A model generated the notes under the pieces. That model was not told the origin of the DNA, did no database searches, and was given only the letters and a program-made list of their open reading frames with translations. From Microbacterium gorillae (GTDB lineage Bacteria; Actinomycetota; Actinomycetes; Actinomycetales; Microbacteriaceae): a stretch of DNA of 64,000 nucleotides. Both the position numbers and the translations under genes were made by a program. Every line of letters begins with the position of its first letter. Position 1 is the first letter of the stretch. The stretch spans positions 1 through 64,000 of the forward strand of contig NZ_LN648875.1 in NCBI RefSeq assembly GCF_000826185.2, read 5' to 3'. This document shows positions 1-64,000 of this stretch, piece after piece.

Positions 1-368
1 GCCCACTGCTCGGCCAGAGCTGCCGCCGAGGACGGCCCGTCCGGCCGGAACGCCACGGAGCGGCCCTCGGCGGTGGCGGCGCGGGCGGTCTCGGGACCGA
101 CCACGGCCAGGCGGGGGCCGCCGGGGAGGGGCGTGGCCCCGACGGCCTCGACGCCCGCCGCACTCGTGATCAGCACCCAGTCGAACGCGCCGGCGGCGAG
201 CGCGGCGAAGGCGTCATCGCGAGCGGCGGTGTCCACGGGGGCGGCGGTGGCGATCAGCGGAGCGATCACCGGGACCGCGCCGTGCGCGGTCAGCTGCGCG
301 GCCACACGCTCGCCCCAGCGGCCACCACGCGGCACCAGCACGCGCCGGCCCTGCAGGGCGCCGCTCAC
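1..368 (-). CDS. hemD: Uroporphyrinogen-III synthase, partial (3' end outside window)
   Basis: Closes and isomerises hydroxymethylbilane to uroporphyrinogen III in the cytoplasm, directly after HemC. About 122 codons are visible, beginning with GTG at 368, whose GTGA overlaps the hemC stop. The start of the product reads like the first HemD lobe (GRRVLVPRGG, then a DWVLITSAAGVEA segment resembling the family's 'W-(V/I)-FTS-x-x-GV' region). The gene runs off the left edge of the window, so the C-terminal lobe cannot be judged. It is the last visible gene of the minus-strand heme operon hemE-hemY-hemC-hemD, and translational coupling is likely. The call rests on position and this one motif region. 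Confidence 0.85.
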   Translation of the reverse strand, partial: MSGALQGRRVLVPRGGRWGERVAAQLTAHGAVPVIAPLIATAAPVDTAARDDAFAALAAGAFDWVLITSAAGVEAVGATPLPGGPRLAVVGPETARAATAEGRSVAFRPDGPSSAAALAEQW

Positions 369-1294
369 CCGCGGGCCTGAGTCGGCATGAGCTCGTCGAC
401 ACCCGCCGCCCGGAGCTCGGCGACCACGGCGGCGGCGAGGGCGTCCCGCGCGGCGTCGGAACGGACCTCCGCCGCGGGCAGTTCGGCGCGGACGGCACGG
501 ATCACCCGCGAGCCGTCCGGTGCATAGACCTCGACGGCGAGCTGGGCGGTGTCCGCCACAGCGGCGCGGATGGCGACCGGGGCCGCGCAACCGGCCTCGA
601 GGTGGCGCAGAACGGCCCGCTCGGTGCGAGCGGCGGCGTCGGTGTCCGCATCGGAGACGGCCGCGACGGCGGCGGCCACCGCGGCGTCCGCGCTGCGCAC
701 CTCGATCGCGAGCGCGCCCTGCGCGGCCGACGTGGGCCAGTCCAGCACCTCGCCGATCCGGTCGTCGCGGCCGATCCGCCGCAGGCCCGCCTCCGCCAGC
801 ACGATCGCGTCGTACTGACCGTCGTCGAGCTTGCGCAGCCGGGTGTCCACGTTGCCGCGGATATCCAGCACGCGCAGGTCGGGTCGGCGGGAGAGGATCT
901 GGGCGGCGCGACGCGGAGATCCGGTCCCGACGCGGGCGCCGGAGCGCAGCCCGGCGAGCGTGATCGGGGCTCCGTCCGGTCCGCACAGCGCGTCCGCGGC
1001 CGACGCGCGCACGGGCACGGCGGCGATCACGATGCCCGGCGGTTGGGCGGTCGGCAGGTCCTTCATCGAGTGCACGAGCAGATCGCACTCGCCGCCTAGC
1101 AGAGCCTCGCGCAGCGCGCTCGCGAACACGCCCGTGCCCCCGAGCTGAGCGAGGCTGCCGGTGAGGCGGTCGCCGTCGCTGGTGATCTGCACGAGCTCGA
1201 CCTCCGCGCCGGATGCGGCGGTGATCGCGTCGGCGACGAGGCGCGACTGGGTGAGGGCGAGCAGACTCGCGCGAGTGCCGAGGCGCAGGGTCAT
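365..1294 (-). CDS. hemC: Porphobilinogen deaminase (hydroxymethylbilane synthase)
   Basis: Polymerises four porphobilinogens into hydroxymethylbilane. The 309-residue product has the family's normal length. It opens with LRLGTRASLLALTQS and carries the LLVHSMKDLP segment near residue 75, the GTGSPRR segment near 124, and the dipyrromethane-cofactor cysteine at about residue 236 in a GCAAPV context. The ATG at 1294 overlaps the hemY stop (ATGA), and its own stop overlaps the hemD GTG, so the three genes are probably translationally coupled. All catalytic landmarks I know are present. Confidence 0.97.
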   Translation of the reverse strand: MTLRLGTRASLLALTQSRLVADAITAASGAEVELVQITSDGDRLTGSLAQLGGTGVFASALREALLGGECDLLVHSMKDLPTAQPPGIVIAAVPVRASAADALCGPDGAPITLAGLRSGARVGTGSPRRAAQILSRRPDLRVLDIRGNVDTRLRKLDDGQYDAIVLAEAGLRRIGRDDRIGEVLDWPTSAAQGALAIEVRSADAAVAAAVAAVSDADTDAAARTERAVLRHLEAGCAAPVAIRAAVADTAQLAVEVYAPDGSRVIRAVRAELPAAEVRSDAARDALAAAVVAELRAAGVDELMPTQARG

Positions 1295-2631
1295 GCGGAC
1301 ACCTCCAGGGTCGGGGCGGACAGGGGTTCCGCCGAGTGATCAAGCACCGCGCGTGCGGCGGCGCGAGCGTGCGGGATCACGGCGGCGAGGCCGGTGCCGG
1401 ACGCCGCTGCACCGACCGCGACGATGCCGTGCTGTCGGCAGGCGGCGAGCACGTCGGCGTCCGGCCCGCCGAGCGCGTCCGGCCAGTGGGTCGACGTGAG
1501 CTCCCGGATCGCCGCGGATGCGACGGGGACGCCGGTCAGCGCGGCGATCTCCGCAGCGATCTGCGGTGCCCCCGTCGGTGGGTGGGCGGCGTCGCGCGCG
1601 GACAGTCGAACCAGGTGCTCGCCGGGGGTCAGGCGCTCCGCCGCCCACGCCCACTTCGCCGAGACATGGGTCAGCGCCTTGGCGCGGGTGGGGACGTCGG
1701 GCGCGACGATCACTCCGGTGCCGACCGGGTGCGTGTCCAACTCCGGGGCGCGCAGGCGCGCCGTGACGTTCTCCACGACCGCGATCGGCCGCGCGGGCGG
1801 CAACCCGAGCAGGGATCGCGCGGCCTCGGGCCCGGTGGCGAGCACGACGGTCTCGGCGGGCAGCGGGTCGGTGCCGAGCACGACACGATGCCCCTCGACG
1901 CGGTCGACGGCCGCTCCGGAGCGCAGGGTGACGCCGAGGTCGGCGAGCACGCGGCTCAGCTCGTTCGCGAGGCGCCAGACGCCGCCGACGATGCCGCGCA
2001 CCGCCGCACCCGCCGTCGCATCCGGCGCGAGTGCGGCGACGGCTGCGGTCAGGGACCCGGAGCGGGTGAACGCCCGCCACAGGGCGGGGTGAACGGCGGA
2101 CAGACGCACGTCGCGCGCGGAGCGGGAGTGCACGCTGAGGCAGAGCGGCTGGACGAGACGGTCGGCGACCGCGGCCCCGAAGCGCTGCGTCGCGAGCTCA
2201 TAAAGGCTGGGTTCGGTCCCCGTGGGCGGCGCGGACGGCTCGAGAAGGGCACGAGCGACACCGTCCGCGCCGACGATCGCCGCGACGTCGAACGCGGCCG
2301 GATCGGCGGGAAGTCCGAGAATCGTCCGACGGGGCAGCGGGAGGCGACGGAGGGCTCCGGACGAATCGAGGTCCACCAGGTGCGCCGGAGCGGGTTCCGG
2401 CGCGACGACGGTGAGGTCCAGTCCGACGTCCGCGATGAGGTCCACGACTCCGGTGGTGCGCGTGGCGAAGGACTCCGCACCCCGGTCGAATCCGACCTCC
2501 CCGCCGGGACGGAGCTTGCCGCCGAGCACGGGCGCGGCCTCCAGCACGGTGACAGCGCGGCCGGCTCGGGCGAACTCCCACGCCGCGACCAGTCCCCCGA
2601 TGCCGCCGCCGACGACGAGAACGTCGGTCAC
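1291..2631 (-). CDS. hemY: Coproporphyrinogen III oxidase / protoporphyrinogen oxidase family (HemY/CgoX)
   Basis: FAD enzyme of about 446 residues. In actinobacteria this family (CgoX, formerly HemY/HemG) oxidises coproporphyrinogen III to coproporphyrin III in the coproporphyrin-dependent heme route; that assignment is family knowledge, not visible here. The N-terminus has the dinucleotide-binding motif VLVVGGGIGGLVAAWE followed by a VLEA strand end. I place the start at the GTG at 2631, which makes a GTGA overlap with the hemE stop. Another in-frame GTG lies three codons upstream at 2640. The gene sits between hemE and hemC in the operon. Confidence 0.93.
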   Translation of the reverse strand: MTDVLVVGGGIGGLVAAWEFARAGRAVTVLEAAPVLGGKLRPGGEVGFDRGAESFATRTTGVVDLIADVGLDLTVVAPEPAPAHLVDLDSSGALRRLPLPRRTILGLPADPAAFDVAAIVGADGVARALLEPSAPPTGTEPSLYELATQRFGAAVADRLVQPLCLSVHSRSARDVRLSAVHPALWRAFTRSGSLTAAVAALAPDATAGAAVRGIVGGVWRLANELSRVLADLGVTLRSGAAVDRVEGHRVVLGTDPLPAETVVLATGPEAARSLLGLPPARPIAVVENVTARLRAPELDTHPVGTGVIVAPDVPTRAKALTHVSAKWAWAAERLTPGEHLVRLSARDAAHPPTGAPQIAAEIAALTGVPVASAAIRELTSTHWPDALGGPDADVLAACRQHGIVAVGAAASGTGLAAVIPHARAAARAVLDHSAEPLSAPTLEVSA

Positions 2632-3749
2632 GGACGCCACGCGTGCACCGTTCGCACGACCGCGCCGAGCACGTCCGGGTCCGTCTGCATCGGCACGCCG
2701 TGACCGAGGTTGAACACGTGCGCCCGGGCCGCGAGCCCGGACCGCAGGGCCCGGTGGATCGCGGCGGTGCGCACCTCTTCCGGCGCGAACAGCATCGCCG
2801 GGTCGAGGTTGCCCTGCACCGTGACGTCCCGCCCGATGCGACGCAGCGCCTCATCCAGATCCACCCGGTGGTCCACGCCGATCGCGTCCGCGTCGACGTC
2901 CGCGAGGTCGGCCAGCAGCTCACCGGTGCCGACGCCGAAGTGGATCAGCGGCACCGTGCGCGCGGGATCGAGGGCGCGGACCGCGGACAGGGCCGCCCGC
3001 GAGTGCGGCAGCACGTGCGCGCGGTAGTCGCGTGGCGTGAGGCTGCCCGCCCACGAGTCGAAGAGCTGTCCGGCGCTCGCTCCGGCGGCCACCTGCAGAG
3101 CCAGGAAGTTCCCCGTCACGGCGGCGAGCCACTCCAGAAGTGCGGTCCAGGCCACCGGATCCGCGTGCATCAGCGACCGGGCGGCGAGGTGATCCTTGGA
3201 CGGACCGCCCTCGATCAGGTACGCGGCGAGGGTGAACGGAGCGCCGGCGAACCCGATCAGCGGCAGCGGCTCACCCCGGTGCTCGGACTCCTCCGCGAGC
3301 AGCTCCACCGTGCGTGCCACACCGTCCGCGATCGCGCCGCCGGCGGAGAGCACGGTGTCCGGATCCGTCCGCGTCAACGCGGCGATGTCCGCTGAGGTGC
3401 GCGCCGGGTGCGCGAAGACCGGACCCCGGCCGGCGACGATGTCGACCTCCACCCCGATCAGCCGCAGCGGAATCACGATGTCGCTGAAGAACACCGCCGC
3501 GTCCACCCCGTGCCGGCGCACCGGCTGCATCGTGATCTCCGAGGCGAGAGCGGGGTCCCGGCACGTGTCGAGCATCGAGCCCCCACCGGCGGCGCGGAGC
3601 TCGCGGTACTCGGGCAACGAGCGGCCGGCCTGACGCATGAACCAGACCGGGGTGACCGCGGGACGATCCCCGCGCAGCGCCCGCACCAGGCGTGATTCGG
3701 CGGTGCGGTGGGCGATCAGCGGATGAGCGGACGTGAGGGTCGTCGGCAC
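2628..3749 (-). CDS. hemE: Uroporphyrinogen decarboxylase
   Basis: Decarboxylates the four acetate side chains of uroporphyrinogen III to give coproporphyrinogen III. The 373-residue protein shows the hallmark PVWFMRQAGRSLPEYRELR region at about 35-52 and the FSDI segment with the catalytic aspartate near residue 90. Further on are GFAGAPFTLAAYLIEGG and a C-terminal NLGHGV. Its GTG start at 3749 is preceded by a good Shine-Dalgarno (GAGGAG, about six bases away). It is the first gene of the minus heme operon and is divergent from hemA across a 66 bp gap. Confidence 0.97.
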   Translation of the reverse strand: MPTTLTSAHPLIAHRTAESRLVRALRGDRPAVTPVWFMRQAGRSLPEYRELRAAGGGSMLDTCRDPALASEITMQPVRRHGVDAAVFFSDIVIPLRLIGVEVDIVAGRGPVFAHPARTSADIAALTRTDPDTVLSAGGAIADGVARTVELLAEESEHRGEPLPLIGFAGAPFTLAAYLIEGGPSKDHLAARSLMHADPVAWTALLEWLAAVTGNFLALQVAAGASAGQLFDSWAGSLTPRDYRAHVLPHSRAALSAVRALDPARTVPLIHFGVGTGELLADLADVDADAIGVDHRVDLDEALRRIGRDVTVQGNLDPAMLFAPEEVRTAAIHRALRSGLAARAHVFNLGHGVPMQTDPDVLGAVVRTVHAWRP

Positions 3750-3815
3750 GTTTCTCCTCGAGGGCTGGAGTGGATTAATCGATATACTAACTCTCGTCCG
3801 GAAGGGATCTCACAC
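3750..3815. promoter_or_regulatory. Divergent hemE / hemA promoter region
   Basis: Sixty-six bases separate the hemE and hemA starts. This is the most AT-rich patch nearby (ggattaatcgatatactaac around 3772-3791). TATACT at 3783-3788 is a good -10 candidate for hemA, leaving a leader with a GAAGGGA ribosome site near 3801. An ATCGAT palindrome lies just upstream of it. No regulator-specific operator is recognised. Confidence 0.5.
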
Positions 3816-5039
3816 GTGCTCGTCAGCCTCGGCGCCCACCAGCGCACCTCCTCCTTCGCCACCCTGGAGCGCCTCGCCGCACTCGGATCCGACATCGGTA
3901 CGCGGATCGAAGGAGCCCATCCGGGCATCGCCGGCGTCGTGATCGTGAGCACCTGCAATCGGTTCGAGGCGCACCTGGACATCGCTGACGAGCATGCCGC
4001 CTCACCCGTACCGGCCGTCGACGCGGCCATCGAGACGATCGCGGCGGCGGCCGGGCTCCCGTTCCGCGAGGTCCGGGACGCCCTCCTCATCCGCTCCGGA
4101 AACCGCGGCGTGCACCATCTGTTCGCCACTGCTTCCGGACTCGATTCGGTCGCGCTCGGTGAGGATGAGATCGCCGGCCAGGTCGCCCGCGCGCTCAGCT
4201 CCGCCCGGGACGCCGGGGTCGCCTCAGCCCCGTTGGAGCGGTTGTTCCAACGTGCCGCGTCCGTCTCGCGAGTGGTCAAGAACGAGGTCGGACTGGCCGC
4301 GTCCGGCCGCTCTCTGGTCCGCGTCGCCGTTGCCCAGGCCGGAGCATCCGTCCGGTCCTGGCCGGACGCCACGGTGCTGCTGGTCGGCACCGGCCGGTAC
4401 GCGGCCGTCAGCCTCGCCGCCCTGCGCGACGCGGGCGCGAGAAACATCGCCGTGCACTCCCCCTCCGGCCGCGCGGACTTCGCCGCGCGGCATGCACTGA
4501 CCTCGATCGGCGCCGCCGACCTGACCACCGCGATCGCGCGGACCGACGTGGTGGTGTCGTGCACGAGCGCGACGGATGGCCCGGTCCTGACCGCGGACCT
4601 CTGGCCGTCCGCGCCTCACGACCAGGTGGTGCTCGATCTCGGCATGCCGCGCAACGTCGACGCCGAGGTGAGTCGGCGTCCGGGCGTCCGGCTGCTGGAT
4701 CTGGACACCATCGCTTCGGCCGCCGCCGTCGACGAGCCGGCCCTGCTCGAGCGGGCGCAGCGACTGATCGCGGCCGCGGTGCGCGAGCACGCCGCGGCCG
4801 ACCAGCTGCAGCGCGTGTCCGGCGCCGTGACGGACCTGCGATCCTATGTGAATGACGTTCTGGACCGTGAGCTCGCCCGCGTCGGCGGCGACCCGCGCAC
4901 CGAGCCGGCACTGCGCCACTTCGCCGGTGTGCTGATGCACGGTCTCATCACCCAGGGCACGCGCGCCGCCGCACGCGGTGACGGTCCGTCCTGGCGCGCC
5001 GCGGTGGCGGCGGTCGTCCCCGGAGACCCGGCGCCGTGA
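3816..5039 (+). CDS. hemA: Glutamyl-tRNA reductase
   Basis: Reduces glutamyl-tRNA to glutamate-1-semialdehyde, the first committed step of C5 heme synthesis. The 407-residue protein contains the STCNR motif with the catalytic cysteine at about residue 47, a GLDSVALGEDEI segment, an NADPH-binding region (VLLVGTGRYA, near 190) and a C-terminal dimerisation region. I choose the GTG at 3816 because GAAGGGA lies upstream and the product then begins LVSLGAHQRTS, as the family does. The frame is open further upstream but overlaps hemE. Its stop overlaps the next gene's GTG by four bases. Confidence 0.95.
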   Translation: MLVSLGAHQRTSSFATLERLAALGSDIGTRIEGAHPGIAGVVIVSTCNRFEAHLDIADEHAASPVPAVDAAIETIAAAAGLPFREVRDALLIRSGNRGVHHLFATASGLDSVALGEDEIAGQVARALSSARDAGVASAPLERLFQRAASVSRVVKNEVGLAASGRSLVRVAVAQAGASVRSWPDATVLLVGTGRYAAVSLAALRDAGARNIAVHSPSGRADFAARHALTSIGAADLTTAIARTDVVVSCTSATDGPVLTADLWPSAPHDQVVLDLGMPRNVDAEVSRRPGVRLLDLDTIASAAAVDEPALLERAQRLIAAAVREHAAADQLQRVSGAVTDLRSYVNDVLDRELARVGGDPRTEPALRHFAGVLMHGLITQGTRAAARGDGPSWRAAVAAVVPGDPAP

Positions 5040-6019
5040 GCGGCGGACCGGTCACCCTCAAGGACATCGCGACTCTGGCCGGCGTGTCCACGGCCGCCGT
5101 GAGTCAGGCGCTGAACGACACCGGAAAGCTCAGCGCCGAGACGCGCACGCGCATCCGCGCCGTCGCGGACAGTCTCGGCTACGTCCCCAATCGCGCCGCC
5201 GCGGCGCTGCGGACCGGACGCACCCGCACGATCGGGTTCGTCGTGGACGAGGACGATGAGGACGAGTTCGGCGAGCGCCGGGCCGTGCACCGCACGCGCC
5301 TTTTCAACGCGCTGCTGCGGGCGAGCGCCGCGGAGGACTACACCGTGACGGTGCTGCCGTCCTCCCGGCCGGACCTGCTGCGTGGGGCGGCCATGGACGC
5401 TCTGCTGCACACCGGGACCGACAGCCTGACGGAGATCATCGCGGAGGCGTCCCGGCTCGGCGTGCGGATGGCGGTCTGCGATGTGCACGTGGACGCACCG
5501 CGAGCGATCTCCCTGCGCACCGGCTATGACGCCGCCGTCCGCGCCGGGCTCGATCTGCTGGCCGCGGGCGGCGCCGAGCGAATCGGCTTCCTCGTCGACG
5601 CCGGCCCCGAGGCCCGGAACCGGATCGGCGAGAACGCTTACCGCTCCTGGTCGCTGGAACGCGGGCGGGACCGCCTCGTCGCCGAGGTGGATGTCCGGGG
5701 CCAGGCGCTGATCCGTCGCGTGCACGAGCTGCTGACCGCCGGCGTGGACGCACTGTTCGCGTTCAGCGAGGACGGGCCGGAGATCTACCTCCACCTGGAG
5801 GAGATCGGGCGCGTGGCGCCGCGTGACGTGCAGCTGTTCACGCTGTGCACGATCGACTGCGACCTGAACGCCCGCCTCGGCATCTCGCGAGCCTGTCTGC
5901 ACCCGGACCGCGCGCCGCAGGCCCTGTTCACGGCGCTGCACGAGGACCATCCGCCGGCCCGCGAGAGCATCATCGACCTGCCCTGGGAGCTCCTGTCCGG
6001 CTCCACCACCCTCCGCTGA
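5036..6019 (+). CDS. LacI-family transcriptional regulator
   Basis: A 327-residue protein with an N-terminal LacI helix-turn-helix (VTLKDIATLAGVSTAAVSQAL, residues about 6-26), a hinge region ending near NRAAAALRTGRT, and a C-terminal periplasmic-binding-protein-like sensor domain. The GTG start overlaps the hemA stop by four bases, so it is probably co-transcribed with hemA. That is odd because LacI proteins usually sit beside sugar genes and none is adjacent. The effector is unknown. The sensor domain is divergent and the acidic stretch DEDDEDEF follows the first core strand. Confidence 0.85.
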   Translation: MSGGPVTLKDIATLAGVSTAAVSQALNDTGKLSAETRTRIRAVADSLGYVPNRAAAALRTGRTRTIGFVVDEDDEDEFGERRAVHRTRLFNALLRASAAEDYTVTVLPSSRPDLLRGAAMDALLHTGTDSLTEIIAEASRLGVRMAVCDVHVDAPRAISLRTGYDAAVRAGLDLLAAGGAERIGFLVDAGPEARNRIGENAYRSWSLERGRDRLVAEVDVRGQALIRRVHELLTAGVDALFAFSEDGPEIYLHLEEIGRVAPRDVQLFTLCTIDCDLNARLGISRACLHPDRAPQALFTALHEDHPPARESIIDLPWELLSGSTTLR

Positions 6020-6020
6020 T

Positions 6021-6094
6021 CCGCGAGACACCCAAGCACGTCCGAAACACCTCGCGGTGCGGGGTTTCTCCGCCACGCTTGGGTGTTTCGCGGG
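6021..6094. repeat. Intergenic palindromic repeat, copy A
   Basis: A ~74 bp nested inverted repeat between the convergent LacI-family and tatD genes. The outer arms (6021-6037, CCGCGAGACACCCAAGC, and 6078-6094) pair with one mismatch. The inner part resembles copies B and C but is more diverged. It begins two bases after one stop codon and ends just before the other, so it probably works as a bidirectional terminator. Two further copies lie at 48029 and 49359. Confidence 0.8.
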
Positions 6095-6095
6095 G

Positions 6096-7004
6096 TCAGT
6101 CGGTGAAGGAGCCGTAGACGGCGACGGTGTTCGCGGCGAGTCGGGCGGACAGCGCGTCGACGTCCATCGACAGCTCGGCGGCCATGAAGCGCAGCGTCAC
6201 CGGAATGAGATAGCTGGCGTTGGGGCGGCCGCGGTACGGCGTCGGCGTGAGGAACGGGGCGTCGGTCTCGATCAGGATGCGATCGAGCGGCGTGACGTGC
6301 AGCGAGTCGCGCAGGTTCTGCGCGTTCTTGAACGTGATGTTCCCGGCGAAGGACAGGTAGTAGCCGGCGTCCGCGCACTCGCGTGCCATCGCGTCGTCCC
6401 CGGAGTAGCAGTGGAACACGGTCCGCTCGGGAGCTCCGACGCGGCTGAGCGTGTCCAGGACATCGCGGTGCGCGTCACGATCGTGGATCTGCATCGCGAG
6501 GTCATGCTTCTTCGCCAGCGCGATGTGCGCCTCGAAGGAGCGGAACTGGGCGGGCTTGCCCGCGTCGTCCGTGCGGAAGAAGTCCAGTCCGGTCTCGCCG
6601 ATGGCGCGCACGCGCGGCTGCGCGGCGAGCTCATCGATGACCGCGATGGCCTCGTCCAGCTTGCCCGCTTCCTCGTACAGCGGCGCGTCGTTCGGGTGGA
6701 TCGCCACCGCCGCGAGCACCCGCGGATGCGCGGCCGCCGCCTCCGCGCACCAGCGCGAGGACTCGATGTCGCCCCCGGCGTTGATGACACCGGCGACGCC
6801 GACGGCCGCCGCGCGGTCCAACTGCTCGTCGAGGCTCAGCGGCTCCTCGCCGTCGAGGATCTCCATGTGCGCGTGATTGTCGTAGACGGGCACGCGCAGC
6901 GGCTCGGGTGCCTCCGGATAGCGGAGGTCCCGGCCGTCGGAGCGACGCTGGGTGACATAGCTGCTGATGCCGTCCCCGGTGCCGCCGTTCCCGCGTTCGG
7001 TCAC
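6096..7004 (-). CDS. tatD: TatD-family metal-dependent DNase
   Basis: A 302-residue TIM-barrel hydrolase of the TatD/YcfH family, thought to act as a Mg-dependent DNase or 3'-5' exonuclease. Metal ligands visible are NHAHME (about residue 43), the AIGETGLDFF glutamate, QIHDRDA and FHCYSG histidines, and the late LIETDAPFL aspartate. The GTG start at 7004 overlaps the metG stop (GTGA), placing it in a metG-tatD operon, a common pairing. The N-terminal ~35 residues before the barrel are longer than in enterobacterial TatD. Confidence 0.93.
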   Translation of the reverse strand: MTERGNGGTGDGISSYVTQRRSDGRDLRYPEAPEPLRVPVYDNHAHMEILDGEEPLSLDEQLDRAAAVGVAGVINAGGDIESSRWCAEAAAAHPRVLAAVAIHPNDAPLYEEAGKLDEAIAVIDELAAQPRVRAIGETGLDFFRTDDAGKPAQFRSFEAHIALAKKHDLAMQIHDRDAHRDVLDTLSRVGAPERTVFHCYSGDDAMARECADAGYYLSFAGNITFKNAQNLRDSLHVTPLDRILIETDAPFLTPTPYRGRPNASYLIPVTLRFMAAELSMDVDALSARLAANTVAVYGSFTD

Positions 7005-8575
7005 GCGGTCTCCACGCGCGGGAACAGGGGAGCGAGACCGTTCACCGAGGTGCCCGGACGAAGCTGACCCCACTCGCCGGCGGAGCGCAGCGGCTGCGCG
7101 TCCAGCGCGCCGAGCGAGTCGAACACGCCGAGCGCGGTCCACAGCTTCGCGGTGGCGACCGGCATCACCGGGCTGAGCAGGACGTCCAGGGCCCGCAGAC
7201 CCTCGGCCGCCGTGTACAGCACGGTGCCGAGACGGCCGCGCTGGGCCTCGTCCTTGGCCAGGGCCCACGGCTCGTTGTCGGTGATGTAGCCGTTCAGCTC
7301 CTCCACGATGGTCCAGATCGCGGCGATGGCCTCGTCGATGCGGAACCGCTCGATCGCGGCATCCGCGTCGCGCGCGGCGTCCGCGACGACCTGCTGCACG
7401 TGCCGGTCCGCCTCGGTGCACTCCCCCGCGGGCGGGACGATGCCCTCGAAGTAGCGCTCGATCATCGCGACGGTGCGCGAGGCGAGGTTGCCGAAGCCGT
7501 TGGCGAGTTCGGCCTGGTAGCGGGCCGCGAGGTCCTCCCAGCTGAACGAGCCGTCCTGTCCGAACGCGATCGCGGAGAGGAAGTAGAAGCGGTACGCGTC
7601 CGACCCGAACACGTCGGTGATCTCGGTCGGGGCGATACCCGTGAGCTTCGACTTGGACATCTTCTCGCCGCCGACGAGCAACCAGCCGTGCGCGAAGACG
7701 CCCTTGGGCACCTCGAGGCCGGCCGCCATCAGCATGGCCGGCCAGATGACCGCGTGGAAGCGCAGGATGTCCTTGCCGACCACGTGGTACGCCGGCCACC
7801 GACGCTCGAACTCGCCGTCGTCGTCACCGAAGCCGACCGCGGTGGCGTAGTTCAGCAGCGCGTCGACCCAGACGTAGATGACGTGCGACTCGTCCCACGG
7901 CAACGGGATGCCCCAGTCGAAGGCCGACCGCGAGATCGAGAGGTCCTTCAGCCCGGATCGCACGAACGAGATGACCTCGTTGCGGGCGGACTCCGGACGG
8001 ATGAAGTCGGGGCGCTCCTTGTAGAGCTCCAGGAGCTTGTCCTGGAACTCGCTGAGCTTGAAGAAGTAGTTCTTCTCCTGCAGCAGCTCGAGGGGCTTGG
8101 AGTGGATCGCGCAGACCTTCAGTCCCTCGAAGGGGCCCGTGCCGTCGACGATCTCCGACTCCGGCTTGAACTCCTCGCAGCCCACGCAGTACAGCGCCTC
8201 GTACTCCCCGGCGTAGATGTAGCCGCGGTCGTAGATGGCCTGCACGAACTTCTTGACGCGCTCCTCGTGGCGGGGCTGCGTGGTGCGGATGAAGTCGTCG
8301 TTGGCGACATCGAGCGTTTCCAGCAGCGGGAACCAGGCCTCGCTGACGAGCTTGTCGACCCACTCCTGCGGCGTGACGTTGTTGGCGGCGGCGGCGCGCA
8401 GCATCTTCTGCCCGTGCTCGTCCGTTCCGGTGAGCATCCAGGTGTCGTCCCCGGCCTGCCGGTGCCAGCGCGCGAGGGTGTCCACCGCGACCGTCGTGTA
8501 CCCGTGACCGATGTGCGGCAGGTCACTCGGGTAGTAGATCGGCGTGGTGATGTAGAAGGAATCGCCAGTGCTCAC
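7001..8575 (-). CDS. metG: Methionyl-tRNA synthetase
   Basis: Charges tRNA-Met. The 524-residue protein has the HIGH motif at about 21-24, a CxxC plus C/H metal-knuckle region around 130-158, and KMSKS at about 305-309, followed by an anticodon-binding helical domain. It lacks the C-terminal EMAP/Trbp111-like domain, as the short bacterial forms do. The start is the GTG at 8575. A TAGAAT -10 element at 8587-8582 lies only six bases upstream, so the transcript probably starts at the GTG (leaderless). It is first in the metG-tatD operon. Confidence 0.97.
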   Translation of the reverse strand: MSTGDSFYITTPIYYPSDLPHIGHGYTTVAVDTLARWHRQAGDDTWMLTGTDEHGQKMLRAAAANNVTPQEWVDKLVSEAWFPLLETLDVANDDFIRTTQPRHEERVKKFVQAIYDRGYIYAGEYEALYCVGCEEFKPESEIVDGTGPFEGLKVCAIHSKPLELLQEKNYFFKLSEFQDKLLELYKERPDFIRPESARNEVISFVRSGLKDLSISRSAFDWGIPLPWDESHVIYVWVDALLNYATAVGFGDDDGEFERRWPAYHVVGKDILRFHAVIWPAMLMAAGLEVPKGVFAHGWLLVGGEKMSKSKLTGIAPTEITDVFGSDAYRFYFLSAIAFGQDGSFSWEDLAARYQAELANGFGNLASRTVAMIERYFEGIVPPAGECTEADRHVQQVVADAARDADAAIERFRIDEAIAAIWTIVEELNGYITDNEPWALAKDEAQRGRLGTVLYTAAEGLRALDVLLSPVMPVATAKLWTALGVFDSLGALDAQPLRSAGEWGQLRPGTSVNGLAPLFPRVETA

Positions 8576-8587
8576 CCAACGATTCTA
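8576..8587 (-). promoter_or_regulatory. metG leaderless promoter (-10 TAGAAT)
   Basis: On the minus strand TAGAAT (8587-8582) is followed by six bases and then the metG GTG. This puts the expected transcription start on the start codon, and no Shine-Dalgarno is visible. Confidence 0.6.
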
Positions 8588-8633
8588 GGCGAGACCCTCC
8601 CGCGCGTCGGACGTGTGACGGCGGCGACGGGCG

Positions 8634-9452
8634 TCAGTTCTTCACGGCGAGGGCGGCCTGGTAGAGCTCGCGGGCGGAGTGGCCGGTGAGGGCGGAGACC
8701 TCGGCGGTGGCATCCTTCAGCCGCGTGCCCGAGCGCGTCAGCTCCAGGACCTGGCCCACGGCGTCCGGGAAGGCCACATCGGCCGCGGCCGCACCCTCGA
8801 TGACGACGGCGATCTCCCCGCGCACGCCCTCGGCCGCCCACGCTGCCAGCTCGCTCGCGGTGCCGCGGCGGACCTCCTCATGCAGCTTCGTGAGTTCGCG
8901 CGCCACCGCCACGCGCCGGCCGGCGCCGAATTCGGCGGCGACGTCCGACAGGCTCGCGGCCAGTCGCTGCGGCGACTCGAAGAAGACCATCGTCCGTCGC
9001 TCGTGCGCCAGAGCCCGCAGGACGGACCGGCGTTCGCCGCCCTTGCGCGGCAGGAACCCCTCGAAGCTGAACCGGTCCGTCGGCAACCCGGACACCGCGA
9101 GCGCGGTGATGACGGCGCTCGGACCCGGGATGGCGGTGACGGTGACACCGGCTTCGACGGCTGCGGCGACCAGCCCGTAGCCCGGGTCGCTGACGGTCGG
9201 CATCCCGGCGTCGGAGAGGACGAGCAGATCGTGATCGCGGGCGAACTCCACCAGTTCACCGGCCTTCGCCTTCTCGTTGTGATCGTGCAGCGCCACGAGT
9301 TTCGGGCGATTCGCGATCCCGAGCACGGCCAACAGCTTCTGCGTGGTGCGCGTGTCCTCGGCGGCGATCGTCTCCGCGTTCGTCAGCGCCTGCACCAGCC
9401 GGGACGACGCATCCGAGAGGTTTCCGATGGGCGTGCCCGCGAGGATGATCAC
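8634..9452 (-). CDS. rsmI: 16S rRNA (cytidine-1402-2'-O)-methyltransferase
   Basis: SAM-dependent ribose methyltransferase acting on C1402 of 16S rRNA. The 272-residue protein begins IILAGTPIGNLSDAS, followed by AEDTRTTQKLL, LVLSDAGMPTVSDPG (about 95-109) and AIPGPSAV, and later ARELTKLHEE; these are all typical of the RsmI/TP-methylase family. I choose the GTG at 9452 because the conserved sequence begins there and TATGCT lies six bases upstream. The gene is divergent from the O-mannosyltransferase gene, with 23 bp between the starts. Confidence 0.95.
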   Translation of the reverse strand: MIILAGTPIGNLSDASSRLVQALTNAETIAAEDTRTTQKLLAVLGIANRPKLVALHDHNEKAKAGELVEFARDHDLLVLSDAGMPTVSDPGYGLVAAAVEAGVTVTAIPGPSAVITALAVSGLPTDRFSFEGFLPRKGGERRSVLRALAHERRTMVFFESPQRLAASLSDVAAEFGAGRRVAVARELTKLHEEVRRGTASELAAWAAEGVRGEIAVVIEGAAAADVAFPDAVGQVLELTRSGTRLKDATAEVSALTGHSARELYQAALAVKN

Positions 9453-9475
9453 CGACCCAGCATAGGCTGGGTGCC
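9453..9475. promoter_or_regulatory. Overlapping divergent leaderless promoters of rsmI and the mannosyltransferase
   Basis: The 16 bp imperfect palindrome CCCAGCATAGGCTGGG contains TAGGCT on the plus strand (9463-9468) and TATGCT on the minus strand. Each hexamer is 6-7 bases from its gene's GTG. Both genes appear to be transcribed without a leader from overlapping -10 elements. Confidence 0.6.
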
Positions 9476-11305
9476 GTGATGAGCACGCCGACCGACCCCC
9501 GGGACGATCCGAACCCCGGCGCCGAGGTCTCTGGCGCCGACCAGGGATTCTCCGCCGACCTGCCGACGAGCGGCGAGCCGTCCGGTCCCGCCGCACCGGC
9601 GGAGGCCACCGCCGACGTCTCGGCACCGGTCCCGGACACCGGTGCCGCGCTTGCGGTCACGGCCCCGACCGATCGTCCCGCGATCTTCCGCGCTCCCCCG
9701 GCGCCGGTAGCCACCGCTCCCGGGCCGGACACGGCCCCGGTCGGCGTCGTCGGCGACCTTCCCGGTTACGCCCAGCACACGCCGTTCGGCGACCGCGTGC
9801 GCGCGTGGATGGACCAGCGGCGCGCCACGAGCGTGCGTCGCGACCTGCCCTCGCGCTGGTTCGGACGCCGCGAGTGGATCGTCCCGCTCATCGTCGTCAT
9901 CGTCGCGGCCCTGGTGCGCTTCATCGGCCTCGGCCACCCGGCCACCCTCATCTTCGACGAGACGTACTACGTCAAGGACGCCTGGTCGCTCTGGCATCTC
10001 GGCTATGAGGGCTCCTGGCCGGATGGTGCGGATGCCAAATTCGCCGCCGGCGACACCATGATCTTCACCGACGTCGGGTCCCGCGTCGTCCACCCGCCCC
10101 TCGGCAAATGGCTGATCGCCCTGGGCATGGTCATCTTCGGCAACGGGGCCGATCCGTTCGGCTGGCGCTTCATGACCGCGCTGCTCGGTGTCGGCACCGT
10201 TCTCGTGACGTACCTCATCGCCCGTCGCCTCACCGGCTCGGTCGTGTGGGCGGGGCTGGCCGGCGGGTTCCTCGCGATCGACGGCCTGTCCATCGTGCTC
10301 AGCCGCGTCTCGTTGCTGGACGGGATCCTCACGTTCTTCGTGATGCTCGGCGTGCTGTTCATCATCTACGACCATCGGGGCGCCATGTCCCGGATCGCCA
10401 ACTCGACGGACCTGTTCACCGGACCGACGATGTGGGCGCGACCCTGGCTCATCGCCGCCGGCGCGGCGTTCGGTGCCGCCGCGGCGGTGAAGTGGTCCGG
10501 CTTCTACATGCTCGCGGCGTTCGGGGTCTACCTCGTCGTGGCGGACGCGCTCGCGCGTCGTCGCGCGGGAATCCAGATGTGGGGTTCGACCGCCATCGGC
10601 CGTCAGGCTCCGGCGACCTTCGTCCTGTTCGTGCCGATCGCCGTGGTCGTGTACATGCTGTCCTGGCTCGGCTGGCTGACCACCTCGGGCGGGTACTTCC
10701 GAGACACCAGCCCCAACCCGCTCATCGCGTTCTGGAACTACCAGCTGGACACGATGAGCTTCCACGTCGGCCTGTCCACGCCGCACACCTACATGAGCCC
10801 CGCGTGGCAGTGGCCGTTCCTCATCCGCCCCACCTCGATGTACTGGAACAGTGCCGACTGCACGGATGCCGCCGGCGGCACGTACAACTGCGTGCAGGCG
10901 ATCACGCCGATCCCGAACCCGCTGCTGTGGTGGGTCGGCGTCATCGCGGCGCTCGTCATCCTCTACGGCGTCGTCCGCTATCGGGACTGGCGCTACGCGA
11001 TCGTCCTGGTCGGACTCGGTGCGGCCTACCTGCCGTGGCTGGCCGTCCCGGACCGCACGATCTTCCAGTTCTACACGGTCCTGATGATGCCGTTCATGAT
11101 GATCGCGCTGGTGCTGGCGCTGCAGCGGGTGTGCGGTCCGGGACCACGCCCGCGCCGCTTGGATCATCGCGCCTGGCGGTCCACGACGTGGGTCCTCGCG
11201 ATCGTCGCCGTGCTGATCTCGGCGTTCTTCCTGCCGCTGTGGACCGGGATGGAGATCCCGTACCAGTTCTGGCTGGTCCACATGTGGTTCCCGAGCTGGG
11301 TCTGA
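9476..11305 (+). CDS. pmt: Dolichyl-phosphate-mannose-protein mannosyltransferase (PMT family)
   Basis: Transfers mannose from a polyprenyl-phosphate donor to Ser/Thr of exported proteins (actinobacterial protein O-mannosylation). About 130 N-terminal residues are Pro/Ala-rich and probably disordered cytoplasmic sequence. Then come multiple membrane helices, with the catalytic Asp-Glu pair at about 161-162 in the first extracytoplasmic loop (ATLIFDETYYVKDAW). A large loop with SMYWNSADC and a four-helix C-terminal region follow. The first codons are GTG ATG. A TAGGCT -10 seven bases upstream supports leaderless translation from 9476; the ATG at 9479 is the alternative. Confidence 0.95.
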   Translation: MMSTPTDPRDDPNPGAEVSGADQGFSADLPTSGEPSGPAAPAEATADVSAPVPDTGAALAVTAPTDRPAIFRAPPAPVATAPGPDTAPVGVVGDLPGYAQHTPFGDRVRAWMDQRRATSVRRDLPSRWFGRREWIVPLIVVIVAALVRFIGLGHPATLIFDETYYVKDAWSLWHLGYEGSWPDGADAKFAAGDTMIFTDVGSRVVHPPLGKWLIALGMVIFGNGADPFGWRFMTALLGVGTVLVTYLIARRLTGSVVWAGLAGGFLAIDGLSIVLSRVSLLDGILTFFVMLGVLFIIYDHRGAMSRIANSTDLFTGPTMWARPWLIAAGAAFGAAAAVKWSGFYMLAAFGVYLVVADALARRRAGIQMWGSTAIGRQAPATFVLFVPIAVVVYMLSWLGWLTTSGGYFRDTSPNPLIAFWNYQLDTMSFHVGLSTPHTYMSPAWQWPFLIRPTSMYWNSADCTDAAGGTYNCVQAITPIPNPLLWWVGVIAALVILYGVVRYRDWRYAIVLVGLGAAYLPWLAVPDRTIFQFYTVLMMPFMMIALVLALQRVCGPGPRPRRLDHRAWRSTTWVLAIVAVLISAFFLPLWTGMEIPYQFWLVHMWFPSWV

Positions 11306-11322
11306 TCCGGACCGGACCGGAG

Positions 11323-12150
11323 TCAGCTCCGCTCGCCGCGGAGGTGCTCCTGCACGAGGCGCTCATGCTCGTCGTCGCTGAGGTCGTCGTACCGGGCGGC
11401 CTCTGACCGGTCGGTGCGCATCCACCGGATCAGGAGGATGACGAGCACCGGGACGTCGACGACCTCAGCGATGAACCACAGCAGGTCGCCGGCGAGGTGC
11501 TGGTCGTGCAGGGGCGACGGCCACCAGGACGCCGAGCTGCTGACGGCGGGGGCGCCGTCCAGGATCGATTCGCTGAGACGCATCAGCAGACCCGGAATCG
11601 AATCGATCACGAGTTCCACGAACGCGAGCAGGAACTCGACCGTGAGGAACAGCGCGCTGTGCGCCCCGGCCAGCGCCGTCAACGGCACGACCATCACGAG
11701 CCCGAGCAGCGGCACCACGATGCCGAGCGTCGCCCCGATCCACGGGGTGTCCCGCAGCAGCCCGGCGATCGGGGTGAGGAACAGCAGGAAGACGCTCGCC
11801 ATGAACAGCGTCGCGAACATCGCGTTGCCGAACAACCGGATGATCCGCCAGCGCAGCACCCGCGCGATGCGTCCCGTGGTCCGCTCGCCGCCGGCCGCGA
11901 GGGCCAGCTCCAGCGGGCGGCCGAGTGCGATGAGCCCCGGGACGACGAAGATCAGCAGCGCGATCCGTGTCGTGAACGCGTAGCGCAGCTCGACGGAGTA
12001 GACGGAGAGGAAACCGCACTCCACCACGAGGTAGGAGCCCAGACCGAGCGCGAAGAACGCGAGGGTCCGCAGCCACGGCCACTGTCCGCCGCGGCGGCGC
12101 ACGGCGCGCACACCCCACAGGTACCACGCGCCCGCGACGAAAGCCGCCAC
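11323..12150 (-). CDS. CtaG-family cytochrome c oxidase assembly-like membrane protein
   Basis: Polytopic membrane protein (275 residues from the GTG at 12150) of the caa3_CtaG family, linked to copper insertion into cytochrome oxidase. Seen are about seven hydrophobic segments, a first-helix context WYLWGVRAVRRRG, a VVECGF/YSVELR segment, HSALFLTVEF, and SSASWWPSPLHDQHLAGDLLW near the C-terminus. The frame stays family-like upstream of 12150 (SIALLSWRLDPIAVVAAF), but there is no ATG, GTG or TTG before an in-frame TAG, so the true start may be a non-standard codon. A TAGCGT -10 six bases before an ACG at 12204 is suggestive. It is convergent with the mannosyltransferase gene. Confidence 0.85.
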   Translation of the reverse strand: MAAFVAGAWYLWGVRAVRRRGGQWPWLRTLAFFALGLGSYLVVECGFLSVYSVELRYAFTTRIALLIFVVPGLIALGRPLELALAAGGERTTGRIARVLRWRIIRLFGNAMFATLFMASVFLLFLTPIAGLLRDTPWIGATLGIVVPLLGLVMVVPLTALAGAHSALFLTVEFLLAFVELVIDSIPGLLMRLSESILDGAPAVSSSASWWPSPLHDQHLAGDLLWFIAEVVDVPVLVILLIRWMRTDRSEAARYDDLSDDEHERLVQEHLRGERS

Positions 12151-12204
12151 GACCGCGATCGGGTCGAGGCGCCAGGACAGGAGGGCGATGCTGATCGGAG
12201 GCGT

Positions 12205-12216
12205 GGTGCGACGCTA
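12205..12216 (-). promoter_or_regulatory. Candidate -10 element of the ctaG-like gene
   Basis: On the minus strand TAGCGT (12216-12211) is followed by six bases and then the in-frame codons ACG CCT CCG. This is the same spacing as the leaderless genes elsewhere in the window. It is weak evidence by itself. Confidence 0.35.
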
Positions 12217-12251
12217 CGCCGTCTCGCTGTGATCCCGCCGCGGGCTCCGTC

Positions 12252-14030
12252 TCAGACGAGGTCGGCCGGGTCCGTGACCGGAAGCCGGCAGACGAACCCC
12301 GCGCACACGAACGCCGTGGTCTGACGGACCTCGGCGCGATCCGCGAACAGATCGAACCCGGCATCGGCGAACGCGCGCGCCTGGGCCGGCGTCACCACGG
12401 CGAGCACGTCGGCGGGCAGCGTGCGCGCGGCGTCGGCGAGCGGCCCGGGATCGCCCACCACGATGATCTGCCGCGGTGGGCGACGCAGTCCTGCCGCGAC
12501 CCGCAGCAGCGTGCCATACGCTCGCGGCCCCGCCAGTGCCGCGCCGACACGGCGCCGGACCAGACCGGCGGCCCGCTCGCGATGGTCGTCCCCGGCGCCG
12601 AGCCACCACGCGAGCAGTTCCGCCTCGGCGCGAGCGGCATCGCCGGAGGGTTCGTCGCCGTCGGTCGCCCCGACGTCGGCGGGCAGCCCGATGGCGGCGA
12701 GGACGCCGTCCGGTTCCAGGCGAGCCGCCGATTCCAGCAGCTCCAGCGCCAGCGTCGCGTAGCGCACCTCGCCGGTGGCGAGGGCGAGCCGCAGCAGTCC
12801 GGTGGCGAGCTGGCCGAGGTCGGCCGGTGTCGCGCCGGCGCGGCTCGGCACGCCGTCGCGGGAGGCGCGACGCCAATGCGCGTCCGGCAGGTTGTCCTCG
12901 ATGACGGCCAGTGCCGCCTCCACGGCGAGCGCGGTCAGCTCCGGACGGTTCAGCTGCACACCGGCGCGGGAGAGCGCGGCGATCGCGAGCCCGTTCCAGC
13001 CGGTCACGATCTTGTCATCGACCGCCGGCGGCGTGAGCTCGCGTCGGCGCTCCGGGTCGACCCGGTAGTACGCCCCGGCGTCGGACCGGCCGTCCACCAC
13101 CGATTCGGCGTCCTGCGAGGCGCCGAACCCGCCGGAGGGCTGCTGCAGCACGTCGCGCAGGAAGCCCGCGACCCGCTGCGCGGTGTCCGCGTCCCCGGCG
13201 TCCAGCGCGACATCGATGAGCTGGGCGTTGTCGGTCAGCATGCGTTCGTAATGCGGCTCGGACCAGTCTCGGCGCGTGGCGTAGCGGAACAGGCCGCCGT
13301 CGACGCGGTCGAACAGGTCGCCGGTGCGCATCGCGGACAGCGCGCGGCGGGCCGCGGCGTGGGCCGCGTCCGGGGCATCCCGATCCAGGAGGAAGCGCAG
13401 CAGCGGGAGGACCGGGAACTGCGCCGGTCCGGAGGGGAAGCCGCCGTGGGCCGGGTCCTCCCCGGCCAGAATCCGCTCGACCACCCCGGCGAGCGCCGTC
13501 GCGTCCGGCAGGTCGCCGCCCTCCGTCGCGGCGGCATCGGTCAGCGCCGAGCGCACACCGTCCCCGATGCGTTCCGCCTCACCCCGACGGTCTCGCCACG
13601 CGACCGACGCGGCGGTGAGCACGGTGCGGAAGGCGGGCAGGCCGCCCCGATCCTCATCCGGCCAGTACGTGCCGGCGTAGAACGGCAGGCCCTCCGGCGT
13701 CGTGAACACCGTCAACGGCCAGCCCAGGTCCCGCGTGAAGGCGGCGGCCGCGGCGAGGAACGCCCGGTCGACCTCCGGGTGCTCCTCCCGGTCCACCTTG
13801 ATCGCGACGAAGTCGGCGTTGATGAGCGCGGCGGTGTCCGGATCGGCGAATGATTCCCGCGCCATGACATGGCACCAGTGGCAGGACGAGTATCCGATCG
13901 ACACCAGCACCGGGACGTCCCGCTCGCGGGCCGCGGCGAAGGCCTCCTCCCCCCACGGGTACCAGGAGACCGGGTTGGTCGCGTGGGCGCGCAGGTAGGG
14001 GCTCACCGCGTCCGCGAGCCGGGACGTCAT
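12252..14030 (-). CDS. DUF255 thioredoxin-fold / six-hairpin protein (YyaL/SSP411 family)
   Basis: A 592-residue member of the family formed by a thioredoxin-like DUF255 domain plus an (alpha/alpha)6 barrel resembling N-acylglucosamine 2-epimerases. The N-terminus reads [13 protein letters not shown], then [15 protein letters not shown] with a CxxC pair at about residues 50 and 53. [14 protein letters not shown] and a WNGLAI segment follow in the barrel. The biochemical role is not established. The ATG at 14030 lies eight bases after the aldo-keto reductase stop, so the two are probably one transcript. Confidence 0.9.
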
Positions 14031-14037
14031 GAGCGGA

Positions 14038-14874
<837 letters not shown>

Positions 14875-14928
14875 TCAACTCTCCCACTTCCGGTGGGGTG
14901 CGGCGCGCGAGCGTCGCCGGATGACACA

Positions 14929-14963
14929 CCGGACCCCCGCATCGCCGGGCTGCGGGGGTCCGG
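14929..14963 (-). terminator. Strong hairpin terminator after the ABC exporter operon
   Basis: A perfect 13 bp inverted repeat (CCGGACCCCCGCA at 14929-14941, its complement at 14951-14963) with a nine-base loop sits just downstream of the ABC permease stop. It lies before the aldo-keto reductase start on the same strand. There is no clear U-tract, as is usual in high-GC actinobacteria. Confidence 0.8.
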
Positions 14964-14972
14964 TGCCGCGGC

Positions 14973-15803
14973 TCAGCGGAAGCGGCGTCCCTCATCGCGG
15001 CGGAACAGCAGCACGGCCGCGACGAAGGTGACGACGATCCAGCCGGCGAGCCCCACCCAGCTCCACCACGGCAGCGTCCCGCCCTGCACCGCCCAGATCA
15101 CGAACTCACGAGCCTCGCGGGACGGGACGTAGCGCGAGGCGACCTCGAGCCAGTCCGGGAACATCTGCGGCGGCAGGAAGAGTCCACCGAGGAACGCGAA
15201 GCCGAACATCACGATCTGCACCACCGCGATCGCGGCCTTCATCGGCAGCAGGTGGCCGAGAGCCGTGCCGAGGAACATGAACGGCAGCGCGCCGACGGCC
15301 ACCGCCAGCACGCCGACGATGACGCGCCAGAACGGGGCTTCCGCGGCGGTGAACAGCGCGCCGATGAGGATCACCGGCAGCAGTGACGCGATGCTCAGCA
15401 GGCCCGTGGAGAACACGTGCGCGAGCACACGGGCGGCACCGGGCGCCGGGAGCGTCCGCAGGTACGGGTCCCACGGCTTCTCCCGGTTCTCCGCGACCGT
15501 CAGGGCGAAGCTGAACAGGCATCCGCTCATGATCGCGAACACCGCCATCGAGATGACCGCCTGAGTGGCGTACTCCCGGTTGCCGCCGACCGCCGTGTTC
15601 GGTACCACGAAGAACAGCAGAGCGAGCGCGGGGAAGACCATCGTCCCGATCAGCGCCATGGGAGTGCGAGCGATCTCGATCAGGGCGTACTTCGCGTGCA
15701 GGAGCGTGGTCCCGATGAGGCCGGCCGGGCGCGCGGCCGGGGCCGTCGCGGCCACTCGTCCGGGCGCGGTGGAGCGGCTGTGCAGGGGTGCGGTGATGGA
15801 CAT
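14973..15803 (-). CDS. ABC-2 type exporter permease
   Basis: A 276-residue integral membrane protein with an N-terminal cytoplasmic arm and about six hydrophobic segments (ALIGTMVFPALALLFFVVP; AVISMAVFAIMSGCLFSF; the last near the C-terminus), typical of DrrB/ABC-2 permeases. A motif resembling the ABC-2 signature (LGTALGHLLPMKAAIAVVQ, GGLFLPPQMFPDWLEVAS) is present. It follows the ATPase gene by 15 bp, with a GAGAGGAA ribosome site. Together they form an exporter; the substrate is unknown, with drug or lipid export most common for the family. Confidence 0.9.
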   Translation of the reverse strand: MSITAPLHSRSTAPGRVAATAPAARPAGLIGTTLLHAKYALIEIARTPMALIGTMVFPALALLFFVVPNTAVGGNREYATQAVISMAVFAIMSGCLFSFALTVAENREKPWDPYLRTLPAPGAARVLAHVFSTGLLSIASLLPVILIGALFTAAEAPFWRVIVGVLAVAVGALPFMFLGTALGHLLPMKAAIAVVQIVMFGFAFLGGLFLPPQMFPDWLEVASRYVPSREAREFVIWAVQGGTLPWWSWVGLAGWIVVTFVAAVLLFRRDEGRRFR

Positions 15804-15818
15804 GATCGTTTCCTCTCG

Positions 15819-16709
15819 TCAGCGCGTGAGCGCCGGTGCTTCGGTGAGCGCGAGGAACGCCTCTTCGAGAGTCGCGCCGCGCACGGTGAGGTCTTTGAAC
15901 GTGATCCCGGACGTGACCAGCTCCGGGATCAGGGCGTCGGAGTCGGTCGTGGAGATGACGGTGATGCCACCGTCCTCCTGATCGACGCGGGTGACGCCGG
16001 GCAGCGCGAGCAACCGGTCCGTGTCGGGTGTGCGGAGCCGGATCTGGTGCGTGCTGGCGAGGGAGACCACCCGAGCCAGGCTGTCGTCGGCGACGACGCG
16101 TCCGGACCCGATCACCACGACGCGCTCGGCCAGCGCCTCGATCTCCTCGAGGTAGTGGCTGGTGACGACGATCGTGGCGCCCGCAGCGTGCCGGTCTCGC
16201 AGCGCCTGCCAGAGCGTGTGGCGGCCGTCGACGTCCAGGCCCGTGGTGGGCTCGTCCAGCAGCACGAGGTCCGGGCGTCCGGCGAAGGCCAGGGCGACCG
16301 CGAGCCGCCGCTTCTGGCCTCCGGAGAGGGAGCCGCACTGGCGCTTGAGCAGGTCCGTGAGGCCGAACATGTCGGCGAGTTCGGCACCGGGCACGCGCTC
16401 CGGGAAGTGGCGGCCGACGAAGTCGATGACCTCGCGGACCTTCAGCGGCTCGGGCAGCGCGGTCTCCTGCGGCGTGGAGCCGAGGCGGGTGCGGTTGCCC
16501 GGGTCGCGGGGGTCGCCGCCGAACAGGCGGACCATCCCGGTCGTCGGTGCGCGGAGCCCCATCAGGAGCGACAGCAGGGTGGACTTGCCTGCACCGTTCG
16601 GGCCGAGGAGCCCGAGGATCTGGCCGGGCGGAACCTCGAGGGTCACGTCATCCAGGGCCGTGAGGTCGCCGAAGCGACGGGTCACGTGATCGAGCGTTGC
16701 GAGTGTCAT
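15819..16709 (-). CDS. ABC transporter ATP-binding protein (exporter, DrrA/CcmA type)
   Basis: A 296-residue ATPase that powers the adjacent ABC-2 permease. Walker A GPNGAGKST is at about 36-44, the Q-loop is in STPQETALPE, the signature LSGGQKRR is near 127, Walker B is LVLLDEPTTGLD and the switch histidine is in TSHYLEE. About 80 residues of C-terminal extension follow, as in DrrA-like subunits. Its ATG overlaps the stop of the preceding regulator gene (ATGA), so the regulator, ATPase and permease are co-translated. Confidence 0.95.
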   Translation of the reverse strand: MTLATLDHVTRRFGDLTALDDVTLEVPPGQILGLLGPNGAGKSTLLSLLMGLRAPTTGMVRLFGGDPRDPGNRTRLGSTPQETALPEPLKVREVIDFVGRHFPERVPGAELADMFGLTDLLKRQCGSLSGGQKRRLAVALAFAGRPDLVLLDEPTTGLDVDGRHTLWQALRDRHAAGATIVVTSHYLEEIEALAERVVVIGSGRVVADDSLARVVSLASTHQIRLRTPDTDRLLALPGVTRVDQEDGGITVISTTDSDALIPELVTSGITFKDLTVRGATLEEAFLALTEAPALTR

Positions 16710-17002
16710 GATGTCCCTCCCAGGAGCTGGCGGAGTGTGTCGGTGTAGTCCTCGAACGCGGTGCGTCCGCGACGGGTGAGGCTGAGGTAGGTGACCGGCG
16801 AGCGGCCCTCGATGGTCTTCTCGACGGCGACGTAGTCAGCGTCCTCGAGCTTGCGGAGGTGGGTGGAGAGGTTTCCGGCGGTCATGTCCAGGGCCTTCTG
16901 CAGCTTCGGGAACGTCAGGGCTGCGCCGGGCTTGAGGGTGGCGAGGGCGGAGACGATCCGGAGGCGGGCCGGAGCGTGGATGACGGGGTCGAGATCCTTC
17001 AT
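16706..17002 (-). CDS. Winged-helix transcriptional regulator (ArsR/MarR-like, HTH_34 type)
   Basis: A 98-residue DNA-binding protein: APARLRIVSALATLKPGAALTFPKLQ, then the recognition-helix region MTAGNLSTHLRKLEDADYV, then a wing with GRSPVTYLSLTRRGR. This is the small winged-helix type commonly found next to ABC-2 exporters and membrane proteins. It lies one base after the membrane-protein gene and overlaps the ATPase gene. It probably represses its own operon through the palindrome at 17658-17686; the latter is inference from position. Confidence 0.88.
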   Translation of the reverse strand: MKDLDPVIHAPARLRIVSALATLKPGAALTFPKLQKALDMTAGNLSTHLRKLEDADYVAVEKTIEGRSPVTYLSLTRRGRTAFEDYTDTLRQLLGGTS

Positions 17003-17003
17003 G

Positions 17004-17642
17004 TCACTTCGCCCGCTTCCACGACCAGGCCGCGAAGATGATTCCGGCGACGAGGAACGCTCCCCCGCCGGCGATGGAGAACACGAGGTAGTGCAGCGGG
17101 AAGGGCACGAACGGGGCGACGAGGCTGACCACGATGAGCCACCCACCGACATACGCGGGGTAGGGCGTGCGCCAGGTGGCTCCACCGAACAGGTACGTCA
17201 CCCCGATGATCAACCCGTACATCGACGGGTAGTAGAGCGCGCCGACTTCAAAGGACATCCCGGCCTTGGCCAGGGCGTACCCGAGGACGCCGACGCTGAT
17301 GAACCCCGCCATGCAGGCGAGGCCGAACAGCAACCCGGCCATGTTCTCCGCCTTGGTGTCGCGCGTGCCGCGTGTCGCGCGGGTGCCGAGAATCGCGGAG
17401 GCGACGACACCGAGGATCATGAGCACGGCGAACACGACCCACGCGACGGTCTCGCCGATGACACCCGGGCCGTACGCCAGCCAGAGCAGGCCGAACCCGA
17501 TGAGCCAGGCCACGCCCCACGTGATCAGGATCCACGGGATCAGGGTCGCCGCGCGTCGAGCGGTGTCGAGCTGCGACCGCTTCACCAGCGCGAGCATCTC
17601 TGCCGGGTCCAGGGGCGTCTCGTCGTCCAGGTTCTCGTTCAT
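17004..17642 (-). CDS. Six-helix membrane protein of the exporter operon, function unknown
   Basis: A 212-residue protein with a short acidic N-terminus (MNENLDDETPLDPAEML) and about six hydrophobic helices (TLIPWILITWGVAWLIGFG; VAWVVFAVLMILGVVAS; MAGLLFGLACMAGF and so on), with little soluble sequence. I recognise no family. It is the first gene of the operon membrane protein-regulator-ATPase-permease. The ATG at 17642 is chosen because a longer frame runs into the operator. TACAAA six bases upstream suggests a leaderless transcript. It may be the protein protected by, or an accessory part of, the exporter. Confidence 0.8.
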   Translation of the reverse strand: MNENLDDETPLDPAEMLALVKRSQLDTARRAATLIPWILITWGVAWLIGFGLLWLAYGPGVIGETVAWVVFAVLMILGVVASAILGTRATRGTRDTKAENMAGLLFGLACMAGFISVGVLGYALAKAGMSFEVGALYYPSMYGLIIGVTYLFGGATWRTPYPAYVGGWLIVVSLVAPFVPFPLHYLVFSIAGGGAFLVAGIIFAAWSWKRAK

Positions 17643-17657
17643 ACCTAGTTTGTACTG

Positions 17658-17686
17658 CAAACCTCTTTGTGGAGTCAAGAGGTTTG
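17658..17686. promoter_or_regulatory. 29 bp palindromic operator upstream of the exporter operon
   Basis: A perfect inverted repeat CAAACCTCTT-N9-AAGAGGTTTG overlaps a TTGACT -35 on the minus strand, with TACAAA about 18 bases downstream. It is the only such palindrome nearby, so the operon's own winged-helix protein is the natural candidate to bind it. The divergent gene at 17763 starts 77 bp away and might also be affected. Confidence 0.7.
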
Positions 17687-17762
17687 TTGAACTCACATGA
17701 TCACTCGGGGTCGGGCCGGACAGGTACGAAGTGAACGCCCCTCCGGCACGATGGGAGACACC

Positions 17763-18131
17763 ATGGACCCGCTCGAACGACTCGATGACCTGCTCGACCG
17801 CAGTTCCCCGGCTGTCGCCGGGCGCAGCGACGGACTGACGTCGGAGCTCAACAGCCTCGCCTCGTCCACGCGTCCGGCGCGACGCCGGCGCCTGGTTCCG
17901 CGCGTGGCGCTGGGGCTCGGGATCGCGAGCGTCCTCGTCGGCGGCGCGGCCGCGGCCGCCGCGTCCACGACCGGCCCGTCACGAGCCGTCGAAGGCCCCT
18001 GCACAATCACCGTGGCGGCCGTCGCGGACGATTCCGCCTCGGTCGACGCGGCGGCCGCGGGCGATGACGTGGTTGTGCTCCAGGTCACGGGTGACGAATC
18101 AGGCACCGCGACGTGCGGGAGCGGCGACTGA
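17763..18131 (+). CDS. Small single-pass membrane protein upstream of an ECF sigma factor
   Basis: About 122 residues. A short cytoplasmic segment (MDPLERLDDLLDRSSP) is followed by an Arg-rich stretch and one hydrophobic helix (RVALGLGIASVLVGGAAAAAAS), then a ~55-residue extracytoplasmic tail with two cysteines. I recognise no family. The ATG at 17763 has GGGAGA upstream; an in-frame ATG at 17697 would add 22 residues. Its stop shares a base with the sigma factor ATG (TGATG), so the two are co-translated. It is not a recognisable zinc anti-sigma factor but is topologically similar to one. Confidence 0.7.
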   Translation: MDPLERLDDLLDRSSPAVAGRSDGLTSELNSLASSTRPARRRRLVPRVALGLGIASVLVGGAAAAAASTTGPSRAVEGPCTITVAAVADDSASVDAAAAGDDVVVLQVTGDESGTATCGSGD

Positions 18132-18643
18132 TGCCGAAGGCGGGGGCCGACCACCTCACCGGCGTACTGCGAGCGAACGCACTCGATGTGCTGCGCTACC
18201 TCCAGCGCCGCGTGGGCCTGGACGACGCGGCCGATCTGCTCAGCGAGACCATGATGATCGCGTGGCGCCGTGTCACGGATCTTCCCGGCGAGGACGTGGC
18301 CGCCCGAATGTGGATGTTCGGCATCGCCCGCGGCACGCTGCTGAACCACGCACGCGGCGAACGGCGCCGGGTCGCCCTGGCCGACCGTGTCCGACACGAG
18401 GCCCGTGCCGCGACGGCCCCTCCCTCCGATACCGGGACTGAGGTGCGTGACGCCATCGCGCGCCTGGATCCGGACCTCGCGGAGCTCGTCCGCCTCGTCC
18501 ATTGGGACGGGTTCTCTGTGGCGCAGGCGGCCGAGCTGTTGGGAATTCCAGCACCCACCGCCCGGGGGAGGTACGCCCGGGCGAAGGAGCAGTTGCGCGC
18601 TGCGCTCACGGAGACGGTGCCGGGAGGCGCGTCACGGGGGTGA
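18131..18643 (+). CDS. ECF-type RNA polymerase sigma factor
   Basis: About 170 residues with region 2 (VLRYLQRRVGLDDAADLLSETMMIAWRR, then MWMFGIARGTLLNHARGERRR) and region 4 (IARLDPDLAELVRLVHWDGFSVAQAAELLGIPAPTARGRYARAKEQLRAAL) as in extracytoplasmic-function sigma factors. I place the start at the ATG at 18131, overlapping the stop of the membrane-protein gene. The frame is open 18 bases further upstream to a GTG. No typical anti-sigma gene follows, because the HNH element begins right after the stop. Confidence 0.9.
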   Translation: MPKAGADHLTGVLRANALDVLRYLQRRVGLDDAADLLSETMMIAWRRVTDLPGEDVAARMWMFGIARGTLLNHARGERRRVALADRVRHEARAATAPPSDTGTEVRDAIARLDPDLAELVRLVHWDGFSVAQAAELLGIPAPTARGRYARAKEQLRAALTETVPGGASRG

Positions 18644-18644
18644 G

Positions 18645-18945
18645 GTGGCTGGGTTTCCTGCGGCTTAAGACGACACGGGTTGTGTGGGTGGTTCCGTTGT
18701 CGGCTCGGCGCACGGTCTTCGGGATGGTCAGGGCGGGTGCGCTCCTGGGTGCGCGGCGGGTTCCGGCTGCGCTTCGGGGTGTCGAGGGGGCTGGGTTTTC
18801 GGCTTAAGACTGCCCGATGGGTGGTCGCGTCTCAGACGTCGGCTCACGTTCCGCCTGCGGGCCGCCTTCTCCGGTCGTTCAGCGAGCGCCAGCGAGGTGA
18901 AACGGCGCGAGGTGCTCGGCGGGATCGGGGTGAGAGAAACCTCAT
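18645..18945 (+). repeat. Left inverted-repeat arm of HNH element 1
   Basis: About 300 bp of non-coding, low-complexity G-rich sequence following the sigma factor stop. It contains CTTAAG at 18664-18669 and 18803-18808. It matches the reverse complement of 20414-20722 in blocks such as CTTAAGACGACACGGGTT, GGGTTTTCGGCTTAAGAC and CGGTCRTT-rich sequence. Confidence 0.7.
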
Positions 18946-19021
18946 CTCCACAGGCTGAAATCCATCCACAGCCTGGGATATTCAACGTCCAATGTCGGTG
19001 CCCCGGCGTAAAATATGGGTT
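18930..19021 (+). promoter_or_regulatory. Conserved leader and leaderless promoter of HNH gene 1
   Basis: About 90 bp that is nearly identical to the same region of copy 2 (38268-38359). It holds a CAGGCTG (18951) / CAGCCTG (18969) inverted repeat, and TAAAAT at 19009-19014 seven bases from the ATG, so the transcript probably lacks a leader. Confidence 0.65.
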
Positions 19022-20413
19022 ATGAACAACACGATGGAACGGACTCGGGAGACGATGGCTCACGCCGTCGCCGACCTCCGCTCCATCCTGGTTTCCGGCA
19101 CCCTCGACACCGCCGACAGGGACGATGTTCTCGGGTTCCTGGTCGAGGTCGGAGACCTGTATCGGCAGGTCGAAGCCACCCTCGTGATCGGCACCGGCGT
19201 CATCGAGAAGCGCTCCGCATCTGCAGAGCGCTTCGACGTTTCCAGCGACTGCCGCAACCCGAACGAAGTGATGCAACGCACCACCGGTGCCGCACCCACC
19301 ACCGTCAAGCGATGGAGCCGGCTCGCGGCCGTCGTGAAGCCGAAGCGCACGCTCGCGTCGGGTGAGGTTCGGCCGGCAGAGTTCCCGGCCCTGCGCGAAG
19401 CACTCACGACCGGGGCCATCGGCGCCGACGGGCTCGAAGCCGCGACCCGGCCCTTGCGGGAGATCAAGAACCACGTCAAGCCAGCGGACCTCGCAGAGGT
19501 CGACCAGGTTCTCGCCGCCATGACCACCACCACCGGTGCACCGGTGATGTGCGACACCCTCCGGGACCTCTCCCTCCGGCTCGCCGCAGACCTCGACATC
19601 ACCGGCGCCGAGATGGAAGAGGAGAAGGCCTTCCGAGGGCGGGCCCTGAGGCTCGGGATCAAGCGGAACGGGCTCGTGCCGATCACCGGTCAACTCGTAC
19701 CGGATGTCGCGGGTGCACTGTCGGTGTTGCTGGATTCGATCAACAACCCGCACGGCCAGCCCGCGGGCGTGAAGTTCCGACCCACCGACGAGTCCGACGA
19801 GGAAACGGATGTGCGGAGCATGGCGCAACGCAACCACGACGCCCTCGGCACCATCCTCGCCGCCGTCCCGAACGCCCCCGACATGCCGCTCAACGGCGGC
19901 GGGGCACCGGTGCTGGTGATCCACTCCACCGAAGACACCGCCCACGCGGGCGAGGGGTGGGCGTCGATCCCCGGCGCCGACGGCACCGGCACGGATGTTC
20001 CCGTCCCGTTCGCCGCCGCGAAGCACGTCGGATGCTGTGGCACCATCCAGCACCTCACCACCTCCGCCACCGGCCGGATCGTGAAGCTCACGATCGACAA
20101 GCGCTTCTTCTCCCCCGACCAGCGCCGAGCGATCATCGCCCGCGACCGGTCCTGCGTCATCCCCGGATGCCACACCCCCGCGAGATGGTGCGAAATCCAC
20201 CACGTCACCGAATGGTCCAAAGGCGGACAGACCACCACCGACAACGGGATCCTGATCTGCTGGCACCATCACCGCTTCATCGACCGCATGAACTGGGACA
20301 TCCGGATGGACAACGGCGTCCCCGAAGTCCGGCCACCGGGATGGGTGGACCCCACCCAGGCGTGGCATCCCACCGGACCACGCATCGCGGCGACCCCGAA
20401 ACGGCACGCCTGA
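19022..20413 (+). CDS. DUF222 domain / HNH endonuclease (13E12-repeat family), copy 1
   Basis: A 463-residue protein with a long N-terminal DUF222 helical region (MERTRETMAHAVADLRS, GVIEKRSASAERFDVSSDC, ATRPLREIK) and a C-terminal HNH nuclease domain: CVIPGCHTPARWCEIHHV, then a DNGILICWHHHRFID segment near 395-430. The cysteines and histidines of the HNH zinc/metal site are intact, so a working nuclease is plausible. The family is abundant and multicopy in Actinobacteria (REP13E12 in mycobacteria); its function is not established. It is bounded by inverted-repeat arms and is very similar to the gene at 38360. Confidence 0.92.
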   Translation: MNNTMERTRETMAHAVADLRSILVSGTLDTADRDDVLGFLVEVGDLYRQVEATLVIGTGVIEKRSASAERFDVSSDCRNPNEVMQRTTGAAPTTVKRWSRLAAVVKPKRTLASGEVRPAEFPALREALTTGAIGADGLEAATRPLREIKNHVKPADLAEVDQVLAAMTTTTGAPVMCDTLRDLSLRLAADLDITGAEMEEEKAFRGRALRLGIKRNGLVPITGQLVPDVAGALSVLLDSINNPHGQPAGVKFRPTDESDEETDVRSMAQRNHDALGTILAAVPNAPDMPLNGGGAPVLVIHSTEDTAHAGEGWASIPGADGTGTDVPVPFAAAKHVGCCGTIQHLTTSATGRIVKLTIDKRFFSPDQRRAIIARDRSCVIPGCHTPARWCEIHHVTEWSKGGQTTTDNGILICWHHHRFIDRMNWDIRMDNGVPEVRPPGWVDPTQAWHPTGPRIAATPKRHA

Positions 20414-20722
20414 TGTCCGGGGAGAGCTCCGCCCGCGGCGCGTCCACCACGCCCGTCACGACGTTCCGGCCCGCTGACGCCCGCGCAATGACCGGGAGCG
20501 GGAAGGGCGCAACCTCACGAACGCGACCCGGCGACGCGAGCCGAGCCGGGCCGGACGGTCTTAAGCCGAAAACGCGACCCCGCCGGAACCCACAGCGCCG
20601 AAGCGGCGCAACCCCGCTGGGCCCGAGCGCACCGGACGAAACCACGCCAGGATCCGTGCGCCGACGGATGAACGGGACCATCTGCAAAACCCGTGTCGTC
20701 TTAAGCGAAGAGAACGCAATCA
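20414..20722 (-). repeat. Right inverted-repeat arm of HNH element 1
   Basis: About 309 bp after the HNH stop. It has CTTAAG at 20560-20565 and 20700-20705 and is roughly the reverse complement of the left arm. The remaining ~110 bp up to hrpA (20723-20832) hold no gene, only the hrpA promoter. Confidence 0.7.
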
Positions 20723-20832
20723 CGCTGGAACGAGAGGCGACCGAGCACCCGAGCACGCTGAAGCGCAACGGGCGCGGGGCGATCGCGGCACGGAAACGCG
20801 GGGACACCGATGAGGGGATAAACTGGAGGGCT

Positions 20833-23800
20833 ATGTCCGCGCCCCTCATCACGTATCCCCCGGAGCTGCCGGTCTCCGCGGCGCGCGACGAGATCGCCGC
20901 GGCGATCCGCGACCACCAGGTCGTCGTCGTCGCCGGCGCGACCGGCTCGGGCAAGACCACCCAGCTCCCGAAGATCTGCCTCGAACTCGGCCGCACCTCG
21001 ATCGCGCACACCCAGCCGCGCCGCCTCGCCGCCCGGACCATCGCCGAGCGCATCGCCGAAGAACTCCACGTCCCCCTCGGCGGGCTCGTCGGCTACAAGG
21101 TCCGCTTCACCGACCAGGTCAGCGACCAGACGCAGATCGCGCTGATGACCGACGGCATCCTCCTCAACGAGATCCACCGCGACCGGTTGCTCCGCCGCTA
21201 CGACACGATCATCATCGACGAGGCCCACGAGCGCTCCCTCAACATCGACTTCCTGATGGGCTACCTCGTCCGCACCCTCCCGGAGCGTCCGGACCTGAAG
21301 GTCATCATCACCTCCGCCACGATCGACCCGGAGAGCTTCGCCCGCCACTTCGCCCTCGGCGGCGACCCGGCCCCCGTCGTCGAGGTCTCCGGACGCACCT
21401 ACCCCGTCGAGATCCGCTACCGGGGCGTCGACGAGGACACCGAGGACGACGTCGACGCGATCGTCTCCGCCCTCAAGGAACTCGAGCGCGAGCCCGCCGG
21501 CGACGTCCTCGTCTTCCTGCCCGGCGAGGCGGAGATCCGCGACGCCGCCGACGCGGTCCGCGGTGCGTACAAGTCCACCTCCGCCCCCGTCGAGGTCCTG
21601 CCACTGTTCGGACGCCTCTCCGCCGCCGAACAGCACCGGGTGTTCGAGCCGTCCAAGGTCGCGGGGCTCCGCCGCCGCGTCGTCCTGGCCACCAACGTCG
21701 CGGAGACGAGCCTCACGGTCCCCGGCATCAAGTACGTCGTCGACACCGGCACCGCCCGCATCTCCCGCTACTCCACCCGCTCGAAGGTCCAGCGCCTCCC
21801 GATCGAGGCCATCTCCCAGGCCTCCGCCCAGCAGCGCTCCGGCCGCGCCGGCCGCACCAGCGACGGCATCGCGATCCGCCTCTACGGCGAAGAGGACTTC
21901 GACGGCCGCCCGGAATTCACCGACCCCGAGATCCTGCGCACCAACCTCGCCTCCGTCGTGCTGCAGATGCTCTCGCTCGGGTTCGGCGACATCGCGGCGT
22001 TCCCGTTCCTCACTCCCCCGGACTCGCGCAACATCAAGGCCGCGCTGGACCTCCTGGCCGAACTCGGCGCCGTCCGCGACGGCCGTGACGGACCGGAACT
22101 CACGCGCATCGGCCGCGACCTCTCCCGCCTGCCGATCGAACCCCGCTTCGCCCGCATGCTCCTGGAAGCCGCCCGCACCGGCGTCCTCGACGACGTGCTC
22201 GCGATCGTCGCCGGCCTCACGATCCAGGACGTCCGCGAGCGCCCCGAGGAACGCCGCGAGGCCGCCACCGCCGCGCACGCCCGCTACACGGACCCGACCA
22301 GCGACTTCCTCACCCTGCTCAACCTCTGGCAGCACCTGAACGAGCGCCGCGACGCCCTCGGCTCCAGTGCCTTCCGGCGCCTGTGTCGCGACGAGTTCCT
22401 GAACTACGTCCGCGTCCGCGAGTGGTTCGACGTCCACCGCCAGCTGCGTTCGCTGACCCGCGACATCGCCCGCCGGACCAAGGGCGCCGCCGAGCCGCCG
22501 AAGCCCGTCCGTGCGAAAGAACCGAAGCCCGAGGGATCCCTCGACCTCCCCGGCGCCGCCGACCCGGACGCCGTGCACCGCGCGATCCTGTCCGGCCTGC
22601 TCAGCCAGATCGGCGTCCTCGACGAACGCAGCGTGCCGAAGCAGACCGGCACCACGAAGCCGAAGGGCCGCCCGATCGCGCAGTACCGCGGCGCCCGCGG
22701 CATCACGTTCTCGATCTTCCCCGGCTCGGGGCTGAAGAAGAAGTCACCGCAGGCCGTGATGGCCGCCGAGCTCGTCGAGACCTCGCGCCTGTTCGCCCGC
22801 ACCGTCGCCGCAATCGACCCGGCCTGGGCGGAATCCCTCGCCGGCGACCTCGTCAACCGCAGCATCAGCGAACCGCACTGGTCCAAGCAGTCCGGCGCCG
22901 CGATGGCCTACGAGAAGGTCACCCTGTTCGGCGTCGAGATCATCCCGCGCCGCCGCGTCCAGTTCGCCCGCATCGACCGCGCCGGCTCGCGCGAGATGTT
23001 CGTCCGGCACGCGCTCGTCGAGGGCGAGTGGGACCCGTCGAAGCTGCCGCAGAACGTCACCGCGTTCCTGCGCCAGAACCATGAGCTGCGCCGCCGCCTG
23101 GAGAAGCAGGAGGAGCGCGAGCGCCGCCGCGACATCCTCGCCGGCGACGAGGCCGTGTTCGCGTTCTACGACGCCCGCATCCCCGCCGACGTCTTCGACA
23201 TCCGTTCGTTCGAGAAGTGGTGGCGCACGCAGCTCGAGACCACGCCGAAGCTGCTGACGATGCGCGAGTCGGACCTCCTCGACGGCGCCGCCGCGTCCGA
23301 CCGCGACGCGTACCCGGCGCAGTGGCCGCAGGCCGACCAGACCCTGGGTCTCGCGTACCGCTTCGAGCCGGGCGCCCGTGACGACGGCGTCACCGTCGTG
23401 ATCCCGCTCCCCCTGCTGGCCGGACTCCGCCCGGACGGCTTCGACTGGCAGGTTCCCGGCGCCCGCGACGAACTCATCACCGCGATGCTGCGCGCCCTGC
23501 CGAAGGCGATCCGCCGCAACGTCGTCCCCGCCGCGGACTGGGCGACGAAGTTCGCCGCGGAGATCGCCGGCGACGGACCGGAGAACCACGCCGGGCTCCC
23601 GTCCGAGACCCTCGCGCAGGCGCTCGCCAAGCGGATCCAGCGCGTCGCGAATCAGCCCGTGACGGCCGACGCGTTCGAGCTCGAGCGCGTGCCCGCACAC
23701 CTCACCATGAACTTCCGTGCCGTGGACGGACGTGGCCGCGCGCTCGACTCCGACCGCGACCTCGGTGCCCTGCAGAAGCGCCTGTCCGAGCGTGCGCGCG

Positions 23801-24726
23801 ACTCGGTCGCGTCCTCGCTGCAGCGCTCGGCACCGCAGAACGTCGCGGCGGCGCCGGTCCGGACGATCGAGCGCACCGGCATCACCGAGTGGGACTTCGA
23901 CGAACTGCCCGCCCAGGTGGACACGAAGGTCGCCGGCGGCGTCGTGCGCGGCTACCCGGCGCTGACGGACGACGGCGACGCGGTCTCGATCCGCATGCTC
24001 ACCGACGCCGACGAGGCCGACCGCGTCACCCGGCACGGCGTCCGCCGTCTCGTCCTGCTGCACGTCCCCTCGCCGGTGTCCTACGTCCAGGACCACCTCA
24101 CCGCGAAGGAGAAGCTGTCCCTGGCCGCTTCCCCGTACAGCGGAGTACGCGCACTGATCGAGGACTGCCGTGTCGCGGTCGCCGACGCCGTCATCGCCCG
24201 GACCGTGCCGCACACGATCCGCACCCGCGCGGACTTCGAGCGCGCCCGCGACGCGGTCTCGTCCGCCGTGATCGAGGAGACCTTCCGCACCGTCGGCCTG
24301 GTCTCCCGCATCCTCGACCTGCACCGCGAAGCCACGAAGGGGCTGAAGTCCGCGACCGCCATGCAGTTGCTCGCCGCGCTCACGGACATGCGGGGACAGC
24401 TGGACGGCCTGGTCTTCTCCGGTTTCGTCTCCACCACGGGCCTCGACCGCCTCGCGCACCTGCCCCGGTATCTGGAGGGCGTGAAGGTGCGGACCGCGGG
24501 CCTGCTGGAGAACGCCGGACGCGACCGCACCTGGCTCAGCGAGTACGAGCGCGCCCGCACTCTGTACGACGACGCCGGCGGCACGATTCCGATCGCCCCC
24601 GATGCGCCGCTCGTCCACGTCCGGTGGCTGCTGGAGGAATTCCGCATCTCGCTGTTCGCGCAGCGACTCGGCACCGCCGAACCCGTCTCGATGCAACGCA
24701 TCACCAAGGCGCTGCGAGGCTCGTAG
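20833..24726 (+). CDS. hrpA: ATP-dependent RNA helicase HrpA
   Basis: A 1297-residue DEAH-box helicase, the family's usual length. Motif I GATGSGKTT is at about 35-43, QPRRLAAR is motif Ia, DEAH is in IIIDEAHERSLN, SAT is motif III, and QRSGRAGR is motif VI. The HA2/OB-fold region and the long C-terminal DUF3418 typical of HrpA follow. In E. coli HrpA acts on RNA and stalled ribosomes; the role here is inferred. The ATG at 20833 has TAAACT eight bases upstream (20819-20824) with GGAGGG overlapping the spacer. It is the first gene after HNH element 1. Confidence 0.96.
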   Translation: MSAPLITYPPELPVSAARDEIAAAIRDHQVVVVAGATGSGKTTQLPKICLELGRTSIAHTQPRRLAARTIAERIAEELHVPLGGLVGYKVRFTDQVSDQTQIALMTDGILLNEIHRDRLLRRYDTIIIDEAHERSLNIDFLMGYLVRTLPERPDLKVIITSATIDPESFARHFALGGDPAPVVEVSGRTYPVEIRYRGVDEDTEDDVDAIVSALKELEREPAGDVLVFLPGEAEIRDAADAVRGAYKSTSAPVEVLPLFGRLSAAEQHRVFEPSKVAGLRRRVVLATNVAETSLTVPGIKYVVDTGTARISRYSTRSKVQRLPIEAISQASAQQRSGRAGRTSDGIAIRLYGEEDFDGRPEFTDPEILRTNLASVVLQMLSLGFGDIAAFPFLTPPDSRNIKAALDLLAELGAVRDGRDGPELTRIGRDLSRLPIEPRFARMLLEAARTGVLDDVLAIVAGLTIQDVRERPEERREAATAAHARYTDPTSDFLTLLNLWQHLNERRDALGSSAFRRLCRDEFLNYVRVREWFDVHRQLRSLTRDIARRTKGAAEPPKPVRAKEPKPEGSLDLPGAADPDAVHRAILSGLLSQIGVLDERSVPKQTGTTKPKGRPIAQYRGARGITFSIFPGSGLKKKSPQAVMAAELVETSRLFARTVAAIDPAWAESLAGDLVNRSISEPHWSKQSGAAMAYEKVTLFGVEIIPRRRVQFARIDRAGSREMFVRHALVEGEWDPSKLPQNVTAFLRQNHELRRRLEKQEERERRRDILAGDEAVFAFYDARIPADVFDIRSFEKWWRTQLETTPKLLTMRESDLLDGAAASDRDAYPAQWPQADQTLGLAYRFEPGARDDGVTVVIPLPLLAGLRPDGFDWQVPGARDELITAMLRALPKAIRRNVVPAADWATKFAAEIAGDGPENHAGLPSETLAQALAKRIQRVANQPVTADAFELERVPAHLTMNFRAVDGRGRALDSDRDLGALQKRLSERARDSVASSLQRSAPQNVAAAPVRTIERTGITEWDFDELPAQVDTKVAGGVVRGYPALTDDGDAVSIRMLTDADEADRVTRHGVRRLVLLHVPSPVSYVQDHLTAKEKLSLAASPYSGVRALIEDCRVAVADAVIARTVPHTIRTRADFERARDAVSSAVIEETFRTVGLVSRILDLHREATKGLKSATAMQLLAALTDMRGQLDGLVFSGFVSTTGLDRLAHLPRYLEGVKVRTAGLLENAGRDRTWLSEYERARTLYDDAGGTIPIAPDAPLVHVRWLLEEFRISLFAQRLGTAEPVSMQRITKALRGS

Positions 24727-24735
24727 GCTGGGGCC
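24724..24735 (+). promoter_or_regulatory. Leaderless promoter embedded in the hrpA stop codon
   Basis: TAGGCT (24724-24729) begins with the hrpA TAG stop and is followed by six bases and the ATG of the oxidoreductase. The fit to the TANNNT-N6-start pattern is exact. Confidence 0.55.
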
Positions 24736-25677
24736 ATGACCCAGGCGATCCAGTACTCCCAGACCGGCGGACCCGAGGTCCTGTCGCTGAACGAGGTCCC
24801 GACCCCGACCCCGGGACCGGGCCAGGTGCTGGTCCGCGTCGAGGCCGTCGGCGTGAACCCCGTGGACGGCAAGATCCGTTCCGGCCTTCGCGCCTCGCCG
24901 CCGTTCACCGGCCCTCGCGGACTGGGTGAGGACGGTGCCGGCACGGTCCTCGCTCTCGGCGACGGCGTCGAGGCGCTGCGTGTCGGCGATCCGGTGGCCT
25001 TCAGCGGCGCCGGTGGCGCGTACGCGACCGAGACCGTCGTGGACGCCGCGGGGGTGTACCCGCGCCCCGCTGCGGTCTCTCCCGCGCAGGGCGCGGCGAT
25101 CGGCATTCCGGCGGGCACGGCGTACCAGGTGGTCCGCTCTCTCGCGGTCACCGGTGCGGACACGGTTCTCGTGCATGCCGGATCCGGCGCGGTCGGGCAG
25201 GCGGTCATCCAGTTCGCCCGGCTGCTCGGAGCCCGCGTCATCGCCACCTCCAGCGAGCGTCGCGCACACCGCGTCACGGACCTCGGTGCCACCCAGGTCG
25301 CCTACGGCGACGGCCTGCTCGAACGCGTACGTACGGCGGCCCCGGACGGCATCACGGTCGCGATCGACTGCGCCGGCACGGACGAAGCGATCGACGTCTC
25401 ACTCGAGCTCGTGACCGACCGGTCCCGCATCGCCACGATCGTCCGCGGAGCGGAGGCTGCCGGCTGGGGCATCCGTGCCTGGCGCGGCGGTTCCCCCGTC
25501 CCGATGACCGATGCCGAGGTCACGCTGCGCCGCGAGGCGATCCCGGTGACACTCGCACTGCTCGCCGCCGGAGCCTTCCACGTCGAGCTCGGCCGGACGT
25601 TCCCGCTGACCGACGCCGGAAAAGCGCAAGAGGAGCTCGCCGCCGGCGCCGACGGGAAGCTGATCCTGGTACCGTGA
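24736..25677 (+). CDS. Zinc-less medium-chain quinone oxidoreductase (NADPH)
   Basis: A 313-residue MDR-family reductase. GroES-like N-terminus (VRVEAVGVNPVDGKIRSG) and GEDGAGTVLALG, then a Rossmann domain with VLVHAGSGAVGQAVIQFARLLGARVIATSS near 145-175. The catalytic-zinc cysteine/histidine set of alcohol dehydrogenases is absent, as in QOR-type enzymes. It ends with the typical LTDAGKAQEELAAG segment. It starts ten bases after the hrpA stop, with its own putative leaderless promoter. The substrate is not predictable beyond quinones or enones. Confidence 0.92.
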   Translation: MTQAIQYSQTGGPEVLSLNEVPTPTPGPGQVLVRVEAVGVNPVDGKIRSGLRASPPFTGPRGLGEDGAGTVLALGDGVEALRVGDPVAFSGAGGAYATETVVDAAGVYPRPAAVSPAQGAAIGIPAGTAYQVVRSLAVTGADTVLVHAGSGAVGQAVIQFARLLGARVIATSSERRAHRVTDLGATQVAYGDGLLERVRTAAPDGITVAIDCAGTDEAIDVSLELVTDRSRIATIVRGAEAAGWGIRAWRGGSPVPMTDAEVTLRREAIPVTLALLAAGAFHVELGRTFPLTDAGKAQEELAAGADGKLILVP

Positions 25678-25710
25678 GATCGTCCCGACGGCCCGGTGTA
25701 CCGTGAGCGC

Positions 25711-26529
25711 ATGTCGACCTTCACGGCCTCCGACGGCGCCCGTCTCGTGTACACGCGACTGGGTGCGTTCACCTCCGACCCGATCGTCGTGATCCCGGGC
25801 GGCGCCTGCCGCGGCGTCGACTACCTCGAAGACCTCGCGGGGGCCGTGGACGAGCGCGGTGCCGTGATCTTCCACCCACGCGGCACACCGACCTCCGGCG
25901 GGCTGTCGAACGGGTGGTGGAGCGACGCCGACGACGTGGTGGCGCTGCTGGACGCGCTCGGGCTCCCGTCCGCTGACGTGATCGCCCACTCAGCGGGTAC
26001 CCGACTCGCCCTGTCGGTGGCGGTCCGCTTCGCACCGCGCGTGCGACGCGTCGTGCAGATCACTCCCCCGGCCACGTGGCTCACCGGAACCGAACACGAC
26101 GGCGAGGCGATCGGACGCGCGCGCGGCGAGTCCGTCGTGGACGAGGCGCTGCTGTCGATGCGCACGGAGCCCGCGCCCGGTCAAGCCGCGTTCGACCACC
26201 ACCGCGCCATCGAAGGCCCGGCCGGATACGCCCGCTGGACCGAGCGCGAGCAGCGTCATAACACCGTCGGCGACTGGGCCTGGGACGCCGACCTGGCCTG
26301 GTTCCGCGGCATACCTGATGACGCCGCCGCACGCGTCCTCGCCGCCGGGGTGCCGGACGTGGCCGTGATCGGGGGCGCCGACGACATCTATACAGGCCGC
26401 GAGCCCGTCCACCGCTATGCGGAGATTCTCGGGGCCCGCCTGATTGAACTCACCGCGTGCGGGCACTACCCCTGGGTCGAGCAGCCGGACGCCTTCCGCG
26501 CCGCGGTGCGGGAGTTGCTCGCCCGCTGA
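25711..26529 (+). CDS. Alpha/beta-hydrolase fold protein
   Basis: About 272 residues. IVVIPGGACRG near the N-terminus resembles the oxyanion strand-loop. The nucleophile elbow is AHSAGTRLAL (Ser near residue 95), and late VIGGADDIYTG and ELTACGHYPWVEQPD provide the likely acid and histidine (about 228 and 254). The architecture is like prolyl iminopeptidase or haloalkane dehalogenase-type hydrolases, but the substrate is unknown. The ATG at 25711 is preferred over an upstream in-frame GTG because TACCGT lies exactly six bases before it. Confidence 0.88.
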   Translation: MSTFTASDGARLVYTRLGAFTSDPIVVIPGGACRGVDYLEDLAGAVDERGAVIFHPRGTPTSGGLSNGWWSDADDVVALLDALGLPSADVIAHSAGTRLALSVAVRFAPRVRRVVQITPPATWLTGTEHDGEAIGRARGESVVDEALLSMRTEPAPGQAAFDHHRAIEGPAGYARWTEREQRHNTVGDWAWDADLAWFRGIPDDAAARVLAAGVPDVAVIGGADDIYTGREPVHRYAEILGARLIELTACGHYPWVEQPDAFRAAVRELLAR

Positions 26530-26531
26530 GA

Positions 26532-27422
26532 TCAGTGGTCGCCGGCGAGCGCGTCGTTGATCTGCGCGAGCCGGACCTGGCGCGGACCGTCGTTGCGCTC
26601 GGTTCCGGTCGCGACCGGGCGCCCCGGCGTGTTCGACCATGCGCTCCACGAGCCCGGGTACAGCGCCACGTGGCGTCCGGCGATGTCCGCGGCGAGGGCC
26701 GCCTGCGCCGCCGTGACCCCGGAACCGCAGTACACCGCGACCGCTTCATCCTCGGTCGCGCCGACGGCGTCGAACGCGGCGGCGATCTCCTCGGCAGCGC
26801 GGAACGTGCCGTCCGGATTCAGGTAGTTCGACGCGGGCAGGTTGACGGCGCCGGGAATGTGTCCGGCGACCGGGTCCAGGGGTTCCGTCTCCCCGCGGTA
26901 GCGCTCGGCCGCGCGGACGTCGACGAGCACCCCGTGCTCGGGCCAGACGCCCGCATCGGCGATGTCGATGCCGTTGGGCGTCCCCCGCAGGGTGGCATCG
27001 CCGGGCTCCGGCGTGACTTCCCCGGTCTCCAGGTCTCCACCCGCCGCCTGCCATGCTGTCAGCCCACCGTCGAGCACCCGGACATCGATTCCGCTGCCGC
27101 GCAGCAGCCACCAGGCGCGGGCCGCGCCCATCGTGGTGCCGCCGTCGTAGACCACGACGGTGTCGCCGTGGTTCACGCCCCACCGCCGGACGGCCGTCTG
27201 CAGTGTCTCGCAGGACGGTAACGGGTGGCGTCCGTCGGAGGGCGCTCCGTGGGTGGCCAGCTCGGTGTCGTGATCGGCGTACACCGCACCGGGGATGTGT
27301 CCGGCGCGATGGTCGTCCGATCCGTCCGGCTTGTCCAGGCGGTAGCGCACGTCCACGAGGCGCGGCGGTCGCGCGCCGGCGAGCAGTTCGGCCAGGTCCG
27401 CAGCGGAGACGAGTGCGCTCAT
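26532..27422 (-). CDS. sseA: Sulfurtransferase, 3-mercaptopyruvate type (tandem rhodanese)
   Basis: A 296-residue protein with two rhodanese domains. The first, inactive one holds LVDVRYRLDKPDG, GHIPGAVYAD and GDTVVVYDGG. The second has GHIPGAVNLP and the active-site loop CGSGVTA with Cys at about 232; CG(S/T)GVTA favours mercaptopyruvate over thiosulfate. It transfers sulfur to thiols or cyanide. The start at 27422 is the ATG beginning SALVSAADL. It is convergent with the hydrolase (two bases between stops) and divergent from the Gfo gene. Confidence 0.92.
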   Translation of the reverse strand: MSALVSAADLAELLAGARPPRLVDVRYRLDKPDGSDDHRAGHIPGAVYADHDTELATHGAPSDGRHPLPSCETLQTAVRRWGVNHGDTVVVYDGGTTMGAARAWWLLRGSGIDVRVLDGGLTAWQAAGGDLETGEVTPEPGDATLRGTPNGIDIADAGVWPEHGVLVDVRAAERYRGETEPLDPVAGHIPGAVNLPASNYLNPDGTFRAAEEIAAAFDAVGATEDEAVAVYCGSGVTAAQAALAADIAGRHVALYPGSWSAWSNTPGRPVATGTERNDGPRQVRLAQINDALAGDH

Positions 27423-27452
27423 GAGTCCATCCTGCACCGATACGCTCGGGGC

Positions 27453-28442
27453 ATGACAGCACTTCGTTGGGGAATTCTCGCCACCGGCGGCATCGCGCAC
27501 GCGTTCACGGCCGACCTCCGAACCGCGGGACTGACGGTCACCGCCGTCGGGTCACGCTCCGCCGAGCGCGCTGCGGCCTTCGCCGCGGAGTTCGACATCC
27601 CCCGCGCGCACGGCTCCTACGAGGACCTCGCCGCAGAGCCCGACGTCGACATCGTCTACATCGCCACCCCGCACCCCCAGCACCTCGACCCGGCGCTGCT
27701 GATGATCGCGGCGGGCAAGCACGTCCTCGTGGAGAAGGCCTTCACCGCCAACGCCGCGGAAGCCGCACGTATCCGCGACGCGGCCGCGGCGGCCGGAGTC
27801 CTCGCCATGGAGGCGATGTGGACCCGGTACCTGCCGCACATGGTGCGCCTCCGCGAGATCGTCGCCTCCGGCGTGCTGGGCTCCGTCCGCGGACTCATCG
27901 CCGACCACACCCAGCGCCTCCCTGACGATCCGGCGCACCGCCTGAACAACCTCGAGCTCGGTGGCGGCGCGCTTCTCGACCTCGGCATCTATCCGATCTC
28001 CTTCGCGTGGGACCTCTTCGGTGCACCCGAGCGTGTGCAGGCGCTGGCGACGCTGAAGGACACCGGCGCGGATGCTGACGTCGCCGTCCAGATGCAGTTC
28101 GGCGGTGGCGCGATCGCATCGACCTTCTCCTCATCCATGGCGCGCGGACGCAACCAGGCCATCGTGCTCGGCAGCGACGCGTCCATCCACGTCGACGGCG
28201 TGTTCTACGCCGGGACCTCGTTCCGCGTCATCGCGAGCGACGGCGACGTCCTCGAGGAGTACGCCTCGGACTTCCCCGGACGGGGAATGCAGTTCCAGGC
28301 CCTCGCGGCCGAGCGACTGGTGGCGGCCGGCGACCTGCAGGGCGATGTCCTGAGCATCGATGAGACCGTGGCGATCATGGGAACCCTCGATGAGATCCGC
28401 CGCCAGATCGGGGTCGTCTACCCTGCGGACGCACGCGGCTGA
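27453..28442 (+). CDS. Gfo/Idh/MocA-family oxidoreductase
   Basis: A 329-residue NAD(P)-dependent dehydrogenase: N-terminal Rossmann ILATGGIAHAFTADL, IVYIATPHPQHLD, the catalytic-lysine motif HVLVEKAFTANA near 95, and MEAMWTRYLPHM. The C-terminal sheet domain has GGGALLDLGIYPISFA. The sequence resembles dimeric dihydrodiol/xylose dehydrogenase-like members, but the sugar or diol substrate cannot be fixed. It has a leaderless-type promoter (TACGCT, six bases, ATG). It is followed after 13 bases by the NYN gene. Confidence 0.92.
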   Translation: MTALRWGILATGGIAHAFTADLRTAGLTVTAVGSRSAERAAAFAAEFDIPRAHGSYEDLAAEPDVDIVYIATPHPQHLDPALLMIAAGKHVLVEKAFTANAAEAARIRDAAAAAGVLAMEAMWTRYLPHMVRLREIVASGVLGSVRGLIADHTQRLPDDPAHRLNNLELGGGALLDLGIYPISFAWDLFGAPERVQALATLKDTGADADVAVQMQFGGGAIASTFSSSMARGRNQAIVLGSDASIHVDGVFYAGTSFRVIASDGDVLEEYASDFPGRGMQFQALAAERLVAAGDLQGDVLSIDETVAIMGTLDEIRRQIGVVYPADARG

Positions 28443-28455
28443 GAGAATCGATCAC

Positions 28456-29319
28456 ATGTCCGATCAGACCAACGCCCGCGTCGCGGTGTACCTCGACTTC
28501 GACAACATCGTGATGAGCTGGTACGACAGCGTGCACGGCCGTAACGCGTACGCGAAGGACCGGCAGGCGATCGCCACCGACCCGCAGGCGCCGGAGATCG
28601 CCGAGCGTCTCGCCGCCGCACGCGTGGACGTCGGCGCGATCATCGACTTCGCCGCCGGCTTCGGCACCCTCGTGCTCACGCGCGCCTACGCCGATTGGTC
28701 CTCCCCCGTCAACGCCGAGTACCGCGACCAGCTCGTCGCCCGCGCCGTGGACCTCGTGCAGCTGTTCCCCGCCGCGGCCTACGCCAAGAACGGCGCCGAC
28801 ATCCGTCTCGCCGTCGACACGGTGGAGGACATGTTCCGCCTCCCCGACCTCACCCACGTCGTGGTGGTCGCGGGCGACTCGGACTACGTTCCGCTCGCGC
28901 AGCGCTGCAAGCGCCTGGGGCGCTACGTCGTCGGCGTCGGCGTGGCCGGGTCCACCGCCAAGTCCCTCGCCGCCGCGTGCGATGAGTTCGCCAGCTACGA
29001 CACCCTGCCGGGCGTCGCCCCGGCGGTCCGGGAGGTCCCGGTCGCCGAGCCGAAACGCAAGCAGCGCCGCTCCAAGGATTCCGTCGAGGACACCGCCACC
29101 AAGCTCCTGGAGCGCGCTCTGCGTCTCGGCCAGGAGAAGGAGGACACCGAGTGGCTGCACGCCTCCGCGGTGAAGCAGCACATGCGCCGGATGGACCCGT
29201 CCTTCAGCGAGAAGGCCCTCGGATTCAAGACGTTCTCCGACTTCGTGAAGGCTCGGGACGCCGTCGCCGAGCTCGAGGAGACCGGCCACGAGCGTTTGGT
29301 CCGCCTCCGCGAGGGCTGA
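28456..29319 (+). CDS. NYN-domain RNase with C-terminal OST-HTH/LOTUS domain
   Basis: A 287-residue protein. The N-terminal NYN (PIN-like) nuclease fold has VAVYLDFDNIVMSWYD with acidic residues near 14-16, KNGADIRLAVDTVEDM near 115, and VVVAGDSDYVPLAQR, the metal-binding aspartates of the family. After a basic linker (EPKRKQRRSK) comes an OST-HTH/LOTUS-like domain near 225-285 (EWLHASAVKQHMRRMDPSFSEKALGFKTFSDFVKARD). This is the Limkain-b1/DUF88 arrangement, thought to be RNA-directed. It follows the Gfo gene closely. The RNA target is unknown. Confidence 0.9.
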   Translation: MSDQTNARVAVYLDFDNIVMSWYDSVHGRNAYAKDRQAIATDPQAPEIAERLAAARVDVGAIIDFAAGFGTLVLTRAYADWSSPVNAEYRDQLVARAVDLVQLFPAAAYAKNGADIRLAVDTVEDMFRLPDLTHVVVVAGDSDYVPLAQRCKRLGRYVVGVGVAGSTAKSLAAACDEFASYDTLPGVAPAVREVPVAEPKRKQRRSKDSVEDTATKLLERALRLGQEKEDTEWLHASAVKQHMRRMDPSFSEKALGFKTFSDFVKARDAVAELEETGHERLVRLREG

Positions 29320-29325
29320 ACCCAC

Positions 29326-30126
29326 TCAGGCGTGATCGGGCCGGAGCTTGTAGTACCCGCAGAACGCCACGTTCTCCTTCGGGACACCGCAGCCGGACAC
29401 CAGGTGGCGCCGCGCGCCCGTCGCGAGTCGGGACTCCCCCGCGGAGAACGCCCGCACGGTCGGCGCGGGCACCAGTGCGGTGACCTCCTCGAGCGCGCGA
29501 GTCCCCGGACGATCGCCGCCCGATCGGATGATCCAGCGGACGTCGACGCCGTCCGGCGCCTCGTCCGGCTGCACGTCGTCCGCGGCGGGCACCTCGATGA
29601 CGGCCGTTCCCGTCGCGTTCCGGTCGAGGTCCCGGAGGATGCCGAGCACGGCCGGCATCGCACTCTCGTCACCGACGAGCAGCACGTCGGCAGCGTCCTT
29701 GTGCCGGAACCCGGCGCCCTGGTCGATGAGCCCGACGGTGTCGCCGACGGGCAGTCGCTCGGCCCAGGGACCGGCGATGCCGACACCGCCGTGGATGACG
29801 AAATCGACGTCCAGCTCCGCGGTGTCCGGGCGGAACTCGCGCACGGTGTAGTTGCGGATCACCGGACGCGTCGAGCGCGGCAGGGTGAGGTACTTGAGGT
29901 AGCCGGACACCCCGAAGCGGTCGGAGAGATTGTCGAAGCGCGCGGCGTCGGAGGTCGGCACAGCCAGGCGGAACCACTGGTCGAAGCCGACGTGCTCCCA
30001 GTCCGCGAGCGCGTCCCCGCCGAGCGTGATCCGGATCACGTGGGACGAGATCCGTTCGGCGCGGGTGACGTCGGCCACCACCAGCCCGGTGGACGCGTGC
30101 GTCACGGCGATGTTCGACGAGACCAT
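29326..30126 (-). CDS. Siderophore-interacting protein (FAD-linked ferric-siderophore reductase)
   Basis: A 266-residue ViuB/SIP-family flavoprotein. It has the FAD-binding barrel with RNYTVREFRPDTAELDVDFV and HGGVGIAGPWAERLPVGD, a LVGDESAMPAVLGIL NAD-binding start, and the C-terminal GYYKLRPDHA. It reduces imported ferric siderophore so iron is released in the cytoplasm. The ATG at 30126 has a clear GAAGGAGA ribosome site, and a DtxR-type iron box lies just upstream, fitting iron-starvation control. It is convergent with the NYN gene. Confidence 0.93.
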   Translation of the reverse strand: MVSSNIAVTHASTGLVVADVTRAERISSHVIRITLGGDALADWEHVGFDQWFRLAVPTSDAARFDNLSDRFGVSGYLKYLTLPRSTRPVIRNYTVREFRPDTAELDVDFVIHGGVGIAGPWAERLPVGDTVGLIDQGAGFRHKDAADVLLVGDESAMPAVLGILRDLDRNATGTAVIEVPAADDVQPDEAPDGVDVRWIIRSGGDRPGTRALEEVTALVPAPTVRAFSAGESRLATGARRHLVSGCGVPKENVAFCGYYKLRPDHA

Positions 30127-30136
30127 GGCATCTCCT

Positions 30137-30155
30137 TCAGGTAAGGGCACCCTAA
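30137..30155 (-). promoter_or_regulatory. DtxR/IdeR-type iron box
   Basis: The 19 bp site read on the minus strand as TTAGGGTGCCCTTACCTGA matches the DtxR/IdeR consensus (TTAGG...CCTAA dyad) at about 13 of 19 positions. It lies 10-28 bases before the siderophore-interacting gene, where an iron-bound repressor would block initiation. Confidence 0.65.
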
Positions 30156-30252
30156 CTTTATGCCACCCCCACACCCCGCACCACCGCGCCGCCCGAAGCG
30201 GCCCTCGGATTCATGAAGTGCGGTAGGCCTCCGTCTGGAGGGAGAGGCGTCC

Positions 30253-30894
30253 TCAGCGCTCGAAGGCAAGCTTGCCGGCGAGGCCGATCATGGCGATGCC
30301 GCCACCGGCCTTGAGGTATTTCATGCGCCGCGGTCGGCGCTGGAACCAGCCCCCGAGCGCGCCGGCGGCGAAGACCCAGATCGTCTCGATGACCACCTGC
30401 GCGACACCGCCGGTGATGCCGATGATGGCCATTTGGACGGTGGGGTGGCCGAGGTTGTGGTCAACGAACTGGGGCAGGATCGCCATGAGGGAGACGATGC
30501 TCTTGGGATTGGCGACGCCGACGATGAATCCTTGGCGGATGGCCGCGATCCCGGTCGTTTGAGACTGGCGGGTCGTTGTCCGGTGCTGGTCGGGCTCGCC
30601 ACGGAACGCTGATCGCAGCGCCTGAATGCCGAGCCACAACAGGTAGCATGCACCGGCGATCTTGACGACCAGGAAGAGTTCCGCGGATGCCGCAACGATG
30701 GCTCCCAGACCGGCGAGAACCAGGGCGAGCAGGACCATGCCACCCAGGGTGTTTCCCAGCACGATCCACATCGCTGATCGCCGTCCTCGCGTGATGGCGC
30801 GGCTCGTCTCCAGGAGCACCGACGGGCCAGGTATTGCCGACAGCAGGGCGGACAGGAGAAGGAAGCCGATCACGAGAGTGGGGCTCACGAGCAC
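30253..30894 (-). CDS. LysE/RhtB-family amino-acid exporter
   Basis: A 213-residue protein with six hydrophobic segments and the family's N-terminal motif (LLSALLSAIPGPSVLLETSRAITRGRRSAMWIVLGNTLGG), then IRQGFIVGVANPKSIVSLMAILPQFVD. It exports amino acids or related small molecules; the substrate is open. Codon use seems less GC-extreme than neighbours, which may mean transfer, but I have not measured it. The start is GTG at 30894 or the in-frame GTG at 30888; neither has a strong ribosome site. No clear partner gene. Confidence 0.9.
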   Translation of the reverse strand: MLVSPTLVIGFLLLSALLSAIPGPSVLLETSRAITRGRRSAMWIVLGNTLGGMVLLALVLAGLGAIVAASAELFLVVKIAGACYLLWLGIQALRSAFRGEPDQHRTTTRQSQTTGIAAIRQGFIVGVANPKSIVSLMAILPQFVDHNLGHPTVQMAIIGITGGVAQVVIETIWVFAAGALGGWFQRRPRRMKYLKAGGGIAMIGLAGKLAFER

Positions 30895-31008
30895 CCTGCG
30901 AAGGCTAGCAACTGCTGGTCAGAAGTACACCACCTGCCCTGCTCGAGGCCTGGTGTCCCTCCCCCTTGGGAGACGCGGGTTACGGACGGGCCTCGATAGG
31001 CTCGGGGG

Positions 31009-32115
31009 ATGGCATCAGCGCGCATCCTCGAGGACGACACCACGCAGGACGTGGACCGCAGCGACGACGACTACGAGCGCTGGCTGACCGAGGCCATCCG
31101 CGCGGTGGACGCCGACGCCGTCCGCAGCGCCGACACCCACCTGCTGCGTTTCCCCCTGCCGCCGGAGTGGAACATCGACCTCTATCTCAAGGACGAGTCC
31201 ACCCACCCCACCGGGAGCCTCAAGCACCGCCTTGCGCGCTCGCTGTTCCTCTACGGCCTGGTGAACGGCTGGATCCGTCCGGGGCTGCCGGTCATCGAGG
31301 CGTCGTCCGGCTCGACGGCCGTGTCCGAGGCTTACTTCGCGCGTCTCATCGGCGTGCCGTTCATCGCCGTGGTGCCGCGGACGACGAGCGCGGAGAAGAC
31401 GCGCCTGATCGAGTTCGAGGGCGGTCAATTGCACTTCGTCGACGACCCGCGGACGGTCTACGTCGAATCCGCGCGCCTCGCCGCCGAGACCGGCGGACAC
31501 TTCATCGACCAGTTCACGTACGCCGAGCGCGCCACCGACTGGCGCGGCAACAACAACGTCGCGGACTCGATCTTCACGCAGATGCGCGCCGAGCGGCACC
31601 CGGTCCCGTCCTGGATCGTCACGACCGCCGGCACCGGGGGCACGTCCGCCACGATCGGCCGGTACACCCGGTACACCCGGCGCGACACACGGATCTGCGT
31701 CGCGGACCCGGAGAACTCCTGCTTCTTCGACGGCTGGAGCACCGCGGACGCCGGTGTCTCCTGCGACACCCCGTCCCGGATCGAGGGCATCGGACGCCCC
31801 CGCATGGAGCCGAGCTTCGTCGCCGGCGTCATCGATCGGATGATGAAGGTCCCGGACGCGGCCTCCATCGCCGCGATCCAGGAGCTCGCCGCGCGCACCG
31901 GCCGCCGCGCCGGCGGATCGACCGGAACCGGACTGTGGGCCGCGTTCCGCATCATCGCGGAGATGCGCGCTCGCGGCGAGTCCGGCAGCGTCCTCACTCT
32001 GCTCTGCGACTCCGGGGACCGCTACACCGATCGCTACTACTCCGACACCTGGCTCGCCCAGCAGGGCATTCAGACGGCGTCGTACCGCGAACTCATCGCG
32101 GATCTGCTGGACTGA
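31009..32115 (+). CDS. cds1: PLP-dependent L-cysteine desulfhydrase (Cds1-like)
   Basis: A 368-residue fold-type II PLP enzyme. It closely follows M. tuberculosis Cds1 (Rv3684) from memory of that sequence: [35 protein letters not shown] with the PLP lysine at about 72, [38 protein letters not shown] and ADPENS. Cds1 converts cysteine to H2S, pyruvate and ammonia and affects redox balance. A leaderless promoter (TAGGCT at 30997-31002, six bases, ATG) is visible. An oxidoreductase follows four bases after the stop. Confidence 0.88.
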
Positions 32116-32119
32116 GCCC

Positions 32120-32983
32120 ATGCGCGTCGGCATCGTCATCCTCCCCCAGCTGCCCTGGCGTGAGCAGCGCCACCTCTGGCGACGGGCGGAGGAGTACGGC
32201 TTCGCCACCGCGTACACGTACGACCACCTGTCCTGGCGCTCGCTCACGGACGAACCCTGGGGTGCGACGATCCCGACACTGACGGCGGCGGCGACCGCGA
32301 CCGAGCGCATCGGCATCGGCACGTTCGTCGCGTCGCCGAACTTCCGCCACCCGGTGCCGTTCGCGAAGGACATCGCGACCCTCGATGACATCAGCGGGGG
32401 CCGCGTCGTGCTCGGCCTCGGCGCCGGCGGCACGGGATTCGACGCGACCGTGCTCGGCGGGTCCGTCCTGGAGCCGAAGCCCCGCCACGGACGCTTCATC
32501 GACTTCGCCGAGACGCTGGACGTGCTGCTGCGCGGCGAGACGGACGGTCCGATCTCGCATCACGGTCCGTGGTTCACCGCGCATGAAACCCGGATGGTGG
32601 GTGAGCCGACGCGAACCCCACGCGTCCCGTTCCTCATCGCCGCGAACGGCCCCCGGGGCCTCCGGCTGGCCGCCCGCCTCGGCCAGGGCTGGGTCACCAC
32701 CGGCGCTGACGGCGCCACGGGCGAGGACTGGTGGAACTCCGTCGCCCGGCTATCGACGCGGATGGACGAGACCCTCGCCGCCACGGGCCGCACCGAGCCG
32801 TTGGAGCGTGTGCTGTCGCTGGACTCGGGCGGGTACTCTCTGACCTCCGCCGCCCACTACCGCGATGCCGTGGCGCGCGCCGAGTCCCTCGGCTTCACCG
32901 AGGTCGTGGTGCACTGGCCCCGCCCGGACGGCATCTACGCCGGCTCCGACTCCATCCTGGACGAGATCGCCCCCAATGTCTGA
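32120..32983 (+). CDS. LLM-class flavin-dependent oxidoreductase
   Basis: A 287-residue luciferase-like monooxygenase-family protein with a TIM-barrel pattern: MRVGIVILPQLPW, GFATAYTYDHLSWR, ERIGIGTFVASPNFRHPV, DDISGGRVVLGLGAGG, RTPRVPFLIAANGPRGLRLAARLGQGWVTTG. F420- or FMN-dependent; the sequence does not settle which, and the substrate is unknown. It is four bases downstream of cds1 and so probably cotranscribed, which hints at a link to sulfur metabolism. Confidence 0.9.
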   Translation: MRVGIVILPQLPWREQRHLWRRAEEYGFATAYTYDHLSWRSLTDEPWGATIPTLTAAATATERIGIGTFVASPNFRHPVPFAKDIATLDDISGGRVVLGLGAGGTGFDATVLGGSVLEPKPRHGRFIDFAETLDVLLRGETDGPISHHGPWFTAHETRMVGEPTRTPRVPFLIAANGPRGLRLAARLGQGWVTTGADGATGEDWWNSVARLSTRMDETLAATGRTEPLERVLSLDSGGYSLTSAAHYRDAVARAESLGFTEVVVHWPRPDGIYAGSDSILDEIAPNV

Positions 32984-33004
32984 CCCCGGACGCCCGATCT
33001 CCTG

Positions 33005-33105
33005 GGTTCTGCAGGATCACGTGACGTCTGCAGGACGGGTGCCCGCGTCGTTCTCCGAACCGAGCCTCCGCCGTTCCTGCGCAACCGGAAATATCCTGCA
33101 GAACC
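33005..33105. repeat. 101 bp intergenic stem-loop between convergent genes
   Basis: Perfect 13 bp outer arms (GGTTCTGCAGGAT at 33005-33017, complement at 33093-33105) flank 75 bp that contains further weak nested pairing: a second TCTGCAGGA at 33027, a complementary TTCCTGC block near 33074, and a central GTTC-TCC-GAAC. It lies after the LLM oxidoreductase and before the DUF1684 stop, where a bidirectional terminator would be expected. Confidence 0.65.
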
Positions 33106-33186
33106 ACAAAGCCGGTGCCGGGACCGGGTTGGTCGGCGGCGCGGTGACGCACCACGCCCGATCCGGGGCGAAGGATCCCCGGGGTG

Positions 33187-33918
33187 TCAGTGCAGCTCGA
33201 AGCCGGGGGCGAAGACGGGAAGCTTCTCCCCCGCGCGGACGGGAGCGGGGAGGCGGTTCGACAGCGGCGGCAGCGGGCAGTTGAACTGTGTCGAGAAGCC
33301 GCAGGGCGGGATCACGGCGCGGGTGAAGTCCACCTCCACAGGCACGGACTCACCCGCGCTCAACTGCCGCCACTGCGGCGGCAGCGTGACGTAAAGGAAG
33401 CGTCCGGTCGGGTAGCTCTCCGAGCCGGTCGTGCCGTCCGCGAAGACGAGCTGCACGACGTCGTCCTCATCCGCGTTGAACGCGACCAGGCGCTGTTCGA
33501 CGCCGTCGATGGTGAACACCACGTCCCCCGACGCGCCGTGGGTGCGCACGCGTCCGCCGTCGCGCATGTGCTCGAACGGGACCAGACGGTCTTCGGCGAC
33601 CAGCTCGAAGCGCCCCGGGAGCACCCACCGCTCGTCGTACGGGTAGACGTCGATGCCCTGGAACGCGGACGCCGCCGGCGAATCAGCCAGCCACACCCGG
33701 ACGCCCTCCTGCGGACGTCCGGTTTCCGGGTCATCGCGCTGCAGGCGGGTCACCACGGCGTCGGCCGGCAGTCCGTCCCGCGCTGCCTCGTCCGACAGCG
33801 GCTCCTCGTCCGGACGATTCCACACCGTGCGCACGAGCGCCAGCGGGCCGCGTGGCCCGGTGACCTCCGCCTCACGGTCGCGGCGGAAAGCGTCGTATTC
33901 GTCCTGCTGGATGCTCAC
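33187..33918 (-). CDS. DUF1684 domain protein
   Basis: About 243 residues from the GTG at 33918; an in-frame ATG at 33936 would add six. The family is recognised by the C-terminal half: TGRFLYVTLPP, then VDFTRAVIPPCGFSTQFNCPLPP and NRLPAPVRAGEK, which match the conserved DUF1684 core (DFN-A-NPPC-F-CPLPP-N-L). The N-terminus (SIQQDEYDAFRRDREAEV) is the family's helical lead-in. No biochemical function is established. It is convergent with the LLM gene and separated from it by the 101 bp hairpin. Confidence 0.88.
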   Translation of the reverse strand: MSIQQDEYDAFRRDREAEVTGPRGPLALVRTVWNRPDEEPLSDEAARDGLPADAVVTRLQRDDPETGRPQEGVRVWLADSPAASAFQGIDVYPYDERWVLPGRFELVAEDRLVPFEHMRDGGRVRTHGASGDVVFTIDGVEQRLVAFNADEDDVVQLVFADGTTGSESYPTGRFLYVTLPPQWRQLSAGESVPVEVDFTRAVIPPCGFSTQFNCPLPPLSNRLPAPVRAGEKLPVFAPGFELH

Positions 33919-33987
33919 CGCACCATTCCATCGCATCGCGGACCACGACACGAACGCGATGCCGCCGTATGACGCCCGGACGCAAGG

Positions 33988-34015
33988 ATTCCGCACCGTC
34001 GTGACGGTGCGGAAT
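33988..34015 (-). terminator. Terminator hairpin after the small membrane protein gene
   Basis: A perfect 13 bp inverted repeat (ATTCCGCACCGTC, GT, complement) lies 13 bases past the stop of the gene at 34028-34429. Confidence 0.75.
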
Positions 34016-34027
34016 TCGATCCGGCGC

Positions 34028-34429
34028 TCACTCGCCGTCGCGCGGAGCGGTGAACAGCATCGCGCTGACCCCGGCGACGATGAGGAAGGCGAGGCCGGCG
34101 AGGAGCGCGACCGCCCAGAGTTGACCGAATGCCGCGAGGCCCAGCGCCACGGAGTACAGCGCCAGCGTGACGCCGACCAGCCCGAGCGCGGCGACGTTGG
34201 TCACGAGCCGGCCGGCTCGCCGGTCCACTCCGCGGGAAAGAGTCATGGCCAAGGCCGCGAAAGCGGCAGCGAGGAGAAGGCTCGTCGCCGGCGGACCGTC
34301 CAACCGCATCGCGGCCGGAGCGATGAAGGCCGCCGCGGCGGCGCCGAACAGGGTGCCGACGGCCCACGGGCTGCGGGCGATTCGAGGTGCCTCGGTGGAG
34401 GGGTGCGGGAGTCGAGTCGTGGTGTCCAT
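34028..34429 (-). CDS. Small four-helix membrane protein, function unknown
   Basis: A 133-residue protein with a short polar N-terminus (MDTTTRLPHPSTEAPRI) and four hydrophobic segments (WAVGTLFGAAAAAFIAPAAM; TSLLLAAAFAALAM; LVTNVAALGLVGVTLALYSV; QLWAVALLAGLAFLIVAGV). No family recognised. TAGCGT seven bases before the ATG (34442-34437) suggests a leaderless transcript, and a terminator follows. Probably monocistronic. Confidence 0.7.
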   Translation of the reverse strand: MDTTTRLPHPSTEAPRIARSPWAVGTLFGAAAAAFIAPAAMRLDGPPATSLLLAAAFAALAMTLSRGVDRRAGRLVTNVAALGLVGVTLALYSVALGLAAFGQLWAVALLAGLAFLIVAGVSAMLFTAPRDGE

Positions 34430-34543
34430 GTCTTCGACGCTAACTACGCTCTGACCGGGCCGGAAGAGCGCGGAGCCAAGACCGATCCAACGGCGGAGGG
34501 GGCCGTCATCCCCGAGATGTACGCCACCTCCGACGGACAGCGG

Positions 34544-34575
34544 AGAGCCCCGCCGACGCGTGTCGGCGGGGCTCT
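34544..34575 (-). terminator. Strong terminator hairpin after the clp gene
   Basis: A perfect 14 bp stem (AGAGCCCCGCCGAC and its complement) with a four-base loop, eight bases beyond the Clp stop. Confidence 0.85.
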
Positions 34576-34582
34576 GTGCGGG

Positions 34583-37129
34583 TCAGGCCGCGAGCGGAAC
34601 GGTGTGTCCGGAGGTCACCGCGAGCGCGTCGCCCGCGACGTCCACCGTCAGCACGGATCCGGTCGTGGCCACATCGGTGACCAGCAGGTCCGCGATGCGG
34701 TCGTCGACCTCGCGCTGGATGAGCCGACGCAGCGGCCGGGCACCGTACTCGGGCTGGTGGCCGTGCTCGGCCAACCATGCCACGGCGGCGTCCGTCACCT
34801 CGAGACTCAGACCCTGCGCGGTCACGCGCCGGCGAGTGTCCGCCAGCAGCAGCGTGACGATCTGCTCGAGCTGGGTGCGCTCGAGCTTGCGGAACAGGAC
34901 GATCTCGTCGATGCGGTTCAGGAACTCCGGACGCATCTGCTCACGCAGCTTGCCCATGATCCGCTCCCGCAGCTGCTCCTGCGAGCCGAAACCGGTCTCG
35001 CCGCCACCGTCCGCGAGGAAGCCGATCGCTCCGCCGCGGGAGGCGAGCAGCTCGCCACCGATGTTGCTGGTCATGATGACCACCGTGTTGCGGAAGTCGA
35101 CCGTGCGGCCCTGTCCGTCGGTCAGGCGACCGTCATCGAGCACCTGCAGCAGCAGGTTGAACACGTCCGGGTGCGCCTTCTCGATCTCGTCGAACAGCAC
35201 GATCGAGTACGGGTTGCGGCGCACGCGCTCGGTGAGCTGACCGGCCTCGTCGTAGCCGACGTATCCGGGAGGGGCACCGACCAGACGGGCGACCGTGTGG
35301 CGCTCGCCGAACTCGCTCATGTCGAAGCGGATCACCGCATCGTCATCGTCGAACAGACTCTGCGCGAGTCCCTTCGCCAGCTCGGTCTTGCCCACGCCGG
35401 TGGGGCCGAGGAAGAGGAACGAACCGATCGGCCGGCGAGCGTCGCTCATGCCGGTCCGATTGCGCCGGACGGACCGAGCGACCGCGGCGACCGCGTCGTC
35501 CTGTCCGATCACGCGCTCGTGCAGCTCGGCCTCCAGCGACCCCATGCGCTCACGCTCCGTGGAGGTCAGGCGCTGGGCCGGGATCCCGGTGGCCCGGCTG
35601 ACGACGGCGGCGATCTGCGCCTCGTCGACGACCGCGGCCGCGGTGATCGCACCGGGACCGGTGGCCGTGTCGAGCTCGGCCTGCACCGCGGCGATGTCGT
35701 CGCGGATCGCACTGGCCTGCTCGTACCGCTCGGCGGAGACGGCCGCGTTCTTGTCGGCCTCCAGTTCCGCGAGCCGCGCGACGAGACCGGACACGTCCGG
35801 GGTCACGCCGAGGCGCAGCCGCAGGCGGGCACCGGCCTGGTCGATCAGGTCGATGGCCTTGTCCGGCAGCACCCTGTCCACGAGGTAGCGGTCGCTGAGC
35901 TCCGCCGCCGCGCGCAGCGCGTCGTCGGTGTAGGTGACGTGGTGGTGGTCCTGGTACGCGTCGCGCAGGCCGTGCAGGATCGCGACGGCGTCCTCGATCG
36001 AGGGCTCCCCCACGCGCACGGGCTGGAAGCGGCGCTCCAGCGCCGGGTCCTTCTCGATCTTCCGGTATTCGGACAGCGTCGTGGCACCGACCAGGTGCAG
36101 CTCGCCGCGTGCGAGGCGGGGCTTGAGGATGTTGCCGGCGTCCATCGCACCGTCGCCGCCGCCACCGGCGCCGACCACGGTGTGGATCTCGTCGATGAAG
36201 GCGATGACCTCATCGCGGCGCCCGGCGATCTCCTCGAGCGTCTTGGTCAGGCGCTCCTCGAAGTCGCCGCGGTAGCGCGTCCCGGCGAGCATGGCGGGCA
36301 GGTCCAGCGCGATGACGGAGCGTCCGCGCAGCTGTTCCGGCACAGCACCGTCGACGATCGCGCGGGCGAGGCCCTCGACGACGGCCGTCTTGCCGACGCC
36401 GGCCTCACCGATCAGCACCGGGTTGTTCTTGGTGCGACGGCTGAGGATCTCGATCGTCTGCTCGATCTCGTCGGCGCGCCCGATCACGGGGTCCAGACGC
36501 CCGTCGCGCGCGAGCGCGGTGAGGTCGGTGCCGTAGGTGTCCAGCATCGGAGTCTCGCTGTCCGTCGACGGCGTGGCCGCCGTCGGAGCGGGTGCCGTCG
36601 GCGACGACACGGTCTCGCGCATGCTCTGCACGAGCGCGTCCGGGGTCACGCCGGCGTCGGCGAGGATCTGCCCGGCCGGCGTGTCCTGCGACAGGACGAG
36701 CGCGAAGAAGACGTGTTCGGGGTCGATGTACGTCGAGCCGGACGAGCGGGCCACCTGCAGTGAGTGGAACAGCGCACGGCGGACCGAGCTCGTCACGGCG
36801 GCCCCCTCGGCCTCGACCGCGTCCCCGACCTGGGGCAGCCGGGACTCGGCGGCGGTCACGATGGCGGCGGTGTCGATGCCGAGGCGGGCCACGGCGTCAT
36901 GCATCGGGGCGGCGTCGACGAGGACGCGCAGAACGTGCAGCGCATCCAGTTCGCGCTGACCGCGTTCGAGCGCGTAGCGTCCAGCGGCCTGCAGGACCTC
37001 CTGGGTCCGGGCGCTGAGGAATTGGGTGAGATCGATGGACCGAGCCGCGCGAGCCTGCTCGCCGCGCACATAGCGGGCGAGGAAGTCGTCGAACGAGCCG
37101 TTCCCGTTCTCGGTGAAGTCGTCGGGCAC
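34583..37129 (-). CDS. ClpC-like AAA+ unfoldase (Clp protease ATP-binding subunit)
   Basis: An ~848-residue double-AAA+ ATPase that unfolds substrates for ClpP or acts as a chaperone. Order seen: Clp N-domain ([29 protein letters not shown]), AAA-1 with Walker A GEAGVGKT, a short middle region with a UVR-like [17 protein letters not shown]-2 with Walker A GPTGVGKT and [10 protein letters not shown], then the C-terminal D2 domain ([15 protein letters not shown]). The short middle domain favours ClpC/ClpA over ClpB. The GTG at 37129 has GGAGG five bases before it. A HAIR operator upstream marks it as heat-shock controlled by HspR. Whether an IGF/LGF-type ClpP loop is present was not resolved. 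Confidence 0.92.
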
Positions 37130-37148
37130 GTGCACCTCCAGGGTCAAA

Positions 37149-37169
37149 CTTGAGTGCCTTACGCTCAAG
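37149..37169. promoter_or_regulatory. HAIR element (HspR operator) upstream of clp
   Basis: CTTGAGT-N7-GCTCAAG matches the HspR-associated inverted repeat CTTGAGT-N7-ACTCAAG with one mismatch, and the dyad extends by two bases on each side. It sits 20 bases before the clp start and overlaps a TTGAAC -35 candidate. Confidence 0.85.
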
Positions 37170-37190
37170 TTCAACGCGGTGCCGCGCGAG

Positions 37191-37763
37191 CTATTCCCGT
37201 TGCCGTGACTCGCGGCGATTTTCCAGCTTCGACGGACGGAGCGCCGTGAATCTGCGCACGCCCCTCTCCTCGCCCCCGATCACGTGGCGCTCGCCCCGCG
37301 TTCCGGCCGCGGCGTACCCGGCGCGCTCCGCCGTGCGGATGGACGCCGCATTCCACGGCTCGATCAGCAGATCGATGATGCGGAGCGCGGGCAGCGTCCA
37401 CGCGAACGCGGTGAGTGCGGCCAGCGCATCCGCGGCGTAGCCGTTCCCGCGTGCGGAGGGTGCGATCGCATATCCGGCGCGCGCCCGCTCCGGGTCCTCC
37501 TGATCAAGCCAGAGTCCGCAGTGCCCGACGGCCACGCCGGACAGCAGCGCCACCGCGAACGAGAAGCCCACTCCCTCCGCATGTCGCGCGCGCTGCCGTT
37601 CCACCCAGGCCCGGGCCTCGGCGTCGCTCGCGTGCGGGGGCAGCGTACTGGTCTGCGGAATGTACGGGTCCTGCGCGAGCGCCACATCCTCCTCGCCGAC
37701 CGCACGGAGGATCACACCGCCGTACCCCGGCGGGTCCTCCGGCCACGGCGGAAGTACACGCAT
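37191..37763 (-). CDS. GNAT-family acetyltransferase
   Basis: About 190 residues of the RimJ/RimL type: ILRAVGEEDVALAQD at the N-terminus, SGVAVGHCGLWLDQEDPERARAGYAIAPSARGNGYAADALAALTAFAW with the acetyl-CoA loop RGNGYA, and LIEPWNAASIRTAERAGYAAAGT. It acetylates an amine, either protein N-terminal or a small molecule. ATG at 37763 is preferred (a CAGACT -10 six bases upstream); ATG at 37781 is in frame. It lies upstream of clp but beyond the HAIR box, so is probably separate. Confidence 0.88.
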   Translation of the reverse strand: MRVLPPWPEDPPGYGGVILRAVGEEDVALAQDPYIPQTSTLPPHASDAEARAWVERQRARHAEGVGFSFAVALLSGVAVGHCGLWLDQEDPERARAGYAIAPSARGNGYAADALAALTAFAWTLPALRIIDLLIEPWNAASIRTAERAGYAAAGTRGERHVIGGEERGVRRFTALRPSKLENRRESRQRE

Positions 37764-37924
37764 CCCACCAGTCTGGGCCATCGTCCTGTTTCGGGGAGTT
37801 CCGACGCCACCGGCTGCTGTCGCACCCTTCGGCTGATGACCGAACCGTGGATGCGACCGTTCCGCGGGTCGGCGAGGATTCCGGCGACGCCGGCTGCCGG
37901 AGCGCCGCGCGTTGCGGCGTGCTC
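37764..37924. other. Intergenic stretch between the GNAT gene and HNH element 2
   Basis: About 160 bp with the GNAT promoter. GGATGCGACCGTTCC-like words near 37852 resemble sequence inside the element's arm, so the element could begin somewhat earlier than 37925. No gene is seen. Confidence 0.5.
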
Positions 37925-38267
37925 GGGTTCTTCTGGCTGAGGACGACACAGGTTGTCGGGATGGTGGCGTTCTCCTGTCGGCGCGCGGATCCGGGGGCGG
38001 TCGGGTCGGGTGCGCTCGTCACTGCGGGTTCCGTTCGTGCCGCGCTTCGAGGGTCGGGGTGGCTGAGTTTCGGCTTAAGACCGCCCGGTGGATGGTTGCG
38101 TTCCGGACGCCGTCTCGCGATCCGTGCCGGGTCAGGTTCTTCCGCTTAAGACGGCCCCGTGGATGGGGACGTTCCGCTCGCCGGCTCGCGTTCCATATCG
38201 GGGGCGCGGGTCGTTTCGGCGAGCGTCGGCGAGACGAAACGTCGTGACGAGCGCGGCGGGATCGGGG
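37925..38267 (+). repeat. Left inverted-repeat arm of HNH element 2
   Basis: Non-coding arm with the outer CTGAGG variant and two CTTAAG sites 71 bp apart (38074, 38145). Each of the two is followed by GGATGG and a GTTCC word, implying an internal tandem duplication absent from element 1. Confidence 0.65.
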
Positions 38268-38359
38268 GTGAGAGAAACCTCATCTCCACAGGCTGAAATC
38301 CATACACAGCCTGGGATATTCAACGTCCAATGTCGGTGCCCCGGCGTAAAATATGGGTT
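38268..38359 (+). promoter_or_regulatory. Conserved leader and leaderless promoter of HNH gene 2
   Basis: Nearly identical to 18930-19021; I see one substitution (ATCCATAC versus ATCCATCC) from GAGAGAAACC to the ATG. TAAAAT at 38347-38352 is seven bases from the ATG. Confidence 0.65.
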
Positions 38360-39751
38360 ATGAACACGACGATGGAACGGACCCGGGAAACGATGGCACA
38401 CGCCGTCGCCGACCTCCGCTCCATCCTTACCTCCGGCACCCTCGGTGAGGCGTCGAGGGAGGACGTTCTCGGGTTCGCGATCAGCGTCGGAGACATGCTC
38501 CGGCAATCAGAAGCCGCCGCGATCGAACTGACCGGTGTCATCGAGAAGCGCTCCGCCACGGCGGAGCGCTTCGACGTCTCCTCCGACTGCCGCAGTGCAA
38601 ACGAAGTCCTGCAGCGCACCACCGGTGCCGCCCCCACCACCGTCAAGCGATGGAGCCGGCTGGTCGCGACCATCAAGCCCGCACGGGTGTTGCCCTCGGG
38701 TGAGGAGAAGCCGGCCGAGTTCCCCGCCCTCCGTGAGGCACTCACCACCGGTGCCATCGGCGCGGACGGCCTGGAGGCCGCGACCCGTCCTCTGCGGGAG
38801 ATCAAGGATCGCGTCGCGCCGACGGCTCTCACGGAGGTTGATGAGGTTCTCGCCGCGATGACCACGACCACCGGTGCGCCGGTGATGTGTGACACCCTCC
38901 GCGACCTCTCCCTCCGGCTCGCCACAGACCTGGACATCACCGGCGCCGACGACGACGAAGAGAAGGCCTTCCAAGGTCGGGCCCTGCGGCTCGGGATCAA
39001 GCGCAACGGGCTCGTGCCGATCACCGGTCAACTCGTCCCGGATGTCGCCGGGGCGCTCTCGGTCCTGTTGGATTCGATCAACAACCCGCACGGCCAGCCT
39101 GCGGGTGTGAAGTTCCGGCCGTCGGACGAGTCCGATGAGAACGCGGATGTGCGGACGATGGTGCAACGCAACCATGACGCCCTCGGCACGATCCTGGCCG
39201 CGGTGCCGAACGCGCCGGACATGCCAACGAACGGTGGCGGCGCACCGGTCCTCGTGATCCACGCGACTGAGGACACTGTCCGTGCCGGTGAGGGGTGGGC
39301 CACGATCCCCGGGGCCGATGCGACGGGCACGGATGTGCCGGTCCCGTTCGCGGCGGCGAAGCACGTCGGATGCTGTGGCACCATCCAGCACCTCACCACC
39401 GCCACCAACGGGCGGATCGTGAAGCTCACCATCGACAAGCGGCTCTTCAGCACCGACCAGCGGTGTGCGATCAGCGTCCGGGACCGGTCGTGCGTGATCC
39501 CGGGGTGCCACACGCCGGCCCGGTGGTGTGAGATCCACCACGTCACCGGGTGGGCGCAAGGCGGTCAGACGGACGTCGATAACGGGGTGCTGATCTGCTG
39601 GCACCACCACCGCTTCATCGACCGCATGGGCTGGGACATCCGCATGACCGACGGCGTCCCCGAAGTACGACCACCCGACTGGATCGACCCCACGAAGACC
39701 TGGCAACCCACCGGCCCACGCGCCGCAGGCCGGCCGAAGCGGGGTGCGTGA
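38360..39751 (+). CDS. DUF222 domain / HNH endonuclease (13E12-repeat family), copy 2
   Basis: A 463-residue paralogue of the gene at 19022, the same length and colinear with no gaps. DUF222 region first, then HNH: CVIPGCHTPARWCEIHHV and DNGVLICWHHHRFIDR near 395-430. Differences cluster around residues 30-60, 150-200 and at the C-terminus (KRGA versus KRHA), while the core is nearly the same. The HNH residues are kept in both copies. The ATG at 38360 follows the conserved leader; an in-frame start at 38330 would break the promoter. Role unknown; a homing or transposition-linked nuclease is one hypothesis. Confidence 0.92.
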   Translation: MNTTMERTRETMAHAVADLRSILTSGTLGEASREDVLGFAISVGDMLRQSEAAAIELTGVIEKRSATAERFDVSSDCRSANEVLQRTTGAAPTTVKRWSRLVATIKPARVLPSGEEKPAEFPALREALTTGAIGADGLEAATRPLREIKDRVAPTALTEVDEVLAAMTTTTGAPVMCDTLRDLSLRLATDLDITGADDDEEKAFQGRALRLGIKRNGLVPITGQLVPDVAGALSVLLDSINNPHGQPAGVKFRPSDESDENADVRTMVQRNHDALGTILAAVPNAPDMPTNGGGAPVLVIHATEDTVRAGEGWATIPGADATGTDVPVPFAAAKHVGCCGTIQHLTTATNGRIVKLTIDKRLFSTDQRCAISVRDRSCVIPGCHTPARWCEIHHVTGWAQGGQTDVDNGVLICWHHHRFIDRMGWDIRMTDGVPEVRPPDWIDPTKTWQPTGPRAAGRPKRGA

Positions 39752-40090
39752 TGTCCGGGGAGAACTCCGCCCACACCACACCCACCCCGCGCCCTCCGAC
39801 CTTCCGCCTCGCCGACGCTCACCCAACGACCGGGACAGAGAACCACGTCGAGAACGAGACCGGCGTGATGGCAACCACCCCGCGAACGCGACCCGGCGAC
39901 GAGAGACGACCCGTGACGGACGGTCTTAAGCCGAAAACCCAACCCCGCCGAAACCCGCAGCGCCCAACGGGACGCACCAACCGCACCCCCAGCGCACCCG
40001 ACGCGACCACCCCGACACCCGCGCGCCGACAGACGAACAGCACCACCCCAACGACCCGTGTCGTCTTAAGCCAAAAGAACGCGACAACGC
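39752..40090 (-). repeat. Right inverted-repeat arm of HNH element 2
   Basis: About 340 bp, C-rich on the plus strand, with CTTAAG at 39925-39930 and 40065-40070. It corresponds to the reverse complement of the left arms of both elements. The sequence from 40091 to 40280 before the DeoR stop shows no gene or clear signal. Confidence 0.7.
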
Positions 40091-40280
40091 CGGAACGTGA
40101 CACGACCACGTCCGCGACACACGGACCAACGATTCGTCAAGAGGGCGCTCACCCAACGCCAGCGATGGCGACCCCGCCGGATCCGAACCCGAACCCCGCC
40201 GCCAAGCCGAGCGACGTCCGCCAACACGCGGACGCGGTCCGGGGAAAGACTGCAGCTCCCGTCGCCCCGGAGCGGAGGGG

Positions 40281-41069
40281 TCACTCCGCGACGATCACCC
40301 GATACCCCGCCGCCTCCAACGACGACACCTGCTCAACCGTCGCCCCCGAGTCCGTGATGACCGTGTGGAAGAGTTCCGGCCCCCCGATCACAGCGAACGC
40401 CCGCTCCCCGATCTTCGACGAATCCGCGACGATCACCGCCGTCTGCGCCCGCGTCGCCATGGCGCGGTTGACCACGGCCTCGCGCTCGTCGTGTCCGGTC
40501 GCGCCCAGCACCGGATCGATGCCGACCACCCCGATGAACGCGAAATCCAACGTCATCGCGTTCAGCACCGCATCCGCGAAATTCCCCACCGCCTCGTACG
40601 AGCGCGGGTGCAGCACTCCCCCGGTCAGGACCGTCTTGATCTGCTCGCGTGGCGCCAACCCCATCGCGATGTTGACCGAATTCGTCACCATCGTCAGCCC
40701 CGGCTCCGCGGACGCCTCCTGGACGTCCGCGCGCATCGTCAACGCCTCGGCGAGCGCCGTCGTCGTCGTCCCCCCACAAATCCCCACGGTCGCGCCGCGC
40801 GGAACCATGCCCGACGCCGCCCGCGCGATCGCATCCTTCGCGTCGGCGTGCTGGCTCCGCTTGTACCGCAACGGCAGGTCGTACGCCACCGAATGCGCCA
40901 CCGCACCACCGTGGGTCCGACTGAGCAACTGCCGCTCGGCGAGCGCGTCGAGGTCGCGGCGCGCGGTCGCGGGCGACACCCCGAGCTGCGCGACGATGTC
41001 CTCAACCTCCACCCGACCGGAATCGGCGAGAAGCTCGAGGATCGCGGCGTGGCGCGCTGAACGGTTCAT
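40281..41069 (-). CDS. DeoR/GlpR-family transcriptional regulator
   Basis: A 262-residue repressor: N-terminal DeoR helix-turn-helix (ARHAAILELLADSGRVEVEDIVAQLGVSPATARRDLDAL), then the phospho-sugar sensing domain with ICGGTTTTALAEAL, MVTNSVNIAMGL, VLTGGVLHPRSYEAVG, DFAFIGVVGID, and ADSSKIGERAFAVIG. Such proteins usually respond to a sugar phosphate of the pathway they control. It is the last gene of the minus operon, one base after the aldolase stop, so it likely represses this locus and possibly itself. Confidence 0.93.
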   Translation of the reverse strand: MNRSARHAAILELLADSGRVEVEDIVAQLGVSPATARRDLDALAERQLLSRTHGGAVAHSVAYDLPLRYKRSQHADAKDAIARAASGMVPRGATVGICGGTTTTALAEALTMRADVQEASAEPGLTMVTNSVNIAMGLAPREQIKTVLTGGVLHPRSYEAVGNFADAVLNAMTLDFAFIGVVGIDPVLGATGHDEREAVVNRAMATRAQTAVIVADSSKIGERAFAVIGGPELFHTVITDSGATVEQVSSLEAAGYRVIVAE

Positions 41070-41070
41070 G

Positions 41071-41907
41071 TCACTCCCCGCGGAACAGCGTCAGAAGCCG
41101 CGTCGCCTCGAGCGAGAGCGCCTCACGACCTGCGGCGACGTACTTCCGCGAGTCGACGACAGTGGGATTCGCGTCCAGGAACGCGCGGATCGCACCCGTG
41201 AAGGCGGCGTTCAGATGCGTCGAGACGTTGATCTTCACCAGGCCCGCTCGGATGCCCGCGACGATCGTCTCATCCGGCACCCCGGACGAGCCGTGCAGCA
41301 CCAGCGGAACCGGCACCGCCTCCGCCAACCGGCCGATCAGCTCGATGTCCAGCGCCGCCGTCCGCTCCGTCATCGCGTGCGAGGACCCCACCGCCACGGC
41401 GAGGGCGTCCACACCCGTCTCGGCCACGAACGTCGCCGCCTCGGACGGGTCGGTGCGCACGCCCGGCGCATGGGCGCCGTCCTTGCCGCCGATCTCCCCG
41501 AGCTCAGCCTCCACGAGAACACCCGCGCCGTGGGCGACCGCGACCACCAGCTTGGTCGTGGCGACGTTGTCGACGAAGTCGAGCTTCGCACCGTCGTACA
41601 TCACGCTCGTGAAACCGAGGTCGATCGCCTCCAGCGCGAGACTCTCGCTCTCGGCATGGTCCAGGTGCACGCCGACGGGCACCGACGCCGCCTCCGCCAG
41701 CGCGAGGGACGCCCGCGCGATCGGCGCGAGCGAACCGTGGAAGGCCACGCAGTTCTCGGAGATCTGCAGGATCACCGGCAGCCCGGCGCGCTCCGCCGCG
41801 GCGACGAGGCCCTCGGCGGTCTCCAGGTGCAGGACGTTGAACGCCCCGATCCCGACCCGCTCCGTGCGGGCGTCGGCGAGCAGGCGGGAGGTGTCGGCGC
41901 GAGTCAT
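41071..41907 (-). CDS. Class II fructose/tagatose-bisphosphate aldolase (KbaY/GatY type)
   Basis: A 278-residue zinc aldolase: IGAFNVLHLETAEGLVAAAE, GVHLDHAESESLALEAIDLGFTSVMYDG with the first zinc His, ELGEIGGKD, VLHGSSGVPDE with another His ligand, and VKINVSTHLNAAF. Cleaves a ketose-1,6-bisphosphate into DHAP and glyceraldehyde-3-phosphate. Tagatose versus fructose preference is not decidable by eye. The start at 41907 overlaps the PfkB stop (ATGA). It is the terminal catabolic step of the cluster. Confidence 0.9.
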   Translation of the reverse strand: MTRADTSRLLADARTERVGIGAFNVLHLETAEGLVAAAERAGLPVILQISENCVAFHGSLAPIARASLALAEAASVPVGVHLDHAESESLALEAIDLGFTSVMYDGAKLDFVDNVATTKLVVAVAHGAGVLVEAELGEIGGKDGAHAPGVRTDPSEAATFVAETGVDALAVAVGSSHAMTERTAALDIELIGRLAEAVPVPLVLHGSSGVPDETIVAGIRAGLVKINVSTHLNAAFTGAIRAFLDANPTVVDSRKYVAAGREALSLEATRLLTLFRGE

Positions 41908-42872
41908 GCGGCTCCTTCGGTGCGCGGGGTGGGGTCCAGGGTGTCCGGCGTGATGATCACGTCGGCGGTTCGGGCGGCGAGGGCGGCGTCGAGCTCGCCC
42001 GCGAGCGGCATGGCGACGGCGGCGGCCCCCCACGCCGCCGCCCGACGCGCCGTGGCTTCCAGCGCACCGGGTTCGGCCAGGCACGGGTCCTCCGCGAGGG
42101 ACACCAGGATGGCGGCGACGGTCGCATCGCCGGCCCCGGTCGCGTTGCCGTGCACGACCTCCGGGAACCGCGCCCGCACGGCCTCGCCGTTGCGGTGCGC
42201 CAGCAGCAGACCGTCCTCGCCGAGAGAGGCGAGCACGAGGGTCGCACCGCGCTCATGCAGCGCCCGGACGCCGGCGCGAAGATCGTCGAGTCCGGTCGCC
42301 GCGCGCAGCTCCTCATGATTCGGTTTCAGCGCCGTGACGCGAGCTTCGGCGGCCGCGAGCATCGCCGGGCCGCTCGTGTCCACGAGCACGGGCACGCCGG
42401 AGTGATCCAGCGCCTGAACGGCTCCGACGAGCGCGTCGCCGGACATCCCGGACGGCAGGCTGCCGCAGATCGCGACCGCACGCGCAGTGCGGCCGATCGC
42501 GACGGCCGTATCCCACAGCAGCGTCGCCTCGTGCACGGACGGAGCGACGCCGAACTCGTTGAGGACGGTCGCCTCCCCGCGATCGGCCGCGACCACCGCG
42601 ACGCTGCGGCGCGTATCGGCGGCGACCGGCACCAGGCGGTGCGGCACGCCGGAGGTCTCCAGCTCGGAGCGGAACTCCTCCCCCGTCGCACCCCCGCAGG
42701 TGGTCAGTGCGAGGGTGTCGACGCCCGCCGCGTGCAGCACGCGCGCGACATTGAGCCCCTTGCCGCCGGCGCGACCCACGCCGGTCGGAACGCGATGTGT
42801 GCTCCCCGGGTGGAGGGCGTCCACGTGCCAGGTGAGATCGAGCGCCGGATTCGGAGTGACGGTGAGGATCAT
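41904..42872 (-). CDS. PfkB-family hexose-phosphate kinase (1-phosphofructokinase / tagatose-6-phosphate kinase)
   Basis: A 322-residue ribokinase-fold kinase of the LacC/FruK branch: MILTVTPNPALDLTWHVD, VGRAGGKGLNVARVLHAAG (substrate loop), CGSLPSGMSGDALV, ALKPNHEELRAATG, and the catalytic NATGAGDATVAAIL with Asp in GAGD. Converts tagatose-6-phosphate or fructose-1-phosphate to the bisphosphate. Overlaps both neighbours by four bases. In context with an AgaS-like gene and a KbaY/GatY aldolase, tagatose-6-phosphate is the better guess. Confidence 0.9.
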   Translation of the reverse strand: MILTVTPNPALDLTWHVDALHPGSTHRVPTGVGRAGGKGLNVARVLHAAGVDTLALTTCGGATGEEFRSELETSGVPHRLVPVAADTRRSVAVVAADRGEATVLNEFGVAPSVHEATLLWDTAVAIGRTARAVAICGSLPSGMSGDALVGAVQALDHSGVPVLVDTSGPAMLAAAEARVTALKPNHEELRAATGLDDLRAGVRALHERGATLVLASLGEDGLLLAHRNGEAVRARFPEVVHGNATGAGDATVAAILVSLAEDPCLAEPGALEATARRAAAWGAAAVAMPLAGELDAALAARTADVIITPDTLDPTPRTEGAA

Positions 42873-43804
42873 GCGCTCACCACTTCGCGTGCGGCCAGTG
42901 CGGCACCGAGGACGCCGGCGTCCTCACCGAGCGCGGCGCGCAGCAGCCGCGGACGACGGTGGAAGGACAGCAGACCGTCCACGCGGGCATCCAGTGGCTC
43001 GAAGAGGTCATCCCCCGCTTCGGCGAGCCCCCCGCCGATCACGACCGCTTCCGGAGCGATGGTGGCAGCCAGTCGCGCGATATGCGTGGCGAGCGCCCCG
43101 ACCGCATCGTCCCAGACGGCGGACGCGACGTGATCGCCGGCACGCGACGCGGCGAGCACATCGCGCGCACCGGCCACGGTGCGGCCGGTCCGGGCCGAAT
43201 AGCGGCGCGCGATCGCCCCCGCAGAGGCGATCGTCTCCAGGCATCCCACGGCACCGCACGGACACGGCTCACCGTGCGGATCGGCGAGCGTATGACCGAG
43301 CTCACCGGCGTACCCGCCGGCGGCGTGCGGGCGTCCGCCGAGAACGATCGCCCCGGCGATTCCGGTCCCGATGGCCATCACCACGACATCGGACAGTCCC
43401 CGTGCCGCCCCCAGCTCGACTTCGGCGCGTCCGGCCGACCGCACGTCGTGCCCGAAGGCGACCGGTGTGTCCAGGGCCGCGGTGAGCATGTCCAGGAACG
43501 GGACGTCACGCCAGCCGAGGTTCGCTGCGAAGACACCGGTGCCGGTCGCCTCGTCCACGAGCCCGGGCACGACCACGCCGGTCGCGGCGACGCGCACGTC
43601 CGGGTGCGCGGCACGCAACCGGGAGCTCAACTCGGCCACGGCGGAGACGACGGCGGCCGGCCGATCCGGGCCGTCGGCGGTCGGGGTGCGGACGAGTTCA
43701 CGAATCGCGCCGTGCTCGTCCACGAGGGCGGATTTGGTGTCCGTCCCCCCGACGTCGAAGGCGAGGACGGCGGGGCCGGGTCCGAGCCGTGGGCCCGCGG
43801 TCAT
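42869..43804 (-). CDS. ROK-family sugar kinase
   Basis: A 311-residue kinase without the N-terminal DNA-binding domain of ROK repressors. It has VLAFDVGGTDTKSALVD, MAIGTGIAGAIVLGG, GELGHTLADPHGEPCPCGAVGCLETIAS (the zinc CxCGxxGCxE motif) and a late VVIGGGLAEAGDD. Phosphorylates an imported hexose or amino sugar, likely at O6. The start at 43804 overlaps the SIS gene stop (ATGA), and the stop overlaps the pfkB start. Substrate assignment is by context only. Confidence 0.93.
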   Translation of the reverse strand: MTAGPRLGPGPAVLAFDVGGTDTKSALVDEHGAIRELVRTPTADGPDRPAAVVSAVAELSSRLRAAHPDVRVAATGVVVPGLVDEATGTGVFAANLGWRDVPFLDMLTAALDTPVAFGHDVRSAGRAEVELGAARGLSDVVVMAIGTGIAGAIVLGGRPHAAGGYAGELGHTLADPHGEPCPCGAVGCLETIASAGAIARRYSARTGRTVAGARDVLAASRAGDHVASAVWDDAVGALATHIARLAATIAPEAVVIGGGLAEAGDDLFEPLDARVDGLLSFHRRPRLLRAALGEDAGVLGAALAAREVVSA

Positions 43805-44700
43805 GCGTCGAGGATGACGGAGCGGGTGAGGTTGCGCGGCAGGTCGGGGTTCAGACCGCGAGCGCGGGCCCGCTCCAACGCGACGCGGTGGACACGCACC
43901 AACTCGGCCATTCCGTCGATGTCGCGGTGCTCGTAGTGTGCTCCGGTGTTCGCGACGTCCTCGGCGATCCCGTCCGGCGTCTGACCCAGCGCCCAGGTCA
44001 CGCGGCCCGGAGCGGCGATCGCGATCGGACCGTGCCGGTACTCCATCGCGTAGTACGCCTCGGTCCAGGACTGCGAGGACTCGCGCATCTTCAACGCGGC
44101 CTCGTTCGCGAGACCGTACGTCCAACCGGTACCGAGGAAGCTGTACTGCTCCGCCTCGACGAGGTCCGCGTCCAGGTCCTCGGCCAGCACGGACCGCGCC
44201 TGTGCGATCGCCGCGCTGAGGTCTTCGCCGAGCGAGGCGCGCAGCAGCGCGAGCGCGGTCGTCGCGAAGCGCGTCTGCACGACGGACTGCTCATCCGCGA
44301 ACGGCAGCTCGATGATGCGGTCGACGAGCCCGGGCAGCGGGGAGGTCGGGTCTCCGGTGATGCCGATGACCGGCACCGTGCCGCGGATGCGCTCCGCGAT
44401 CTCCAGGATCTCGGTCGTCGTGCCGGACCGCGTCAGCAGGATGACGGCGTCGTAGTCGCGATCCAGCGGGGCCTCGGTCGCGGTGAACGCGTCGGTGACC
44501 CCCTTGCCGGCGTTCTCACGCAGCGCGGCGTACGCCTGGCCGATGAACCAACTGGTGCCGCAGCCCACGATCGCGACGCGCTCCCCGTCAGCCGGCAGCA
44601 ACGACTGCGCCTCGGTCATGGCGACCGCTCGCTCCCACGTCTCCGGCTGGCTGTGCAGCTCCGCCGCCATGAATGCGCCCAGTTCGGCGTTCTCGCCCAT
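43801..44700 (-). CDS. agaS: SIS-domain sugar isomerase/deaminase (AgaS-like)
   Basis: About 299 residues with two SIS domains: VAIVGCGTSWFIGQAYAALREN and ILLTRSGTTTEILEIAERIRG, then FLGTGWTYGLANEAALKMRESSQSWTEAYYAMEYRHGP. This pattern is like AgaS/GlmS-type isomerases that turn galactosamine-6-phosphate (or a ketose/aldose-6-phosphate) into a tagatose- or fructose-6-phosphate. The ATG at 44700 is preferred to the in-frame ATG at 44718 because AGGGAG is six bases before it. First gene of the minus operon. Confidence 0.85.
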   Translation of the reverse strand: MGENAELGAFMAAELHSQPETWERAVAMTEAQSLLPADGERVAIVGCGTSWFIGQAYAALRENAGKGVTDAFTATEAPLDRDYDAVILLTRSGTTTEILEIAERIRGTVPVIGITGDPTSPLPGLVDRIIELPFADEQSVVQTRFATTALALLRASLGEDLSAAIAQARSVLAEDLDADLVEAEQYSFLGTGWTYGLANEAALKMRESSQSWTEAYYAMEYRHGPIAIAAPGRVTWALGQTPDGIAEDVANTGAHYEHRDIDGMAELVRVHRVALERARARGLNPDLPRNLTRSVILDA

Positions 44701-44911
44701 CGTCACTCCCTTGTCCATCGGCCACCCCGATTCGGCACCCGACAGAAGTGATTGTAGTTGATTGATAACAGATCAAAACAAGCACTTTCAATCTTCCCGA
44801 TTTTGCACCATCATGTCCCCGTCGGCTTTCCGCGCGCGCGGAAAGTCACCCGGTACGACGTCGTGCCCGACCCGACGCCGTGCACCACCACACAGTGAGG
44901 AACGCATTTCA
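44701..44911. promoter_or_regulatory. Divergent regulatory region of the sugar locus
   Basis: An AT-rich patch at 44746-44800 between the two operons. The minus strand has a TACAAT -10 (44756-44751) for agaS. Dyads and repeats include TTGAT-N9-ATCAA (about 44758-44776) and several GATTG/TTGAT words, as expected for a DeoR-type repressor acting on both operons. The binding protein has GTGAGGAA ten bases from its ATG. Confidence 0.6.
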
Positions 44912-46186
44912 ATGAAGAAGAAACAGCGCATCGGCGCCGTCGTCGCCCTCGGGACGACCGCGGCACTGGCCCTGACCGGCTGCGGTTTCGGCGGGGGTTC
45001 CGACACGGGCTCCGGTTCCGGCTCCACGGGGGGATCCGGCGGCGACGTCACCCTGAACATGCTGGTCCCGAGCTATTCGGATAACACCCAGAAGCTCTGG
45101 GAGGACGTGATCGCCGGCTTCGAGAAGGAGAACAAGGGCATCACGGTCAAGCTCGAGGTGCAGTCCTGGGACAACCTCGAATCCGTCATGTCCACGAAGG
45201 TCAGCGGAAAGCAGGCTCCGGACATCTACAACGGTGGCCCGTTCGCCGGTTTCGCCAGCGACGACCTCCTGTACACCGCAGACGAGGTCACCTCGCCGGA
45301 CACCCTCGCCGACTTCCAGGACTCGTTCATCAAGAACGAGCAGTTGGACGGCACGACGTACGCCCTCCCCCTGATCGCGTCCGCGCGCGCGCTGTTCGTC
45401 AACAACACGCTGCTCAAGCAGGCCGGCGTCGCCGCGGCACCGAAGACCTGGGATGAGCTGCTGGACGCGGCCACGAAGATCAGCAAGCTCGGCAACGGCA
45501 TCGCCGGCTACGGCATGCCGCTGGGCTCAGAGGAGGCGCAGGCCGAGGCCGCGATCTGGCTGTGGGGCGGCGGTGGTTCCTTCGGCGACGAGAAGAGCAT
45601 CACGATCGACACCCCGCAGAACCTCGTGGGCGCAGAGCAGATCAAGAAGATGATCGACGCCGGTGCGACGCAGGCCGACCCCGGGTCGACCCAGCGCACC
45701 CCGCTGATGAACATCTTCATCCAGGGCAAGATCGGCATGCAGGTCGGACTGCCGCCGACCGTCGGCCAGATCAAGAAGGACAACCCCGACCTGGACTACT
45801 CGATCGCGCCGATCCCGACCAAGGACGGCTCGCCGATGACCCTCGGTGTCGCCGACCAGCTGATGGCGTTCAAGAACGACGGGAACGCGGACAAGAAGGC
45901 CGCGATCACGAAGTTCTTCGACTACTTCTTCAGCGCTGACGTGTACACGAACTGGGTGCAGACGGAGGGCTTCCTGCCCACCACCAAGTCCGGCTCCGAG
46001 AAGCTCGCCTCGGACGAGGCGCTCAAGCCGTTCCTGGACGTGCTGCCGAACGCCAAGTTCTACCCGTCGACCAACGCGAAGTGGTCGGCTGCGGACTCGG
46101 CGTTCAAGTCGCTGTTCGGTCAGCTGCAGACCAAGCCGGCCGCGGATGTCCTGAAGGAGATCCAGGCGCAGGTCGACGCGGGCTGA
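44912..46186 (+). CDS. Sugar ABC transporter substrate-binding lipoprotein (family 1)
   Basis: A 424-residue extracellular solute-binding protein. Lipoprotein signal MKKKQRIGAVVALGTTAALA followed by the lipobox LTGC, then a Gly/Ser-rich linker. The mature part has the family-1 pattern (MLVPSYSDNTQKLWEDVIAGFEKENKGITVKLEVQSWDNL; DIYNGGPF; a late TWVQTEGFLPT-like segment). It captures an oligosaccharide or hexosamine and feeds the two permeases. The ATG at 44912 is chosen because the signal peptide begins there. Confidence 0.94.
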   Translation: MKKKQRIGAVVALGTTAALALTGCGFGGGSDTGSGSGSTGGSGGDVTLNMLVPSYSDNTQKLWEDVIAGFEKENKGITVKLEVQSWDNLESVMSTKVSGKQAPDIYNGGPFAGFASDDLLYTADEVTSPDTLADFQDSFIKNEQLDGTTYALPLIASARALFVNNTLLKQAGVAAAPKTWDELLDAATKISKLGNGIAGYGMPLGSEEAQAEAAIWLWGGGGSFGDEKSITIDTPQNLVGAEQIKKMIDAGATQADPGSTQRTPLMNIFIQGKIGMQVGLPPTVGQIKKDNPDLDYSIAPIPTKDGSPMTLGVADQLMAFKNDGNADKKAAITKFFDYFFSADVYTNWVQTEGFLPTTKSGSEKLASDEALKPFLDVLPNAKFYPSTNAKWSAADSAFKSLFGQLQTKPAADVLKEIQAQVDAG

Positions 46187-47127
46187 TGACCGCCTCGACC
46201 ACACGGTCGATCACCACCGGTGCGGGGGCGGAGTTCCGTCCCCGCACCGGTGGTCGTGACCTGCTGGCCGCGCTGCCGTGGCTGGCACCCGCGCTGATCC
46301 TCGTCATCGGCGTCATCTTCTTCCCGATCGGGGTGATGTTCTACAACTCCACCCGGGACATCTCGCAGTCCGGCGTGGACAAGGGATCGGTCGGCTTCGA
46401 GAACTACGCCACGGTGTTCGCCAATCCGAATCTGCCGGCCATCATCGGCCGGACGTTCCTGTGGGTGGTGGTCGTCGTCGTGCTCACGGTCGTGATCTCG
46501 CTCGCCCTCGCACAGCTGCTGAACAAGGCGTTCCCGGGCCGGAAGATCGTCCGACTCATCGTCATCGTGCCGTGGGCCGCATCCGTCGTGATGACCACGA
46601 TGGTGGTCTATTACGGCCTGGAGCCGTACTTCGGCATCATCAACAAGTTCCTCGTCGACATCGGACTGGTCGGTGATCCGGTCGGTTACGGATGGACCAA
46701 GAACCCCACCACCGCCTTCATCTGGGCGATCGTGGTGGCGATCTTCGTGTCGCTGCCGTTCACGACGTACACGATCCTCGCGGGTCTGCAGACCGTCCCC
46801 GCGGACGTGCTCGAGGCCGCCCGCATGGACGGGGCGGGCGCGTGGCGGACGTACTGGAACGTCGTCCTGCCGCAGCTGCGACCGGCACTGTCGGTCGCAG
46901 TGCTGATCAACATCATCAACGTGTTCAACTCGTTGCCGATCCTGCGCGTGATGACGGCGGGCATCCCCGGCTACGACGCCGACACCGTGATGACGATGAT
47001 CTTCAAGTACCTGCAGAACCAGCACAAGGCGGACGTCGCCAGCGCGCTGTCCGTGGTCGCCTTCCTCATCGTCATCGTGATCGTCGCGGTGTACGTGCGG
47101 GTCGTCAAGCCCATGAAGGAGGTCTGA
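46186..47127 (+). CDS. Sugar ABC transporter permease (MalF-like)
   Basis: A 313-residue permease with six hydrophobic helices and the EAA loop (ADVLEAARMDGAGAWRTYWNVVLPQLRP) that docks to the ATPase. The ATG overlaps the binding-protein stop by one base (TGATG). Partner of the next permease. Confidence 0.94.
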   Translation: MTASTTRSITTGAGAEFRPRTGGRDLLAALPWLAPALILVIGVIFFPIGVMFYNSTRDISQSGVDKGSVGFENYATVFANPNLPAIIGRTFLWVVVVVVLTVVISLALAQLLNKAFPGRKIVRLIVIVPWAASVVMTTMVVYYGLEPYFGIINKFLVDIGLVGDPVGYGWTKNPTTAFIWAIVVAIFVSLPFTTYTILAGLQTVPADVLEAARMDGAGAWRTYWNVVLPQLRPALSVAVLINIINVFNSLPILRVMTAGIPGYDADTVMTMIFKYLQNQHKADVASALSVVAFLIVIVIVAVYVRVVKPMKEV

Positions 47128-47128
47128 G

Positions 47129-48022
47129 ATGACCGCGACGATAGCCGTGACCGTGCCGAAGACCGCCCGACGCAAGCGCTACACCGCGGATCAGGTGAGC
47201 CTGCCCCGCATCCTGTTGCGCATGTTCGCCGGGCTCGTGGTCGCCGTGGTCTTCCTGATCCCGTATCTGATCATGTTCTTCGGGTCCGTGAAGCCGAAGA
47301 AGGACATCCTCTCCGTCGAGCCGACCTACCTGCCCAAGACGTGGCAGTGGGACAACTACGTCACCATGTGGTCGACGCCGGAGACACCGCTGTTCGAGAA
47401 CCTGATCTCCACGATCGTGATCTCCGTGTTCGCCACCGTGATCGTGCTCCTGGTGGCGCTGCCCGCGGCCTACTACACCGCGCGGTTCCGCTTCCCCGGG
47501 CGGATGGTGTTCATGTTCCTGGTGATCGTGACGCAGATGATCCAACCGGCGGTGCTCACCTCGGGTCTGTTCCGGCAGTTCGTCGCGTGGGGAATGCTCG
47601 ACACCTGGGCGGCGATGATCCTCGTCAACGCCGCGTTCAACCTGTCGTTCGCCGTCTGGATCATGCACTCGTTCTTCGCGAGCGTGCCCAAGGAGGTCGA
47701 CGAGGCCGCGCAGATCGACGGTGCCGGACGCTTCGCCGTCCTGTTCCGGATCAACCTGCCGCTGGTGTGGCCGGGCATCGTCACCGCGATCGTGTTCACG
47801 TTCGTGGCATGCTGGAACGAGTTCGCCGCGTCCCTCGTCATCCTGTCCACGGCCGGCAACCAGCCGCTGTCGGTGGCCCTGACGAAGTTCGTCGGTCAGT
47901 ACGAGACGAGCTGGCAGTACGTGTTCGGCGTCTCGATCGTGGCGATCCTGCCCGTCGTGATCCTGTTCATGCTCATCGAGAAGCGCCTGGTCGGTGGCCT
48001 CACCGCCGGTTCGATCAAGTAG
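47129..48022 (+). CDS. Sugar ABC transporter permease (MalG-like)
   Basis: A 297-residue second permease, six helices, EAA loop at VPKEVDEAAQIDGAGRFAVLFRINLPLVWPG and a typical C-terminal KRLVGGLTAGSIK. It starts one base after the preceding stop (TGA G ATG). No ATPase gene is in the operon, as in many actinobacterial sugar systems where a shared MsiK-type ATPase serves several transporters. The stop is followed seven bases later by palindromic repeat copy B. Confidence 0.94.
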   Translation: MTATIAVTVPKTARRKRYTADQVSLPRILLRMFAGLVVAVVFLIPYLIMFFGSVKPKKDILSVEPTYLPKTWQWDNYVTMWSTPETPLFENLISTIVISVFATVIVLLVALPAAYYTARFRFPGRMVFMFLVIVTQMIQPAVLTSGLFRQFVAWGMLDTWAAMILVNAAFNLSFAVWIMHSFFASVPKEVDEAAQIDGAGRFAVLFRINLPLVWPGIVTAIVFTFVACWNEFAASLVILSTAGNQPLSVALTKFVGQYETSWQYVFGVSIVAILPVVILFMLIEKRLVGGLTAGSIK

Positions 48023-48028
48023 CCCCTT

Positions 48029-48120
48029 CCGCGAGACACCCAAGCACGTCCGAGACGCCCCGCAGTGCGGGGTTCCTCGGACGTGCTCGGGTGTTTCGGA
48101 TCAGTGCTTGCCGCCGGGCG
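48029..48120. repeat. Intergenic palindromic repeat, copy B, with 20 bp of DUF3817-like tail
   Basis: From 48029 to about 48100 is a long near-perfect hairpin (arms beginning CGCGAGACACCCAAGCACG and closing around a three-base loop near 48063-48067). The next 20 bp (48101-48120) match 19 of 20 bases of the 3' end of the DUF3817 gene that follows copy C. No DUF3817 gene is here, so this looks like a duplicated fragment. Confidence 0.85.
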
Positions 48121-48131
48121 CGAGGGCACCG

Positions 48132-48470
48132 TCAACTGCGGATCGTCTCCCCCGCGAACTCCGCTCCCCAGTCGTTCATCATGGTCACGAGCGGCGCGAG
48201 TGAGCGTCCTCGAGCGGTCAGGCGGTATTCGACCCGCGGGGGCACCTCAGGGTGGACCGTCCGCTGGACGATTCCGTCCTCTTCGAGTTCACGCAGCTGC
48301 CGTGTCACGGTCTTCGTGTTCGCCAGCGGAACGAGACGTCCCAGTTCGTTGAATCGCTTCGTCCCCGTGAGCAGATGCTTGACGAGCGTCAGCTTCCACG
48401 TTCCACCGAGGACGGAGACGGCCACTTCGACGGGGCAGACCTCCACCGCACGCGCGACGGGTAGGCGCAT
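48132..48470 (-). CDS. HxlR-family transcriptional regulator
   Basis: A 112-residue winged-helix regulator with the family's PV-A-LGGTWK core: VCPVEVAVSVLGGTWKLTLVKHLLTGTKRFNELGRLVP, then TKTVTRQLRELEEDGIVQRTVHPEVPPRVEYRLT. The cysteine at about 12 is at the position used for thiol sensing of quinones in relatives such as YodB and QorR. GAGGAGAAGGAG precedes the ATG. It is divergent from a quinone reductase gene, with a perfect palindrome between them, so it likely represses that gene until an electrophile is sensed. Confidence 0.92.
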   Translation of the reverse strand: MRLPVARAVEVCPVEVAVSVLGGTWKLTLVKHLLTGTKRFNELGRLVPLANTKTVTRQLRELEEDGIVQRTVHPEVPPRVEYRLTARGRSLAPLVTMMNDWGAEFAGETIRS

Positions 48471-48487
48471 CTCCTTCTCCTCACAGC

Positions 48488-48499
48488 GACAATATTGTC
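48488..48499. promoter_or_regulatory. Palindromic operator, probable HxlR-family site
   Basis: The perfect 12 bp palindrome GACAATATTGTC lies midway between the divergent hxlR-type and reductase genes, in the only AT-rich part of the gap, overlapping -35/-10-like sequence on both strands. Confidence 0.65.
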
Positions 48500-48539
48500 C
48501 GTACTACCGAATCGTATCCCGTTGGGCGACCATCAGGAG

Positions 48540-49346
48540 ATGACGTTCTCCACCGACACCACGCGGACGTTCCTCTGGCTCAGTGCTCACCCGGAGCCGC
48601 GCTCGCTGAACGGCGCCCTCCGTCGCGATGCGATCGCGCACTTGCGCCAACGGGGGCACACGGTCCTCGAGTCTGACCTCTACGCCATGCGCTGGGACCC
48701 CGTGCTCGATCGCCGAGACGGGGCAGGTGGGGCGGACCACGGAAAACGCTTCATCGTGAGTTCGCACACCCGCAGCGCGTACCTCGCCCGCTCGCACCCA
48801 TCCGAGGTGATCGCCGAACAGGTGAAGCTGCGCCGTGCAGATGCGATCGTGCTGCAGTTTCCGCTCTGGTGGTACGGCATGCCGGCCATCATGAAGGGCT
48901 GGTTCGATCGCGTCTTCGTCAGCGGGTTCGCCTTCGGCATCGATGCTTCCTCCGGACGGCGGCTCCGTTTCGAGCAAGGCCCGTTCGTCGGAAAACGGGC
49001 GCTGGTGGTGACGACTCTGGGCGACCGTCCGTGCGCCATCGGTCCGCGCGGGATCTCCGGCGAGCTGACCGAACTGCTCTTCGGCCTCCTGCACGGCACG
49101 CTCGCGTACACGGGTATGAGCGTCCTGCCGCCATGGGCGCTGCCGAGCGCGGATCGTGTGACGGACTACGCCGGTGCACGCGACAGCCTCGGCAGCCGCC
49201 TCGACGGGATGTTCGTCGACGCACCGATCGCGTATCGGCCGCAGTTCACGGGCGACTACACCCCGGAGTGGGAGCTCGCGCCACACGTCCAGCCCGGCGA
49301 GCACGGCCTGCGGGTGCATCTTGAACGCGGGGGGCACCGCCCCTGA
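48540..49346 (+). CDS. NAD(P)H dehydrogenase (quinone) of the flavodoxin-like fold (NQO/KefF type)
   Basis: A 268-residue FMN/FAD-dependent quinone reductase: WLSAHPEPRSLNGALRRDAIAHLRQRGHTVLESDLYAM, LRRADAIVLQFPLWWYGMPAIMKGWFDRVF and GKRALVVTTLGDRP. It two-electron-reduces quinones, protecting against redox cycling. The ATG at 48540 has CAGGAG only one base upstream, so an alternative downstream start is possible. Together with the divergent HxlR gene it forms a regulator/enzyme cassette bounded by direct repeats B and C. Confidence 0.9.
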   Translation: MTFSTDTTRTFLWLSAHPEPRSLNGALRRDAIAHLRQRGHTVLESDLYAMRWDPVLDRRDGAGGADHGKRFIVSSHTRSAYLARSHPSEVIAEQVKLRRADAIVLQFPLWWYGMPAIMKGWFDRVFVSGFAFGIDASSGRRLRFEQGPFVGKRALVVTTLGDRPCAIGPRGISGELTELLFGLLHGTLAYTGMSVLPPWALPSADRVTDYAGARDSLGSRLDGMFVDAPIAYRPQFTGDYTPEWELAPHVQPGEHGLRVHLERGGHRP

Positions 49347-49358
49347 GGCCGCGGCAAC

Positions 49359-49449
49359 CGCGAGACACCCAAGCACGTCCGAGACGCCCCGCGGTGCGGG
49401 GTTTCTCGGACGTGCTCGGGTGTTTCGGATCAGTGGTTGCCGCCGGGCG
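49359..49449. repeat. Intergenic palindromic repeat, copy C
   Basis: Near-perfect hairpin of about 71 bp (49359-49429), with arms of about 31 bases and the loop near 49391-49395. It is followed by the 20 bp shared with copy B, which here are the last codons of DUF3817. It lies between convergent genes and in the same orientation as copy B 1.33 kb away. Confidence 0.85.
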
Positions 49450-49894
49450 GGCCGATCACGAGCAGCGCGACGTAGAGAGCGACGATCGCGACGACGATGA
49501 TCAGCGCCAGGGCCCACGGTCGATTCAGGAAGAACCGCATCCACCGGTCGTACCAGCGCCGATCCCGCGGGTCATCGCCGGCGGTCAGCCGCCACGGGCC
49601 GTCCAGCCGCCCGGACCGCTGCAGCCAGATCTCGGTGGGGATCGTCGCGTACGGGATCACGGCGCTCGCGATGGCCACCACGGCGGGCCACACGCCCCAG
49701 CGCTGGTTCAGCGCCACCAGAATCGCCGTCGCGCCGTAGGACAGGAAGATGAAGCCATGGATGCCGCCGCCGATCGTGGCGACGATGGGATCGGCGCCGA
49801 GGGCCCGAGCGATGAGGGCCGCGATCAGGATCGTCCAGGTGACGACCTCGGCGAACGCGAGCACACGGAAGAGCTTCTGCGGGGTGCGGAACAT
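49430..49894 (-). CDS. DUF3817 small membrane protein
   Basis: A 154-residue protein with four hydrophobic helices (LAFAEVVTWTILIAALIAR; IVATIGGGIHGFIFLSYGATAILVAL; WPAVVAIASAVIPYATIPTEI; PWALALIIVVAIVALYVALLVIG). GGGIHGFIFLSYG and PYATIPTEIW are characteristic of the family. Function unknown. CAGGGAG precedes the ATG. Its last five codons sit right beside the palindromic repeat. Confidence 0.85.
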   Translation of the reverse strand: MFRTPQKLFRVLAFAEVVTWTILIAALIARALGADPIVATIGGGIHGFIFLSYGATAILVALNQRWGVWPAVVAIASAVIPYATIPTEIWLQRSGRLDGPWRLTAGDDPRDRRWYDRWMRFFLNRPWALALIIVVAIVALYVALLVIGPPGGNH

Positions 49895-49947
49895 GCGACT
49901 CCCTGGGAGTGGACACCGGATCTCCGGCGGTCCACGCGGACGTCATG

Positions 49948-49980
49948 GACACCTTCAGGCTAACTGAAGGAGCCGGTGTC
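49948..49980 (-). terminator. Hairpin between the MarR gene and DUF3817
   Basis: Inverted repeats CCTTCAG-N5-CTGAAGG inside an outer GACACC/GGTGTC pair. It lies about 25 bases past the MarR stop, so is probably that operon's terminator, but a role as an operator for DUF3817 cannot be excluded. Confidence 0.5.
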
Positions 49981-50004
49981 ACCCTGAGTGAACGCCGATA
50001 CCGC

Positions 50005-50418
50005 TCAGCCGTGCGTCTCGTCTTCGGCCTGCTCCAGGGCCGCCGCGATCGCCGGAGCGGAGGCGTGGAACGCCCGGTCCAGCTGCGCCACCCGGGCCCC
50101 GGCCTCAACCAGGGCAGCCACGCCGGCCGCGGTCACCCGCAGGTCCGACGCGGATCCGGCGTGCGCGTTCGCGTCCTCGACCAGCCCGTCCGCCTGCAGC
50201 GCTTTGACCGCCGTATGCGCGGACTGGACGGTGATGAGACTGCGCCGCGCCAACTCGCTGAACGAGATGCCCGGGGCGCCCTGGATGTGCGCCAGCAGGC
50301 CGTACTTCCGGGTGGTCAGGTGCAGGTCGGCCAGCACCGCGCCGAGCTCCGCGTCCCACACCGCCGACAGCGTCAGCAGCGCGACGACCGGTCCGGAGCC
50401 CGAGGATTCCTCGGTCAC
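50005..50418 (-). CDS. MarR-family transcriptional regulator
   Basis: A 137-residue regulator: VLADLHLTTRKYGLLAHIQGAPGISFSELARRSLITVQSAHTAVKALQADGLVED shows the winged helix with an unusual KYGLL entry, followed by a C-terminal dimerisation helix. GTG at 50418 overlaps the stop of the upstream aldo-keto reductase gene (GTGA), so the pair is an operon. It may regulate that reductase. Confidence 0.85.
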   Translation of the reverse strand: MTEESSGSGPVVALLTLSAVWDAELGAVLADLHLTTRKYGLLAHIQGAPGISFSELARRSLITVQSAHTAVKALQADGLVEDANAHAGSASDLRVTAAGVAALVEAGARVAQLDRAFHASAPAIAAALEQAEDETHG

Positions 50419-51329
50419 GGCACCACGTGCCCGGCCGCGCGGAAGATCTCGTACCACTCCGGACGCGTGAGCGGAAGGGCGCTGCCGGCCGCCGATGCAC
50501 GTACCCGATCGGGCCGCGTCGTGCCGAGGACCACTTGAATGTTCGCCGGGTGACGCGTGATCCAGGCGGTCGCGATCGCCTCGGCGGTCACGTCGTAGTC
50601 CGCGGCAAGGCGGTCGAGCACCGCGTTCAGCTCGGGGCGGTTCGGGTCACCGATGAACGGACCACCCGGGCCGCCCATCGGGGACCAGGCCTGCACCGCG
50701 ACGCCCTCAAGACGGCAGTAGTCCAAGACCCCGCCGTCGCGGTCGGTCGCCTGATCGGTGAGCGTGTTCGCGGCGATGCCCTGCGCGATCATCGGCGCGT
50801 GGGTGACCGACAGCTGCATCTGGTTCGCCACGATCGGGCGGCGGATCCATCGCCCCAGAAGTTCCATCTGCCGGGGCGTGTGGTTGGACACGCCGAACGC
50901 ACGGACCTTCCCGTCGTCGTACAGCCGATCGAACGCGCGGGCCACCTCGTCCGGTTCCATCAGGGCGTCCGGACGGTGCAGCAGGAGCACGTCGATGCGG
51001 TCGGTGTTCAGCGCCCGCAGCGACTCCTCGACGGCGGACACCAGGTGGTCGTAGGAGAAGTCGTACCCGACGCCCGGGATGATGCCGGCCTTGGTCTGAA
51101 TCGTGATCTCATCGCGCTCGGCCGGGCTGAACCGCATCGCCTCCGCGAACCGGCGCTCACTGGCATGCAGTGCGGTTCCGTAGATGTCGGCGTGGTCGAA
51201 GAAGTCGATGCCGGAATCGCGAGCCGCACCGACGAGGTCCCGGATCGCGGCGTCCTCCATCTCCGAGATCCGCATGAGACCGAGCGCGATGTTGGGAACG
51301 GACAGTGCGCCGAGGGGAATGTGCTTCAT
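50415..51329 (-). CDS. Aldo/keto reductase (YdhF-like)
   Basis: A 304-residue AKR: IPLGALSVPNIALGLMRI, DFFDHADIYG with catalytic Asp and Tyr, IQTKAGI with Lys, DVLLLHRPDALMEPDEVARAFDRLYDDGKVRAFGVSNHTP, and NQMQLSVTHAPMI. Resembles the E. coli YdhF group, which reduces 2-oxo acids or aldehydes; substrate here unknown. Co-transcribed with a MarR regulator. Confidence 0.93.
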   Translation of the reverse strand: MKHIPLGALSVPNIALGLMRISEMEDAAIRDLVGAARDSGIDFFDHADIYGTALHASERRFAEAMRFSPAERDEITIQTKAGIIPGVGYDFSYDHLVSAVEESLRALNTDRIDVLLLHRPDALMEPDEVARAFDRLYDDGKVRAFGVSNHTPRQMELLGRWIRRPIVANQMQLSVTHAPMIAQGIAANTLTDQATDRDGGVLDYCRLEGVAVQAWSPMGGPGGPFIGDPNRPELNAVLDRLAADYDVTAEAIATAWITRHPANIQVVLGTTRPDRVRASAAGSALPLTRPEWYEIFRAAGHVVP

Positions 51330-51384
51330 GGGCCGCCTTTCTCCCGCTCCACGTTACCGGCCGGGCGGCCCGTAGTCTGAGCCG

Positions 51385-52161
51385 GTGGGATCCTTCTTCT
51401 CCGGTGTCGGTGACCTCGTGCGCGCGTTCGTTTGGTGGCATCGTGAGCCCGGTGCGATGGCGCTCGGCCTCGTCCCAGCCGGGATCGCCGCGCTCATCCT
51501 CATCGGTGCCCTGGTCGGGGCGGCTTTCGGCGTCCCCGTGGTGGTGGACTGGGCGACACCGTTCGCCGACCGATGGCCGGACCCCTGGCCGACGGTGCTG
51601 CGGACCGCCCTGTCCGGGGCGCTCTTCGTCGGCGCGGTCCTGCTGTGCTCGGTGGTCTTCGTCGCGCTCTCGCTGGCGCTCGGGGAGCCGTTCTTCGAGC
51701 GCATCTGGGCTGCCGTTGAACGCGCCGAGGGCGGCGACGCGGCCGACTCCGGCTACGGGTTCTGGCGCGGCGTGGGCGACGGTCTCCGGCTCGTTGCGGC
51801 GGGCGTGGGCGCGTCCCTCGTCGCGGGCGTGCTCGGACTGGTCCCGGTGATCGGCGCGGTCCTCGGCCCGGTCGTCGGCGTGCTGCTGGCGGGCCGCGTT
51901 CTCGCCGACGAGCTCACTTCGCGCGCCTTCACGCACCGCGGGTTCACCCGAGCCGAACGCAAGCGGATCACGCGGCCGTACCGCGGGCGGATGGCGGGCT
52001 TCGGTGCGGCGACCCAGCTGCTGATGCTGGTCCCGCTGCTGCCGATCATCGTGATGCCGACCGCCGTCGCCGGCGCCACCTCCCTCGCCCGGCGAATGCT
52101 CGAGACCGCCGCCGCTTCCCCTGCCCCGATCGCTCCCGATCCCGACACATCCTCGCGCTGA
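51385..52161 (+). CDS. EI24/CysZ-like membrane protein
   Basis: A 258-residue membrane protein beginning GSFFSGVGDLVRAFVWWHREPGAMALGLVPAGIAAL, with about five helices and a middle FFERIWAAVERAEGG motif (an EI24/CysZ-type segment). Members transport sulfate or have unknown function. The GTG at 51385 has TAGTCT six bases upstream, giving a leaderless start. Likely monocistronic. Confidence 0.83.
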   Translation: MGSFFSGVGDLVRAFVWWHREPGAMALGLVPAGIAALILIGALVGAAFGVPVVVDWATPFADRWPDPWPTVLRTALSGALFVGAVLLCSVVFVALSLALGEPFFERIWAAVERAEGGDAADSGYGFWRGVGDGLRLVAAGVGASLVAGVLGLVPVIGAVLGPVVGVLLAGRVLADELTSRAFTHRGFTRAERKRITRPYRGRMAGFGAATQLLMLVPLLPIIVMPTAVAGATSLARRMLETAAASPAPIAPDPDTSSR

Positions 52162-52340
52162 TTCCTGCCGCGGTTGCGAGCGATCCGGGGACGCTCCCAA
52201 TGCCGACACTTCCGGAGCTCCGGACCTGTCGAAGCGGGGAGCAAGACGGTCCGTCGGGACGCCGACGCTGTTCGAATCGTGATGTCACGATCAGGTTCCT
52301 GCGCTTCCGTCGCCCGCTGCGCGCTCCCTAGTTTTACCGC

Positions 52341-52751
52341 ATGCGACATCGCCGACGAGCCGCCGCCACCGCCCTGCTGGCGGTCAGCGCCATGTACGTG
52401 CTCGCGGGGTGCACGCCGAGATTCGACGCGGCCGTGCGGGTGAACTTCGACGGCACGATCGACTACGTGACGTGCAGCGACACCGACGAGGACACGAGGT
52501 GGACCGCCCACTCGTCTTCGGCGGAGCAGTGGACGGACATCGCTCCGCTGGCCGACCTCGGACCAGCACGCGCCGGTGTCGTGGTGCATTTCGCGCGGCC
52601 CGACTCTCCGTGGGAGACCGTTTCGGTCGCTGCGTCCACGTTCTCCCCCGCGAGCATCGATTCCGACGCCGTTCCCCTCGGCCAGTGGTACTGGAATGAC
52701 GAGAGAGATGGAAGCCGCGGAAAGGGCGAGCACTGCACCGTGTTCGAGTGA
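52341..52751 (+). CDS. Small lipoprotein, function unknown
   Basis: A 136-residue protein with signal peptide MRHRRRAAATALLAVSAMYV and lipobox LAGC (Cys near 24), so probably anchored on the outer face of the membrane. The mature part has three cysteines and no domain I recognise (VNFDGTIDYVTCSDTDEDTRW). TAGTTT six bases before the ATG suggests a leaderless transcript. Confidence 0.75.
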   Translation: MRHRRRAAATALLAVSAMYVLAGCTPRFDAAVRVNFDGTIDYVTCSDTDEDTRWTAHSSSAEQWTDIAPLADLGPARAGVVVHFARPDSPWETVSVAASTFSPASIDSDAVPLGQWYWNDERDGSRGKGEHCTVFE

Positions 52752-52778
52752 TGTCCGATCGATCGCACTCGCAACAGA

Positions 52779-53117
52779 TCAGAGCGGAAGGTTCTCCACG
52801 ATGCGCTTGGCGTCGGCCAGGCCGATCGAGGTCTGCTCGCGAAGCAGCTTGATCGCGTGGATCTTCTGTCCGGAGCGTGCCAGGCGCAGCACCTCGTCCG
52901 ACACGTCAGCGGTATCCAGCGACACGCGCTGGACCGGCGACGCCGGCGGTGCGGCCGGGGTCGGACCGGGATTGAGCACGGCGCCGGACGGCAACGTGCC
53001 CGCCGGTCGGTTGTCGCGCCGTCCGCGCGCGGTCAGCGCGACCACGATCGCGGCGAACGCCAGAATGAGAGCGGCGATCGCGATGACCAGCACCACGACC
53101 ATCATCATGTTCCCCAT
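52779..53117 (-). CDS. Membrane-anchored protein with ribosomal L7/L12 C-terminal-like domain
   Basis: About 112 residues. One N-terminal hydrophobic helix (MMMVVVLVIAIAALILAFAAIVVAL), a Pro-rich linker, then a C-terminal segment (DEVLRLARSGQKIHAIKLLREQTSIGLADAKRIVENLP) like the L7/L12 C-terminal domain. It is not the ribosomal protein itself: there is no N-terminal dimer domain. TAGGGT seven bases before the ATG. Function unknown. Confidence 0.8.
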   Translation of the reverse strand: MGNMMMVVVLVIAIAALILAFAAIVVALTARGRRDNRPAGTLPSGAVLNPGPTPAAPPASPVQRVSLDTADVSDEVLRLARSGQKIHAIKLLREQTSIGLADAKRIVENLPL

Positions 53118-53140
53118 GCCGCTCACCCTACCGGGCGGCT

Positions 53141-53845
53141 TCAGGACCGCGCGCGGCCGCGGGCACGCTCGCGCAGAGCCCCGATCACCATCCACGCGGC
53201 GTAGCCGAACAGGGCGATCACGACGATCGGGATGACGAACACACGCCACGGCCCGGTCAGCGCCGCGCTGACCCATCCGAGGTACGGAATTGCGTACCAG
53301 ACGGTGCCGACCGCCTGGACCTCCTGCACGATGTCCGGGTCCGGCGTCGGGTTCGCATCACCCTGCGTGACCCACCGGTACTCGCCGGTGGTCAGCTGCG
53401 AGCGCTCCACGACGCGGTGCGTGACGAGTGTCGGCTCACCGCTGTGCAGTTGGTAGGTCAGGACGTCGCCCTCCCGGATGTCGGCGGCGGCAGTGGGGCG
53501 GACCACGACGAGCGTGCCGGCCGGAAGCGTCGGCTCCATCGACGAGGTCATCACCGTCAGCGCCGTGCCACCGACGGCCGCCGGCACCACGATCGCGGCG
53601 GCCGCGATTCCGAGCAGCAGCACGAGGACACCGACCAACAGACCGCGTCCGATCGCGCCGAACACGCCTCGCACGTCGGCTCGCTCCGAACGGGCGGGAT
53701 CCGCGGTCCGATTGATCGGCGCCACCGAATCGGACGACAACGGCGCCTCGACCCGCTCCTCGTCGCCTGGCAGGCTCGTCGCGTCCTGTTCCTCGCGCGC
53801 CGCACGGAGCTCGCGCCGGGTGAGCGGTGGCACGGTCTCAGCCAT
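53141..53845 (-). CDS. sipW: SipW-type signal peptidase I
   Basis: A 234-residue membrane protease. A ~65-residue Arg/Glu-rich cytoplasmic part is followed by a helix (GLLVGVLVLLLGIAAAAIVV). The catalytic SSMEPTLPAGTLVVVRP has Ser at about 102, and THRVVE has His at about 143 in place of the lysine of bacterial LepB, which marks the ER/archaeal-like SipW group. A second helix is C-terminal. It overlaps the LPXTG gene by eight bases. Probably processes the three SipW-type leader proteins encoded upstream in the same operon. Confidence 0.93.
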   Translation of the reverse strand: MAETVPPLTRRELRAAREEQDATSLPGDEERVEAPLSSDSVAPINRTADPARSERADVRGVFGAIGRGLLVGVLVLLLGIAAAAIVVPAAVGGTALTVMTSSMEPTLPAGTLVVVRPTAAADIREGDVLTYQLHSGEPTLVTHRVVERSQLTTGEYRWVTQGDANPTPDPDIVQEVQAVGTVWYAIPYLGWVSAALTGPWRVFVIPIVVIALFGYAAWMVIGALRERARGRARS

Positions 53846-54557
53846 GGGCCGACTGCCGTCGCGTGAGGCGATGGCGCAGAGCGGCGACGGTCCCCGCGCC
53901 GAGGGCGAGCGCCCCCAACGCAACCAGCGCGATCGGCGCCTCGGACCCCGTCGTCGGCAGCGGTCCGCCGGTCGCGGTGGGCGAGGGTGCCGGTGTGGGT
54001 TGCCCGCAGGGGTCGTCCGGACTCGGCGTCACGGTGGCGTCGCTGAGCGTGGCACGCAGGCCGAACGTCACCTCCCCGAGCACTCCGGCCCGCCCATCGT
54101 CACCGCTGCGGGACCCGAGCGTGGGGTCCACCACGAACGTGGTGTCCACGCGTGCCGTCTCTCCGGGCTCGAGGACGACATCGTCGCTGATGACGAAGCA
54201 CTCGTGGTCAAGGGCGTCTTCGAGGGGGAAGCGCCGCACCTCGCGTCCGTCCACCGCGACCACCAGGGCCATCGTCTGCGCGAGGGCGATGTCGTCGGTG
54301 GAGGCGTTCACGAGGTCGAGGCGCAGCAGTCCCGGATCCGGTGCCAGGCTGCGCACCCACCGCGGTTCCGTGTACTCGTCGCCCGGCACGACGTGTCCGA
54401 CGTCGGTGAACAGGGCCTCCGGGACATCGGTGGAGAAGTTCTCGCCGTCCGTGGACACCTCGATGAGGTCGTCCGCCGCGGACGCGGGTGCCGCGACGAC
54501 GACCGGCAGCGCGAGCGAGAACAGGATCGCGAGCAGAGCCACTGTTCGGCGCGTCAT
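53838..54557 (-). CDS. LPXTG-type surface protein
   Basis: A 239-residue exported protein: Sec signal (MTRRTVALLAILFSLALPVVVAAPASA), an Ig-like/beta-rich middle (ADDLIEVSTDGENFSTDVPEALFTDVGHVVPGDEYTEPRWVR), a Pro/Thr linker, then LPTTG with a C-terminal helix and Arg-rich tail for sortase attachment to the wall. No sortase gene lies in this window. Overlaps the preceding gene's stop (ATGA), so it is made with the other surface proteins and is likely the wall anchor or cap. Confidence 0.88.
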   Translation of the reverse strand: MTRRTVALLAILFSLALPVVVAAPASAADDLIEVSTDGENFSTDVPEALFTDVGHVVPGDEYTEPRWVRSLAPDPGLLRLDLVNASTDDIALAQTMALVVAVDGREVRRFPLEDALDHECFVISDDVVLEPGETARVDTTFVVDPTLGSRSGDDGRAGVLGEVTFGLRATLSDATVTPSPDDPCGQPTPAPSPTATGGPLPTTGSEAPIALVALGALALGAGTVAALRHRLTRRQSAHG

Positions 54558-55975
54558 CCCAGCACCCCGTTCAGCACCATGCTGGTGGCCGTCACGGTGA
54601 CGCTCAGCTTGTAGATGACCTGCGTCGGGGCCGAGGCCGCGACCACCTCGACGGTGAAGGTGCCCGTCGGAACGCCGGTGCACGTCACGGTCCGGGTCGC
54701 GTCGCCGAGCTGGGCGGGTGTTGGCGTGTAGTTCAGCCCCATAGTGGTGCACGTGCCGACCGCCGTGCCGTCGGATTGGAGCACCCGAGCGGTGTACTTG
54801 ACCCCGTTGACGTTGAGGCGGTGGAACCCGAGGTCGATCTTCATCTCGGTCGCGGCCACGCGCGTGATGCCGGGCTGGATCGGTGCCGAAGGGACCACCT
54901 GCACGAGGTTCGAGGAATCACACTCGGCGACGGTGATGTCCTGGCTGATGCTGGACGGAATGGCCATACAGAGACCGTTCTTCGCATTCACCAACTGGTA
55001 CACCGAGCCGGATCGTTGCTGGATGTACCACTTCTCGGCGGTCTCCGTCGCGGACGTCGCCATGAGACCGACTCCCGGCCCGTTGTCGCCCACCAGCCCC
55101 AATCGCTTGTCGGGGGCGTGCGCGGGACGGATCGTCACGAGAGAGCGGTCTGAACTCCCGCTCTCCGGGATCAGCTGCCAGGCGCGGTTGGCGTTGGTGC
55201 GGTCGATGCCGGCGGCCTCGAAGCAGTTGTACGACCGGGTGATCGCTCCGACACCCTGTTGTCCGTCCCACGTGTCCACGCACATGGCCGAGTTGACTCC
55301 GGACGCGAGCATCACCCAGCGCGAACCCGACGCCGGGACGGGTGCACCGCTGAGCGGGAAGATCGCCGACGTCTTCTGGGTCGAAGCGGCGGTGGCGCTG
55401 GTGGCGACCCAGCCGTCGGCATTCAGGCTCACCGTGGCGGTGCCCGTGACCGAGGCGGTGCCGGACGTCGCGGCCGTGGCCGCGCGTTCGGCCGTCGTCA
55501 GCACGCACACCGTTGCCGTGGCACCGGCGGCGAGCGGGAACGGCGCGATCGTCGTGGACGCCCAGGTCCCGGTGCTGACGCCGCTACCGGGAACGGTCGT
55601 CCCGCACGGGGCGGCGGCGGTGCTCACCCACGCGCGGAGCGTCAGGTTCGCCCCGAGTCCGCCCGAACCGGCGATCGTGACGGTCGCAGAGCCCGCCATC
55701 TCGCCGGTGTTCGCGACGGTGAAGCTGCCCGCGTTCGCGAGCGTCGTGGCGCCGGCGGCCGTGATCGAGCTGTTCCGGTAGGTCTTGTCGAGGAGCGGGA
55801 ACTTGTCCTGTGCGATGGACACCGCCGCGGTGTTCACGGCGCCGGTCGCGGCGCTCGTCGCGGTCCAGTAGGCCACGGCGGCGCCGCCGCCGAAGATGAC
55901 GGCGATCGCGGCGAAGGATGCGACGAACGTCACAACGAATCGACGGGACAGGGCGAGAACGGTCTTCCGGGTCAT
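54554..55975 (-). CDS. SipW-dependent-type surface protein with a possible beta-trefoil region
   Basis: A 473-residue exported protein. The N-terminus (MTRKTVLALSRRFVVTFVASFAAIAVIFGGGAAVAYWTAT) is the SipW-processed leader type. Middle repeats of beta-strand, Ala/Thr-rich sequence follow. Residues about 240-360 (MCVDTWDGQQGVGA, RAWQLIPESG, EKWYIQQRSGSVYQLVNAKNGLCMA) look like ricin-type beta-trefoil repeats that bind sugars. I do not recognise the C-terminus. It overlaps the next gene by ATGA on both ends, so the operon is tightly coupled. Confidence 0.75.
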   Translation of the reverse strand: MTRKTVLALSRRFVVTFVASFAAIAVIFGGGAAVAYWTATSAATGAVNTAAVSIAQDKFPLLDKTYRNSSITAAGATTLANAGSFTVANTGEMAGSATVTIAGSGGLGANLTLRAWVSTAAAPCGTTVPGSGVSTGTWASTTIAPFPLAAGATATVCVLTTAERAATAATSGTASVTGTATVSLNADGWVATSATAASTQKTSAIFPLSGAPVPASGSRWVMLASGVNSAMCVDTWDGQQGVGAITRSYNCFEAAGIDRTNANRAWQLIPESGSSDRSLVTIRPAHAPDKRLGLVGDNGPGVGLMATSATETAEKWYIQQRSGSVYQLVNAKNGLCMAIPSSISQDITVAECDSSNLVQVVPSAPIQPGITRVAATEMKIDLGFHRLNVNGVKYTARVLQSDGTAVGTCTTMGLNYTPTPAQLGDATRTVTCTGVPTGTFTVEVVAASAPTQVIYKLSVTVTATSMVLNGVLG

Positions 55976-56592
55976 GGTGCCGTCTGCCTCCCGTCAATCG
56001 TGAGCCGATAGGTGAGGTCCTGGCCGGCGAGGGCCGCCGAGGACCCAGGAGCGATGGACACCTCAAGGCAGTACCAGGCGGTGGCTCCCGCCGGCAGGGT
56101 CGCCAGCGTCGGGACGGTGTGTCCGTTGATCGCCGCCGGCGTTCCGGCGGGACCGGCAGCGCACGCTGCGGCGTCTGCCACCGGAGCGACGATCGCCCGG
56201 GTCACCCCGACGATCGCCGGAGCAGGTGCCGTCACCGCGATGGTGCTGGAGAGGGCGAGGGCGACGTCCCCGGTGTTGCTGACCTGGAACGCGACGCGCT
56301 TCGGTGTGGCCGGAGCCGGCGCGACCGCGGCGAGCGTGGCACCGGACGCGGTCCCGTTGATCGTCAACGCCGCCGTGCCCGCGGTGATCGCCGATTGTCC
56401 ACCGATATCGGCGGTGGCGGTGAGCATGGCGTACGTGCCACCGGCGGCGCCGAGGCCGAGGACGGTGGTTCCGAGTACGCCGAGGATCGCGATGACCAGG
56501 CCACGGCGCTGCCGCCGGTGCCGGTCACGCCGTCCGCCCGCACGCAGGGCGCGTCGGGTGGGCGTCGCGTCGCGATCGCTCATGTCGTTCAT
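55972..56592 (-). CDS. SipW-dependent-type exported protein, function unknown
   Basis: A 206-residue protein with a very basic N-terminus (RALRAGGRRDRHRRQRRG), one helix (LVIAILGVLGTTVLGLGAAG) followed by GTYAMLTAT, resembling the alternate-type leader of SipW substrates, then a ~150-residue beta-rich Ala/Thr/Pro domain with two or three cysteines. Start taken at the ATG at 56592 (GGAG nearby); the ATG at 56583 is also possible. No family recognised. Confidence 0.75.
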   Translation of the reverse strand: MNDMSDRDATPTRRALRAGGRRDRHRRQRRGLVIAILGVLGTTVLGLGAAGGTYAMLTATADIGGQSAITAGTAALTINGTASGATLAAVAPAPATPKRVAFQVSNTGDVALALSSTIAVTAPAPAIVGVTRAIVAPVADAAACAAGPAGTPAAINGHTVPTLATLPAGATAWYCLEVSIAPGSSAALAGQDLTYRLTIDGRQTAP

Positions 56593-56609
56593 ATCTCCGG
56601 GTCACCCCA

Positions 56610-56641
56610 GCTCGGCCGGGACCCACACGGCCCGGCCGAGC
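56610..56641 (-). terminator. Intra-operon hairpin after the TasA-like gene
   Basis: A perfect 11 bp inverted repeat (GCTCGGCCGGG and its complement with a ten-base spacer) lies in the 56 bp gap between the TasA-like gene and the rest of the operon. It could partly terminate transcription, so the first gene would be most abundant, or protect its 3' end. Confidence 0.6.
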
Positions 56642-56648
56642 CGTGAGG

Positions 56649-57260
56649 TCAGGCGCCGTTGGCCGTCTGGCGGACGGTGACGCTGAACTGGCTCAGGTTC
56701 ACCTGACCGGTCTTGGCGGCGTTCTCCGCACCGGCGACGGTGTCGCTGTAGGGGAAGACCAGGGTGTAGGTGACGGACACCGGGATGGTCCGGACAGCGT
56801 CGCTGCCCGACGCCGGGATGGCGACCGGGGCACCCGTGATGTCGACCGGGGTGGCCGTGCCGACCGTGATCGTGCCCGTCTTGTTCGCATCGAGGTATGC
56901 CGCCAGGGCGACGTCCGCTACGTCACTTGCGGTGGCTGCGGCGATCGAGCCGGGCGTGACGCCGGCCTCCATCGACAGGTTCCGACCCTCGGCGACGATG
57001 TCGAAGGTGGTGGTGAAGGTCAGCTTGTCACCCGGGACGATGCGCAGGGTGGCCGGGTCGACCGTCACCGGCGCGGCGCTGCCGCGCGTGAGGGTCCATG
57101 CGCTGCTCGCACCCGGCTTCACCTCGAGGTTTCCGGCGGTGATGGTGGTGTTGGCGCCGAGCGGTGCGGTGGTGTTCCAGTACGCGAGCGTGCCGCCGGT
57201 GCCGAGGAGGAGGGCCACGCCGGCCGCAGCGGCGATCGTGGCTTTGGTGAGCTTTTTCAT
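56649..57260 (-). CDS. TasA/camelysin-like SipW substrate (matrix or pilin-like protein)
   Basis: A 203-residue exported protein: leader MKKLTKATIAAAAGVALLLG and GTGGTLAYWNTTA, the alternate-type signal peptide cut by SipW peptidases, then a beta-sandwich-like body (ITAGNLEVKPG, IVPGDKLTFTTTFDIVAEGRNLSMEAGVTPG, a C-terminal TGQVNLSQFSVTVRQTANGA). This matches the TasA/CalY group in outline; the Bacillus relatives form fibres in biofilm matrix. First gene of the operon, with AGGAA before the ATG. A structural surface role is inferred. Confidence 0.8.
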   Translation of the reverse strand: MKKLTKATIAAAAGVALLLGTGGTLAYWNTTAPLGANTTITAGNLEVKPGASSAWTLTRGSAAPVTVDPATLRIVPGDKLTFTTTFDIVAEGRNLSMEAGVTPGSIAAATASDVADVALAAYLDANKTGTITVGTATPVDITGAPVAIPASGSDAVRTIPVSVTYTLVFPYSDTVAGAENAAKTGQVNLSQFSVTVRQTANGA

Positions 57261-57639
57261 CGGGGAGTTCCTGTGTGGTGTTGTGGGATGGCGTCCGCAC
57301 CCACGCACGACGAATCTTCCCCCGACGTGGACGCGATTCCGGACCGCCCATTTCGGGCCGGTGACGCGTAGCGGAGAACACAGTAGCACCGCCCTGCCTG
57401 GCCCAAACCTGTGTATGGAAAATTGGCCACTGTCCAGGGATAATCCGACACCCGTCGGCTGTCGCACCAAGCAGCAGCTCGGGGTGCTGCGCAGGCACTT
57501 CATCGCCTCCGTCCGGCATCACCTCGACCACGCAGGGGGCGCGGTCGAGGTCGGGATCCGGGTCCGCCGCACGCCGCCCCCTCGCCCTCCGCACGAGGGA
57601 CAACCACAGGCGTCTCCCGGCCGCCCTCGCCGGCGAGGA
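57261..57639 (-). promoter_or_regulatory. 379 bp non-coding stretch with the surface-operon promoter
   Basis: Between the TasA-like gene and the esterase stop. An AT-rich patch at 57400-57450 (aacctgtgtatggaaaattgg) and TACTGT (rev. of 57383-57388) are candidate promoter parts, giving a leader of about 120 bases. No gene or clear operator is seen in the remainder. Confidence 0.45.
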
Positions 57640-58686
57640 TCAGAACCCGCGAAGCCAGGTGGCGATCCGCTCGATCGCGTGTGCACCCGCCGCAGACGCC
57701 GGCTCGTTGAGGATGCCGTGGTACTCCCCCACCGACATCTCGCTCTCCACCCGCGCCCCGGAAGCAGCGACGGCCGCGGCGTACGCCTCACCGGAGGGCC
57801 GGAGCGAGTCGTGTTCACACGTGAGGACGAGCAGCGGCGGGTGGCCGGCGAGATCGCCGTTCGGCGGGAACGCACAGGGATCCTGCAACGCCGCCGTCGT
57901 GCCGGCGTAATTCCACGCCATCTCGCCGAGGTCCTGCGAACTGAACAGCAGGCCGCGGGGGTCGACCTCGGCAGCAGCACGTTGCATGGGGTCCCACGCG
58001 ACGGCATGGCTGTGCAGGAGCGGATAGGCCAGGACGACGGACGCCGGCAATCGGTCGCCGCCGCTGTCGCGCAGGCGCATGGCCGCCGCCGCCGCGAGGT
58101 TGCCACCCGCCGATGCGCCGCCGATGTGCACAGCGGAGGGAGCGCCGTCGGCGATCGTCCGCACCACCCATCGCCATCCCGCGACGACATCATCGAGAGG
58201 GACGGGATAGTGCACGCCCCGCACGGCTTTGCGGTAGTCCAGGGCGATGACGGTGACTCCCCGATCGGCCAGCTCGAGCGCAACCCAGTGCGACTCGGGC
58301 ATGTCGAGGTCGCCGGAGATGAACGCTCCCCCGTGGACCCAGACGAACACGGCACCGACGGGATCGCGAGGGTGGTAGACACGTCCGGCGACGGCACCGC
58401 GCGGCCCCGGGATCGTGACGTCTTCGACGGCGACACTCGCCAGCAGAGGATGCATCTCGATGACGCGCGCCGGACTCACCCCGGGAATGCCGCCCGAACA
58501 CTCGACGAGAAGCTTGAGGTCGGGGAAGGTCGTCGCCGCCGCCGTCGATCCCGATCCGGCGAGGATCTTCTCCAGCCGCACGGGCGAGAACCGTTTCAGC
58601 ACGTTGACACCGAGACCCATGAGCGCGTACTGCCACCGCCCACGCCGGAGGTCCGACTCCCCGCCCACCGCGGTGCTCTCAGCCAC
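57640..58686 (-). CDS. HSL-family alpha/beta-hydrolase (esterase)
   Basis: A ~348-residue carboxylesterase: oxyanion motif VWVHGGAFISGD near 117, DYRKAVRGVHYPVPLDDVVAGWRWV, nucleophile elbow GGASAGGNLAAAAAMR, and later LTCEHDSLRPSG with Asp and YHGIL with His. The GTG at 58686 has a strong AAGGAGG five bases upstream; the frame is open further. Divergent from the MFS/rhamnosidase operon and sharing a palindromic region, so probably removes acyl groups from plant glycosides. Confidence 0.9.
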   Translation of the reverse strand: MAESTAVGGESDLRRGRWQYALMGLGVNVLKRFSPVRLEKILAGSGSTAAATTFPDLKLLVECSGGIPGVSPARVIEMHPLLASVAVEDVTIPGPRGAVAGRVYHPRDPVGAVFVWVHGGAFISGDLDMPESHWVALELADRGVTVIALDYRKAVRGVHYPVPLDDVVAGWRWVVRTIADGAPSAVHIGGASAGGNLAAAAAMRLRDSGGDRLPASVVLAYPLLHSHAVAWDPMQRAAAEVDPRGLLFSSQDLGEMAWNYAGTTAALQDPCAFPPNGDLAGHPPLLVLTCEHDSLRPSGEAYAAAVAASGARVESEMSVGEYHGILNEPASAAGAHAIERIATWLRGF

Positions 58687-58756
58687 GGCGTCCTCCTTCC
58701 CCGGGCGGTCCATCCGTTCCGCAAGAATCATCGTCTTGCCGACGATATCTGGTATA

Positions 58757-58769
58757 TGATTCCGAATCA
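58757..58769. promoter_or_regulatory. Palindromic operator between the esterase and MFS genes
   Basis: TGATTC-C-GAATCA lies in an AT-rich zone with TATCTGG/GTATAT words. Extended right it reads CCGAATCAATCGTTC, which resembles the complement of the sequence before the MarR gene (CCGAATCGTAATCGTC). So the local MarR protein is the likely binder. Confidence 0.6.
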
Positions 58770-58832
58770 ATCGTTCTGACGACGATACTCACGGAGCCGA
58801 TGAAAGCTCGATCACCCTTCGAAGGAGAAGCA

Positions 58833-60134
58833 GTGAGCACGGAGAAGCGGCCCCTCGGGCAGCGCCCCTGGTGGGTGGCGAGCGTCGCAGGCATGGCGTC
58901 CTACATCGACGCGGCAGCGATCACCTCCTTCAGCGTGGCGATCATCAGCCTGCAGTCCTCGCTCGGACTGACCGATCTCCAAGTCGGCGGCGCAGCGGGC
59001 GGACTCGCAGCCTCGATCGCGGTGGGCGCGCTGATCGGTGGGCGGCTCGGCGATCGATTCGGCCGCCGGCCCGTGTTCACCGTCACGATGGTTGCGATCA
59101 TCGTCGGGATGCTGGCGCTGGCCTTCGCTCCGACCTACCCCCTCATCCTCGGCGCCGTGATCCTCGTGGGGCTCGCGACCGGCGCCGACCTGCCGGTGTC
59201 CCTGGCCACGATCTCGGAGGCCGCAGATGACCACAACCGCGGCCGGCTCATCGGATTCACGAACCTGCTGTGGCTGGCGGGCATCGTCGTCAACGGCATC
59301 CTCGCCGCCGTCTTCGGCGACCTGGGCCGGCCCGGCGCGCAGGTCCTCTTCCTTCACGTCGCGGCGGTCGCCGTCGTCGTCCTGCTCGCGCGCCTCTCGA
59401 TTCCGGAATCGGGTCGGTGGCTGGCCGCCCGAGCGGAGCGCGCCCAGGGCGTGCACACGGTGCGCGCCGACCGGGCCGGGTTCCGCGACCTGCTGCGGGC
59501 CCCCTTCCTCGTGCCGTTCGTCGCTCTGATCGTGTTCTCCGCGCTCACGAACCTGCAGGGCAACACCAACGGCCAGTACCTCACCTACATCATGGTGACG
59601 ATGGGTGGCCTGTCCGTCACGACCGCCACCCTGATCGCGCTGCCCTCGATTCCGCTGACGATCCTGGGCTTCGTGTGGTTCATGAAGATCGCCGACGGCC
59701 CCCACCGCATGAGGTACTTCGCCGTCGGCGCGGTCGCGCTGCTCGCCAGCGCGCTCACCCTGGCCGTGTTCGGCGTCTCCGTGCCGTCGATCATCGCATC
59801 GACCGTGTTCAACGCCGTCGGCGCCTCGTTCGCCTTCGAGGGCATCCAGCGCGTGTGGTCGCAGGAGCAGTTCCCCACCCTGCTGCGCACCACTGCGCAG
59901 GGCGGCATCATCTCGATCGCGCGCATCGCCGCCGCCATCCTCGCCGTCTTCACCCCCACCCTGTTGCACACCATCGGCGTGCAGGGCGTGTACGCCGGAC
60001 TCGCCGTGCTGTCGACGATCGGCCTGGTGTGGGCGTGGGTCGTCTTCCGCAGACGAGACGCGCAAGACGAATTCGACCTCGAAGACGCCACCGACACCGC
60101 TGCAGGCAGCGCAGACCTGGAGACCGCACGATGA
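58833..60134 (+). CDS. MFS transporter (sugar/glycoside type)
   Basis: A 433-residue twelve-helix permease of the sugar-porter-like group: GGAAGGLAASIAVGALIGGRLGDRFGRRPVFT is the helix 2-3 motif, LPVSLATISEAADDHNRGRLIGFTNLLW resembles the helix 4-5 region, and FEGIQRVWSQEQFPTLLRTTAQGG is later. GTG at 58833 has GAAGGAGA. Overlaps the rhamnosidase start by ATGA, so it probably imports the glycoside or its rhamnose. Confidence 0.9.
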   Translation: MSTEKRPLGQRPWWVASVAGMASYIDAAAITSFSVAIISLQSSLGLTDLQVGGAAGGLAASIAVGALIGGRLGDRFGRRPVFTVTMVAIIVGMLALAFAPTYPLILGAVILVGLATGADLPVSLATISEAADDHNRGRLIGFTNLLWLAGIVVNGILAAVFGDLGRPGAQVLFLHVAAVAVVVLLARLSIPESGRWLAARAERAQGVHTVRADRAGFRDLLRAPFLVPFVALIVFSALTNLQGNTNGQYLTYIMVTMGGLSVTTATLIALPSIPLTILGFVWFMKIADGPHRMRYFAVGAVALLASALTLAVFGVSVPSIIASTVFNAVGASFAFEGIQRVWSQEQFPTLLRTTAQGGIISIARIAAAILAVFTPTLLHTIGVQGVYAGLAVLSTIGLVWAWVVFRRRDAQDEFDLEDATDTAAGSADLETAR

Positions 60135-63055
60135 GCATCCCCACCTCGACCACCCCACGCTCCGCAGCGGACGACGCACGGGCCGCCGCGCCCATCGCAC
60201 TGCGGACAGACGGTCGGTACGAACCGGTCGGCCTCGATGGCGACCGACCCGTGCTGTCGTGGACGGCGTCTCACTCCGCCGCGTCCGCCGAGGTCCAGGT
60301 CGGCCGCCGCGATGGCTTCGCCCCCGCCGACCTCGTCTGGGCCCCGGGCCGACGCGCAGGCGATGCGGCGTTCGGCGCAACGTACGCGGGCCCCGCTCTC
60401 CTGTCCCGCACGACCTACGCGTGGCGGGTGCGCACCTGGGACGACGACGACCGGGTGTCGGAGTGGAGCGACGTCGCGACGTTCGAGACCGGCATCCTGC
60501 ACGAGCACGAGTGGACCGCGTCCTGGATCGGCGCGCCGGCGCCGGCGGGCAAGCGCAAGAAGGATGCTCGGGCGCTCTACTTCCGCGGCCGGGCCGCTCT
60601 CTCGGCGCCGGTCGTGCGTGCCCGCGCGTACGTGACGGCGCTCGGCTGGTACCGCCTGTTCGTGAACGGGACCGATGTCACCGGTCACGCCCTGGTCCCG
60701 CGGTGGACCCCATTCTCCGAGTACGTCGAGTACCAGGTGTACGACGTCACCGAACAGTTCCGCGAAGGCCTCAACGCCATCGGCATCGCCGTCGCCGACG
60801 GTCGGTACCGAGGCACCCTCGGCGTGCTGCATCGGCGTGCGAACTACGGCGACCGGCTCGGCGTCCTCGCCCAGTTCGAGGTTGACCTCGCGGACGGCAC
60901 GCACGTCACGATCGGCTCGGACGGCTCATGGCGAGTCGGCGACGGACGCATCCGAACCGCCGATCCGAAGACCGGCGAGCGCGTTGACCTGCGCATCTCG
61001 GAGACCGATTGGCTGCATGTCGACGGACTCACAATGAATGAGACGCTCGTAACGGCCATCGACGACGTCCCGCCACGGCTCATCGCCGAGCAGACCGACC
61101 GGGCACAGATCGTGCAGTCCCTCCCCGGCATCGTGTCGCGCACGCCGTCCGGTGTGCAGCTGATCGACTTCGGCCAGAACTTCGCCGGCGTCGCGCGCGT
61201 GCGCTTGTCCGGTCCCGCAGGCCGCACGGTGAAGCTTGAGTACAGCGAGGTGCTCACCCCCGCGGGCGAGCTCGACACGAAATACCTGCTCGATCTCGGG
61301 GCCGGGGGCGAATGGTTCCAACGCGACGAGGCCATCCTCGCCGGCGTTCCGGTCGACTACACCCCCTGGTTCACGATCCACGGGTTCCGCTACGTCGCCG
61401 TCCACGGCGTCGATCGCGATCTGACGCCCGACGACGTCGAGGGTCTCGTGCTGTCGAGTCGCATGGACACGATCGCCGAGTTCCATGCGTCCGACCCGCG
61501 CCTGGAACAGCTCTGGCACAACGCGTTCTGGTCGATGCGCTCGAACTTCGTCGACACTCCCAGCGATTGCCCGACGCGAGAACGCTCGGGCTGGACCGGC
61601 GACATCCAGATCTTCAGCCCCACCGCGCTGCAACTCGCCGACTCCGCCCCCTTCCTGCGCCGCTACCTGCGCAACGTCGCCACCGAACAGGCACCGAACG
61701 GACGCATCCCGGCGATCATCCCGGCCGAGGAGTCACCCGGCCACTCCACGAACATCCTGCTGGCCCGGCTCGCGAGCACATCGGTCGGCTGGGGTGATGT
61801 GGCGGTCATGCTGCCCTGGAACCTGTACTGGTACCGCGGCGACACCGACACCCTCACCCGCCAGTACGACAGCGCGAAGGCCTGGGGCGACCAGATGCGC
61901 CGCCGCGCCGCCGGAAAGCGCCGCCCTGCGCGCCGGCTGCGGCGGGGGGCCCGAGGGCTCCGGAACCCCCCGGCGGGCCGGGCTCGCGGACACGTGGGGG
62001 GGGGGGGGTGTGGGGGCGGCGCGCCGCCGGGGCCCCTGTAGGGGCCCCGCGGCGACCCCCGCCGCCCCCCCCGCCAGTACGACAGCGCGAAGGCCTGGGT
62101 CGACCAGATGCGCCGCCGCGCCGCCGGAAAGCGCCGCCTTGCGCGCCGGCTGCGGCGGGGCACCGGAGATCTCGAGCAGTACATCCTCGACACCGGATAC
62201 CACTGGGGCGAGTGGCTGCGGCCGGGCACCGCCATGCTTCCCGACATCGCCCGCAACCTCACGCTTCATCCGAACAACGCGATCTCGACGGCGTACTTCG
62301 CCAACTCCGCCCGATTGCTCTCGCAGATCGCCGCCGTGCTCGGCGACGAGCAGGATGCCACGACGTACGGCGACCTCGCGGTGAACGTGCGCCGCGCCTG
62401 GCGCGCGGCCTTCGTCCGAGACGGCGGTGCCCGCATCGGCGAGGACAAGCAGGACGACTACGTGCGCGCCCTCGCCTTCGGCCTCCTCGAGGACGAGGCC
62501 GCTCGCCGTCGGGCGCTCGGACGCCTGGTGGAACTCATCGACGCGGCGGACGGCCACCTGGGCACCGGGTTTCTCAGCACGCCGATGCTGCTGTCAACCC
62601 TCGTCGACGAAGGCCGCCCCGATGTCGCCCTGCGCGTGCTGATGCAGACGAGCAGTCCCTCGTGGCTCGGCCAGGTCGAGCGGGGCGCCACCACCACCTG
62701 GGAGACGTGGGAGGGGTACGACGAGAAGGGAAACGCGAGCGAGTCGCACAACCACTACGCGTTCGGCGCGGTCGTCCAATTCCTGCAGGAGCGGATCGCG
62801 GGTCTCGCACCGCTCGAGGCCGGCTACCGTCGCATCCGCGTCGCACCCGTGATCGGGGGCGGGCTCACCTCGGCATCCGTCCGCATCGAGACACCGTTCG
62901 GTCCGGCCGCGTCGGCGTGGACGCTCAGCGGTGAGAGCGTCCGGCTCACGGTCACGGTCCCGGCGGGCACCGAGGCGGATGTCGACCTCGAAGGCGAGAC
63001 GCACACCTTCGGTCCCGGCGTTCACGAGGTGACCGCACCGCTGCGCGCTCGGTGA
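60131..63055 (+). pseudogene. GH78 alpha-L-rhamnosidase, frame broken by a 213 bp duplication (possible assembly error)
   Basis: Hydrolyses terminal alpha-L-rhamnose. The first part (60131-62041) covers the N-terminal beta domains (SWTASHSAASAEVQVGRR; DARALYFRGRAAL; WYRLFVNGTDV; a GQNFAGVARVRLSG segment) and the catalytic region FVDTPSDCPTRERSGWTGDIQIFSPTA. It stops at a TAG at 62039. The rest (in frame from about 62075, with DTGYHWGEWLRPG, STAYFANSARLLSQIA, TTTWETWEGYDEKGNASESHNHYAFG) continues to 63055. The 213 bp unit at 61862-62074 is in phase; removing it joins both halves into a normal ~903-residue GH78 enzyme. Confidence 0.88.
61858..62160 (+). repeat. ~88 bp near-perfect direct repeat flanking low-complexity DNA in the rhamnosidase
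   Basis: The block beginning CCAGTACGACAGCGCGAAGG occurs at 61861 and again at 62074, about 88 bp with two visible mismatches. Between them are ~125 bases of near-homopolymeric G/C, including a run of about 13 G (near 61996-62009) and GGGGCCCC-type palindromes. Such sequence is typical of a mis-joined or error-rich read end rather than of a real gene. Confidence 0.8.
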
Positions 63056-63060
63056 CCCCG

Positions 63061-63088
63061 CGTGGCGCCCGGACGGACGGGCGCCACG
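63061..63088 (+). terminator. Terminator hairpin after the rhamnosidase gene
   Basis: A perfect 10 bp inverted repeat (CGTGGCGCCC-N8-GGGCGCCACG) begins six bases after the rhamnosidase stop. Confidence 0.8.
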
Positions 63089-63116
63089 GGCGGTCGCTCA
63101 CGATCGTCGTCGCCCG

Positions 63117-63132
63117 GACGATTACGATTCGG
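63117..63132. promoter_or_regulatory. Candidate MarR autoregulatory site
   Basis: GACGATTACGATTCGG just upstream of the MarR gene is similar to the complement of the site near the MFS start (CCGAATCAATCGTTC), apart from a two-base insertion. A TTACGAT -10-like word lies inside it. Confidence 0.5.
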
Positions 63133-63146
63133 GGTGGAGGACATTC

Positions 63147-63698
63147 ATGCCACGCAACAAGGACATCGCCACGCGACCGCCGCTCAGCAGCGAGGATCGT
63201 GCCTCGCTCGTCGCCCCCGACGGATTCGAGGCGAGCGTCGAGTCCCTCGTGGTCTGGGCGAACTCGGCCTCGCTGCGGCAGAAGCTGATGGCGGCGATCG
63301 AGTTCCCGCTCCCCGATGACCTGCTCGCCTTCCTGCTGCTGAACCAGCTCGTCTACCGCGGTGCGGGGCGCGCCACCGACATGGCCGAGGCGATCCAGAC
63401 CAGCACGTCCAACGTCACCAAGGTCGTGCGCCGGCTCGAGGATGCGGGTCTCGTGACGCGAGGCCCCAACCCTGAGGACGACCGGGCCATCGTCATCGCG
63501 CTTACCGAACAGGGTCGCCTCGCCGGGCACAAGATCATCACGCAGATGGATGCCCTTTATGGGGCGTCTTTCGCCGACTGGGACGCCGCCGATCGTGCGG
63601 ACTTCCAGCGCCTGGCGATCAAGTTCGCCCGCAGCCTGGACACCGCCTCCGAGCGAGCCGTCTCCTCGGTCTCGGGCGTCCCCCTCGCCGGCTCCTAG
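63147..63698 (+). CDS. MarR-family transcriptional regulator of the glycoside locus
   Basis: A 183-residue regulator: ASLRQKLMAAIEFPLPDDLLAFLLLNQLVYRGAGRATDMAEAIQTSTSNVTKVVRRLEDAGLVTRGPNPEDDRAIVIALTEQGR gives the full winged helix with the D-R wing, and helices on both sides for dimerisation. GGAGG is eight bases before the ATG. It follows the rhamnosidase terminator, so it has its own promoter. Similar operator-like sequences before the MFS gene suggest it controls the transporter, rhamnosidase and esterase. Confidence 0.92.
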   Translation: MPRNKDIATRPPLSSEDRASLVAPDGFEASVESLVVWANSASLRQKLMAAIEFPLPDDLLAFLLLNQLVYRGAGRATDMAEAIQTSTSNVTKVVRRLEDAGLVTRGPNPEDDRAIVIALTEQGRLAGHKIITQMDALYGASFADWDAADRADFQRLAIKFARSLDTASERAVSSVSGVPLAGS

Positions 63699-63743
63699 GT
63701 CATCCGCGGAGCCGACGATTCGTCGCTGGGGCGGCGACGTCCC

Positions 63744-64000
63744 TCACTCGCTGTGACTCCGCAGGAACGCGATCGTCTTCCGGAAGGCCGTCTCGCCTTC
63801 GGGGGTGGCCAGGTCCACCTCGTAGCCGTGCGGGACCGGACTCGGGTGATCCATCCACAGCAGCGTCACGTGGTCGTGGTGGGCAGCGGTGAGCAGGTGA
63901 TCGAAGCGGATCGCCTGCTCGGAGAAGGACGCGATGTTGCCATCCGTCAGGAACACCGGCGGGTAGGCGTCCGTGACGTTCGCCAGGATGGAGGCGAGAG
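63744..64000 (-). CDS. Alpha/beta-hydrolase (esterase/lipase-like), partial
   Basis: The last ~85 codons of a minus-strand gene whose 5' end lies beyond the window. PPVFLTDGNIASFSEQAIRFDHLLTAAHHDHVTLLWMD and HGYEVDLATPEGETAFRKTIAFL resemble the C-terminus of BD-FAE/HSL-type hydrolases, where the histidine of the triad sits in a HGY-like motif (about 24 codons before the stop). An acyl-group hydrolase of the same glycoside region is likely; the family cannot be fixed from this fragment. Confidence 0.7.
   Translation of the reverse strand, partial: LASILANVTDAYPPVFLTDGNIASFSEQAIRFDHLLTAAHHDHVTLLWMDHPSPVPHGYEVDLATPEGETAFRKTIAFLRSHSE

Follow-up and report, generated by a model that had tools for sequence, protein, structure and literature searches.

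A 213-bp interruption of a GH78 rhamnosidase gene in the Microbacterium gorillae assembly is very probably an assembly error

In the genome assembly of Microbacterium gorillae (GCF_000826185.2), a gene for a GH78 alpha-L-rhamnosidase is split by 213 extra base pairs, and this raises the question of whether the gene is broken in the chromosome or only in the assembly. The window analyzed here is the whole stretch of 64,000 nucleotides from position 1 to 64,000 of contig NZ_LN648875.1; the assembly has 12 contigs, with an estimated completeness of 99.96% and an estimated contamination of 0.34%. Five Pfam domains of the family, Ig_Rha78A_N, Bac_rhamnosid_N, Bac_rhamnosid, Bac_rhamnosid6H and Bac_rhamnosid_C, were found above their curated cutoffs along the window gene, as in a bacterial GH78 alpha-L-rhamnosidase. 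The rhamnosidase N-terminal, concanavalin-like, 6-hairpin and C-terminal domains lie in order over the two gene halves, and the insert cuts the 6-hairpin domain (Bac_rhamnosid6H) in two. The extra residues and the stop codon, both of which we attribute to assembly, are all that sets the window gene apart from such an enzyme. Its C-terminal part was 67% identical to an Agromyces albus locus in the best segment. A second GH78 rhamnosidase gene, a paralogue, is located on the opposite strand 2 kb downstream (G000:C12:65225-66115, minus strand, in L100). It has an open frame of 1013 codons and 61% identity to the window gene along the C-terminal part; near it, judged by eye, are translations resembling short-chain dehydrogenase and acyl-CoA enzymes. 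The features of the locus are collected in the table.

Table. Features at and around the interrupted rhamnosidase gene
Feature	Position	Strand	Basis or remark
MFS-transporter gene	58800-60134		Precedes the rhamnosidase gene
GH78 alpha-L-rhamnosidase gene, assembled with 213 additional bp that carry one TAG	60131-63055	+	Pfam domains, reading frame
Core copy 1	61859-61947	+	2 mismatches versus 62072-62160, offset 213
Right tail of copy 1, G/C-rich, ending in G13; putative decayed end	61948-62008	+	Ungapped and gapped tests
Left tail of copy 2, in which the DNA just upstream of copy 1 recurs in decayed form	62009-62071	+	39/61 match
In-frame TAG within the extra stretch	62039-62041	+	Reading frame
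Core copy 2, running on into the normal downstream gene	62072-62160	+	Match to copy 1; relatives
MarR-type regulator gene	63147-63698		After the rhamnosidase gene

The preliminary description had reported a block of about 88 bp repeated 213 bp apart in phase, homopolymer-rich DNA between the copies, and a GH78 frame broken by the insert, and all three statements held. The repeated core is 89 bp long, and its copies differ only at 61887 and 61926. It was the sole ungapped local self-match scoring at least 40 at offsets of 60 to 699 in the 64-kb window. Since 213 is 71 x 3, the two halves of the gene share one frame, and the TAG is the only stop in that frame ahead of the gene end. The filler between the copies (61948-62071) has a G+C content of 88.7%, versus 70.4% for the window; only 18 124-bp segments are equally G+C rich, all starting between 61928 and 61952. 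The window's only single-base runs of at least 8 are found here, a G13 (61996-62008) and a C8 (62065-62072). A search of the rest of the genome gave, at its threshold, no source for the filler. The sequence between the copies has the look of low-quality sequence, being very G+C rich, carrying both runs and consisting in part of a decayed upstream copy. One point was absent from the earlier description: the repeat continues to the left of the block, where it follows the upstream DNA less and less faithfully, and looser matching widened the repeat pair to 61791-61960 and 62004-62173, at 81%.

We compared the gene with 11 relatives, the paralogue and 10 others drawn from 25 loci (L062, L071 and L073-L085 were left out). 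The extra residues were missing in all 11: a region of 142 residues in the window translation is 68 to 75 residues long in them, and near-identical neighboring copies like those of the window were lacking. The codon that includes 61887 specifies valine in every one of these relatives, as it does in copy 2. In principle, the stretch could belong naturally to a GH78 subfamily, as an in-frame repeat or a variable insertion, in keeping with its in-frame length and with the natural-looking tandem repeats found elsewhere in the genome (L119, offset 378). However, it contains a stop, splits the 6-hairpin domain and is missing in every relative compared, which leaves a natural insertion with a negligible probability.

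In our judgment, the 213 extra bases are very probably an assembly or gap-filling error. Most likely, the stretch is present a single time in the chromosome, and the GH78 alpha-L-rhamnosidase gene around it is intact and ordinary. Two read or contig ends that truly share about 89 bp would have been placed end to end instead of being overlapped, each end trailing off into unreliable base calls dominated by G and C. The resulting junction would then consist of two adjoining noisy tails with a core on either side. The duplicated core, the decayed upstream copy to the left of copy 2, the mismatch direction, the look-alike junctions elsewhere in the assembly and the lack of the extra residues in the relatives compared are observations; the origin of the tails as read ends, the manner of joining and the intactness of the real gene are inferred.

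The two tails in the window behaved differently. Positions 62011-62071 matched 61798-61858 at 39 of 61 bases, which is the best plus-strand place in the window; this score was reached by 1 of 63818 plus-strand places, namely the 61798 place itself (mean, 20.5; standard deviation, 3.5). When gaps were allowed, 1 of 4942 random places matched the score of the left tail and 9 of 4947 matched that of its inner 48 bases. A reverse-strand score of 40 was found at 61995, a place overlapping the tail itself. By the logic of the proposed error, the right tail of copy 1 should resemble the DNA to the right of copy 2. It did not do so above chance: the ungapped comparison with the true downstream sequence gave 16 matches in 48 bases, a value that 29678 of 63857 places equal or exceed, and the gapped score was reached at 2940 of 4947 random places. 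At the join in this window, the decayed tail is significant on the left side and at chance level on the right.

Alternatively, the gene may have been inactivated by a tandem duplication that is real and recent. Its middle would then derive from error-prone, G/C-biased repair synthesis, and recombination between the 89-bp copies could reverse it. This reading is favored by the direct repeat of the core, by the in-frame length of the insert and by a right tail that is not recognizable as a copy of neighboring DNA. The decay of the left flank with distance, on the other hand, argues against it, as do the observations at other sites described below.

G or C runs of at least 11 were collected from the genome, giving 53 overlapping matches that were grouped by eye into 14 clusters. 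Besides the window, 4 of the 13 other clusters showed a core present twice and flanked by tails that decay; the offsets were 225 (L087), 206 (L094), 281 (L097) and 341 (L098). Two further look-alikes (L107, offset 333; L122, offset 209) came from a comparison sample of 20 stretches, 395 kb in all, spaced by hand over four large contigs. With the window (offset 213), this gives seven junctions, all chosen by eye, with L094 and L122 being look-alikes by eye. Two other clusters, L092 (1643-1729) and L096 (1570-1656), each hold an N gap of exactly 87 bases close to C runs, and the remaining 7 of the 13 lacked both kinds of feature. Only three of the seven offsets are multiples of three, and the in-phase offset in the window is therefore unremarkable. 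No sign was seen of a switch such as the recent, possibly reversible inactivation that the preliminary description had offered as an alternative. In the middle of the L107 junction (L107:8953-9002; G000:C12:700001-720000), there is an odd A/T-rich stretch, so that this middle does not consist only of G and C.

Pooled over the seven junctions and counted per 20 bp outward from the core, identity in the left tails was 120/140, 112/140, 98/125, 85/113, 54/87, 22/58 and 2/6. In the right tails, the fall-off was less clear, at 92/140, 90/140, 74/125, 62/113, 41/87, 31/58 and 4/6, and some sites had recognizable right tails, such as L097 with 56/80 in one line. Look-alikes at unrelated sites of one assembly, three of the seven offsets being in phase, and N gaps at two like places speak against a real duplication in the window. 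Such an event with a G/C-biased filler would have to have occurred repeatedly in this one strain. The same decayed, G/C-rich tails and look-alikes are left unexplained if two strains differing at this place were merged in the assembly of a mixed sample. The two mismatches between the core copies would fit a mixture, and the estimated contamination of 0.34% is compatible with a close strain; even so, we consider a mixed sample scarcely conceivable as the explanation.

The direction of the mismatches between copies was examined. With the alignments extended by 40 bases on each side, the window (29:2, A/T to G/C versus the reverse), L087, L097, L098 and L107, i.e., 5 of the 17 repeats in this assembly, showed a bias at P < 0.001, compared with 0 of 6 repeats in control genomes; L094 and L122 failed this test. 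Because the extended test is inflated by the G+C content of the filler, a second count was restricted to mismatches within the alignments. The ratio was then 6:1 for the window and 21:0, 2:0, 20:3, 14:1, 12:0 and 7:0 for the others, or 82:5 for the seven junctions together. Ten other local repeats of the assembly, among which the offset-242 repeat of L119 (6:1) was counted, gave 100:79. Six repeats from two single-contig genomes of the genus (G013 and G034, 400 kb each, 800 kb in total, picked among genomes without G/C runs) gave 24:27; several of the six have few informative mismatches, and one, L154, is very G/C rich. All of these sums were added by hand from the rows for individual repeats. 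In the pooled tails, C>G and G>C were the commonest changes (85/224).

The ratio of 82:5 also counts against a real tandem duplication, which we regard as very unlikely to have broken the gene. A broader version, in which an unusual error-prone repair made real short tandem duplications with G/C-biased, error-rich filler at many sites, one of them silencing the rhamnosidase, appears extremely unlikely. The reading as an assembly or read-end artifact, put forward in the preliminary description, is supported by the left-flank decay, the A/T to G/C direction, the look-alikes, the N gaps at G/C runs and the absence of the extra residues in the relatives compared. Against an artifact stand the right tail at chance level, the reverse-strand score of 40, the ratio of only 6:1 in the window alone, the choice of the junctions by eye and the failure of L094 and L122 in the extended test. 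The selection and the few informative mismatches of the control repeats, the prevalence of C>G and G>C in the pooled tails and the seven run clusters with neither feature count on the same side.

Long runs by themselves were dropped as proof of error, since G/C runs of at least 11 are present in 64 of 99 genomes of the genus. At 14 run sites in eight other genomes, taken from the places listed for the genus, no such duplication spanned the run; two of these sites lay at the end of a contig, and N is present in four of the stretches. In two-color sequencing chemistry, an absent signal is called as G. This chemistry was also dropped as the source of the runs because the L098 tails, inspected by eye, trend toward G on either side and the L097 tails toward C.

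Poor base calls toward read ends would be in keeping with what one study reports for Illumina data: errors increase toward read ends, substitutions are most frequent after GGG or CGG, and wrong calls at A, C or T are preferentially to G (PMC4787001). The same study states that a true G is mostly miscalled as T (PMC4787001), a pattern not seen here, where G>T made up 4 of the 43 changes from G in the pooled tails. False duplications parted by assembly gaps or by sequence that reads do not support are attributed in another report to incorrect gap filling (PMC9516828). The locus resembles the homotype and gap-filling types described there in having near-identical neighbors with a gap or unsupported sequence between them, and the proposed cause, read errors or incorrect gap filling, is also alike. 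That report concerns vertebrate assemblies, with duplications mainly from haplotypes, whereas the present case is a bacterium with a 213-bp unit. False segmental duplications from misassembly (PMC2864568) are similar in that a seemingly recent duplication is created by the assembler; they stem from the divergent chromosomes of diploids, whereas poor read ends are the presumed origin here.

The results serve as a warning that an assembly with an estimated completeness of 99.96% seems to contain several false duplications that could be annotated as broken genes. The signature, a short direct repeat, a G/C-rich filler and A/T to G/C mismatches away from the core, can be searched for without reads. 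The rhamnosidase gene is best treated as intact pending reads.

Several other places in the assembly bear on duplications or on G/C-rich sequence. Two head-to-tail duplications, one of 151 bp with one difference (L110:2211-2512) and one of 111 bp with no difference (L116:10291-10515), may be real or made by the assembly. At L090:1400-1680 and L091:1400-1660, about 250 bp are nearly all G and C, with many runs and without a recognizable duplicate. The offset-242 repeat of L119 (2429-2891; G000:C10:400001-420000) lies beside natural tandem repeats, its mismatches being A>C and T>G; it may represent an eighth such junction.
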